Shown piece by piece: positions 1-40,842 of a DNA stretch of 40,842 nt (within the stretch, counting starts at the first letter, position 1; every line of letters starts with the position of its first letter). The stretch lies in assembly GCF_004212215.1 (NCBI RefSeq), contig NZ_QVFV01000014.1, forward strand, positions 1-40,842. Reading direction: 5' to 3'. The notes beneath the pieces are model-generated. The model searched no databases. It saw only the letters and a program-made list of their open reading frames with translations, and was not told the origin of the DNA. A program made the position numbers and the translations under genes. Source of the DNA: Leptolyngbya iicbica LK. GTDB taxonomy: Bacteria > Cyanobacteriota > Cyanobacteriia > Phormidesmidales > Phormidesmidaceae.

Positions 1-58
1 GATAGAGTAAGCTTTCATCCCTGTCTCTTAGCAAATTCCAAAACATATTAAGTGTATC

Positions 59-1054
59 TCACGAGACTGGAAAAGGCTGTATGAGAGAAGATAACAGCCT
101 AATTCCCCCATCTCCCCAACCAAACATCCATCTATGAGGGAGATGTCCATGAGGGGCCGAGTCATCAAAAATTGTCTGACTGTAGGAGATAGGCTCTCCG
201 TTTACTCGCCATGCGGTTTGATCGCTCATTTTTTGAAAGGCCGCAATCGCAATCGTTGCATCTTGATTTTCTCCAGAATTCAATTTGCCGCCCATTTCAA
301 TCCAGATCTGCTTCTGCACACTAAAGCCAAATTTACCGCTGCTGAGATGCACCCACAACCGATCAATCGTCAGCAGATCTTCGCAAGGAAATGTTCGTAC
401 CTGGCCTCCCGTTAAATATTGACGCTCTTCGGCTGCTCTCCCCGCAGCTTTCAGCATTACCTCAAATGTTTCTTGGTCAGCTTCTTCCCATTTACCTGCC
501 TTCAACAAGTCCCGTAGCCGCGTATAGTCAATCCACTTTTCTGAACTCAGATCATCCTCGAAATTCGTTGAGTTAGTTGTCAGCAAATTTTCGTGACTAG
601 CCAGCAAAGCACCTGCAAATTTTGAAGACTTATTATTGGCAGCTTCTTGAACGGAAAGCGCGTCAGCCGTTTCAATAGGTAATGGGAGACATTTCCGCAG
701 GGCATCAAAAAAGCGGGCTTCCGGCAACTTGCCGCCGATTACATCGACCGATTGTTTAGTTGCAACCTGTAGCCACTGACGACCTTCGAGGAGTAGCGGA
801 AAAATCGGCTTGTCAAGTTCAATCGCTCGCGTTAGCTCACAATTGACCCAATGAGATCGCTTTGAGCGAGGCGACATCACTAGCAAAAATACGGCACTCT
901 GTTCTAAATGTTCTTCGATGACATCGGGCCAATCTGTTCCGTAGTCAATGCGATCGTCAATCCAGATCGGTAAGCGGTGCGACTGTAGCGCCTGCACTAA
1001 TGTACTGACATAGGCTTGGTCTTGCCGACTGTAGCTGATAAAAATAAAACTCAT
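59..1054 (-). CDS. TIR-GUN4 fusion protein
   Basis: This 331-residue protein has an N-terminal TIR domain (about residues 1-125) and a C-terminal GUN4 domain (about 176-325). Visible TIR features are the 'FISYSRQD' first strand, the 'PIWIDD' segment and Glu73 in 'HWVNCELTRA', the usual position of the catalytic glutamate in NAD-cleaving TIRs. The GUN4 part opens with 'DYTRLRDLLKAGKWEEAD' and contains 'RQYLTGGQVRTFPCEDLLTID'-type signature sequence. GUN4 domains bind tetrapyrroles in the chlorophyll pathway, and fusions of GUN4 to signalling domains are known in cyanobacteria. Its ATG overlaps the stop of the upstream TIR gene as ATGA, so the two are probably translationally coupled. A stress-sensing or defence effector role is inference. 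There is no signal peptide, so it should be cytosolic. Its base composition is more AT-rich than the hox genes (one sampled 60-base line is 43% GC against 63%). Confidence 0.88.
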   Translation of the reverse strand: MSFIFISYSRQDQAYVSTLVQALQSHRLPIWIDDRIDYGTDWPDVIEEHLEQSAVFLLVMSPRSKRSHWVNCELTRAIELDKPIFPLLLEGRQWLQVATKQSVDVIGGKLPEARFFDALRKCLPLPIETADALSVQEAANNKSSKFAGALLASHENLLTTNSTNFEDDLSSEKWIDYTRLRDLLKAGKWEEADQETFEVMLKAAGRAAEERQYLTGGQVRTFPCEDLLTIDRLWVHLSSGKFGFSVQKQIWIEMGGKLNSGENQDATIAIAAFQKMSDQTAWRVNGEPISYSQTIFDDSAPHGHLPHRWMFGWGDGGIRLLSSLIQPFPVS

Positions 1055-2004
1055 GATTGTGCAGCATCCAGTTTTTTCAATTGCTCGACAACAAAGAGTT
1101 GAAAATCTGACAACTGCTTCCAGGCTTCCTGAAAAGTTTTGAAGTTCGGGCTTTGAAGTGCATGGGTATTGCCGTCTGAGTATCTGGGACTAAATCCTAA
1201 AACTTCTCTTTGATGAGACAGCTGGTGCCAATCTTGTTGACTTGGCATCCAAACTGCTTTGACGCGACGAAAAACCCCAAAGTCTTCTTCTCGGGTGGCA
1301 TCATCTAAAAACTCAACCACATGAGTTACTTTTGCTTGTTGATGCAAAATCATGAGATCGCCTGCTTTAGGTAAACCGACCCCATGACTACTACGTCGCC
1401 ACGTCAATTCAAAAATCGGTTGTTGACCGCTTCTCACACCTTCTAATCGATAAGCCCAGATACCAGAAGGATCTTTAATATTTTTGATGTACAAGATTTT
1501 GTCATGGTCAATCTCCTGTATCAATGAGACCGTTGACTTACGTGAAAAATCCTGAGTATCCGGAAGGGAAGTGGAATCGAGATTTTGAGGTTTTACGTCA
1601 GTGATGCCCCACTCCAATAAGTCGAATGCTTTTTGGTTTTGGAGTGTCTCACCAAATTTGACGAACTGGTATTGACTTAAAAAGTATTCATCCTCTGGAA
1701 TACTTTCGATTCCCGGCAACAATACCGGAATGATTCGAACACTTTTACTGACGCATCTCTGTATTAAAGCTCCCAGTTCGAGTTCTTGCCATTTGCCCAA
1801 ATCTTCGCCGATAAAAATGGCTGCTGCTTTGACAGTTCCGATCGCCCTTTGAATTTCTTGCTGGAAATGTTGCCCTGGAGCAATTTCCTCTTCATCTAGC
1901 CAGGGGCGCATACCCCGACCCTTTAGCGTTTGGTAAATTTGCCGAATTAATGGCTTGTCTTTGCTACTGTGCGCAAGGAAAACGTCGAACTGCTGCTCAG
2001 TCAT
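1051..2004 (-). CDS. TIR-domain protein with an unrecognised C-terminal domain
   Basis: The first ~145 residues form a TIR domain: 'FDVFLAHSSKDK' strand, 'RPWLDEEEI' loop, and 'GKWQELELGAL', where the second Glu after the Trp is the candidate catalytic residue. A linker leads into a C-terminal domain (about 170-315) with 'KAGDLMILHQQAKVTHVVEF' and conserved-looking Trp, Phe and His residues. This loosely resembles PUA/EVE-like folds, but I cannot name the family. I chose the ATG at 2004; an in-frame TTG two codons earlier is possible. It is the first gene of a two-gene operon, with a 4-base overlap to the TIR-GUN4 gene. TIR domains in bacterial defence often hydrolyse NAD or make cyclic ADP-ribose signals. 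No sensor partner such as a SAVED, STING or ThsA-like effector is encoded nearby. Confidence 0.85.
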   Translation of the reverse strand: MTEQQFDVFLAHSSKDKPLIRQIYQTLKGRGMRPWLDEEEIAPGQHFQQEIQRAIGTVKAAAIFIGEDLGKWQELELGALIQRCVSKSVRIIPVLLPGIESIPEDEYFLSQYQFVKFGETLQNQKAFDLLEWGITDVKPQNLDSTSLPDTQDFSRKSTVSLIQEIDHDKILYIKNIKDPSGIWAYRLEGVRSGQQPIFELTWRRSSHGVGLPKAGDLMILHQQAKVTHVVEFLDDATREEDFGVFRRVKAVWMPSQQDWHQLSHQREVLGFSPRYSDGNTHALQSPNFKTFQEAWKQLSDFQLFVVEQLKKLDAAQS

Positions 2005-2135
2005 TGCCAAAAGCCACTCTGGTACCTACGGAGTATCGCTTGACTCAAATTTTACTTAGAAGTCTCATAAGGGTGTGAGCGATCGCTCCCTCTCTCACGC
2101 CGCCACCAGACAAAGTTCAGGTTACTTTTGTGGGC

Positions 2136-3080
2136 CTATCGTCGGAAAGTGTCGAGGTTTTCGAGGTACCAGGCGTAGGTTTGCTCGATGCCAGTTTTGA
2201 GGTCGGTATTGGCTTGCCAACCCAGTTCTTTAAGACGCGAGACATCCATTAGCTTGCGTGGGGTGCCGTCGGGTTTCGAGGTATCGAATACTAGTTCACC
2301 CTCAAAGCCCACCACCGCCTGAATCGTCAGAGCCAGCTCCTTGATGGAAATTTCTTCTCCAGTGCCGACGTTGATGAACTCGGGGCGATCGTAGTTGTCC
2401 ATCAAAAAGAGCAGGGCATCGGCCAGGTCATCCACATACAAAAACTCCCGCAGAGGCTCTCCCGTGCCCCACACCGTCACCGTGGGCGCGTCCGTCACCG
2501 TGGCGTCATGGAACTTGCGCATCAGGGCAGGCAATACGTGAGAGTTCGCCAGGTCAAAGTTGTCGTTAATGCCGTAAAGATTGGTCGGCATGGCCGAAAT
2601 AAAGTTCACACCGTACTGCCGACAGTAGTTTTCACAGAGCTTGAGGCCCGCGATTTTGGCGATCGCATACGGCTCGTTCGTGGGTTCTAAAAAGCCGGAC
2701 AGCAGGGCATCTTCGCGCATCGGCTGTGGTGCCAGCTTGGGATAAATGCAAGAAGACCCCAAGAACAGTAGTTTTTGCACTTGATGACGATAGGCGCTGT
2801 GAATCACGTTGGCCTCAATCATCAAGTTGTCATAGAGAAATTCGCCGCGATATACATTATTGGCCTGAATGCCTCCAACTTTGGCGGCGGCCAGGAACAC
2901 GTAATCGGGCTGCTCAGTCGCGAAAAAATCTTCGACTGCGGCCTGATTTCGCAGATCCAACTCCTTGCTCGATCGCGTCACTAAGTTGATATAGCCCCGC
3001 GACTGTAATGCCCGCACGATGGCACTACCCACCAGGCCATTATGTCCAGCGACAAAGATTTTTGCTTGAGTATCCATCAT
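2136..3080 (-). CDS. fcl: GDP-L-fucose synthase (NAD-dependent epimerase/dehydratase family)
   Basis: It converts GDP-4-keto-6-deoxy-mannose to GDP-L-fucose by epimerisation and NADPH reduction, supplying surface polysaccharide. At 314 residues it has the usual length for the family. It begins with the Rossmann signature '[16 protein letters not shown]', followed by 'LGSSCIYPK' carrying the catalytic serine and '[10 protein letters not shown]' carrying the Tyr-x-x-x-Lys pair of short-chain dehydrogenases. 'PTNLYG' and '[18 protein letters not shown]' are typical of GDP-fucose synthases. Two adjacent ATG codons (3078-3080 and 3075-3077) could serve as start. The usual partner, GDP-mannose 4,6-dehydratase (gmd), is not in this window. 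The gene stands alone, 131 bases from the TIR operon. Confidence 0.93.
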
Positions 3081-3365
3081 TTAGCTAGAGGAGAAAGTAT
3101 CAGCGGACGAGACATCGGGGGGGACAAACACCAGCGGGGCTCAGGCCATCTATCCATTAGGCAGCATAGCCTCTTGAGCAGCATCGCCGCCCCCAACACC
3201 TGGCGAAGCCAAACAGCTAATCCGTAAATAGATGCAGAGACATCGACCCTGGGTCATCCCGGGACTAGTAGTAGAGACAGTGTGCTGCCGGAAAAAACAG
3301 CCTCACAGACAGCCCCTTTCAGAATGCCCGACTCTGGGGGCATTTATACCAGCCATCAACAATCA

Positions 3366-4604
3366 TCAGACTGGGCTACCCAAGACGACTCCAGTCAATA
3401 GACCCAACAGTCCCCCACCGAGCACTAGTTGCCAGGTCGGCACCTTAAATCGAATGAGTGCCACTAGGGAGACAATGCCAATCAGGGCGGCGATCACCAT
3501 CAGTACTGGGGATGACTGCTCGACGATCGCAGTCTGCATGAGGGGAATAGCAGCAGCCGCGATCGCCCCCAACACCGCTGGCCGCACTGCCTTGAGAAAC
3601 GCCTGCACCCAAGGATTGGTCCGCAAGCGGAGCAATACCGGAGCGCCCGCCATGATGAATAAAAAGGATGGGAGAAAAATACTCACTGCTGCCACCACGG
3701 CCCCAACGAGACCCGCCACCTTATAACCAATAAACGCTGAAGTCAGCACTACCGGGCCGGGACTCAGCTGCCCGATCGCCACGCCGTCGATAAATTCGCT
3801 GCGGGTCAGCCATTGCAGTTGATCAACGACTTCAAATTCCAGCAGGGGAATGATGACCAAACCGCCGCCAAAGGTAAAGGTGCCCGTCTTGAAAAATAAG
3901 GTCACTAGCGGCCAGAAAAACTCGCCAATGCGCTCCCAGCCCCAAAAGCTCGACAACGCCAAGACATCAGTGGACACCGTAGCCAGCGGCAAGCCGCTCA
4001 TTAGGGCCAGCGGCAACCACACCGGCTGAGGCGCACCCCGGCGCGGATGATACAATATCGACCCCAGCAACCCAGCCACAATGAAGGCAACCAACGGGTT
4101 AAACCGCCACACTCCGACAGCCAGGCCCACGGCAATCGCGATTGCGACTCCGGGCCAGTCACGGATCGACTTTTTGCCCAGCTTCCAGCAAAAGCCCAGA
4201 ATGATAGCAATCATGACTGGGGCAATGCCAAAAAACAGCGCGTCTAGCTGCGGTAGGGCCTGCCAGCGAAAATACGCCCAAGACAGCACCACAACAATTA
4301 AAAAGGCCGGTGCAATAAACGCGATACCCGCCACCAGCGCCCCTAGCTGTCCGGCACGGATGTAACCCAGATAAATGCCCATTTGGGTCGAGGCTGGCCC
4401 CGGCAACATTTCACAAATGGCCAAACCGTCGCTAAATTGCTCCTGCGTCAACCATTGGCGGCGCACCACAGCTTCGTCATTTTGCATGGCGATATGAGCT
4501 TGTGGCCCCCCAAACCCCAGACAGCCCAAGCGACTAAAAATTTGCACCAGTTCACGCAGGCGCAGACTCAAGGGCAATGGGGGATGCGTTGGGGGGGAAG
4601 ACAT
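3366..4604 (-). CDS. chrA: Chromate transporter, two-domain ChrA type
   Basis: A polytopic inner-membrane protein of about 412 residues with two homologous CHR halves. Each half opens with a glycine-rich signature: 'LGFGGPQAHIAM' near the N-terminus and 'TFTFGGGLVIIPLLE' in the second half. Each is followed by a helix with 'LPGPAS' or 'LSPGPVV'. This matches the long-chain bidomain ChrA family, which exports chromate, probably with proton coupling. Some members' true substrate is uncertain, and sulfate-like anions are plausible. I prefer the ATG at 4604; an upstream TTG at 4622 would add six residues. It is divergently oriented from a LysR-type gene across a ~400-base intergenic region, which makes local control possible but unproven. 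Confidence 0.9.
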   Translation of the reverse strand: MSSPPTHPPLPLSLRLRELVQIFSRLGCLGFGGPQAHIAMQNDEAVVRRQWLTQEQFSDGLAICEMLPGPASTQMGIYLGYIRAGQLGALVAGIAFIAPAFLIVVVLSWAYFRWQALPQLDALFFGIAPVMIAIILGFCWKLGKKSIRDWPGVAIAIAVGLAVGVWRFNPLVAFIVAGLLGSILYHPRRGAPQPVWLPLALMSGLPLATVSTDVLALSSFWGWERIGEFFWPLVTLFFKTGTFTFGGGLVIIPLLEFEVVDQLQWLTRSEFIDGVAIGQLSPGPVVLTSAFIGYKVAGLVGAVVAAVSIFLPSFLFIMAGAPVLLRLRTNPWVQAFLKAVRPAVLGAIAAAAIPLMQTAIVEQSSPVLMVIAALIGIVSLVALIRFKVPTWQLVLGGGLLGLLTGVVLGSPV

Positions 4605-5004
4605 ATGGACAATACAGGGCAAAACGTTGAGGTGGACTAGTCAAACGACTGCACTAAGTAGCGCAGTCAACCGCTAGCCGCTGAATGTCTTTGTATTGTC
4701 AACGAGAACTGCTATCTCGCAGGATGTCTAGAACACATCAGGGCGTCACTCGCTGCCAATTGGGCGATCGCCCATCCACACTGGGTCATCCTCCAGCAAT
4801 GTCAACCATAGAAACCTTAAGGAAGTCCATAGTTAATTGAATCCTTGGCCATCGTTAGATAGATTGAGGACAATAGATCGACTTCAAAAGCTTTAAAGCT
4901 GGGTCCAGAAAGCTTTCCATCATAGATTGCCGACACGGCAAAGTGACAAGTTAATAGAATTTGGTCTATGATAGCCTTGGCGCACAATTGGGAGACTTAG
5001 ATCT
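4605..5004. other. Divergent intergenic region between chrA and the LysR gene
   Basis: About 400 bases with no convincing gene. The part nearest the LysR gene is AT-rich and contains short palindromic patches such as AAAGCTTT near 4887-4898, and TTA/TAA-type spaced half-sites of the kind LysR proteins bind. None is strong enough to call as an operator. Promoters for both flanking genes must lie here. Confidence 0.4.
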
Positions 5005-5985
5005 TTGTTTCACGCCACGCTACACCAACTCAAAGTTTTTGAGGCAACCGCCCGTCACGGAAGCTTTACCCGCGCTGCTGAAGAGCTGTATCTGACTCAG
5101 CCCACCGTCTCGATTCAGGTTAAGCAACTAACGAAGGCGGTCGGACTGCCTCTATTTGAGCAAATTGGGAAGCGGCTATATCTCACTCAAGCTGGGCAGC
5201 AACTCCTTGATACCTGCCAGCGCGTCTTTGAGGGGCTGGAACAATTTGAGATGGCGATCGCTGATATCAAAGGCATGAAACAGGGCCAGCTCAAGATTGC
5301 CGTTATTACCACCGCCAAATATTTTGTGCCCCGCTTACTCGGGCCGTTTTGTCAGCGCTTCCCCGGCATCGACATCTCGCTCAAGGTGACCAACCACCAA
5401 AATATCCAAGAGCGCATGGCGAATAACGAAGATGACCTCTACATCATCAGCCAAACGCCCGAACAGCCGGATCTCAAAGTGCACCCCTTCCTCGAAAATC
5501 CGTTAGTGGTAATTGCGCCGAAAAATCATCCGCTGGTGGGCAAGAAAAATATTCCGATTCAAGAACTCAGTGGCGAACAGTTCATTATGCGGGAACCGGG
5601 ATCGGGTACCCGCCAGGCCGTGCAGTCCTTGTTTGACGAGCATGAAGTGGATGTGAAAGTGCGCCTAGAGCTGGGCAGCAACGAAGCGATTAAGCAAGCG
5701 ATCGCGGGTGGCCTGGGCATTTCAGTACTCTCTGTTCACACCATCATTTCCGAAGGCACGACGGGCGAGTTCGCCATTTTGGATGTCGAGCACTTTCCCA
5801 TCGAACGGCATTGGTATGTTGCGAGTTTGGCAGGTAAGCAACTGTCGGTGGTGGCCGACACCTTCCTCAACTATTTGCTGGAAGAAAGTCATCCGATGGC
5901 GCAAAAACTCTTACCAGACATCAAGCTCGCCACTGCCACCACGTTAGAAGAAACCGATCCTGAATTGGTGACCTCTAGCAAGTAG
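5005..5985 (+). CDS. LysR-type transcriptional regulator, RbcR/CmpR group
   Basis: A 326-residue LysR regulator with an N-terminal winged helix-turn-helix (about 5-64: 'LHQLKVFEATARHGSFTRAA', then 'LTQPTVSIQVKQLT') and a periplasmic-binding-protein-like effector domain. Phrases such as 'AVITTAKYFVPRLLGPFCQR', 'LKVTNH' and 'LELGSNEAIKQAIAGGLGIS' are characteristic of the cyanobacterial regulators RbcR and CmpR/CcmR. These control Rubisco or inorganic-carbon uptake genes in response to metabolites such as 2-phosphoglycolate. I cannot decide between the paralogues from sequence alone. The start is a TTG at 5005, preceded by GGAGA at 4991-4995, so this unusual start is supported. The gene is divergent from chrA and convergent with hoxH. 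Confidence 0.9.
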   Translation: MFHATLHQLKVFEATARHGSFTRAAEELYLTQPTVSIQVKQLTKAVGLPLFEQIGKRLYLTQAGQQLLDTCQRVFEGLEQFEMAIADIKGMKQGQLKIAVITTAKYFVPRLLGPFCQRFPGIDISLKVTNHQNIQERMANNEDDLYIISQTPEQPDLKVHPFLENPLVVIAPKNHPLVGKKNIPIQELSGEQFIMREPGSGTRQAVQSLFDEHEVDVKVRLELGSNEAIKQAIAGGLGISVLSVHTIISEGTTGEFAILDVEHFPIERHWYVASLAGKQLSVVADTFLNYLLEESHPMAQKLLPDIKLATATTLEETDPELVTSSK

Positions 5986-6120
5986 AGGCCCGGCACATTT
6001 GTCAGCTATTGGTCAGCAGGTAAATTCAGTGCCCGCAGCCTCTGCTCGCTATGTCTAGCGCATTGAGTCACCCAACCGCGATCGCTTCAGCAAAGGTACT
6101 TGTTCTTAGCAACCCCAATC

Positions 6121-6184
6121 GTTAGAGTTGGGCAGTGCCTAACCCCTACAATCCCTTGGCTATCTGGAGAGCTGATTTCAGCGG
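6121..6184. repeat. Dispersed two-hairpin repeat, copy 1
   Basis: This element has a hairpin around GTTGGGCAGTGCCTAAC and a second near-palindrome GCTGATTTCAGC. A clearly related copy lies at 33550-33614 with GGGTTTGGCAGTGCCAAACCC and the perfect palindrome GCTGATATCAGC. Both copies sit in the gap between two convergent genes, here between the LysR gene and hoxH. A terminator-like or MITE-like nature is inferred. Confidence 0.6.
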
Positions 6185-6190
6185 ACAGCC

Positions 6191-7618
6191 TTAATCACGC
6201 ACAACTTGACGGATGACCTCGCCCTGGGCGTTGTAGATTTGGATATCTAACGGCATTTGTCCCGCCGCGTGGGTCGAGCAAGAGAGACACGGGTCGTAAC
6301 AGCGAATTCCCGCCTCTACGCGATTCAAGAAGCCTTCTTGAATCTCTTCCCCGTGGATGTAGTGCTGGGCAATTTGCTTCACAGTTTTGTTCATCGCCAG
6401 GTTGTTGTTGCCGGTGGCGATAATCAAATTCACTTTTTCGAGCAGACCGTTTTCATCCACCTTGTAATGGTGGAACAGGGTACCACGCGGCGCTTCGCTG
6501 ACCCCGATCGCTTCCAACTCGTTGACCCCCGCCTCAGCCCGACAGCGATCGGACATCAGTTCAGGATCATCCATGTACTCTTCGATTTTTTCCAGGCAGG
6601 CCAGGATCTCAATGAGACGGGCGTAATGGTACAAGAACGACGAGGTGGGTATACCACCGGCATAATTGCGGAACTCCTGCAATTCGGCGTTGGCTTTCGG
6701 GGTGTCGATGTGGGTGCAGTTATTTAACCGGGCGAGTGGCCCCACCCGATACAACCCGTCGGGATACCCCAAGGCTTTGTAATAGGGAAATTTCAGATAC
6801 GACCAGTCTTCCACCGCTTCGCCCACGAAGTCGGCGTAGTCGTCTTCGCTGAGGTTATCCTGCACGATGTTGCCTTCGCTGTCGGTAAAGCGGAGATGGC
6901 CGTCGTAGTGCTCCCACGCGCCGCCTTTGCCCACCAAGCTCATGAACAGCGAGGGGAATTGACCGAAGACCTGGACCTCCTCTTTCATCGGGCCGTTGAT
7001 CAGCTGTTTGAAAATGTCCAGTCCTTTCTGAGCCGTTTCGAGGGATTCGGGGAGGCGCTCTAAAATCCAGGAACGACCTTCCGCAGAGAGGGGCGATCGC
7101 ACCCCGCCGGGGACGGTCCACGCGGCGTGAATCTTGCGGCCCCCGAGGATTTCAATCACCTGTTGACCAAATTGCCGCAGGCGAATGCCCGCGCGGGCCA
7201 GATCGGGATCCGCCGCGATCAGGCCGAAAACATTGCGCTTCGCGGGGTCACTGTCCCAACCCAGTAAAAAGTCAGGGCTGCTGAGGTGAAAAAAGGACAG
7301 CGCATGGGATTGCGTGATTTGCCCCAAATTCAGCAGCCGCCGCAATTTGTCTGCCGCCTTCGGAATTTTAACCGCGAGAATTTTGTCGCCGGTTTTAGCG
7401 GCACAAATCAGGTGACTCACCGGGCAAATGCCGCAAATGCGGGCAGTGATGCCTGCCATTTCCGTAAAGGGACGGCCTTCGCAAAATTTTTCGAACCCGC
7501 GATACTCCACCACGTGGAAACGGGTATCGGTGACCTCGCCCGCGTCATCCAACATGACGGAGATTTTGGCGTGGCCCTCAATGCGGGTGATGGGATCGAT
7601 AACGACAGTTTTAGACAT
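6191..7618 (-). CDS. hoxH: Bidirectional [NiFe]-hydrogenase large subunit HoxH
   Basis: This is the catalytic subunit of the cytoplasmic NAD(P)-linked hydrogenase and binds the NiFe(CN)2CO site. It has 475 residues, as expected. The two nickel-binding cysteine pairs are visible: '[10 protein letters not shown]' (Cys62, Cys65) and 'DPCLSCSTH' (Cys444, Cys447, His450). A 25-residue tail follows His450, the kind of C-terminal extension removed by the HoxW endopeptidase during maturation, so the translated product is a precursor. The N-terminal '[13 protein letters not shown]' is the standard large-subunit signature. It is the last gene of the hox operon. No hoxW or hyp maturation genes are in this window. 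Confidence 0.97.
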
Positions 7619-7699
7619 GGATGATGGCCTCCCTTCGACGGTCGGTGTGGGGGAATGGGTGGGGTCGGTAAACGTAGAACAAGGCTTAAGCGATCGCGG

Positions 7700-7748
7700 G
7701 ATCCCCCCTGCCCCCCTTCACAAGGGGGGTGGCGTAGCCGGGGGGATC
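7700..7748. repeat. G/C-run palindromic dispersed repeat between cp12 and hoxH
   Basis: C-rich runs (ATCCCCCC, CCCCCCTT) face complementary G-rich runs (AAGGGGGG, GGGGGGAT) around a short centre, forming a long imperfect hairpin. This is the common cyanobacterial interspersed-repeat style. It lies in the 186-base gap upstream of hoxH and would be transcribed within the operon, where it could affect mRNA folding, processing or stability. Confidence 0.7.
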
Positions 7749-7804
7749 GTCAGGATATACACACTCAGGCTGACGGTATATCCGCCGCCACCTCAAAGTG
7801 GAAC

Positions 7805-8038
7805 CTAATCCTCGTAGATGCGCGCTTCGGGAGCGTCAGGATTTTCTTCGAGGTATTTATCGAAACTGGTCTTTTCGGGATTTTGATGCTGGTGGGAAAC
7901 TTCCGCCTGCATTTCTTCGACAACGTCCCACGCAGCCGCGCAATCAGGCGAACTGTCGCCCTTTTCGGCGCAGATGGCTCGCGCATCGGCGCGCGCTTTC
8001 TCTAGCTTTTCGTGAAACTCTTTACTATCAACACTCAT
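7805..8038 (-). CDS. CP12 variant with only the N-terminal cysteine pair
   Basis: CP12 proteins are small, intrinsically disordered redox linkers that inactivate phosphoribulokinase and GAPDH in the dark. This 77-residue protein has the N-terminal pair Cys23/Cys33 ('[13 protein letters not shown]'), the core '[13 protein letters not shown]' and the C-terminal '[17 protein letters not shown]'. The two cysteines normally found in that C-terminal segment are replaced by Leu63 and Ala72. In canonical CP12 the C-terminal disulfide is used for GAPDH binding and the N-terminal one for PRK, so this form may contact PRK or another partner but not GAPDH in the usual way. The ATG at 8038 is preceded by GAGAGGAC. 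It lies 20 bases after hoxY and upstream of hoxH in the same orientation, which implies co-expression with the hydrogenase. Confidence 0.9.
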
Positions 8039-8058
8039 GAAATCAAGTCCTCTCGGTA

Positions 8059-8613
8059 CTATCCAAATTTGATCATCTCACGACCAACCATTTCTGGCGT
8101 CTTACCTTGCAGCAATGGCTCCAAAGTGGCGCGAATGCGGTCAGCCGAAGGGGGACACCCCGGCATAAAGATATCAATCGGAATGACCTCATGCACAGGG
8201 AGCACCCGGTCCAACAATTCGGGCACAATGCCCGGGGCATTGGGAAAATGCGGGTTTTCGTCTGCCAGCTCAATGTAGCCGCGTTCGAGCACCGGTTCGG
8301 CGGTTTTGTTGCCCATCATGTTGCGCATGGCGGGCACGTTAGCCGTTACCGCGCAGTCCCCAAAGGAGATCAGGGTTTTGGTTTTGCGGCGAATTTCCAG
8401 GGCGAGCTCTAGATTTTCTTCGTTGGCGATCGCCCCTTCCACCAGGCAGACATCGACGCCTTCGGGATACTCCTTCAGGTCAGTACCCACGGGGCTGAAC
8501 ACCACGTCCACGAGCCCTGCCAGGTCGATCAAAAACTCGTCCAAATCGAGAAAGGACATATGGCAACCGGAGCAACCCGCCAGCCAAACCGTCGCAAACT
8601 TTATCTTGTCCAT
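8059..8613 (-). CDS. hoxY: Bidirectional [NiFe]-hydrogenase small subunit HoxY
   Basis: The small subunit carries the [4Fe-4S] cluster proximal to the NiFe site and pairs with HoxH. The protein of 184 residues begins 'MDKIKFATVWLAGCSGCHMS', with cluster cysteines Cys14 and Cys17, then 'FGDCAVTANVP' (Cys87) and 'MPGCPPSADRI' (Cys153). I chose the ATG at 8613 because it is preceded by GGGAGA at proper spacing and the family begins here; the open frame extends 38 codons further upstream but overlaps hoxU. The 13-base overlap with hoxU suggests translational coupling. There is no Tat signal, consistent with a soluble cytoplasmic enzyme. Confidence 0.96.
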   Translation of the reverse strand: MDKIKFATVWLAGCSGCHMSFLDLDEFLIDLAGLVDVVFSPVGTDLKEYPEGVDVCLVEGAIANEENLELALEIRRKTKTLISFGDCAVTANVPAMRNMMGNKTAEPVLERGYIELADENPHFPNAPGIVPELLDRVLPVHEVIPIDIFMPGCPPSADRIRATLEPLLQGKTPEMVGREMIKFG

Positions 8614-9317
8614 TGTTGCTTCTCCCGTGCTGTGGTCAGGAAGGCCATCTTGCCGCGATCGCCCTCTTTTTCGCCCGTGGTTTCGCCCTGGTGGAAAATG
8701 GCTCCCGTGGGGCAGGCATCGACGCATTTGCCGCAGGAGGTGCAGGCATCCACTTCGCCCCAGGGCTGATCGAGCCCCGCCACAATAAAGCAGTCAGGCC
8801 CGCGACTGCCGACATCCCAGACGTGCGCCCCTTCCACTTCGTCGCAGACTCGGACGCAGCGAGTACACATGATGCAGCGGTTGTGGTCGATGCCAAATTG
8901 GGAGTGAGACAGGTCGCAGCCGCGATCGGGGAAGCGGTAGCTAAAGCGAGAATGATCCATCCCCACTTCCACCGCCACATCCTGCAATTCGCAGTTGCCG
9001 TTCGCCACGCAGATGGAACAAACGTGATTCCCTTCCGCGAAAATTAGCTCCACCGTCATCCGGCGATAATTTTGCAACTTTTCGGTCTGAGTGTGAATCA
9101 CCATGCCTTCGGCGGCGGCGGTGACACAGGCAGGCAATAGCTTCGGCGTGCCCTCGGCTTCGACAATGCAGAGGCGACAAGCCCCAACATCATGCACCCC
9201 TTCCATGTGGCACAGCGTCGGAATGGGAACGCCCGCTTCTTTGGCCGCATCCAAAATCGTTTTGCCCGCCTCAATGGCGATCTCTTTGCCGTCAATTGTG
9301 AGGGTATTAACTGCCAT
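8601..9317 (-). CDS. hoxU: Hydrogenase diaphorase subunit HoxU
   Basis: HoxU wires electrons between the HoxF/HoxE diaphorase and the HoxYH hydrogenase through several Fe-S clusters and resembles the N-terminus of complex I NuoG. The 238-residue protein shows a plant-ferredoxin-like [2Fe-2S] site (Cys36, Cys47, Cys50, Cys64), the 'NHVCSICVANGNCELQ' motif, and two [4Fe-4S] ferredoxin motifs, 'CIMCTRCVRVC' and 'CTSCGKCVDACPTG'. It lies 23 bases downstream of hoxF and overlaps hoxY by 13 bases. All expected cluster ligands seem intact. Confidence 0.96.
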   Translation of the reverse strand: MAVNTLTIDGKEIAIEAGKTILDAAKEAGVPIPTLCHMEGVHDVGACRLCIVEAEGTPKLLPACVTAAAEGMVIHTQTEKLQNYRRMTVELIFAEGNHVCSICVANGNCELQDVAVEVGMDHSRFSYRFPDRGCDLSHSQFGIDHNRCIMCTRCVRVCDEVEGAHVWDVGSRGPDCFIVAGLDQPWGEVDACTSCGKCVDACPTGAIFHQGETTGEKEGDRGKMAFLTTAREKQQWTR

Positions 9318-9340
9318 AATTCATATCTCCATTGAGTCGG

Positions 9341-10978
9341 CTATACAGACACCGGCTTGGCTTCGGCGGCGTGCCCATTCAGGTAGGCAGGCTGCACCAA
9401 CAGCGAGGTGTACTCTTCGGGGAAATAGCGCAGAGTGCTCAGCACCGGGTTCGGGGCGGTCATGCCCAGGCCGCAGAGGCTGGTTTCCTGCACCATGTAA
9501 GAAAGCTGCTTTAACTGCTCCAGGTCGGCTTCTGTTGCCTGCCCTTTGAGAATCTTGGTCAACAGGTCGTAAAGCTGCACCGTGCCCGTGCGGCAGGGCA
9601 CACACTTGCCACAGGTTTCCTCCCGGCAAAACTCCATGTAGAAGTGGGCGATTTCGACCATGCTGGTGTTTTGATCCATCACCACCATGCCGCCCGAGCC
9701 CATCATGGAGCCCACCGCTTTTAGCGAGTCGTAATCTACGGGCGTGTCGAGCAGATCTTTGGGAATGCAGCCGCCAGAGGGGCCACCCGTTTGCACCGCT
9801 TTGACTTCGCCATCGGGGACGCCGCCACCCATCTCTTCCACAATCGTGCGGAGGGTGATGCCCATTGGCACTTCGATCAGGCCGTTATTGCGGATGTTGC
9901 CCGTGAGGGCGAAGATTTTGGTGCCTTTGCTGTTCTCGGTGCCGATGCTGGCATACCATTCCGCCCCTTGCTTGATGATGTGGGCAATGTTGGCAAAGGA
10001 TTCCACGTTGTTGATCAGCGTCGGACAGTCATACAGCCCGGACTGAGCGGGATACGGCGGTCGCGGCACCGGATTCCCCCGCGCCCCTTCGATGGATTGA
10101 ATCAGGGCCGTTTCTTCGCCACAGACGAAGGCCCCGGCCCCGATACGAATATCGACTTTGAAATCAAAGGGGGAATCGAAGATCTGGCTACCCATCAAAC
10201 CGTACTTTTTCGCCTGCTTGATGGCTTTTTGTAAGCGGGAAATGGCGAGGGGATATTCGGCCCGGACGTAGACGTAGCCGTGGTCAGCCCCGACAGCATA
10301 GCCCGCGATCGCCATCCCTTCCAGCACTAAATGGGGATCGCTCTCCAATACGCTGCGATCCATAAACGCGCCGGGGTCGCCCTCGTCGCCGTTGCAGATA
10401 ATGTACTTCTGGCCTGCTGGCATTTTGGCGACGGTGGCCCACTTCAATCCGGTGGGATAGCCACCCCCACCCCGACCCCGCAGACCGCTGTCAGACACTT
10501 CCTTCACCACATCGGCGGGCGTCATGTCATGCACGACTTTGTACAGCGATTCGTAGCCCCCGACCGCGATATATTCTTCAATGCTTTCGGGGTCGATTTT
10601 GCCACTGTGCTTGCGCACCACCGGGGTTTGATAGGCAAAAAACGGATGCTCCGGATCGAGCTGCTCGGCCTCGGTGCTGCCTGCTCCTAAAGTCGTCGCC
10701 ACGAGGCTCTCGGCTTCTTCGGGTTTCACCTGGGCGTACAGTTGATTGTCGGGATCAACCTGCACTAGCGGTCCTTGGCCGCAAAAGCCCATACAGCCCA
10801 CGCTGACGACTTCAAGGCGATCGCCACAATCATGCTCTTTGACCGCTGCCTTGAGATTGTTATAAACCTCATTGGCGCTGGCCGCACGACAACCCGTCGA
10901 GGTGCAGCAGTGCAGTCGGATCGGGCGTTGACGCTCTTTTTCTTGTTGGGCAACTTCTCTGAGTTCGGTTATGTCCAT
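9341..10978 (-). CDS. hoxF: Hydrogenase diaphorase subunit HoxF (NAD(P)H/FMN binding)
   Basis: HoxF is the flavin- and pyridine-nucleotide-binding subunit that exchanges electrons with NAD(P)H. The 545-residue protein has an N-terminal thioredoxin-like [2Fe-2S] domain ('HCCTSTGCRAA' and 'VGCMGFCGQGP'), then the NuoF-like core with 'GLRGRGGGGYPTGLKW' (about 165-180) for nucleotide and FMN binding. A C-terminal [4Fe-4S] site follows with 'ETCGKCVPCRTG' and a distal 'SLCGLG' cysteine. Its position after hoxE matches the standard hoxEFUYH order, but a 297-base gap of hairpin repeats separates the two. Confidence 0.97.
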   Translation of the reverse strand: MDITELREVAQQEKERQRPIRLHCCTSTGCRAASANEVYNNLKAAVKEHDCGDRLEVVSVGCMGFCGQGPLVQVDPDNQLYAQVKPEEAESLVATTLGAGSTEAEQLDPEHPFFAYQTPVVRKHSGKIDPESIEEYIAVGGYESLYKVVHDMTPADVVKEVSDSGLRGRGGGGYPTGLKWATVAKMPAGQKYIICNGDEGDPGAFMDRSVLESDPHLVLEGMAIAGYAVGADHGYVYVRAEYPLAISRLQKAIKQAKKYGLMGSQIFDSPFDFKVDIRIGAGAFVCGEETALIQSIEGARGNPVPRPPYPAQSGLYDCPTLINNVESFANIAHIIKQGAEWYASIGTENSKGTKIFALTGNIRNNGLIEVPMGITLRTIVEEMGGGVPDGEVKAVQTGGPSGGCIPKDLLDTPVDYDSLKAVGSMMGSGGMVVMDQNTSMVEIAHFYMEFCREETCGKCVPCRTGTVQLYDLLTKILKGQATEADLEQLKQLSYMVQETSLCGLGMTAPNPVLSTLRYFPEEYTSLLVQPAYLNGHAAEAKPVSV

Positions 10979-11060
10979 ATGCCCGTCTCCTGTATGGGTC
11001 TGGAATCAGTCAGGAATGGATGGTTGTGATGGAATGCGAGAACAAGGTATTTGGGAAAGA

Positions 11061-11233
11061 ACCTCACCTAGCCTCTCCTTCGCAAGGAGAGGAACCGAAG
11101 TTGGGAACCTCACCTAGCCTCTCCTTGATAAGGGGAGGGACCGGATTGCGGTTGGAAGAATCTGGTTATGTCCCTATCAGGATTGGACTCAACCTCTCCT
11201 TGATAAGGAGAGGTGCCGCAGGCGGTGAGGTCA
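11061..11233. repeat. Array of three CCTCTCCTT hairpins between hoxE and hoxF
   Basis: Three stem-loops with arms CCTCTCCTT and AAGGAGAGG are seen at 11072-11092, 11118-11138 (one mismatch, AAGGGGAGG) and 11193-11213. The outer words CACCTAG and GGTGAGG frame them, so the ends can also pair. This is a typical dispersed cyanobacterial repeat. It fills most of the only long gap in the hox operon and will be transcribed if hoxE and hoxF share a message. Confidence 0.75.
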
Positions 11234-11275
11234 TCAGCACCTTCAGCCACCCACCAATCCACCTTGCAGTGAGTC

Positions 11276-11821
11276 TCAAGCTCGCAATTCGTTGATTTTG
11301 GCGATCGCCCCTTCAGCTTGCTGCTTACCCGCGACTTCACCGTCATAAACAATCGCCGGAGCAATGCCACAAGCGCCAATACAGCGAGCCGACATCAGCG
11401 AAATTTTGCCATCCGCCGTAGTTTCGCCCTCTTCGATGCCGAGTTCGGCCTTCAGGGCCTCCATAATTTTGCCTGCCCCTTTGACATAGCAAGCCGTGCC
11501 CGTACAGACGACACAGTTGTGTTCGCCATTGGGCTTCAGGCTAAAGAGATGGTAAAACGTTGCCACGCCATACACACGGCTGAGGGGTAATTTCAGACCG
11601 TGCGCGACGTGTACCAGCACGTCTTCATCCAAATAGCCAAACGCCTCTTGGGCCGCGTGGAGCACTTCGATCAGCGCATCTGGTTGAAACTGATTGCGCT
11701 TCATCGTCACATCCAGACGTTTGAAGCGGAGATCGCCTTGGTCTTTCTTTTTGTCCTTAGGGACAACTCCCTCGGCTTGGGCCAGCGTTTCGGTCTTCGA
11801 GACAGCGGCAGTAGTGGGCAT
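11276..11821 (-). CDS. hoxE: Hydrogenase diaphorase subunit HoxE
   Basis: HoxE is a NuoE-like [2Fe-2S] subunit of the diaphorase module and the first gene of the operon. It has 181 residues. After a lysine-rich N-terminal extension the conserved domain runs from 'FQPDALIEVLHAAQEAFGYL' through 'VYGVATFYHLFSLKP'. The cluster cysteines lie in 'VVCTGTACYVKGA' and 'SARCIGACGIAPA'. The operon promoter should lie in the ~300 bases upstream, which contain AT-rich patches around 11935-12000, but no binding site for LexA or AbrB-type regulators can be asserted from reading alone. Confidence 0.95.
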   Translation of the reverse strand: MPTTAAVSKTETLAQAEGVVPKDKKKDQGDLRFKRLDVTMKRNQFQPDALIEVLHAAQEAFGYLDEDVLVHVAHGLKLPLSRVYGVATFYHLFSLKPNGEHNCVVCTGTACYVKGAGKIMEALKAELGIEEGETTADGKISLMSARCIGACGIAPAIVYDGEVAGKQQAEGAIAKINELRA

Positions 11822-12049
11822 AGCAAACCCTCACTTGAGCATCAGCCCGGTCGGCCCAACTTCACGAGACCGACGCAGTTACCTACCGTGGTATCCGACA
11901 AGATTGATCCCCGGTCAAAGCCACAGACATTTTTAACGTTCGCGCACGGAAAAGTTACGCTTCTTAGAAAATATATTCGTCGCAGTTTAAGGAACTTTAG
12001 CTGCGGCGGTTTCGGCCAAGCAGCCATTACCGTCGGCTTACAACGGCAC

Positions 12050-12075
12050 AAAAAAAGAGGGGCGATCGCCCCTCT
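12050..12075 (-). terminator. Rho-independent terminator downstream of the desaturase gene
   Basis: A perfect 20-base palindrome AGAGGGGCGATCGCCCCTCT (12056-12075) with a HIP1 core is followed, in the minus-strand direction, by a run of seven T residues (read as A at 12050-12056 on plus). It lies about 40 bases past the desaturase stop codon. Confidence 0.8.
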
Positions 12076-12116
12076 CCTCGACAAAAGCTAATTGTTAGCG
12101 CATCAACGAATGTCGT

Positions 12117-12935
12117 TTACGACTCCACCAGCTTGACCTTGCGCGCCAATCCCAGCGCTTGCAAGACGCGAATGTGTATCCAGGTGATATCAAATTCGTA
12201 CCATTTCAAACCGTGCCGTGCCGAATGCTGGTAAGCGTGGTGATTATTGTGCCAACCTTCGCCATAGGTGACCAATGCCACCCACCAGCAATTCGTCGAC
12301 GTATCGTCAGTGTCATAGGTGCGGTAGCCAAACTTGTGCGTAGCGCTATTCACAAACCAGGTGCAGTGGTACACCACCACCAAGCGCACAAAAATGCCCC
12401 AAATTACGAATGGCCAGCCGCCCAATAAGTAAAGGATGACGCCCAAGGGCACCTGCATGAGCAAGAAGTATTTCTCAAAAAACTTGTAAACCGGATCATC
12501 CGCAATGTCGCGAGTGAATTTATCGATTTCCGCCTTGGCTGGCACGTCTCGCAGCAGCCATCCCATGTGGCTCCACCAAAAGCCTTTCCCGGCATCGTGG
12601 TGGTCATTAGGCTTATCAGAATAACGATGATGATGACGGTGTAGACCAATCCACACAATTGGCCCGTGCTGGCAAGCTAAGGTGCCACAAACCACAAAGA
12701 AATATTCGAGCCACTTGGGCACTTCAAAACTTTTGTGCGCAATCAGACGGTGCCACCCCAGGGTAATGCCCAGGCAACCGGTGATCCAGTGTAAGACTAG
12801 CGCCACGCCAACGGCGGCCCAAGTCGTATTTCCAGGAATAAAAGCTAATAAAGCTAGCCCATGAACGGCCACCATAAATAAGGCGGTAGGCCAATCAATA
12901 GCGGGTTTTTCTAAATTTCTTATAGCTGTGGTCAT
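12117..12935 (-). CDS. desC: Acyl-lipid/acyl-CoA delta-9-type fatty acid desaturase
   Basis: A membrane di-iron desaturase of 272 residues that introduces the first double bond into membrane-lipid acyl chains using ferredoxin electrons. The three histidine boxes are complete: 'HRLIAH' (62-67), 'HRHHH' (99-103) and 'HNNHH' (229-233, within 'YGEGWHNNHHAYQ'). Hydrophobic stretches lie at about 18-58, 78-95 and 155-195. The ATG at 12935 gives the usual DesC length; a GTG 33 bases upstream is in frame but less likely. The gene is divergent from the methionine gamma-lyase-like gene across 76 bases. DesC genes are typically cold- or light-responsive. Assignment to delta-9 rests on overall resemblance. 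Confidence 0.92.
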   Translation of the reverse strand: MTTAIRNLEKPAIDWPTALFMVAVHGLALLAFIPGNTTWAAVGVALVLHWITGCLGITLGWHRLIAHKSFEVPKWLEYFFVVCGTLACQHGPIVWIGLHRHHHRYSDKPNDHHDAGKGFWWSHMGWLLRDVPAKAEIDKFTRDIADDPVYKFFEKYFLLMQVPLGVILYLLGGWPFVIWGIFVRLVVVYHCTWFVNSATHKFGYRTYDTDDTSTNCWWVALVTYGEGWHNNHHAYQHSARHGLKWYEFDITWIHIRVLQALGLARKVKLVES

Positions 12936-12977
12936 TCGCAATTTCTCAGCATTTGGACAGAAACACACAAACTCGCG

Positions 12978-13001
12978 AGAGAATATTCTCTGAAAGAGAA
13001 T
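12978..13001. promoter_or_regulatory. Candidate operator: three alternating AGAGAAT half-sites
   Basis: AGAGAAT and ATTCTCT meet back to back in a perfect 14-base palindrome (12978-12991). After GAA a further AGAGAAT follows (12995-13001), giving a second overlapping inverted repeat. It lies in the 76-base gap between the two divergent genes. No regulator can be named. Confidence 0.45.
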
Positions 13002-13011
13002 TCCTTACCCA

Positions 13012-14250
13012 ATGAAGTTTGCAGATCAGACACTCGCACTCAACGACATACTCTCCCAACGGTTTGGGGAGATTGATCAACAGGTCAAAACCAACCTGAG
13101 TCGAGTCTTGGCAGCAATGCGACGACACCGGGTTGGCAGTCACCATTTTGCCAGTGTGTCGGGATATGGTCACAACGACTTGGGTCGTGACACCCTCGAT
13201 CGCGTCTTCGCCGATGTCATGCAGGCCGAAGCTGCCGCTGTACGGGTACAGCTCGTCTCCGGCACCCACGCGATCGCGTGTGCTTTGTATGGCGTATTAC
13301 GCCCCGGTGACGAACTGTTGGCCGTGGCAGGCTCACCCTATGACACTTTAGAAGAAGTGATCGGACTTCGCAGCAATCACCAAGGTTCCCTTAAGGAATT
13401 TGGTATTACCTATCGTGAATTATCGCTTACTGCGGACGGTTCCGTTGACTGGGATCACCTGGGGGAATCCGTCACTCCGAAAACCCGGATGGTCTTAATT
13501 CAGCGATCGTGCGGCTACAGCTGGCGGCGCAGCCTTGCGATCGCCGACATTGAGCGCATCGTTCAGATTGTCAAATCACAGAACCCCAATACTATTTGTT
13601 TTGTCGATAACTGCTATGGGGAATTTGTGGAAGATCGGGAACCCACATCCGTCGGTGCGGATTTGATGGCCGGATCGATGATCAAAAACCCTGGCGGCAC
13701 GATCGCCACCACCGGCGGCTACCTCGCCGGACGAGAAGATTTGGTGGAAATGGCCCTCTGTCGGCTCACTGCCCCCGGCATCGGCAGCAGCGGCGGCTCC
13801 AGCCTCGACCAAAACCGCCTCTTCTTTCAAGGCTTGTTTCTCGCGCCGCAGATGGTCGGCGAAGCCATGAAAGGCAACGCCCTTATCGCCCACACCTTTG
13901 ACCAGCTCGGCTATCCCGTGAATCCCCCTGCGGATGCTCGCCAGCGCGACGTGATCCAGGCCATTAAGCTGGGCTCCCCCGAAAAGCTGATCGCCTTCTG
14001 CAAGGCCATTCAGCAACACTCTCCGGTGGACTCCTACGTGGAACCCATCCCGGCGGGGATGCCCGGTTACGACAGCGAACTGGTGATGGCGGGCGGCACC
14101 TTCATCGACGGCAGCACCTCGGAACTCTCCGCCGATGGCCCCCTGCGAGAACCCTACGTGGTCTACTGCCAGGGCGGCACCCACTGGACCCATGTGGCCT
14201 TGGCGTTAGACGCAGCCGTGGCCGCGATTGGGAATGCTAAATCTGAATAA
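13012..14250 (+). CDS. PLP-dependent enzyme, methionine gamma-lyase/aluminium-resistance family
   Basis: The 412-residue protein belongs to the family annotated variously as methionine gamma-lyase-like or aluminium-resistance protein, a fold-type I PLP enzyme. 'AAAVRVQLVSGTHAIACAL' and 'VAGSPYDTLEEVIG' mark the cofactor-phosphate region. 'CFVDNCYGEF' has the PLP-ring Asp199, and 'GSMIKNPGGTIATTGGY' contains the Schiff-base Lys225. The substrate of cyanobacterial members is not established; cysteine- or methionine-type C-S lyase activity is likely from fold relatives. Its ATG lies 76 bases from the divergent desaturase start. The gene is GC-rich, in contrast to the AT-rich gene that follows. 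Confidence 0.88.
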   Translation: MKFADQTLALNDILSQRFGEIDQQVKTNLSRVLAAMRRHRVGSHHFASVSGYGHNDLGRDTLDRVFADVMQAEAAAVRVQLVSGTHAIACALYGVLRPGDELLAVAGSPYDTLEEVIGLRSNHQGSLKEFGITYRELSLTADGSVDWDHLGESVTPKTRMVLIQRSCGYSWRRSLAIADIERIVQIVKSQNPNTICFVDNCYGEFVEDREPTSVGADLMAGSMIKNPGGTIATTGGYLAGREDLVEMALCRLTAPGIGSSGGSSLDQNRLFFQGLFLAPQMVGEAMKGNALIAHTFDQLGYPVNPPADARQRDVIQAIKLGSPEKLIAFCKAIQQHSPVDSYVEPIPAGMPGYDSELVMAGGTFIDGSTSELSADGPLREPYVVYCQGGTHWTHVALALDAAVAAIGNAKSE

Positions 14251-14291
14251 AATGTTGGTCAAGACGACAAAACGGAATCCAAGGAAATTTA

Positions 14292-15226
14292 ATGCCTTTA
14301 TTTCGGATCGATAAAGAGAACAAGCTGGAACGCATTGAAGAACATAAATTCAAGCTTGAAAAGGATATCCAGAGGTTGACCGAAGCCAATTTATTAGAGA
14401 TTTTCAGTTTAGAGTTCGTCAGAACTGAGTTTGCTCTACATCAATTTAGGATTGACACCCTTGCTTTTGATCCAGAAACGAACTCATTTGTAATTATCGA
14501 ATACAAACGGGATAAGAATTATAGCGTGATTGACCAGGGCTACGCATATTTATCTCTAATGCTGAACAATAAAGCAGATTTTATCCTTGAATATAATGAA
14601 AACGCAGATTCTACACTTAAGAGAAAGGATGTAGACTGGTCCCAATCAAAAGTGATTTTCCTCTCACCTTCTTTCACTAACTATCAGAAGGAGGCTATCA
14701 ACTTTAAGGATTTGCCGATAGAACTTTGGGAAGTGAAGCGCTTTAAGAATAAAACTGTCTCGTATGTTCAAGTTGAAACTTCTGGAGCAAAAGAGAGTAT
14801 CAATACAGTTTCCAAACAAGATCATACTATCGAAACCGTTAGCAAGGAAATCAAGGTATTCACAGAGCAAGAGCATCTAGACAACGCAGAAGATGATATC
14901 AAAGAACTTTATCTTAAATTCAGAGAATCAGTTTTCAACCTTGATGATGATATAAACATTAATCCCAGGAAGTTTTTCGTCGACTTCCAGTACAACAAAA
15001 AGAGCTTTACTGACGCAGTCATACTGAAAAGAGGGTTGAAAATCTACTTAAATTTAAAGAGTGGTGATTTAGATGATGCAACAGGAATTGCAAGAGATGT
15101 CTCCAATGTTGGGCATTGGGCAATGGCGCATATGAAATAAATCTTAAAGATGACTCTGATTTTGAATACATTCTGAGTTTGGTAAAACAGTCTTTGAACA
15201 AGAATAAAAATACTTTTTATGTCTGA
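14292..15226 (+). pseudogene. DUF5655-type nuclease-like protein, C-terminus frameshifted
   Basis: The N-terminal half looks like a NucS/PD-(D/E)xK-type nuclease domain: 'RIDTLAFD' (Asp55), 'FVIIEYKR' (Glu70, Lys72), then a Gln-containing helix 'DQGYAYLSLM'. The C-terminal half ('NPRKFFVDFQYNKKSFTDAV', 'LKIYLNLKSGDLDD') matches the DUF5655 style. The frame ends prematurely at 15138-15140 after 'VSNVGHWAMAHMK'. One extra G in the GGG run at 15118-15120 would restore 'VGHWGNGAYEINLKDD', the usual family ending, and carry the protein to the TGA at 15224-15226. So this is either a recent frameshift or a sequencing error. The gene is AT-rich (one sampled line 38% GC) against GC-rich neighbours, which suggests acquisition by transfer. 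Confidence 0.75.
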
Positions 15227-15437
15227 GAACAAGTCTAAGAAACTCCCTGAATTAGCCTCTAGTAGAGAATTTGCTGAGTTCTTCGAAACTCACGATATTA
15301 GTGAGTGTGAGCTTGAGGAAACCCACTTCGACTATACGAAAGCAAAGCCTAATCGGTTCGTCGTGCAATCTCGTAAGGATGGAGAGCGCAAGCGCCTCGA
15401 AGAAAACACGAGGAGCGATCGCGAGACTGGGAATTGA
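15219..15437 (+). CDS. CopG/BrnA-antitoxin-like small protein
   Basis: A 72-residue acidic protein with 'KLPELASSREFAEFFETHD', which resembles the N-terminal signature of CopG-family antitoxins (a leucine-proline motif, then 'FWETHD'-type sequence), and 'NRFVVQSRKDGER' further on. Its ATG overlaps the restored end of the DUF5655 frame by 8 bases, so the two would be coupled. The last ~15 residues run into a dispersed repeat (15413-15446), so the natural C-terminus may be lost or altered. No cognate BrnT-like toxin is seen next to it. The assignment is tentative. Confidence 0.4.
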   Translation: MSENKSKKLPELASSREFAEFFETHDISECELEETHFDYTKAKPNRFVVQSRKDGERKRLEENTRSDRETGN

Positions 15438-15450
15438 AGGGCGATCTCAT
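15413..15450 (+). repeat. GAGCGATCGCGAxACT dispersed repeat, copy 1
   Basis: The segment beginning GAGCGATCGCGAGACTGG and continuing through GAATTGAAGGGCGATCT is nearly identical to 16231-16263 (three differences over about 33 bases). Both copies are in the same orientation and frame the toxin-antitoxin pair. Confidence 0.7.
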
Positions 15451-15477
15451 TTAGCAGAAGAGGGGAAGCGATCGCTT

Positions 15478-15822
15478 TTATGCAAGTTGATAAGATTCAA
15501 TAATTTGCCTGTTCAACTCTTGCAAATACTGTTTGCCCAGATCGCCTAACTTTCTGACAACTAATCGTCGTTCAAGCGTAACTACCCGAGTCACCCTAAC
15601 TTTTGAAGAAACTCGCAACCCTGTTTGCCGAAACTCCAGATCGTTAATTTCAAGCTTGAATTCTCCTGCTTCGAGATGGTCTAGTTGCTGCGATGTTATG
15701 GCACAGACCACAACGTCAATACCAACAGGAGCAACCCATAGAATCACGGCAGGACGCAGCTTGGTTTGACTCAGATCCGTAAAGGGAAAATTAACCAGTA
15801 CTACACTACCTTTTACGACCAC
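15478..15822 (-). CDS. MazF/PemK-family type II toxin
   Basis: A 114-residue protein of the PemK/MazF (CcdB-like barrel) endoribonuclease family. It starts 'KGSVVLVNFPFTDLSQTKLRPAVIL', the canonical opening with the conserved Arg-Pro-Ala. It continues with 'VVVCAITSQ', which carries the conserved Thr-Ser region, and 'SKVRVTRVVTLER' near the end. MazF toxins cut mRNA at short sequence motifs. It overlaps the upstream antitoxin gene by 10 bases, the usual antitoxin-first arrangement. Confidence 0.88.
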   Translation of the reverse strand: MVVKGSVVLVNFPFTDLSQTKLRPAVILWVAPVGIDVVVCAITSQQLDHLEAGEFKLEINDLEFRQTGLRVSSKVRVTRVVTLERRLVVRKLGDLGKQYLQELNRQIIESYQLA

Positions 15823-16052
15823 GTGACGGGTTCTCCATCTTCAGATGAATAGATTTCAGGTTCATCGCGCCAAAAATCAAAGCTGCCGCCTTGCTCGGCA
15901 AGATGCGCGATTTCGGAGGCAGAAGGATAGGGGATCTTGCCCAGGAGCTTATCCAGTAAAAGAGATTGCTCATCAGCTGAGAGTGACTGAATCAGCTGAA
16001 TCAGCGACTCAACCAGTTGAAGGTTCGGTGAAGATGCCGTTGATTTCATCAT
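15813..16052 (-). CDS. Antitoxin partner of the MazF/PemK-like toxin
   Basis: A 79-residue protein directly upstream of, and overlapping, the MazF-like gene. The N-terminal part 'LVESLIQLIQSLSADEQSLLLDKLL' looks like an amphipathic helical dimerisation segment. The C-terminal part is acidic and aromatic ('GGSFDFWRDEPEIYSSEDGEP'), as expected for the flexible tail that wraps a MazF dimer. The family is called mainly from position and size. Two adjacent ATGs (16050-16052, 16047-16049) are possible starts. Confidence 0.72.
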   Translation of the reverse strand: MMKSTASSPNLQLVESLIQLIQSLSADEQSLLLDKLLGKIPYPSASEIAHLAEQGGSFDFWRDEPEIYSSEDGEPVTWS

Positions 16053-16424
16053 GAGTGCTGTGGATATCTATCAACAGGTTACTCCACACATTACCCTTAG
16101 GCTTGAGAAGCATTGAGAGTTATCGAGACCAGCAGGCAGACCAGCTTGGTTACTTATTCATCGTTCATCCTCTCGGCCAGAACAACCGACCTCTAACCGG
16201 TTTTGCCATTGCCTCAAAGAAGATGACGGGAGCGATCGCGAAACTAGGAATTGAAAGGCGATCTACTCTTTTGGGTGAGATTACTTTGAAGGTGGTTGGA
16301 GGAGCGATCACCTTCCGGCTGTTTCAGCATCTCTCCAATCCCAAGCTGGCTGCGGTCTACACCCGCATTTTGGAGATTGCTTGGTGAATCGTCGTGGGAG
16401 AATGAGCCTTTATGAGGCCTTGTT
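16053..16424. other. Gap between antitoxin and thioredoxin genes, with repeat copy 2
   Basis: A 110-codon frame (16055-16387, plus) is open here, but its middle is made of the dispersed repeat at 16231-16263, its start has no good ribosome binding site and I recognise no domain. I treat it as probably non-coding or a decayed remnant. The antitoxin promoter must lie at the left end. Confidence 0.45.
16231..16268 (+). repeat. GAGCGATCGCGAxACT dispersed repeat, copy 2
   Basis: Begins GAGCGATCGCGAAACTAGG and continues GAATTGAAAGGCGATCT, matching the copy at 15413 in the same orientation. Translated, both copies read approximately 'GAIAxLGIExRS', but no known protein is implied. Confidence 0.7.
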
Positions 16425-16748
16425 ATGCCCGCTGCGTATATTCAAAACGAAACTGAATTTGATGCTCTGCTCGCGTCCGAATCCCTCGTTGTCATCGATT
16501 GCACCGCGACTTGGTGTGGCCCGTGCAAATTAATTGCGCCCCTGATTGACCAACTGGCCGATGAATACAGCGATCGCGTCAAAGTTCTGAAATTAGACCT
16601 CGACACCAACAAAGAAGTGGCCAAAAGATTTGGCATTCGCAGCATCCCAGCGGTGATGTTTTTTGCCGATGGCAACCTGGCGGAAACCATGGTGGGGGCC
16701 AAAAAACACGAAGAATATCAGGAGGCAGTGGATCGGCATCTCGCTTGA
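16425..16748 (+). CDS. trxA: Thioredoxin
   Basis: A 107-residue single-domain thioredoxin with the classic active site 'WCGPCK' (residues 30-35) and the cis-proline loop 'IRSIPAVMFF'. It reduces protein disulfides in the cytosol using electrons from ferredoxin- or NADPH-thioredoxin reductase. Which of the several cyanobacterial thioredoxin classes it belongs to (m, x, y or other) is not clear, so the symbol is generic. It starts 'MPAAYIQNETEF' and stands as a single gene after the toxin-antitoxin island. Confidence 0.92.
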   Translation: MPAAYIQNETEFDALLASESLVVIDCTATWCGPCKLIAPLIDQLADEYSDRVKVLKLDLDTNKEVAKRFGIRSIPAVMFFADGNLAETMVGAKKHEEYQEAVDRHLA

Positions 16749-17142
16749 TGGCCGGCGCTTGCGAAAAGTCGTGACGCAGCCGCAAGGGACGAGTACGGCA
16801 ACAGTGGATGCGGCTTTGTCCGTGAGCGAGTCAGGGGCATTTTGGTGGTGGCATGGGGTTGGGTGCGATCGCAAACAACAACGATTCGTAGCCCTACGAT
16901 GAATCGACTTCTACACGAGAATCTTTCAGCTCCCCTTGCTCCAATCATTGTTGAAATCTATCCCGATTCTCAGCCTGTCACCCCCCTCTGGTTGACTTTT
17001 TAGCCATCCCCCAAAGGTATAGCAGTCCGCAGTAAGGTACCAACAGGCAAGGGGCTTAAGCCCCTTGTTCCGCAGCATGGGGATGTACGGAGCTATCTAC
17101 GCGGCGCTATATATTTATCCACGATAAAGATATTGATGATTG
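16749..17142. other. Intergenic region upstream of the thioesterase
   Basis: No gene recognised. It holds a perfect 20-base palindrome, CAAGGGGCTTAAGCCCCTTG (17048-17067), about 75 bases before the thioesterase start, which resembles a dispersed cyanobacterial hairpin repeat. An AT-rich stretch at about 17108-17140 may hold the promoter. Confidence 0.45.
17048..17067. repeat. Perfect 20-base palindrome
   Basis: CAAGGGGCTTAAGCCCCTTG can form a tight 10-bp stem. There is no T-run on either side, so it is not a clear terminator. Confidence 0.6.
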
Positions 17143-17598
17143 ATGAAAGCGAAAGAGAGTGCGCCAGAGCAGGCGTTTGAATATCAGGTCAGAGTACAGC
17201 CCCATCACACCGACTACGGGGGCGTCGTGTGGCACGGCAACTATATTGCGTGGCTAGAGACTGCCCGAGTGGAATGCCTGCGATCGCACGACATTAACTT
17301 TGCCGATTGGGTAAATTGCGGAGTCGATTTGCCCGTGGTGGATTTATCCATTCAGTATCGGCAACCCTTGATCTTGGGGGCGATCGCCCTGATCAAGTGT
17401 TGGCTGTTGCCCAGCCAGAATGTACGGCTCATCTGGCAATACCAGATTCTCAATGCCGCCACTCAGGAACTGTGCGCCACGGCCCAGGTCACCCTCGTCC
17501 CGATTCAGCAACAACCGCGCAAAATTTTGCGCCGCTTACCTGAACCCATGCAGTCCGATCTCGCCCGGTTGATGGCGCCGTCAGCCCCGTCAGGATGA
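17143..17598 (+). CDS. Hotdog-fold acyl-CoA thioesterase (4-hydroxybenzoyl-CoA/YbgC family)
   Basis: A 151-residue hotdog-fold protein. The active-site signature 'HHTDYGGVVWHGNYIAWLE' has the catalytic Asp24 and the His31/Tyr34 positions typical of the 4-hydroxybenzoyl-CoA thioesterase family. In cyanobacteria, members hydrolyse 1,4-dihydroxy-2-naphthoyl-CoA for phylloquinone synthesis or act as general acyl-CoA thioesterases; the sequence does not decide. I prefer the ATG at 17143 to the TTG just before it. Its 3' end overlaps the convergent LysR gene by 9 bases. Confidence 0.87.
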   Translation: MKAKESAPEQAFEYQVRVQPHHTDYGGVVWHGNYIAWLETARVECLRSHDINFADWVNCGVDLPVVDLSIQYRQPLILGAIALIKCWLLPSQNVRLIWQYQILNAATQELCATAQVTLVPIQQQPRKILRRLPEPMQSDLARLMAPSAPSG

Positions 17599-18477
17599 TA
17601 AGGCCGAGTTTGGCGAGTGGCTCGTGCGGAGCATGTTGATAAATACCTCGACGGCGGGGGCATGGGGCGTTTGGGCCAGGGTGGCGACCCCGATCACCCG
17701 TTCCAAGGGCTCCGGCAGCGATCGCACCTGCACCCCAGCGGGAATGGGCAGCGCCGCGAGTCGAGGCAAAATCGCCGCCCCTAATCCCTGAGCCACCATG
17801 CTGACAATGGTGGAATCTTCTTTGATCACATAGGCGACCTTGAGCTCTTGGCCCCAGCGCTGCCAGTGATCCCGCACAACGTTCGTGCATTCCGCATAGT
17901 TGTACAAGACGAAATTATAATCGGCCAGGTCGTGCCAGGTCAGGTGGGGGGACAAGTGCTTCATCCCCGCAGGCAACAGGGCCACATACTCATCACGGGC
18001 CACTTCCCACACGGCAAACTCTTCGGAACGGGGCAAGGGCACCAGCCCCATATCGACCTGCCCTTCTCGTAGCGCTTGCTCGACGCCGGCTGGTTCCAAC
18101 TCGGTCAGACTAATTTCCACCCGGGGAAACTGCGATCGAAACTGGGCCAAAATCGGGGGCAGCAGATGGGTTGCCGCACTCCGAAAGGACGCAATGCGTA
18201 GCCGCCCCGCGTACAACCCTTTTTCTAGATTCACCTCGTACTCGATCTGCTCCCGCAGGTCCAGCATTTTGTGGGAGTGATACAAGACCCGCTCACCCAC
18301 CTGGGTTAACTTGGCCCCAAATCGCCCTCGCTTGAGCAGGGGCACACCCAACTCTTCCTCTAAGGACGCGATCGCCCGACTCACCGCCGCCTGAGACGTA
18401 TCGAGCGCCAGGGCGGCATGGGAAAAAGTTCCTTCGCGGGCGATCGCCGCTAACACAGCCAACTGATGAATGTTCAT
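17590..18477 (-). CDS. LysR-family transcriptional regulator
   Basis: A 295-residue LysR regulator with the N-terminal winged helix-turn-helix (1-60: 'IHQLAVLAAIAREGTFSHAA', 'TSQAAVSRAIASLEEELG') and a substrate-binding co-inducer domain ('LRIASFRSAATHLLPPILAQF'). The effector is unknown. It is divergent from a cupin-like gene 118 bases away and convergent with the thioesterase. A perfect LysR-box palindrome lies directly upstream of its start, which suggests autoregulation and control of the cupin gene. Confidence 0.93.
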   Translation of the reverse strand: MNIHQLAVLAAIAREGTFSHAALALDTSQAAVSRAIASLEEELGVPLLKRGRFGAKLTQVGERVLYHSHKMLDLREQIEYEVNLEKGLYAGRLRIASFRSAATHLLPPILAQFRSQFPRVEISLTELEPAGVEQALREGQVDMGLVPLPRSEEFAVWEVARDEYVALLPAGMKHLSPHLTWHDLADYNFVLYNYAECTNVVRDHWQRWGQELKVAYVIKEDSTIVSMVAQGLGAAILPRLAALPIPAGVQVRSLPEPLERVIGVATLAQTPHAPAVEVFINMLRTSHSPNSALSS

Positions 18478-18484
18478 AACAACA

Positions 18485-18507
18485 ATCTATTCGGCTAGCG
18501 AATAGAT
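18485..18507. promoter_or_regulatory. LysR-type operator (T-N11-A palindrome)
   Basis: ATCTATTCG and CGAATAGAT form a perfect 9-bp inverted repeat around GCTAG. The inner part ATTCG-N5-CGAAT fits the LysR T-N11-A consensus. It begins 8 bases before the LysR ATG, within the divergent intergenic region. Confidence 0.7.
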
Positions 18508-18594
18508 GAAACTCGCAGAGAGTTTTGATCTCCCTTGGGAGTAGAGGTTAGCGTGACGGGCAAGCTGAAATCATGTCGAATTTGACAGGTTGCC

Positions 18595-19083
18595 ATGTTT
18601 GAACTCATCTCCTTCCACCGCTTTCGTGACACTCCCAGCGTGCAGTTTTTTGATATCACGGTCGCCGATTCCAACGCCCGCGATTTAGTCTTTCACGACG
18701 GGCCTGCTACCAGCCCCAACAATTCGGCCCAGGGAGGCTGGCAGTTTTATCTGCACCCCAACCAAGAAGACAACTTACTTGCCGTTTCTGGGGGCCGCAC
18801 CTTTTACCTGGTTAACTTTGCCTGGGAATATCCCTTCCACGAAGTGCGACTTGATGCCAACCGCCACATTTTGCGCTTACCCCCCGGCACTTTTCACCGT
18901 TCGGTTTCAGACCCCAAGGGTTCCCTCGTCATCAACCAGGCCGTGCGCACCGCCCAAGCGACTGTCCAAAGCGAATTCCGCGTTTACAACAGCGACACCA
19001 TCCCCCGGCTGCGGCGTTTGCTCAACTCGGGGCTACAACCCATGCGCCACGGCTTTATCGAAGACTGGCCTATGGCGGCGTAG
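18595..19083 (+). CDS. Cupin-like hypothetical protein
   Basis: A 162-residue soluble protein. The centre reads like a single-domain cupin (RmlC-like): 'FYLHPNQEDNLLAVSGGRTF' followed by 'RHILRLPPGTFHRSVSDPKG', the latter resembling the second cupin motif (Pro-Gly-x-x-His). The first motif lacks the full His-x-His pair, so metal binding is uncertain. It is divergent from the LysR gene and probably its target. The substrate is unknown. Confidence 0.6.
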   Translation: MFELISFHRFRDTPSVQFFDITVADSNARDLVFHDGPATSPNNSAQGGWQFYLHPNQEDNLLAVSGGRTFYLVNFAWEYPFHEVRLDANRHILRLPPGTFHRSVSDPKGSLVINQAVRTAQATVQSEFRVYNSDTIPRLRRLLNSGLQPMRHGFIEDWPMAA

Positions 19084-19108
19084 ACGAAGTCAGCAGGAAG
19101 CGTGAGTG

Positions 19109-19172
19109 AGGGGACGGGTCTCTGAGGCTGCCGTTAAGGTTATGTTTTCCCTTCGAAAGAGACCCGTCCCCT
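19109..19172. terminator. Long inverted repeat between convergent genes
   Basis: AGGGGACGGGTCTCT (19109-19123) and AGAGACCCGTCCCCT (19158-19172) are perfect 15-base complements separated by 34 bases. It lies between the convergent cupin-like and beta-lactamase-like genes, so a bidirectional terminator is likely. There is no clean T-run. Confidence 0.5.
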
Positions 19173-19178
19173 GTGGAG

Positions 19179-20525
19179 TTATCGCGTCACAGGGACGAGA
19201 TGCCCTTCATCCAGCACATGCTGAATGACATCACCCATGACCTGCCGCAACATATGTTGGTTGCCGCTGTTGTCAATCGTCACTGTCAACACATAGCGCT
19301 CATCGTCGATCTTCAGCGCAGTCGAGCTGCCGATGACGTTCGAGTTTTGGCCGGTCTTTTCGCCAATCCACGCGACGCGCTTATTGCGCAGCTTGCTAAT
19401 GGCGGTGTAACCAAAGTCCCAGTCATACTGGCCGACCATGGCATCCAAAATTTCGTCTGACCCTGACCCTTCGAAGGTATAGACCTGGCGCATCATTTCG
19501 GTGATTTCATTGGTGGTCATTACGTTGCGACCCACAGACCGATTTTTCGTTGGGGAGATGCGGTTGCCGGTTAGCTTAGTGCGAATCTTGGTTTGCTCAT
19601 AGCCCAGCTCTTGCAGAGCCTGATCCATATATTCCCACCCCAAATAATCCAGCAGTTGGTTCGTGGCGATGTTGTTGCTTTCTTTGATCATTCGCACCAT
19701 CACTTCGCGGATGGGATACGTCTCAGTCACGAAGATCTTGGCGCCCCGAGCATTTTCCGTAAAGTTGTGCGCGTCGATATACATCGGCTCGTCGATATCG
19801 ATGCCTTCGTCGGTCAATTTTTTCATCAAGACGACGGCCACAGGCAGCTTGATCAGACTGGCGGGACTCGCGGGTGGTTGATCCCCTTTGTAGTCCAAGC
19901 AGGTGCCGTCTAGATGGCAGAGGGTAATGCGAATGGCGTGGGGCCGCCCCGTGGACTCGGCAATCTCGGCTAAAAAGGCTGACTGTAGCTCACGAATATC
20001 TTCTTTAACCGGCTCTAGAATCGCTTGATACGTCTCGCGGCGAGCGGCGGCCACCTCAGCCACACTCGAGGATTCCGGAATTTGGTCGAGTTGGCGCAGG
20101 GCCGCTTCCCACAAGTATTCCTGCTGCTGTAGCTCGGCCAGGGTTTCTTCGCCATCGGCGCGTCCGGCATCTCGGGTGGCAATGCCCTGCACCGCCAGCT
20201 CTTTAGAACGGGCGAGATTGGCATCGGCGATCGCCTCTTGCTCTAGTCGCCGCCGGGTCAAGCGCACTGCCTGGGTATCGGTAAACTGAGCAGCTAAATC
20301 AACGGATGCTGCGGCTTCCGGCACTAAAGCTTCATCAGCATCAGCCGCACTGTCAGTCTCGCTATCGGTTGATGACGGTTGCAGTCCTGGTGATGAGATC
20401 GTTGGGTACAGGGTGCCTACCGCGATCGCCACCGCCAAACCCGACACCAAGCCAGCCCCAAACAAAGCCGGTCCGCTCCAGCCTCGCCCTGCAAACCGAT
20501 TTTTTAGACTATCTCCTAACACCAC
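19179..20525 (-). CDS. Class A beta-lactamase-type serine hydrolase, membrane anchored
   Basis: A 448-residue protein with a single N-terminal membrane segment (about 18-42, 'ALFGAGLVSGLAVAIAVGTL'). A long acidic, helical region (about 55-190) follows, then a class A beta-lactamase/PBP-like domain. The catalytic motifs are Ser-x-x-Lys as 'SLIK' (Ser223, Lys226), 'SNN' (283-285) and the KTG box in 'EKTGQNS'. True class A enzymes are about 290 residues, so the N-terminal extension is unusual and may place the domain away from the membrane. It could act on peptidoglycan or on beta-lactams; activity cannot be judged from sequence. The start is a GTG, with a second GTG next to it. Confidence 0.85.
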   Translation of the reverse strand: MVLGDSLKNRFAGRGWSGPALFGAGLVSGLAVAIAVGTLYPTISSPGLQPSSTDSETDSAADADEALVPEAAASVDLAAQFTDTQAVRLTRRRLEQEAIADANLARSKELAVQGIATRDAGRADGEETLAELQQQEYLWEAALRQLDQIPESSSVAEVAAARRETYQAILEPVKEDIRELQSAFLAEIAESTGRPHAIRITLCHLDGTCLDYKGDQPPASPASLIKLPVAVVLMKKLTDEGIDIDEPMYIDAHNFTENARGAKIFVTETYPIREVMVRMIKESNNIATNQLLDYLGWEYMDQALQELGYEQTKIRTKLTGNRISPTKNRSVGRNVMTTNEITEMMRQVYTFEGSGSDEILDAMVGQYDWDFGYTAISKLRNKRVAWIGEKTGQNSNVIGSSTALKIDDERYVLTVTIDNSGNQHMLRQVMGDVIQHVLDEGHLVPVTR

Positions 20526-20715
20526 GGCTTCTCACTCCTTACGGACACACACCACCACCGCTCGCTAAATTATCGCTCTTGTGAGGCGCATAAATGTCCT
20601 GTGGAATACGAATTATGCAGAAAGCCCTTTGGGGCTGATCACGAAGCAACGCTGTCAGCTGGCTAGCCAATGCCACCGCTCTCCCGCCAAGAACCCGGTT
20701 AGCAAGCTGATACAG

Positions 20716-21402
20716 CTATTCAGGCGAGGTCGCTGACTCGGATACCAGCGGTTCCAGGCGCTCAGCAATCACTGCGTAAAAGGGATCGCTGCTGCCCAAT
20801 CCCAGCATTTGCAACATCACGGGCACTGTCGAGGCTTGGGCAATCACTTCTGGCGTACCGAAACCGGGCACCGATTGAAAATACTGCTTCACTAAATGCA
20901 CTCGCTGAGCTTCGGTGCCATCGCGCCAGGCCGCGATCGCTTTTTGGTAAAACATGCGATTCGAGAAGCTGACGATCGTAATGCCACCGGGTTTCAAAAT
21001 TCGATACATCTCAGCAAACACCGCTTCGGGATATTGCAAGTACTGCACCGAGACGGTGTTGAGCACAGCATCAAAGGACTGATCTTCGAGAGGCAACTGA
21101 TCGTTCTCGTTCAGATTTTGCACAAAGTAATGATTTAGCTGAGGATTCTTGGCCAGTTCCTCACCATTGAGACCGTGGCCTTCGACCCACTCAAAGTCCA
21201 TGTCATCAGGTAGATGGGAGATCCAGCTGCTCATCATGTCAAAGATGCGCATGCCCGGCTTGAGGCGATCGCGATACAGATCGGTCAGCTGCTGAATAAA
21301 GCCATCATCTACGTGAGTGACGAAGCGGGGATATTCGTAAAACAGCGAGTCGCTGGTGGGATCAAGTTTGGTGCGCTGGTGGGATTCGAGCAGGGCTTTC
21401 AT
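20716..21402 (-). CDS. Class I SAM-dependent methyltransferase
   Basis: A 228-residue protein of the methyltransferase type 11 style. The usual glycine-rich motif I is replaced by 'RIFDMMSSWISHLP'. 'DQSFDAVLNTVSVQYLQYPEA' is the canonical post-II segment, and 'MYRILKPGGITIVSFSN' is motif III. A C-terminal segment ('QASTVPVMLQML') follows. The substrate is unknown. It starts with 'MKALLESHQRTK' at a well-placed ATG. The neighbouring genes give no pathway. Confidence 0.82.
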   Translation of the reverse strand: MKALLESHQRTKLDPTSDSLFYEYPRFVTHVDDGFIQQLTDLYRDRLKPGMRIFDMMSSWISHLPDDMDFEWVEGHGLNGEELAKNPQLNHYFVQNLNENDQLPLEDQSFDAVLNTVSVQYLQYPEAVFAEMYRILKPGGITIVSFSNRMFYQKAIAAWRDGTEAQRVHLVKQYFQSVPGFGTPEVIAQASTVPVMLQMLGLGSSDPFYAVIAERLEPLVSESATSPE

Positions 21403-21745
21403 AAATTAGCAGGCAAGATGAATGCAATGTTTCTTAATCTTCTCAAATCTGCGAGTTTTTGGCAGGGCAGGGGAGAAAGGGGGCAGAAGGGTAGGGGAGC
21501 GGGGGAGAAAGGGGGCAATAAAAATCCTCTAAAGCAAGCGCTGTGGGAAGGGCTCGCTCTAGAGGATGGACTTCTTGGATAAAACGATGGGCTGGGTATG
21601 CTTGGCCTGCGAAGGGAAGCGTTCGAGAGTACAGTACCGATCCCTAACTGCGCGACTCATTCATCCAGCCACCCAGCCACCCAGCCACCCAGCCACCCAG
21701 CTACCGAGCCACCCAGGTAACGGGAGGTTCGAGGTTGGCCGATCC
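21403..21745. other. Intergenic region with G-tracts and an octamer tandem repeat
   Basis: A 343-base gap between the sulfite reductase stop and the methyltransferase start. It contains a purine-rich block with many G-runs (21461-21517), including the 16-base word GGGGAGAAAGGGGGCA twice (21470-21485, 21502-21517), and an 8-base tandem repeat (21661-21716). No coding sequence is convincing. Confidence 0.6.
21661..21716. repeat. Tandem CCACCCAG octamer repeat, about seven units
   Basis: Four perfect CCACCCAG units run from 21669 to 21700. A degenerate unit precedes them (TCATCCAG), another follows (CTACCGAG), and a final perfect unit lies at 21709-21716. This is a minisatellite-like array just past the 3' end of the sulfite reductase gene. 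Confidence 0.9.
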
Positions 21746-23692
21746 TTAAGCCCCATTTTCGGCCAGGTATTTGGCGACGTAGTCGGCGATCGCATCCGCC
21801 GTGATTTGCGACATGGGGCGACCTTCCTTTTCGACCGCGACTTTCAGCAACTCGTAGGTATCGCTGTAGACACCGATGCGGTGACGCTGATCTTTTTTGC
21901 GCGGCTGGTACGTGGCGGGGTCGTAGCCAGCGGAGAACTTGCGCAGGGCGTCGAAGGAGACGCGATCGCAAAAGTCACCAAAGCTTTCGCCCACGCGCCG
22001 TTGGTCGCGGAAATAAACAAACAGAGGCTCTAGGAAGAATTCCAATTCATCGACAGGGAGCCGCTCGGTATAGGCGCGGGCCAGACGGGTTTGATTGGGC
22101 GAGCCACCCAGCCAGATTTGATAGCTCTCGGGCGCACTGCCAACAAACCCAAGTTCCGCCATGTAAGGACGCGCACAGCCATTGGGGCACCCCGTCATGC
22201 GCACGACAAAGTGCTCGTCGGGCAAGCCCAGTTTGGTCAGCAACGCGCGCACGCGACCCAAAATGTCCGGAATCACCCGCTCTGACTCGGTCACCGCCAG
22301 GCCGCACATGGGCAAAGCGGGGCAGGCCATCGCCTCGCGCACCATCTGATCTACTTGATCGGGACGAGTGACGCCGTGCTCATCTAACAGCGTTTGAATG
22401 GCGGCTTTGTCGCCGGGCTCAATGTCATAGAGCACAATGTTTTGGTTCGCCGTGATGCGCATCGGTACCTGGTAGCGCTCGACAATGGTGCGGAGGGCGC
22501 TGCGTAGGTTGAGGCTGCCGTTGTCGTAAATTCGGCCATTGTCGATGTTGACGCCGACAAACCACTTGCCGTCGCCCTGTTCGTACCAGCCAAGGTAATC
22601 TTCAAATTTCCAGGCGGGCAGCTTTTTGAAGGGCTTGAGCGGTTTGCCAAAGTAGCTTTCGACTTGCTCGCGGAATTTTTCGACGCCCCAGTCGTGGAGC
22701 AGATACTTCATCCGGGCATGACGCCGCTGGAAGCGATCGCCATAATCGCGTTGGGTCGCCACGATCGCCTTCACCGCGTCAAAAATATCGGCTTTGTCAA
22801 CGTAGCCAATTTCGTCAGCAATGCGGGCAAAGGTTTCTTCTTTGTTGTGGGTGCGGCCCATGCCACCGCCCGCGAGGATATTGAAGCCTTGCAGGGCTCC
22901 GGCTTTGTTCGTAATGACGACTAAGGTCACATCCTGAGTGTAGGCATCGACGGAGTTGTCACCCGGCACCGTTACCGCCATTTTGAACTTGCGGGGCATG
23001 TAGTGGGTGCCGTAAATCGGCTCAGCGCTGTCGGCAAAGACGGTGCCGTTGTAATTTTGCTGCCGCGCGGCGACCACGTCGGGGTGCTCCTCGACCGTGA
23101 CGGCTTTTTCACCATCCAGCCAGATCTCGTAATAGGCCTCGGTTTGGGGACGCAGCAGGTCGGCAATTTTGTCCGCGTACTCTTGAGCAATCAGATACTC
23201 CGGCTTGTCTCTGAAAATAGCGGGGGGGGCCATGATGTTGCGGTTGAGGTCACCACACGCGCCCAGGGTCGAGCCGAGGTTTTGAATGATGGTCGCGACA
23301 GTGGCCTGCAAGTTGGACTTGAGAATGCCGTGGAGTTGAATGCCCTGGCGGGTCGTGGCCCGCAAATGACCGTAGCCGTAGCGATCGCTCAACTCATCCA
23401 ACGCCAGGTAGAGCTGTGGGGGAATGAAGCCACCAGGATTCCGCGTCCGCAGCATCATCCGGTAGTCCTTTTCCTGACCTTTGACCCGGTTATCCCGATT
23501 GTCTTGCTGGTAAGACCCGTGAAATTTGAGGATCTGCACCGCCGCATCGGTGAAATGATTGGTGTCTTGGCGCAATTCCGTCGCGAGGGGTTCGCGCAAA
23601 AAGTTGCTGCGCTCTTTGATGCCTTCGAGCTTCGAAACTTTGTGGTCAACAGCAGATTGCAGAGATTGGGGGTTGATCGGAGTCTGAACCAT
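21746..23692 (-). CDS. sir: Assimilatory sulfite reductase (ferredoxin)
   Basis: This enzyme reduces sulfite to sulfide with six electrons from ferredoxin, using siroheme coupled to a [4Fe-4S] cluster. The 648-residue protein has the two-repeat sulfite/nitrite-reductase architecture: '[19 protein letters not shown]' and '[12 protein letters not shown]' in the first ferredoxin-like region. The siroheme/cluster cysteines lie in '[17 protein letters not shown]' and '[18 protein letters not shown]'. The '[12 protein letters not shown]' segment and the length favour sulfite over nitrite reductase. It supplies sulfide for cysteine synthesis and functions with the cysH gene about 3 kb upstream. No NADPH flavoprotein subunit is present, consistent with the ferredoxin type. 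Confidence 0.95.
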
Positions 23693-24034
23693 AGGGCGCT
23701 GAGAGTGAAATAAGTAAAATCCATTTCCCTGGAATAGCCGAGAGCAGCAACCCGGCGCGATGCTCGGCCCAGGAATATACGGTAACCCGGTCGGGATTTG
23801 GGTGAATAGTCACAATCTTAGCACTGGATCCCTGGAAAACATCACCCCCATCACTAGGGAGTTGCTCATTTTCTTCACCCCGAAGACAGGCTATCAAATA
23901 GCTGTATGGCTTGGCCGACAAGCTGTTGGGTACATTCTCGCTCACCCCCCGGCGACGCTACGGCCTGCCACGCTACAAATCTTGACAGTTGCGCATCAAC
24001 AAATTTGGTTGAGCGCAAGCCAGCTAAAGACAAC
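23693..24034. other. Upstream region of the sulfite reductase gene
   Basis: About 340 bases carrying the sir promoter region (minus strand), bounded by the pnp terminator. No gene or clear regulator site was recognised. Confidence 0.4.
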
Positions 24035-24064
24035 AAAAAGGAGGTGCGATCGCACCTCCTTTTT
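24035..24064 (-). terminator. Perfect 30-base palindromic terminator after pnp
   Basis: AAAAAGGAGGTGCGA and TCGCACCTCCTTTTT are exact complements with a HIP1 centre, giving a stem flanked by A and T runs on both strands. It is 40 bases beyond the pnp stop and can terminate transcription on the minus strand. Confidence 0.85.
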
Positions 24065-24104
24065 GCCCATCACCGTCGCCCCCAGGCGACCCTCTTGCAG
24101 CTTA

Positions 24105-26267
24105 TTAGCTAGCGGGAGCCTCGGCCCCTGCGGCAGCCCGAGCGGCAGCCGCTTCATCCGGATGGATATTCAGCCGCGTTAAGTTGACGCGCCCCCGGTT
24201 GTCGATTTCGCGGATTTTCACCACGACTTCGTCACCCACAGACACCTCATCTTCGACTTTGTTGACGCGATAGTCAGCCAACTGCGAGATGTGAATCATG
24301 CCATCGGAGCCGGGCAGAAACTCCACAAACGCGCCGATGGGAATGATGCGCACCACCTTACCGAGGAACACGTCACCCACCGAGGGCTTGAAGACGATCG
24401 CTTCGATCATGGCCTTGGCTTCTTCCGCCTTCTTGCCATCCAGCGACGAAACGGTCACCGTGCCATCGTCTTCGATATCGACCTTAGCGCCAGTCTGTTC
24501 CGTGATGCCCTTGATCTTCTTGCCGCCCGGGCCGATGACCATACCGATCATCTCCGGATCAATCTTGAAGCTGAGCAGTCGGGGCGCAAAGGGGGAGAGT
24601 TTTTCCCGAGGAGCCGCGATCGCTTGCAACATGGATTGCAGAATATGCAGCCGGGCACCCTTGGCCTGACGAATCGCCTGGGCGATCACTTCCACGGGTA
24701 AGCCCGTGATTTTCATGTCCATTTGTAAGGCGGTGATGCCGGTATCCGTGCCCGCCACCTTAAAGTCCATGTCACCGAGGAAATCTTCGATGCCCTGAAT
24801 GTCAGTCAAAATTCGGACTTCGTCGCCCTCTTTGATCAACCCCATGGCGGCCCCGCTCACGGGCTTGGTGATAGGCACCCCGGCATCCATCAAACTCAGG
24901 GTCGAGCCGCAGACGGACCCCATCGAGGTGGAACCGTCGGACGACAACACTTCCGACACCACGCGAATGACATAGGGGAAGTCTTCTTTCGGCGGCAGCA
25001 CCGGAACGAGGGCGCGCTCGGCCAATGCCCCGTGACCGATTTCCCGCCGACCGGGCGATCGCATCGGGCGCGTTTCGCCCACGGAGTAAGGGGGGAAGTT
25101 GTAATGGTGCAGATACCGCTTGTCGTCATCGGGATGCAGATCATCCATGATTTGCGCATCGCCAGAGGTACCCAAGGTAACGACCGACAGCACCTGAGTC
25201 AGCCCGCGCTGAAATAGCCCAGTGCCATGCACTCGGGAAGGCAACAAACCGACCTGCGAGCTAAGCTTACGGACTTCATCCAACTTACGTCCATCGATGC
25301 GAACGCCCTCTTCAACAATCTGCTTGCGCATCAGCTTTTTGGTGATGCCTTTGTAGGTATTGCCGAGGGCTTTGGGATTCTCCTCAACTGCTTGCCGTAC
25401 CGGATCATCCTCGGGCTTGGCGGCAATCTCTTCGGCAATCTCTGCCTTAATGGCGTCGAGTTTTTCATCGCGTTCAGGCTTCGGCAAATCAAACTGCTTG
25501 AGGATGCCTTTGATGGGCTCAGTCGCCCGCTCTGTCAAAAACTGCTCCAGCGTTGGATCCGTTTCCGGCGGCGTCGCAGTCACGCGCTCAATGCCCAGTT
25601 CCGCCATCAATTCGTTCTGCGCTTTGATCAAATCTTGCACGACTTCATAACCAAAGTCGATCGCTTCGATCACATCCTGTTCAGGCAGTTGGTTGGCTCC
25701 TGCCTCGACCATGATCACCCCGTCGGGCGAACCGGCCACGATCAGATCAAGGTCGCCCTTTTCGATTTCTTCATACGTGGGGTTAATGATGAAATCGTCG
25801 CCGATCAGACCAACCCGCACCGTTGCCATGGGGCCGTTAAAGGGAATTTGAGCCAGTAGAGTGGCGATGGAGGCTCCAGTTGCCGCCAGCACGTCCGGAG
25901 GTACTTGCTCATCCATCGAGAGGGTGCTGGCCACAATCTGAATGTCATCCCGCATCCAGCTCGGAAAGAGGGGCCGCATGGGGCGATCGATCAATCGACT
26001 CACCAGGGTGGCCCGCTCGGGCGGTCGGCCTTCCCGCCGTAAAAAACCACCGGGGATACGCCCTGCGGCATACAGTCTTTCTTCGTAATCAACGAGTAAT
26101 GGGAGGAAATCAATCCCTTCACGACCGGATGAACGAGTGGCGGTCACAAGGACTGAAGTTTCGCCAGACTCGATCAACACGGAGCCCCCCGCTTGGGGCG
26201 CTAGCAAACCTACTTTAAGTCGGATATCCCGTCCATCAAAGGATATTGACTTGTCAACTTCTTGCAT
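24105..26267 (-). CDS. pnp: Polyribonucleotide nucleotidyltransferase (PNPase)
   Basis: A phosphorolytic 3'-5' exoribonuclease that can also polymerise nucleotide tails, which in cyanobacteria is the main source of mRNA tails. The 720-residue protein has the two RNase PH-like domains ('[20 protein letters not shown]' and '[20 protein letters not shown]'). Between them lies an all-alpha domain. The '[20 protein letters not shown]' segment and '[19 protein letters not shown]' carry catalytic acids. A KH domain ('[20 protein letters not shown]') and an S1 domain ('[19 protein letters not shown]') complete it. The usual upstream rpsO is not seen next to it. Confidence 0.97.
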
Positions 26268-26673
26268 GGATTACTTTATCCTTTCGTTTTTTTGTTTCTC
26301 TTTTGTGTCGCCCTCAATCGTAACACTGTAATTGGCAAGCGTTTTTTTCCTTAAGAGACTGTTGCAGGCAGGGCAGAATTGCGATTTATTGAAGCACTGG
26401 AAATCTCGCTGTAGAAACTGCTCAAGCTTTCAAAAAAGCTAGTGAAATCAGGATTTTCAGCGTTTTTGCGAATGCTCATTGGGCGGCCACTAAGCCGATC
26501 AGAAAGCCCTCCACCCAGGCCCAAAGACAGTCTCCAAGCACAGCGCCAACCAGCTTTATGAGAATAAGCTCTAGCCCTGAACGACTGCCATCACCGTCGT
26601 TTTTAGCCACGAGATTTTTGGATTTAATTAATGTTTGAGGGGGGTTAAGGACGGCACCGCGATCGCAAATGGC
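26268..26673. other. Intergenic region between cysH and pnp
   Basis: About 400 bases, moderately AT-rich near the pnp start, with T-rich tracts at 26285-26300 and 26341-26350. No gene, tRNA or riboswitch was recognised. It must hold the pnp promoter and the cysH 3' end. Confidence 0.4.
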
Positions 26674-27417
26674 TTACAGATAACTAGAGTCGAGACTTTC
26701 CGCTTCGCCGGGAGTTTGGGGTAAGTGCAGCCCGCACTCTTGTTTCATGCCGCGAAATCGGGTGTCGCGATCGCTCTCATCCTCAGCCATGAGCGGACGG
26801 CTGGAATGCCAATCCCCAACTGAGACGTAGCCCTTGTCAAATAAGGGATGATACGGCAAATCATAAGCCTGGAGGTATTTATAAATATCTCTGGCATGCC
26901 AATTCAAAATGGGCGAAATTTTATAGATATCACCTTGTTGCGTAACCACATCCAGCGTTTTGCGATGATCTGTTTGATCGGCTCGCAGCCCCGCCAGCCA
27001 AGCAGTGGCCCCCAACTCGCGCAACGCCCGCTGCATCGGTTCTACTTTGCGCATGTAGTCATATTTATTAAAGGCTTCGACCTCTTGACTCGCCCAAAGT
27101 TTGCCGTACAGGGCTTCCATGCGAGCCGGACTAATGGGGGACTGATAGACCTGCAAATTGAGCTGCAGCCGCTGGGTAAGGGCCTCAGCAAATTGATAAG
27201 TCTCAACTGGCAAGTACCCCGTATCGACCCACACCACCGGAATTTGGGGCACCACCTGCGTGACCAAATGCAGCATCACCGCTGACTGAATGCCAAAACT
27301 GGTACTCAGAATTAGCCCCGGGCCAAAGGTTGCCTGAGCCCAGGTCACAATTTGAGTGGCATCTTTGTGATGGAGGTCAGTCTCTAGCGCTTGGTTGGCT
27401 TGCTTGAGATCAATCAT
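26674..27417 (-). CDS. cysH: Phosphoadenylyl-sulfate (PAPS) reductase
   Basis: This enzyme reduces PAPS to sulfite using thioredoxin. The 247-residue protein has the PP-loop-like nucleotide-binding start '[17 protein letters not shown]', then '[17 protein letters not shown]', '[17 protein letters not shown]' and '[16 protein letters not shown]'. The C-terminal 'KQECGLHL' carries the catalytic cysteine of the Glu-Cys-Gly-Leu-His motif. The extra cysteine pairs that bind the [4Fe-4S] cluster in APS reductases are not visible, so PAPS is the likely substrate. Product sulfite would feed the sir enzyme encoded downstream beyond pnp. Confidence 0.94.
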
Positions 27418-27560
27418 GCTGTCGGGAAGTGGAGATTAGCCGCCGATGCTTTGGCAAGTGTACGACGGATTGGCTAAGTTGGTGGGCTTAGCACTGTCGT
27501 TCACCGACATCTCTACCACAGGGTAGACCATGGTCGGGGCGGCGAGGCTCTGATGCCACC

Positions 27561-28103
27561 TCAGGCTGATGGCCGCAGCTTTTGCGTGTGGCTGACCAAG
27601 CTCTCGACTAACCCATCCAGTCGCTCAGCCAATTTGGCATCGACCAATTTGCCCTGTTCATCAAACGCCTGCCACGCTTGCCCGATCGCAACCTGTTCGG
27701 GAATCACCCAGGCATGTACCCAACGGGCAATTTTGCGCAAATCGTTCAGCGCGTTGCTGTTGGCCTGTCCGCCCAAGACGCTGATTGGGGCAACCACCTT
27801 ACCCTCTAAATGCTCAAAGCTCATCAGGTCGAGGGCATTTTTCAAGACGCCGCTCACGCTACCGTGATATTCCGGCGTCGCCAAAATCAAGCCGTCAGCG
27901 TCCTTCACCGTTTCCTGCAAGCGGGCGACATCCGGATAGTCGCCGTAATCACCTCCATTGCAGAAGGGCAGCGTCATCTCGCGCAAATCGAGCACGGTGA
28001 CCTCAGCGCCTAACTCCTGGGCTTTGCGAGTGGCGATCGCGAGCGCCTGATGGCTGTGAGATTCGGGACGTAAACTGCCCGCAATGCCAACCAACTTCAC
28101 CAT
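27561..28103 (-). CDS. NAD(P)H-dependent FMN reductase family protein
   Basis: A 180-residue flavodoxin-like protein. 'GIAGSLRPESHSHQAL' binds the FMN phosphate, and 'LATPEYHGSVSGVLKNALD' is the typical second flavin loop. Family members (SsuE, ArsH, chromate and azo reductases) transfer electrons from NAD(P)H to FMN or to quinones and metals. The exact substrate is unknown. I chose the ATG at 28103 because the first 9 codons of the longer frame look non-homologous. It is divergent from an MFS exporter gene, so both could belong to one detoxification response. Confidence 0.86.
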   Translation of the reverse strand: MVKLVGIAGSLRPESHSHQALAIATRKAQELGAEVTVLDLREMTLPFCNGGDYGDYPDVARLQETVKDADGLILATPEYHGSVSGVLKNALDLMSFEHLEGKVVAPISVLGGQANSNALNDLRKIARWVHAWVIPEQVAIGQAWQAFDEQGKLVDAKLAERLDGLVESLVSHTQKLRPSA

Positions 28104-28509
28104 TGGGGTTCTCCTAATACTGCAAATCAATCAAACAATAAGACGGACTCGTTATGAGTATGAGATAACTATAGCATTTTATTCCCCCGGCGATTGCAAA
28201 CGATCACAGGGCGCGATCGCTGCGTTGCAAGGAGCCGGCGATCGGACAGCACACCGGGCAGCCGCTAGATTTCCGAGGGCTCGCTCATTGGCATCTTGTT
28301 AACTCGAGGCGGTGTTCTGTGGGTCAAGCCTTAAGATACTGAGGCGAGTCCCAACGATTGGACTCGGCGAATGCAGAACAGGTGCGGCGGGTCCTCTGGT
28401 CAGCGATGACAGTCGGCGCGGTACCCGTTGACGCGGTGAGAGGCCATTGTGACGCCCACAGCGGTATTGCAAAGCCCAGTCTAGTTGTCGAGTAGAGGGT
28501 GACAAAGCG
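28104..28509. other. Divergent region between the FMN reductase and MFS genes
   Basis: About 400 bases without a gene. Two inverted repeats stand out: GTTAT-N9-ATAAC (28151-28169), 48 bases before the reductase start, and CGAGTCC-N8-GGACTCG (28345-28366). Either could be a regulator site. Confidence 0.45.
28151..28169. promoter_or_regulatory. Candidate operator upstream of the FMN reductase
   Basis: GTTAT and ATAAC flank nine bases in an AT-rich patch, a spacing common for small dimeric regulators. The call rests on symmetry and position only. Confidence 0.3.
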
Positions 28510-30096
28510 ATGAAAAAGTGGATGCTGCTGGTGCTGCTGTCGATGTCGATGTTTGTGGTGGTCATCGACACGACCATCATGAATGTGTCGATCTCGGCTC
28601 TGGTGGCCGATCTCAACACCACAGTGGTAGGCATTCAGTCGGCGATTTCGCTATACGCGCTGGTGATGGCGGCGTTCATGCTTGTTGGCAGCACCTTAGC
28701 CGATCGCTTTGGCAAACGGCTGATCTTTTTGACCGGCATGGTGATTTTTGGGGTGGGAACGTTCACCGCCTCACTGAGTCAAACCCTGGGCATGCTGGTG
28801 ATCGGCTGGTCCGTTTTAGAAGGCTTGGGCTCAGCGCTGATGGTGCCCAATTTGCAAAATTTGCTGCGCGATCGCTACACCGGCAAAGATCTCGCTTTTG
28901 CTTACGGCATTATCAGTGCGGTGAGTGCCGTGGGCGCGGCCCTCGGGCCTATCATGGGCGGCTATTTGACCACGTTTCACAGTTGGCGCTGGGCTTTTCG
29001 TCTAGAAGTGATCGTGGTGATTGCCGTCTTAGTGCTGAGTCGCAGCATTCCGGGCGATCGCCCCCAAAATCCCCCCCGCTTTGACATCCTAGGGGCGCTG
29101 CTATCCATTTTTGGTTTCTCCACCGTCGTGCTTAGCATTCTCATGGCTCAACCCTACGGGGTCTGGCTGGCGAAGCAACCCCTGACGATCGGCTCCCTCG
29201 CGATCGCGCCCTTTGGTCTCTCCATCGTGCCCTTCATGTTTGGCGGGGGGGTATTGCTGCTGCTGCTTTTGCTGCTCTGGGAACGGCATCTTGAGCGCCA
29301 CGGTCAAGTGGGCCTGTTCAAGCCGTCGTTGTTTCAGGTGCCGGGTTTAGTGTCGGGGTTTGCAGTGCGCTTTTCGCACATGGGCCTGATGGCGTCGTTC
29401 TTTTTCATTGTGCCGTTGCTGCTCCAACTCACGTTTGAATTCACCGCGATGCAAACGGGCATTGCCCTATTGCCGCTGTCGATTTCGATTCTGATTTTTG
29501 CGATCGCGGGGGCCAGGTTATCCGGTCGCTTTCGCGCCAAGCGCATCATCCAGGTCGGCTACATTTTGGCCATTCTGGGCTTGCTGCAACTGCTGTTCAC
29601 AGTGCAGCTTGATGCGACGCCCAACCAACTCGCTAATGCCATCATCTTTGGCATCGGTTCGGGGCTCATTGCCTCCCAAATTTTGAACCTAATTCTCTCT
29701 TCGGTGGAAGAAGCCGACACCACCGCTACCGCCGGACTCAATTCGACCTTTGAGCAATTGGGTAACTCCGTCGGCGTCGCCTTAGTGGGGGCCGTGATGC
29801 TGAGCACCTTGCTGATCGGGCTACAACGCAACATCACCAGCGACAGCGAGATCCCCGCCGATTTGAAGCCCGACATCGTGGCAGGCTTAGAAAGCCGCAT
29901 CCAACTGGTCTCTGATACCCAAGTTCAACAGGCGCTAGAGCAGACCACCCTGTCGCCTGAAATCAGCGATCGCATCGAGTTGGCCTATCGCACCGAACGC
30001 CTGCGGGCATTCCGGGGCGGCATGGTGTTTCTTGTGTTCATCGCGCTGTTAGGACTAGTCCTGACCCCTGGCTTGCCCGATCTCAAACTGGGCTAA
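28510..30096 (+). CDS. MFS drug/solute exporter, DHA2 (EmrB/QacA-like, 14 TM) family
   Basis: A 528-residue polytopic membrane protein. The N-terminus 'LSMSMFVVVIDTTIMNVSI' is the classic DHA2 first helix with motif D1, followed by 'GSTLADRFGKRLIFLTGM' (motif A) and 'GPIMGGYLTTFHSWRWAF' (motif C). The length and number of hydrophobic segments fit 14 helices. It probably exports toxic compounds by proton antiport; the substrate is unknown. It ends with a cytoplasmic tail rich in Glu and Gln. It stands alone, with no membrane-fusion (EmrA) partner nearby. Confidence 0.92.
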   Translation: MKKWMLLVLLSMSMFVVVIDTTIMNVSISALVADLNTTVVGIQSAISLYALVMAAFMLVGSTLADRFGKRLIFLTGMVIFGVGTFTASLSQTLGMLVIGWSVLEGLGSALMVPNLQNLLRDRYTGKDLAFAYGIISAVSAVGAALGPIMGGYLTTFHSWRWAFRLEVIVVIAVLVLSRSIPGDRPQNPPRFDILGALLSIFGFSTVVLSILMAQPYGVWLAKQPLTIGSLAIAPFGLSIVPFMFGGGVLLLLLLLLWERHLERHGQVGLFKPSLFQVPGLVSGFAVRFSHMGLMASFFFIVPLLLQLTFEFTAMQTGIALLPLSISILIFAIAGARLSGRFRAKRIIQVGYILAILGLLQLLFTVQLDATPNQLANAIIFGIGSGLIASQILNLILSSVEEADTTATAGLNSTFEQLGNSVGVALVGAVMLSTLLIGLQRNITSDSEIPADLKPDIVAGLESRIQLVSDTQVQQALEQTTLSPEISDRIELAYRTERLRAFRGGMVFLVFIALLGLVLTPGLPDLKLG

Positions 30097-30327
30097 ACCC
30101 ACTGGTTAAAACTGGGCAGGCAAATAACATTCCAGACTCAAACTGTAAAAAAGCGAATGGGCAAGGTCAAACCGTAGCCAAAACCTTGATTGCAAGCGCA
30201 TCTCCAAAGCAGCACACCTCAAAGCAGCGATCCCCAGTGCCATCACGACACCATCCTGCCTCGGGTTGAGAAAATTGGGTCGCTGCAGGAGTAGAGTTTG
30301 CTTAAAGATGTGCTGCAAAGCGATCGC

Positions 30328-31350
30328 TCAAACCTGGCTGGGTAGCGTCGGCATCTCTTCGCCCTGATAGTCTCGCGTAGGAGCGTCAAAGCCGCAGGAG
30401 GTGCCGTCGGTATGAACCACGTCCTCTTCCCAAGGCAAGCGGTAGTTGCCATCCACCATGTCTTTCATGTAGGTGTAGGGGCAGTCTTGGGCACCGCCTT
30501 TCACTGCGACGTACCCCCGATGACCAAACTGGTAAATATTGTTCTCCACGCCCCAATATTTGCGGGCTTCGCGCACCAAGTCGGGACGCACTTCGGCGGT
30601 GATGATTTCATCGGGGCGGTGGCTGCCCATTACCAACGGTTCGCCGTCGAAGTTGACGATCATGCCCTCGCCCATCGAGTCGAAGGTGCCGTCGGTGCCG
30701 CACATACAGACAGAGGCCGTCACCATGAGGTTGCTGAAGGCGTTGGCCTGATTGGTGACGCGCCAGGAATGACGAATCGGGGCGGTGTAGCCCGCCGTGC
30801 GGATCATGATTTCGGCCCCTTTGTAGGCACATTCCCGGGCCATTTCGGGGAACATGCCGTCGTGGCAGATGATTAGCGCCAGAGTGCTGCCGTTCGGCCC
30901 TTCACAGACCGGAATGCCAATGTTGCCGGGTTCCCACGGTTCCACGGGCACCCAGGGGTGGAGCTTACGGTAGTAGAGCTTGAGTTCCCCCTGGTCGTCG
31001 ATGATCAGGCCGCTGTTGTAAGGGTTGCCCTTCGGGTTGAATTCCATGATGGAAAAGCAGCCCCAGATGGCGTTGTCGATGCAGGCTTGGCGAAAGGCGG
31101 CAACTTCTGGGCCATCGAGGCGACACATGATGTCGGGGTTAGTGTCCATCGAGAGCCCATGCAGCGAGTATTCGGGAAAGACCACCAAATCCATCGTCGG
31201 CATGTTGCGGCGGGCCTTGGCGACCATGTCAACGATGCGTTGGGTTTGGGCGGCGAGGTCATCCGGCGTTACCACATTGGGCAACTGCGCCTGCACCATG
31301 CCCAGCACGACCCCGTTGGGGGTTTTATTCAGTCCACCAAGTCCACTCAT
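30328..31350 (-). CDS. amiF: Formamidase (nitrilase superfamily)
   Basis: It hydrolyses formamide to formate and ammonia. The protein has 340 residues, as in known AmiF. The nitrilase triad is visible: Glu60 in 'VVFPEYSLHGL', Lys129 in 'KLYYRKLHPW' and Cys162 in 'IICHDGMFPEMARE'. 'PWEPGNIGIPVCEGPNGS' and 'YWGVENNIYQFGHRGYVA' are closer to AmiF than to the aliphatic amidase AmiE, where the cysteine motif reads Cys-Asp-Asp-Gly. I chose the ATG at 31350; an upstream TTG would add five residues. It is divergent from a substrate-binding protein gene, with a large hairpin repeat in between. It may serve nitrogen scavenging. Confidence 0.92.
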   Translation of the reverse strand: MSGLGGLNKTPNGVVLGMVQAQLPNVVTPDDLAAQTQRIVDMVAKARRNMPTMDLVVFPEYSLHGLSMDTNPDIMCRLDGPEVAAFRQACIDNAIWGCFSIMEFNPKGNPYNSGLIIDDQGELKLYYRKLHPWVPVEPWEPGNIGIPVCEGPNGSTLALIICHDGMFPEMARECAYKGAEIMIRTAGYTAPIRHSWRVTNQANAFSNLMVTASVCMCGTDGTFDSMGEGMIVNFDGEPLVMGSHRPDEIITAEVRPDLVREARKYWGVENNIYQFGHRGYVAVKGGAQDCPYTYMKDMVDGNYRLPWEEDVVHTDGTSCGFDAPTRDYQGEEMPTLPSQV

Positions 31351-31742
31351 GGCAATCTTTAGCAAATATTAGGAACATGGCTACTGTGCCACTGGCGGGA
31401 ACTCGATTTTGTGGCGATCGCTGCAACCCTGCTCAAATTTAGGCATTCATATACTTGCCTAACCACATGCTCGCCCTCACCCTAAATCCCTCTCCCAAAA
31501 CTGGGAGAGGGACTTGTCCGGCCCCCCTTCTCCCAAAACTGGGAGAAGGGGCTGGGGGATGAGGGGAGTGGTTCGCCAAGTATGTCATCATCCAGATTTA
31601 GACGTCAGGCACGCACTCAAAAACACTGACACCCAAGCGGGATATCCTACAACCCAGTTACCCGCCTTAGAAATCAGCACACCCCGCAATTGAGTCAGCG
31701 ATCGCTAGGATAGGATCGCAATTCGTAACTGTGGATACATCA
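31351..31742. other. Divergent gap between amiF and the SBP gene
   Basis: It contains the double-hairpin repeat at 31473-31567 and otherwise no recognised gene. A HIP1 site and a short AT-rich segment precede the SBP start. Confidence 0.4.
31473..31567. repeat. Double-hairpin CTCTCCCAAAACTGGGAGAG repeat
   Basis: Two perfect stem-loops with the same AAAC loop: CCCTCTCCCA/TGGGAGAGGG (31488-31511) and CCCCTTCTCCCA/TGGGAGAAGGGG (31524-31551). Outer C-rich and G-rich ends (CCCTCACCC and GGGGGATGAGGG) also pair, making a cruciform-like element. This is a common cyanobacterial interspersed repeat type. Confidence 0.85.
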
Positions 31743-33512
31743 ATGACCGAGCAGCGTCGATATCTAGCGGGGATGACAGTGGGCTGTGTGCTGCTGGGGG
31801 CGACGATCGCGGGCGGTTGCAGCCAGTCACCGATCGCCGACACGGGAGAGCAAGCTGAGACGGCCTCGGTAGCGCAGCGCGATCGCAATACCTTACGCCT
31901 GTTGTATAGCCGCGTGCCGGTGACGCTAAATCCACATCTGGCGACGGGCATTCAAGATTTTGAAGCGGGGCGCATCGTTCTCGAACCTCTGGCAACTGCC
32001 AATAAGCGGGGGGAATTGGTGCCGATTTTGGCGGCAGAAATTCCCTCAGAAGAGAATGAGGGCGTCGCGGCAGATGGGCGATCGGTGACCTGGCAACTCC
32101 AGCCCGACGTCGTGTGGTCTGATGGCGAACCGTTGACCGCTGAGGATGTCGTTTTCACCTTTGAGTTTGTCAGCAATCCTCAAGTGAGAGCCGCGACCGC
32201 CCAATATTATGAGGGCGTGGAATCGGTCGAGGCGCTGGACGAACAGACGGTCAAAATCAATTTCACCGATGTCACCGCCGCCTGGCAAATTCCCTTTACG
32301 GGGCAAACTGGCGTCATTTTGCCCAAACACATTTTCGAGTCAGCCAATGGCGCGGAGGCCCGAGATGCCGAAGCGAATCTGGCCCCCATTGGCACCGGCC
32401 CGTATCAGGTCAGCGACTCGCAACCCGGCAGCATTTCCTTTGTCCCCAATCCGAACTATCGCGGCGAGACTCCCGCCTTCAAGCGGGTGGAATTTGTGGG
32501 TGGCCTGGCCCCCTACGCGGCAGCGCGAGAAGTCTTGAGCACGGGCGAAGCCGACTTTGCCCACAACTTGCAAGTCGAGGTCGAGCTGCTCAAAGACCTG
32601 CAGCAGGATGGGCAAGGTGTCGTGGACACTGTCTTTGGTGGCCTGGTAGAGCGGATTATGCTCAACCCCACCGATCCTTTTGCCGAGACGGAGGCGGGCG
32701 AGCGCTCCAGTCTGCAAGCGCCGCATCCCTTTTTGAGCGATGTGCGAGTGCGGCAAGCGATCGCCTACGCCATCGATCGCGACACCATTGCCGAAGAGCT
32801 GTACGGGTTTACGGGTCGCCCCACCGCTCAATTGTTAGTTGCACCCCGGCCCTTTGCCAGTCCGGGCACCGTGCCCTACGAATATGACCCAGAGCGGGCG
32901 GCGGAGCTGCTGGACGCGGCGGGTTGGACGGATACCGACGGGGATGGCGTGCGCGATCGCGATGGCCAAGCCATGGAAGTGGTCTTTCAGACGTCGGTAA
33001 ATCCGGTGCGCCAAAAGACTCAAACCCTGGTCGCTGAAAGTTTGGAAGAGCTCGGCATCGACGTGGATATCAAACGGGTGCGGGTGGATGATTTCTTCTC
33101 GGGTGACCCAGAGCAGACCAACAGCATCAACCATTTCTACGCAGATATGCAGGCGTATACGACCGGCAACGATCATCCCGATCCCACCATTTATCTGGGT
33201 TGGTGGACCTGCGACCAAATTGCGACCCAGGCGAATCAATGGCAAAAACCGAATAACGCCCGCTACTGCAATCCCGAGTACGACGCCCTGTTCGCCACGG
33301 CCAAGCAAGAACTCACCCTCGAAAAGCGGGCCGCTCTCTTTCAAGAGTTGGATGCACTACTGGCGGAAGATGTGGCGGTGATTCCCATTGTGCATCGGGC
33401 GATCGCCAACGGCGTGAGCAAAACGCTGACCGGAGTCGACCCCACCCCCTGGGACGCTAGCACCTGGAACATCGGCGACTGGCAACGCCAAACCCCTGAG
33501 TCAGGGAGTTGA
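31743..33512 (+). CDS. ABC transporter substrate-binding lipoprotein, family 5 (peptide/opine/nickel)
   Basis: A 589-residue extracytoplasmic solute-binding protein. The N-terminus 'GCVLLGATIAGGC' is a lipoprotein signal with Cys26 as the lipidated residue. Family 5 marks include 'LNPHLATGIQDFEAGRIVLEP', 'VTWQLQPDVVWSDGEPLTA', 'VRQAIAYAIDRDTIAEELYG' and 'AAELLDAAGWTDTDGDGVRD'. The ligand is probably a peptide or similar; it cannot be read from sequence. No permease or ATPase genes are adjacent, so it is an orphan component. I prefer the ATG at 31743; a GTG four codons upstream is possible. Confidence 0.92.
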   Translation: MTEQRRYLAGMTVGCVLLGATIAGGCSQSPIADTGEQAETASVAQRDRNTLRLLYSRVPVTLNPHLATGIQDFEAGRIVLEPLATANKRGELVPILAAEIPSEENEGVAADGRSVTWQLQPDVVWSDGEPLTAEDVVFTFEFVSNPQVRAATAQYYEGVESVEALDEQTVKINFTDVTAAWQIPFTGQTGVILPKHIFESANGAEARDAEANLAPIGTGPYQVSDSQPGSISFVPNPNYRGETPAFKRVEFVGGLAPYAAAREVLSTGEADFAHNLQVEVELLKDLQQDGQGVVDTVFGGLVERIMLNPTDPFAETEAGERSSLQAPHPFLSDVRVRQAIAYAIDRDTIAEELYGFTGRPTAQLLVAPRPFASPGTVPYEYDPERAAELLDAAGWTDTDGDGVRDRDGQAMEVVFQTSVNPVRQKTQTLVAESLEELGIDVDIKRVRVDDFFSGDPEQTNSINHFYADMQAYTTGNDHPDPTIYLGWWTCDQIATQANQWQKPNNARYCNPEYDALFATAKQELTLEKRAALFQELDALLAEDVAVIPIVHRAIANGVSKTLTGVDPTPWDASTWNIGDWQRQTPESGS

Positions 33513-33549
33513 AGGCAGTCGATAGGGGGTGGGTATGTCACCGCCGATT

Positions 33550-33614
33550 GTTGGGGTTTGGCAGTGCCAAACCCGTACAGATACTCTGATGTTTTGGGAG
33601 CTGATATCAGCACG
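33550..33614. repeat. Dispersed two-hairpin repeat, copy 2
   Basis: Contains GGGTTTGGCAGTGCCAAACCC (33554-33574, perfect stem) and GCTGATATCAGC (perfect palindrome). It is homologous to the copy at 6121-6184, again lying between convergent genes (SBP and TPR genes). Confidence 0.65.
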
Positions 33615-33715
33615 TAGCCCTCATATCAATTCTCTAAGTCGCGACTACACAGACTGCCCCCGGGCTCCCTCGCTCATACATCCAGACCTGTCGCGCTATC
33701 AACGAGAATTGAATT

Positions 33716-34783
33716 TTAGCTGGCATTTGCAGCTGGTAAAAAGTGCTGCTTCAGGCCCTGCAAAATGGGGTCACGTTGTGCCTTGAGCAAGTAAGTTTGG
33801 GTGTCGAGCGAAAGCGCCCGCCGCAAATGCTCGGCAGCCCAGTCATCGCGACCGAGGGCCGCATAGCAACTCGCCTGATGAAAGAACGCTAGGGGATGAC
33901 TCGGCGACAGCGCCAAGGCTTTATCAAACGCCGCGATCGCCGCCTCCGGTTCTGACAGATGGCGCAAGACCAGCCCCAACGCCAGCCAGGCATCCGGTTT
34001 ATCAGCCCGCCGCATCAGCACTTCGCGAAAGACTTCGTGGGCTTCGGGCAAGCGCCGTAACCGAGTGAGTACAATCCCTCGGTGAAACCAGAAATCGACA
34101 TTGCCGGGGTCGAGGTCACAAGCCTGCTCTAAGTAATACAGAGCCTCATTGTGATCGCCGCGCTGGTCTAGCAAATAGGCATAACACTGAAATAAACGCT
34201 CGTTTTGGAAGCCTTTGGTAATCCAGGGTTGTAGATAGGCGAGGGCTTGACTCTTTTGCTGATTATCAATCAGGGCATAAGCAAGCGAAATATGAATTTC
34301 GGGACTATTGGGTTCGTTGGCGATCGCGGTTTTGAATAATTCGATCGCTTGGCTCAGTTGTCCCAACTGATATGCGGCTAACCCCTTGCCGTACCATAAG
34401 CGCGCATCCGTCGGCGCTAACGCGAGAGCGTGGTCGTAGCTTTCGATCGCCCGCACATATTCCTTTTGGCGATAGAGCACTTTGCCACGCCGTCGCCACA
34501 CATTGGCATAGTTGGGGGCCAAATCGAGCGCCCGGTCATAGGCGTAAACCGCATCAGCCAGTTGTCCGGTCGCCGCTAACGTACTGGCATAGTTACACCA
34601 AACTCGAGGATTATCCGAATCTAAGGTGAGCGCCTGCTGAAAACTCATAATAGCTTCGGGATAGCGCTGTAGCTGCGCCAGACAAAAGCTACGCTGTTGC
34701 CAAAGCTCGGCGGTGCTATGGCCCTGCTCAAGCTCAGCATCACATTCTATGAGCCATTGCTCAAGATTAGCGGTTGACTTCAT
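33716..34783 (-). CDS. Tetratricopeptide-repeat protein
   Basis: A 355-residue protein made almost entirely of about nine TPR units of 34 residues (about 25-330). Typical units read 'YPEAIMSFQQALTLDSDNPR', 'YVRAIESYDHALALAPTDAR' and 'EAAIAAFDKALALSPSHPLA'. There is no signal peptide or extra domain. TPR proteins serve as protein-binding scaffolds in photosystem assembly, motility or signalling; this one's partner is unknown. It is convergent with the SBP gene. Confidence 0.92.
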   Translation of the reverse strand: MKSTANLEQWLIECDAELEQGHSTAELWQQRSFCLAQLQRYPEAIMSFQQALTLDSDNPRVWCNYASTLAATGQLADAVYAYDRALDLAPNYANVWRRRGKVLYRQKEYVRAIESYDHALALAPTDARLWYGKGLAAYQLGQLSQAIELFKTAIANEPNSPEIHISLAYALIDNQQKSQALAYLQPWITKGFQNERLFQCYAYLLDQRGDHNEALYYLEQACDLDPGNVDFWFHRGIVLTRLRRLPEAHEVFREVLMRRADKPDAWLALGLVLRHLSEPEAAIAAFDKALALSPSHPLAFFHQASCYAALGRDDWAAEHLRRALSLDTQTYLLKAQRDPILQGLKQHFLPAANAS

Positions 34784-35346
34784 ATTTTAGGCTTCAGTAG
34801 GACTAGGTTGGGTAGAAACTGACTGGGACGACCAGGCCGCCTCGTCACTCACTCAGAGTTCGTCAGTTCTGTACAGAGGTCATCGTCAGTCTGCATTCAA
34901 CCCCGATGGCTGAACCAAATGACAGTTAAAGACCTGTTAAGGCCATCCGGTAAACAACAAGCGCCATCCGTACAAGCAGATATGCCCTTCAACGAGAATA
35001 GACGACTTTTATTTTGCCGTGCTGAGATGCCTCCAGCGGTGGATGCGATCGCCCTTAATCATCTCTTCTTGAACAGCGTTGCCAAGACCGGACGTTCAGA
35101 GATGAATCTAGTCCGTGAAAACACTGAAATATGGGGGATTGGGGCTCCAGAGCAGCTTGCAAAAACTTGATGGAATGTTCATCGGATCTTCATACCCAAA
35201 CTGGCATAAGAGCGCTGCGGGACGCGATCAACAGCCAGCCAGACACCGTTCCAACGCCTCAGCGACCCAACCACCCAGGGACTCAACTAACCAGCCACTG
35301 TCCTCAACCAGAATGTGGCATGCACCCCCATCTCCGAGCGCTCTGA
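34784..35346. other. Intergenic region between the caspase-like and TPR genes
   Basis: About 560 bases. Small open frames on the plus strand (for example 34919-35170) lack a ribosome binding site and any recognisable domain. No RNA gene was recognised. The right part contains several CCA/CCACCC-rich words similar in style to the tandem repeat at 21661. Confidence 0.4.
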
Positions 35347-37521
35347 CTAAATAGTGTCAAAGGTGATGGAGAGCGCCGCCAGTTCCGACACATTGATCGA
35401 TCGCGTAGTGGCCGTGCCCGTGCCCCGCGTGTCGTCACTGATATCGGCCAACAAACCATCAATCACGTCGTTGGGATCTTCAATGCCCACGGGGCCGCGC
35501 GACACGCCTACGTTGTCCGCGATCGCCTGCAAACCTTGCAGCGCATTATTCAACGGATTGGTGCTGGCGACGACTAACACCTCGGTTGTGCCAATCGGCG
35601 GTTGCGCCACCAATCGAAAGCTGTCACTGGATTTCGGCAATTGCAACGTCGTTCTCGCCGGGAGTAGCGTCGCCGAGATCGAAGCCGTCCACTGATTCGG
35701 AAAAATCACCGACATAATGCCTTCGGCATCAATCACCAATACACTCACATACAAGTCTTGATCTTCTTGATTTTGAATTTCAAACCGCAGCCCCTGACCC
35801 ACCTCAATTTGCGGCACCGTCGGACGGGGCTCAGGCGGCGTATTGGCACCGCGCACGGCCACCACTTTACCGAGAACTTGGTTGCCGATTTCATCAAACA
35901 TCGCCACGTTGAGGTTGAGACGAGAGGTGCCCGGATTCAACGCCAGCTTGACCGTGCGCGCCGCCAGCAACAATCGCAGTTTAGGGCGCAATCGTTCAAT
36001 GGCGGCGGTCACCGACTCTCCCGCATTGCCATAGGCGTTGGGCACCAGGTCTAAGCCTTGAGAAAACAAGCCGATCGCCCCCTCCACCGGGAGATTGGGC
36101 TGACCCGCCAGTTCTTGACGATAGGCGGCGGTCATCCGCCCCAAAATATAGTGCACTTCTTCGCCGCCTAAAGGCCGGGCCTCTACCCCGGGAATCGCCT
36201 CCAACGCGGTGCGGGCACGGGTCGCGTCTGCCCCCAACGACTCATCCAAACCAATTCGTAATTTGACATCGGTGGGAATGCCGCGCACCTGTTCTTGCAG
36301 CAGTGAGCCGGAAGGCAAATTGTCCGCATCGACCAGTCGTCCGCGCCCGGTCAAACCGTTGCGGGTCGTGAGCTGCACCAGTCCTCGCGTTTGGCCGCGC
36401 GCATCCACCCCAGAGAGCACTGCCCCCGCGTCAAAGGCTTCCAAACTGTTGGGGTCGACCCCGCCGAGCCACATTTCAACTTCCCCCCCCGCAATGTTGG
36501 TGACCACGGCTTCAGCCGGGGTAGCGATTTTGGGGACGAAATATAGCGGCTGACGGTCAAAGTTGCTGCCAGGCTGCGTCTCGAACTGGGGTTCTTGGTT
36601 GCTAAAGGAGAGCTCGGTGGTGGTGCGGGCAACGTTAGCGATCGCTCCAGTCAGGGGCGATTCGCCCGTTTGTTGCCACAGGTATTGGGTGAGCACAAAG
36701 GTAAATGCCCCAGCATAAAAGTCGCTAAAGGGCGCATCTGCAGCATATTGCTCGCGGCGGGTCGAGGCGATCGCCGCCCCTTTGGCAATCCCCTGCCGCC
36801 GTCGCTGGATAAAGTCTTCAGGACTCAGGTTGAGGCGCGATAGCCAGTCCGCCTGGTAAGCCAACTCCGTGTCACTCATCGAGAGACCGCTGCCCCCCGC
36901 CCGCGATCGAATGGTCAGATTGCCCCGCTTCGCACCGCCGGAATGGCAACTGTCTAACACTACCGTGTAATTTTCGGTGGGCATGGCACTACCGAGTAAA
37001 AACATCGTGTGCCCCGTGATGTCATCCACCGGCCCACCCGCGCGGGGAAACTCGGCGGGGAGAAAACTATCCACCGGCACGAGGGTGCTGTTCAGACCAT
37101 CTTCGAAGTCTTGGTCGGGGTCGAGCACGCGAGAACCGTGGCCCGAAAAGTGAAACACAACCACATCGCCGGGTCGCGCCTGCTTGATGAGGTGTTCTTC
37201 AAACGCGGTGAGCATGCCCTCACGGGTGGCCTGTTGATCGGTCAGCTTGACAATATCGCGCGGGTTAAAACCAAACCGATGCACCAGCAGATAATATTGC
37301 AGCTCAACATCATTCACACAGCCGTTCAATGGCGCAAAGCGGCTATCGCTGGGGTAATCGTTAATGCCGACGAGCAAGGCTAGTTTGCGCGGGGTTGACT
37401 GTGCCCAGACACGGCCATAGCGATCGCCCTGACGCATCACGTCCATTTGCGACCAGCCGAGCGCCGCTAAGGTCGCCCCTGTCGCCTGCAAAAAATGACG
37501 CCGCGAAAATCCCCGTGACAT
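35347..37521 (-). CDS. Tat-exported caspase-family (metacaspase-like) peptidase with DUF4384-like domain
   Basis: A 724-residue protein. The N-terminus 'SRGFSRRHFLQATGATLAAL' is a twin-arginine (Tat) signal, so it is probably exported. The p20 caspase-like domain (about 45-330) has 'LALLVGINDYPSDSRFAPL', the catalytic His128 in 'VVFHFSGHGS' and Cys192 in 'VVLDSCHSGGAKRG'. The C-terminal half includes a DUF4384-like beta domain ('DQDLYVSVLVIDAEGIMSV'). I chose the ATG at 37521 because GGGAGGAAGG precedes it; the open frame continues 26 codons upstream. Metacaspases cleave after Arg or Lys. The role in cyanobacteria (stress response, envelope turnover or cell death) is unsettled. Confidence 0.9.
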   Translation of the reverse strand: MSRGFSRRHFLQATGATLAALGWSQMDVMRQGDRYGRVWAQSTPRKLALLVGINDYPSDSRFAPLNGCVNDVELQYYLLVHRFGFNPRDIVKLTDQQATREGMLTAFEEHLIKQARPGDVVVFHFSGHGSRVLDPDQDFEDGLNSTLVPVDSFLPAEFPRAGGPVDDITGHTMFLLGSAMPTENYTVVLDSCHSGGAKRGNLTIRSRAGGSGLSMSDTELAYQADWLSRLNLSPEDFIQRRRQGIAKGAAIASTRREQYAADAPFSDFYAGAFTFVLTQYLWQQTGESPLTGAIANVARTTTELSFSNQEPQFETQPGSNFDRQPLYFVPKIATPAEAVVTNIAGGEVEMWLGGVDPNSLEAFDAGAVLSGVDARGQTRGLVQLTTRNGLTGRGRLVDADNLPSGSLLQEQVRGIPTDVKLRIGLDESLGADATRARTALEAIPGVEARPLGGEEVHYILGRMTAAYRQELAGQPNLPVEGAIGLFSQGLDLVPNAYGNAGESVTAAIERLRPKLRLLLAARTVKLALNPGTSRLNLNVAMFDEIGNQVLGKVVAVRGANTPPEPRPTVPQIEVGQGLRFEIQNQEDQDLYVSVLVIDAEGIMSVIFPNQWTASISATLLPARTTLQLPKSSDSFRLVAQPPIGTTEVLVVASTNPLNNALQGLQAIADNVGVSRGPVGIEDPNDVIDGLLADISDDTRGTGTATTRSINVSELAALSITFDTI

Positions 37522-37655
37522 CTTGCCTTCCTCCCATTTGGGCGTAACCGACAACGAAAAAGTTGACTGCTTAAAGCCTACAGTCGTTCCCCTGGGCAAT
37601 CCTGAAAGGGCTAACGATATTTACAACCGTAGGAGCGCGATCGCCCGCCTCTGGA

Positions 37656-38030
37656 TCAGGGACATTGCAGCAAGCGGGCATCGGGATACTGGGCCGTCAA
37701 CTCGTTTTGCCGCCCAGGACTCAACTGACCGTAGGTATTGAGATTGCGAAAGGCTTCGGGCGACAGCGGTTCACTCACCTCTTCACCCAGGTCACTGAAG
37801 AGAATGACGGACTCTAGATTGATTTGCCCGCGCTGATCTTGCTGATAAAGGTCTTGATAGGTGTCGGCCACCACGGCCCAGTCCGAGGGTTCACAATAGC
37901 TGCGATCGACCAGCAAGACGACATCGGGCGCAGCCAAGACGACTCGAATGGCGATCGCGGCGATCGCAAACGCCGCCCAGCCCAATCCCACAATTTTGAT
38001 TAGCGCCTGATTGAGTTGATTCGATCGCAT
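37656..38030 (-). CDS. Hypothetical membrane-anchored protein
   Basis: A 124-residue protein with one N-terminal hydrophobic segment (about 10-34) and a short extracytoplasmic or periplasmic domain. 'DVVLLVDRSYCEPSDW' and 'LESVILFSDLGEEV' are weakly reminiscent of a von Willebrand A-type strand and the following strand, but the metal-binding serines are missing. A second cysteine lies near the C-terminus ('LLQCP'), so a disulfide is possible. No function is assigned. It lies upstream of the caspase-like gene in the same orientation, 134 bases away. Confidence 0.65.
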   Translation of the reverse strand: MRSNQLNQALIKIVGLGWAAFAIAAIAIRVVLAAPDVVLLVDRSYCEPSDWAVVADTYQDLYQQDQRGQINLESVILFSDLGEEVSEPLSPEAFRNLNTYGQLSPGRQNELTAQYPDARLLQCP

Positions 38031-38059
38031 CTGTTCTGTCCCGTTGACCTAGTCTTATT

Positions 38060-38489
38060 CTACGCAGTGACTTCGGCCTCGAGATGCAATTCACGGAGGA
38101 GCAAAAATAGCGGTAAGCCCAAGGAAACACCGACGGTTAGCGTACCGACTAGCGGTAACCACAACATCTGCATGGTCAAACGTTGCCCCTCGTAAACAAT
38201 CAAGCTGATGAGGGCGATCTCGCAGACCCTAAGGAATGGGAATTTGATTAAGTGTGAACAGCCGTCTCGGCTGTTCAAGTGCAGGCAAGATGCCTGGCCC
38301 GACAAAACTTGGATTTTATAAAATCCTAATTCCTAAGACATCTAGCCAGGCAAACGTACTAATTGAATTAGCCGCAGCTTCAGCGATGAGCTGGAATAAA
38401 TCTCAACCGTAAGTGGACACCCAGGGTACAAACTGACTCAACGGTAAAACCGTACCTACTACGCATAGGAGTCCATAAAAATATTTCAT
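38060..38489 (-). pseudogene. DUF2834 membrane protein gene broken by a nonsense codon and a MITE-like insertion
   Basis: Read from the ATG at 38489, the frame gives 'MKYFYGLLCVVGTVLPLSQF' onwards, then a TGA (38403-38405), then 'DLFQLIAEAAANSISTFAWL' and 'DV'. Here it is interrupted by the element at 38228-38336. Beyond it the frame resumes as 'CEIALISLIVYEGQRLTMQM' and continues to 'LFLLLRELHLEAEVTA'. Removing 112 bases (109-base element plus one GAC duplicate) joins the halves in frame as '...TFAWLDVCEIALISL...', the expected sequence of the small multi-helix DUF2834 family, 105 residues long. The ancestral gene is therefore clear. The current gene cannot make a full product without readthrough. 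Confidence 0.85.
38228..38336. mobile_element. 109-bp MITE-like element with 3-bp target duplication
   Basis: The ends are imperfect inverted repeats: CCTAAGGAATGGGAATTT on the left, and TTAGGAATTAGGATTTT as the reverse complement of the right end. The element is flanked by GAC on both sides (38225-38227, 38337-38339). Inside are three hairpins: GAACAGCCG-TCT-CGGCTGTTC (38256-38276), CAGGCA-AGA-TGCCTG (38282-38296) and GGATTTTATAAAATCC (38311-38326). It has no coding capacity. The host gene reading frame proves the insertion boundaries to within a few bases. Confidence 0.8.
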
Positions 38490-38638
38490 CATCACGAATG
38501 AGAGAAAACAGCAAGCTCATGTTGTCAGATGTATAGTCTGAAATGAGTAACGTTGAAGCACAAAAAAATGTCCCACTTTCACAAAGAAAGCAGGACATTG
38601 GGGAAGAGAGACAAACCGACTGCCACGTCAAAAATCTG

Positions 38639-39028
38639 TTAAGCCAGAGTCTCCGGACAATAACCCAAACCCATTACAAACTGATTGCGGAAGGCTTCAA
38701 TTTCTTCACGTTCAGGCTTGCCATGGGAAACAACGGCAACTTGATAGCGGCGCATGACATCAACAGGAGATTGTCCCGTTTCGAGGGCCCATAACGCCAT
38801 GCGGAGACGAATGTTGGGCTCGTGGGGAATACCCAGTTCATTCAAATAAGCGCGAAAATCTTCAGCCGTAGCCTCTTCGATGACGTCGTGCATTCTGACT
38901 TTAATAACCCAACCGTCAATCTGATGAATTACGGTAATCCAGGAAAGAGGCAGCTCGGTCTTTTGCAGCAGGTGTTCGACAACTCGAAGGGTTAAGCTTG
39001 CGTTAGCGAGGTGATAGATGTAATCCAT
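38639..39028 (-). CDS. Conserved-looking hypothetical protein
   Basis: A 129-residue soluble protein starting 'MDYIYHLANASLTLRVVEHL' from the ATG at 39028, which is preceded by GGAGGG. The composition is mixed alpha/beta with no recognised domain or catalytic motif. The middle 'WITVIHQIDGWVIKVRMHD' looks like beta strands, and 'LRMALWALETGQSPVDVMRR' like a helical end. Its start lies about 115 bases from the divergent queA start. No function is inferred. Confidence 0.7.
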   Translation of the reverse strand: MDYIYHLANASLTLRVVEHLLQKTELPLSWITVIHQIDGWVIKVRMHDVIEEATAEDFRAYLNELGIPHEPNIRLRMALWALETGQSPVDVMRRYQVAVVSHGKPEREEIEAFRNQFVMGLGYCPETLA

Positions 39029-39142
39029 CTGAAATACCCTCCGGTGGGTGCGTACATTTATATCTTCGTGATTTTCTGTCGCTTTAGACACTGGGAAACT
39101 CCGCGCATTACCATGGGGGTTCTACCCAATTCAGCGAAATCC

Positions 39143-40219
39143 ATGGGTATTCCCGATAATTCCGACTTCCAACTCTCGGCTTACAATTACGAACTGCCGC
39201 CCGATCGCATTGCTCAAAACCCGGTCGAGCCCCGCGATCACGCTCGCTTGTTAACTATCACCTCGGCTCGCGGGCACGAGCATCGGCATGTGTACGACCT
39301 GCCGTCACTGCTCCAACCGGGAGATTTGCTGGTGCTCAACGACACCAAAGTCTTGCCAGCGCGACTGTTTGGCCAAAAAGTCGGGGGCGCAGCGGTGGAA
39401 ATCTTGTTGCTAGAAGAGCGGGCATCGCTGGAATGGCTCGCTTTGGTCAAGCCAGGAAAGCGTCTCAAACCAGGCGCTCAAATTCACTTTGGTGAAAACC
39501 TGGATCAGCCCGCGTTAATTGCCGACGTGGTCGCCTCTGATCCCGAAACGAATGGCCGGATCCTAAAATTTACGATCCCTGGTCCAGAGTCGTTCTATGA
39601 GGTGTGCGATCGCCTCGGCAAGATGCCCCTACCCCCTTACATCACGGAATCGACGGCTCCTGACGATCGCTACCAGACCATCTATGCGGAAAAACTCGGC
39701 GCGGTAGCTGCCCCCACAGCGGGTCTCCACTTCACGCCAGAACTATTTGCGCAACTGGATGACCGAGGGATCGATCGCACCTTCATCACGCTCCATGTCG
39801 GGGTCGGCACCTTTCGCCCCGTCGAGGCAGCCACCATCACCGACCACACCATGCACGCAGAATGGCTCGATGTTCCGGCCGCCACAGTGGAGAAGATTCG
39901 CCAGACCAAGGCCAACGGGGGGCGCGTGATTGCCGTCGGCACCACGGTTACCCGCGCTTTAGAGGGGGCAGCCCAATCGGGCGAATTACAACCTTTGCAG
40001 GGCAAAACCAATCTGTTCATCTATCCCGGTTATCAGTGGCAGGTGTTGGATGGGCTGATGACCAACTTCCACCTACCAGAGTCAAGTCTGATGATGTTGG
40101 TGAGTGCCATGATCGGTCGTCAGCGATTGTTGGATCTCTATGCCGAAGCCGTTCGGCAGGACTATCGCTTCTATTCTTTTGGCGATGCGATGCTGATCTT
40201 GCCAACGGCGCGGAGATAA
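39143..40219 (+). CDS. queA: S-adenosylmethionine:tRNA ribosyltransferase-isomerase (QueA)
   Basis: It transfers and isomerises the ribosyl part of SAM onto 7-aminomethyl-7-deazaguanine in tRNA, making epoxyqueuosine. The 358-residue protein has the family hallmarks 'YNYELPPDRIAQNPVEPRD', 'PGDLLVLNDTKVLPARLFG', 'KPGKRLKPGAQI', 'GAVAAPTAGLHFTPEL', 'TLHVGVGTFRPVE' and 'LMTNFHLPESSLMMLVSAM'. I chose the ATG at 39143; others at 39113 and 39011 are in frame but precede the conserved region. Other queuosine genes are not in the window. Confidence 0.95.
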   Translation: MGIPDNSDFQLSAYNYELPPDRIAQNPVEPRDHARLLTITSARGHEHRHVYDLPSLLQPGDLLVLNDTKVLPARLFGQKVGGAAVEILLLEERASLEWLALVKPGKRLKPGAQIHFGENLDQPALIADVVASDPETNGRILKFTIPGPESFYEVCDRLGKMPLPPYITESTAPDDRYQTIYAEKLGAVAAPTAGLHFTPELFAQLDDRGIDRTFITLHVGVGTFRPVEAATITDHTMHAEWLDVPAATVEKIRQTKANGGRVIAVGTTVTRALEGAAQSGELQPLQGKTNLFIYPGYQWQVLDGLMTNFHLPESSLMMLVSAMIGRQRLLDLYAEAVRQDYRFYSFGDAMLILPTARR

Positions 40220-40540
40220 CGGGGGCGGCAATCGGCCAGGCAGCAGCCCTTTTTGAGGACATTTCTTGATGGGCCTCAACACTTTGACATGAAAAGGTTG
40301 AGGCCATTAACGGCGCAGCGAATAATAGAGATATCAGGAACGGCGTCATCTACAGGTGAGGCCCGCTGCGAAGGCTGGTATTCGTCACAAAGCTAGCCAA
40401 GGTTAAATCACTTGCCCTGCTTGCTAGACCAGCGATCGCTGACACCCAGCATGTTGATTCCAATATCGTCTGTGGGTCAGGCCAATCGAGCCGTGGGCGA
40501 CACCTGAGGAGAGTTATTGCAGAGCTTGCGGGAGGTTGCC
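40220..40540. other. Intergenic region with a 9-bp-arm hairpin after queA
   Basis: GGCCTCAAC (40272-40280) and GTTGAGGCC (40297-40305) are perfect complements with a 16-base loop about 50 bases past the queA stop. There is no T-run, so it is only a weak terminator candidate. Nothing else was recognised in the remaining 235 bases. Confidence 0.45.
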
Positions 40541-40744
40541 ATGCCTGCAGATACCGGCTTTGAATGTCCTCGCTGTAAACGCAAAGAGTTGGTGCGCTTA
40601 CACGGTGACAGCGATATTTTTGAATGTCTCTACTGCGGTTATAAGAAAGACTTGAGCCGCGAGCTTTTGCCGCGCGGTATGAGTTGGTTTTTCGCCAGCT
40701 TACTGGGCATTTTGTTTACGCTGGTGATGGTGATGGGGGGCTAG
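40541..40744 (+). CDS. Small zinc-ribbon membrane protein
   Basis: A 67-residue protein with a two-cysteine-pair zinc ribbon ('FECPRCKRKE' and 'FECLYCGYKK') followed by one C-terminal transmembrane segment ('WFFASLLGILFTLVMVMGG'). The ATG at 40541 is preceded by GGGAGG at good spacing, so I reject the eight-codon-longer start. The function is unknown; such proteins may bind nucleic acid or recruit partners to the membrane. Confidence 0.75.
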   Translation: MPADTGFECPRCKRKELVRLHGDSDIFECLYCGYKKDLSRELLPRGMSWFFASLLGILFTLVMVMGG

Positions 40745-40751
40745 CCCCCTT

Positions 40752-40842
40752 CAGAGGATGTTTGAGAATTCATCCGAGGTATCAAATTAGGCTAAGCGTC
40801 GCACCATAATCCGAATCATAGCGAGGTAGATGAATGCCTCAC
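40752..40842 (-). mobile_element. 3' end of an IS5-like insertion sequence, cut by the window edge
   Basis: The end of the element begins around AGAGGATGTTTGAGAATTC, which resembles the outer inverted repeat of IS5-group elements (GAGxxTGTTTGAGAA type). The transposase C-terminus lies inside it. The other end and any target duplication are outside the window. Confidence 0.6.
40787..40842 (-). CDS. IS5-family transposase, C-terminal fragment
   Basis: Minus-strand translation from the window edge reads 'EAFIYLAMIRIMVRRLA' and stops at TAA (40787-40789). The 'FIYLAMIRIMxRRLA' ending is characteristic of IS5-type DDE transposases. Only the last ~17 residues are inside the window, so it is not possible to say whether the gene is intact. 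Confidence 0.7.
   Translation of the reverse strand, partial: EAFIYLAMIRIMVRRLA

Follow-up and report, generated by a model that had tools for sequence, protein, structure and literature searches.

CP12 is the classic switch that turns off carbon fixation in the dark; the Hox hydrogenase has been described as a sink or valve for electrons. A 2018 study by Hackenberg reportedly found genes of CBS-CP12, in which CP12 is fused to CBS domains, in distinct gene neighbourhoods, several of them unrelated to photosynthesis, so that the presence of the fusion form in hox operons may well have been published already.

Two stand-alone CP12 classes are close to the locus described here. CP12-N keeps only the N-terminal cysteine pair, as does the protein of our window (the whole stretch of 40,842 nucleotides that was analysed), and CP12-0 has no cysteines, as in a sub-branch of its relatives (PMC3906501). 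The classes are those of Stanley, Raines and Kerfeld 2013, and a legend in PMC3906501 names Cyanothece for a CP12-N and Leptolyngbya for a CP12-0. That 2014 review states that CP12 had been shown to have no role beyond the Calvin cycle up to then and that the different forms had been given no unique function. Gene neighbourhood is not treated in its accessible part, and its main text holds no word beginning with 'hydrogen-'. Canonical CP12 shares with the window protein the family, the helical hairpin and the AWDxVEE core, but it has a C-terminal cysteine pair that the window protein lacks.

The two cysteine pairs have been probed by mutation. GAPDH binding is lost when Cys4 is changed to Ser, and binding of phosphoribulokinase (PRK) is lost when Cys1 is changed to Ser (PMC9514657). 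The CP12 of Synechococcus 7942 is able to form the complex although it is without the N-terminal pair, and the lack of the N-terminal disulfide weakens PRK binding but does not abolish it (PMC9406205). A CBS-CP12 inhibits PRK in an AMP-dependent manner without a ternary complex (PMC9623430; also PMC9406205).

The hox operon of Synechocystis contains the extra ORFs sll1222, ssl2420 and sll1225, the last two between hoxY and hoxH (PMC3933540). Ssl3364 is named the unique CP12 of that organism (PMC9514657), so ssl2420 is not regarded as a CP12. In the literature searched, part of which was accessible, no report of CP12 in a hox operon was found.

A CP12-N gene inside the hox operon

The window carries the gene order hoxE-hoxF-hoxU-hoxY-cp12-hoxH, with the whole set on the minus strand (Table 1). 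The hoxY stop is 20 nt from the cp12 ATG, and the cp12 stop is 186 nt from the hoxH ATG. The placement of cp12 between the two hydrogenase genes, proposed in a first-pass annotation, is thereby confirmed, as the gene shares their strand and is tightly spaced between them, and the same order recurs in relatives.

Table 1 Features of the hox region in the window.
Feature	Coordinates	Strand	Evidence
hoxE	11276..11821	-	NF005747 HoxE, 267 bits (cut-off 224)
hoxF, diaphorase subunit (NuoF-like)	9341..10978	-	PF01512 + PF10589
hoxU, diaphorase subunit	8601..9317	-	NF005745 HoxU, 407.7 bits (cut-off 333)
hoxY, hydrogenase small subunit	8059..8616	-	PF01058 1.8e-29; position beside hoxU
hoxY-cp12 gap, 20 nt, with ribosome-binding-like GAGAGGA	8039..8058	-	
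cp12, class CP12-N, 77-residue product	7805..8038	-	PF02672 1.9e-27; PDB 5nmu, 6gfo
cp12-hoxH spacer, G/C-rich palindrome around 7711-7729	7619..7804	-	
hoxH, hydrogenase large subunit	6191..7618	-	PF00374 2.6e-29
LysR regulator, RbcR/CmpR kind, convergent with hoxH	5005..5985	+	PDB 5y2v, 5z49

The CP12 family match covers residues 9-76 of the product with 96.3 bits against a curated cut-off of 22.7, and NCBIfam profiles gave no family at 1e-5. By phmmer, the closest PDB sequences are the CBS-CP12 5nmu (5.3e-23) and the cyanobacterial CP12 6gfo (2.7e-18). The core reads AWDVVEEM, in which M replaces the final L of AWD_VEEL. Residues A36, W37, D38, V40, E41 and E42 are invariant in all 36 aligned CP12 rows, as are Y75, P67 and E71. 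The protein has Cys23 and Cys33, whereas the sites of the two C-terminal cysteines of 5nmu and 6gfo are taken by Leu63 and Ala72; the description of cysteines and core in the first-pass annotation is correct.

Having the core and the N-terminal pair only, the stand-alone protein falls into CP12-N under the scheme of PMC3906501. It shares the N-terminal pair of the canonical (N/C) class but not the C-terminal CxxxPxxxxC pair, and it is not a CBS-CP12, being the CP12 domain alone. The window's hox operon thus truly carries a CP12-N gene, an additional member of a published class.

An AlphaFold2 model made with the 36-row alignment has helices at residues 5-26, 31-50 and 58-65, with a mean pLDDT of 77 and a pTM of 0.49; block means are 75-88 for residues 11-50 and 66 for residues 1-10. 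Among solved structures it comes closest to the CP12 portion of 5npl (Z 6.9, rmsd 1.5, 49 aligned), and full CP12 chains match more loosely. Because helical bundles readily reach middling Z, the identification as CP12 is carried by the sequence match.

Co-transcription of cp12 with hoxY and hoxH appears likely from the layout. A consensus scan of 7500-8300 gave no sigma-70-type promoter and no minus-strand terminator-like site, which is weak evidence. Shuffled sequences fold as well as the spacer between cp12 and hoxH (z -0.64), the palindrome in that spacer has a 17-base core that is single-copy in the genome, and an Rfam search of 5900-12200 returned 0 matches at gathering scores. The neighbouring LysR gene matches 5y2v, 'Rubisco operon transcriptional regulator' (5e-142), and 5z49, CmpR (1e-79). 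The adjoining of this carbon-metabolism regulator may be coincidence, with hoxH and the LysR gene lying tail to tail.

The source genome has four CP12 domains in all, the hox-borne copy included. The others are a canonical four-cysteine CP12 (L001), a CBS-CP12-type fusion that ends in WCSG and is unlinked to hox (L003, at G000:C1:218428), and a divergent stand-alone CP12 without the N-terminal pair (L004). Thus, the hox-borne protein is not the sole CP12 of the cell.

CP12 domains enter hox operons repeatedly

A HoxH-like protein (E ≤ 1e-80) was found in 88 of 386 sampled genomes, the window's included. The window HoxH is 62-96% identical to its matches in the phylum and order samples, except for one at 38% (G007). 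Among the 87 other hoxH neighbourhoods surveyed, both hoxY and hoxH were seen in 75 and not in the remaining 12. Of the 87, 30 have a CP12 domain in the slot between hoxY and hoxH, or 30 of the 75 with both genes. The occupants are 28 intact CBS-CP12, one truncated CBS-CP12 (L128) and one stand-alone CP12 (L016); all 28 were called by length and CBS strings, and Pfam on three of them showed both domains. In two more neighbourhoods, CP12 lies downstream of hoxH (L029, L076). Most slot occupants (24/30) belong to family code f7, which has 29 genomes with hoxH, and the others to f6, f14 (two), f19, f23 and f29. No CP12 was seen in the slot in 45 of the 75 neighbourhoods with both genes; the slot in G276 is without one. 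The CBS-CP12 kind that ends in WCSG is hox-linked in four genomes (L015, L079, L107, L120).

In Anabaena PCC 7120, alr0765, numbered after hoxY (alr0764), is given as a hypothetical protein under bidirectional hydrogenase (PMC4915528), and this listing fits the slot pattern of CBS-CP12.

About 0.0006 CP12 genes per genome would be expected by chance in one given slot (mean of 2.95 CP12 matches over 63 genomes, 5000 genes assumed). Given this expectation, the recurrence of the order in relatives and the filling of the slot with CP12-domain genes in other families, the hoxY-cp12-hoxH arrangement is not chance.

A CP12 tree was built from 71 rows and 67 columns, with cysteine columns excluded and rows more than 90% alike thinned; the program flagged the small number of columns and a bootstrap that had not settled. 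The window protein and its relatives form one group (support 96/96), hereafter the clade. The f7-type hox CBS-CP12, including one contig-edge row, form a separate group (100/99), and three WCSG-type hox CBS-CP12 form a third (97/94). A single origin of hox linkage, which would place hox-linked rows and unlinked clade members together, was rejected with an AU p of 1.6e-22, for groups named after the tree was seen. As judged from this sequence tree, CP12-domain genes are shown to have entered the slot between hoxY and hoxH several times within the phylum. A tree in which the clade and the f7-type hox CBS-CP12 are joined was marginally rejected (p 0.039), and grouping of the clade with canonical CP12 has support of 46/68 over the 67 columns. 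The clade may descend from a CBS-CP12 that shed its CBS part.

The first-pass annotation had suggested a link to hydrogen metabolism and a comparison of hox operons across cyanobacteria. Hox linkage does extend beyond this genome, as seen in the 30 of 87 neighbourhoods and the rejected single origin, and a CP12 between hoxY and hoxH recurs; the clade gene itself is beside hoxH in 11 of 34 genomes, as described below. The earlier interpretation is thus supported in part.

Cysteine loss is not tied to hox linkage

Cysteines were counted with identical domains merged. Duplicates (L002, L013, L179, L185, L182, L050, L051), the truncated L128 and the different-kind L213 were left out, and L208 and L209 were unused.

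Among 33 distinct clade rows, none has either C-terminal cysteine. The N-terminal pair is kept in nine, and none of the four cysteine sites is filled in the other 24. Seven of the 11 linked rows and 17 of the 22 unlinked ones are cysteine-free; cysteine loss tracks one sub-branch (support 99/96), not hox linkage. Over the same 33 rows the A-WD-VEEM-AE-SHQHQ core is at least 90% conserved, and none of the four cysteine sites is uniform. The cysteine-free sub-branch contains L008, L009, L010 and other genomes of genus code g145 among L177-L205, and is strongly conserved still. Two stand-alone CP12 of other families, L016 and L029, have Cys3 only, the former lying between hoxY and hoxH and the latter after hoxH.

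Cys4 is missing in all 42 hox-linked CP12 domains examined. It is also missing in 51 of the 52 CBS-CP12 domains examined: none of the 28 hox-linked domains has it, nor does the single domain downstream of hoxH, and among the 23 others it is present in one. Cys4 is present in 17 of 17 other stand-alone CP12, a non-random sample of which 13 were hand-picked and the rest came with other loci. A tie between C-terminal cysteine loss and hox linkage is ruled out, since Cys4 is nearly absent from CBS-CP12 regardless of linkage. The lack of GAPDH-binding cysteines, which had been singled out in the window protein, holds as a reading of the sequence but not as a special trait, CP12-N being a published class and the same loss being so general in CBS-CP12.

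CBS-CP12 thus includes the closest solved sequence to the window protein (5nmu), and the two share the missing Cys4 (51 of 52 CBS-CP12 domains) and the slot (29 of 87 neighbourhoods, one truncated). CBS-CP12 differs in its CBS domains, which the window protein lacks, and 5nmu has both C-terminal cysteines.

Clade members are found with and without hydrogenase

A protein search of GTDB species contigs gave eight loci: six clade members (L005-L010), the CBS-CP12 L011, and L012, which was set aside as its match spans 20 residues only. The hoxY-cp12-hoxH arrangement is present in L005, L006 and L010, not in L007, L008 and L009.

The window's order was then covered with 63 genomes, at E ≤ 1e-29 for clade CP12 and E ≤ 1e-80 for hoxH. 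Clade CP12 was found in 34 of them and hoxH in 26. The clade gene is beside hoxH in 11 of its 34 genomes, equal to 11 of the 17 that have hoxH. Ten of these are linked on one contig (G000, G387, G388, G411, G412, G414, G419, G423, G424, G443). G422 was counted as linked across contigs, its cp12 match lying 60 nt from a contig end and its hoxH starting 33 nt into another. In six clade genomes hoxH lies elsewhere (G407, G421, G426, G427, G432, G433). That the clade gene is always a hox gene in relatives is ruled out by these counts.

At the same threshold no hoxH was detected in the remaining 17 clade genomes, 16 of which are at least 92% complete, with G413 at 86%. When these 17 and two controls were searched for hoxF, both controls had it, 16 of the 17 did not, and G413 gave a short stretch resembling hoxF. 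Retention of cp12 is not dependent on the hydrogenase in these genomes. Over the 63 genomes, the clade gene is present in 17 of 26 with hoxH and 17 of 37 without it, which is no significant association (Fisher p 0.20); this fits independence but plain hitchhiking as well.

In nine of the 11 linked members the hoxY-cp12 gap is 20-24 nt, and it is 157 nt in L005 and 50 nt in L010. The neighbours of unlinked cp12 in g145, named by eye, are trpB-like, DUF29-like, ribonuclease-D-like and RNA-binding-like genes, and no Calvin-cycle gene was recognised among them. The clade gene recurs in at least two places, the hox slot and this trpB-rnD-rbp site.

A hox-less locus and selection on cp12

Locus L196 lies in G391, a genome of the same genus that is 99% complete. 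It has a GDP-fucose-synthase-like gene (by eye), chrA, LysR and cp12 in the window's order, and hoxH is missing between LysR and cp12. No hoxY, hoxU, hoxF or hoxE was seen within 6 kb upstream, and neither hoxH nor hoxF was found genome-wide. The simplest reading is that the hox genes were lost from around cp12, which is favoured because the hoxY-cp12-hoxH order is common to three genus codes (g1, g145, g149). Alternatively, they may have been gained around cp12.

The cp12 frame is intact in G391; of six comparisons, two are free of synonymous saturation and give dN/dS of 0.069 and 0.038. For the window cp12, dN/dS is 0.05 against L005 and 0.07 against L006. Pairs without hoxH and hoxF give 0.007 (L180/L184), 0 (L190/L191) and 0.035 (L193/L199), and linked pairs 0.018 to 0.10 (seven of eight pairs with finite dS). 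Purifying selection on clade cp12 is strong with or without hoxH. Because cp12 is intact and selected in hox-less genomes, the protein is maintained for more than the hydrogenase alone, and the hydrogenase is probably not its sole partner. The earlier proposal of direct Hox regulation therefore fails as the only job of clade cp12, given the 17 of 34 genomes without detected hoxH and the intact gene of L196.

Possible function of the hox-borne CP12

The reading that we tentatively place first is that a CP12-N is carried in the hox operon and co-expressed with the hydrogenase, while the protein would act elsewhere, most likely on PRK. Such a PRK-directed role without GAPDH is drawn from the findings of PMC9514657, PMC9406205 and PMC9623430. 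Contact with PRK would be made through the two-helix AWDxVEE hairpin, which a Cys23-Cys33 disulfide could lock, and the tail, without a CxxxPxxxxC loop, would not bind GAPDH tightly. When the hydrogenase is made in the dark, at low oxygen or in an over-reduced state, a PRK brake would be produced alongside, adding to the four-cysteine CP12 L001. The protein of the cysteine-free sub-branch would be a redox-independent binder, or it may not bind PRK, given the loss seen in the Cys1 mutant (PMC9514657).

Rather unlikely, though next in standing, is that this is a passenger, a conserved CP12 paralogue that serves some general purpose and changes its place in the genome, its hox position being functionally meaningless. 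Such movement would suit the 23 of 34 clade genomes in which cp12 stands apart from hoxH or hoxH went undetected, the recurring locations (at least two) and the lack of significant association with hoxH presence; it sits poorly with the tight 20-24 nt gap of the linked members and with the taking of the slot by several other CP12 lineages.

That the hairpin binds a Hox subunit and tunes its activity or assembly by redox state seems improbable to us. The repeated arrival of CP12 in the hox slot would also fit a direct hydrogenase partner, the hoxY-hoxH placement recurs in six other family codes, and the absence of Cys4 from all 42 hox-linked domains makes a GAPDH role unlikely. However, the clade gene is retained in 17 genomes without detected hoxH, 16 of them also without hoxF and L196 among them; disulfide control is ruled out in the seven of 11 linked clade rows that are cysteine-free, and in 45 of 75 neighbourhoods the slot is without CP12. 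Least probable by a clear step is that CP12 is made along with the oxygen-sensitive hydrogenase as a disordered chaperone or stress protein. For this speak the anti-stress role of CP12 reviewed in PMC9406205 and a small, charged protein with a partly confident model, but the conserved AWD-VEE core and dN/dS of about 0 to 0.1 in unsaturated pairs suggest a specific partner.

Returning to PRK, a broader version of that role across cyanobacteria is doubtful. CP12 modules without the GAPDH loop would have entered hox operons repeatedly, so that whenever hydrogen metabolism is on PRK would be throttled with no need for the disulfide signal of darkness. CO2 fixation and H2 turnover would then be traded against each other in a hard-wired way, with some versions fully redox-blind. 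A CP12 made from the hox operon would directly wire carbon fixation to hydrogen metabolism at the genetic level, and an unnoticed PRK brake inside the operon would matter when the operon is moved or overexpressed in hydrogen engineering. The linked, unlinked, hydrogenase-less and cysteine-free relatives form a natural series for CP12 function without a redox switch; the most useful facts here are the hydrogenase-less relatives that keep cp12 and the cysteine-free sub-branch.

Other observations at hox loci

Two hox clusters are apparently decaying. In L128 (G377, 6550-6957) the CBS-CP12 frame stops short of the AWD core, with both hoxF and hoxH broken up; in L129 (G237) hoxH is split over two frames. 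G421, which keeps a window-type cp12 elsewhere, has a more distant hoxH, and the gene immediately upstream of it encodes a divergent protein that resembles CBS-CP12 but has no typical CP12 tail (L213, 5476-6045, minus strand). In the window itself, two neighbouring ORFs at the contig end (59-2010, minus strand) have N-termini that are TIR-like by eye. In two genomes (L073, L077) the place between hoxY and hoxH is held by a large protein, roughly 1080 residues long, whose NPPY motif is methyltransferase-like.
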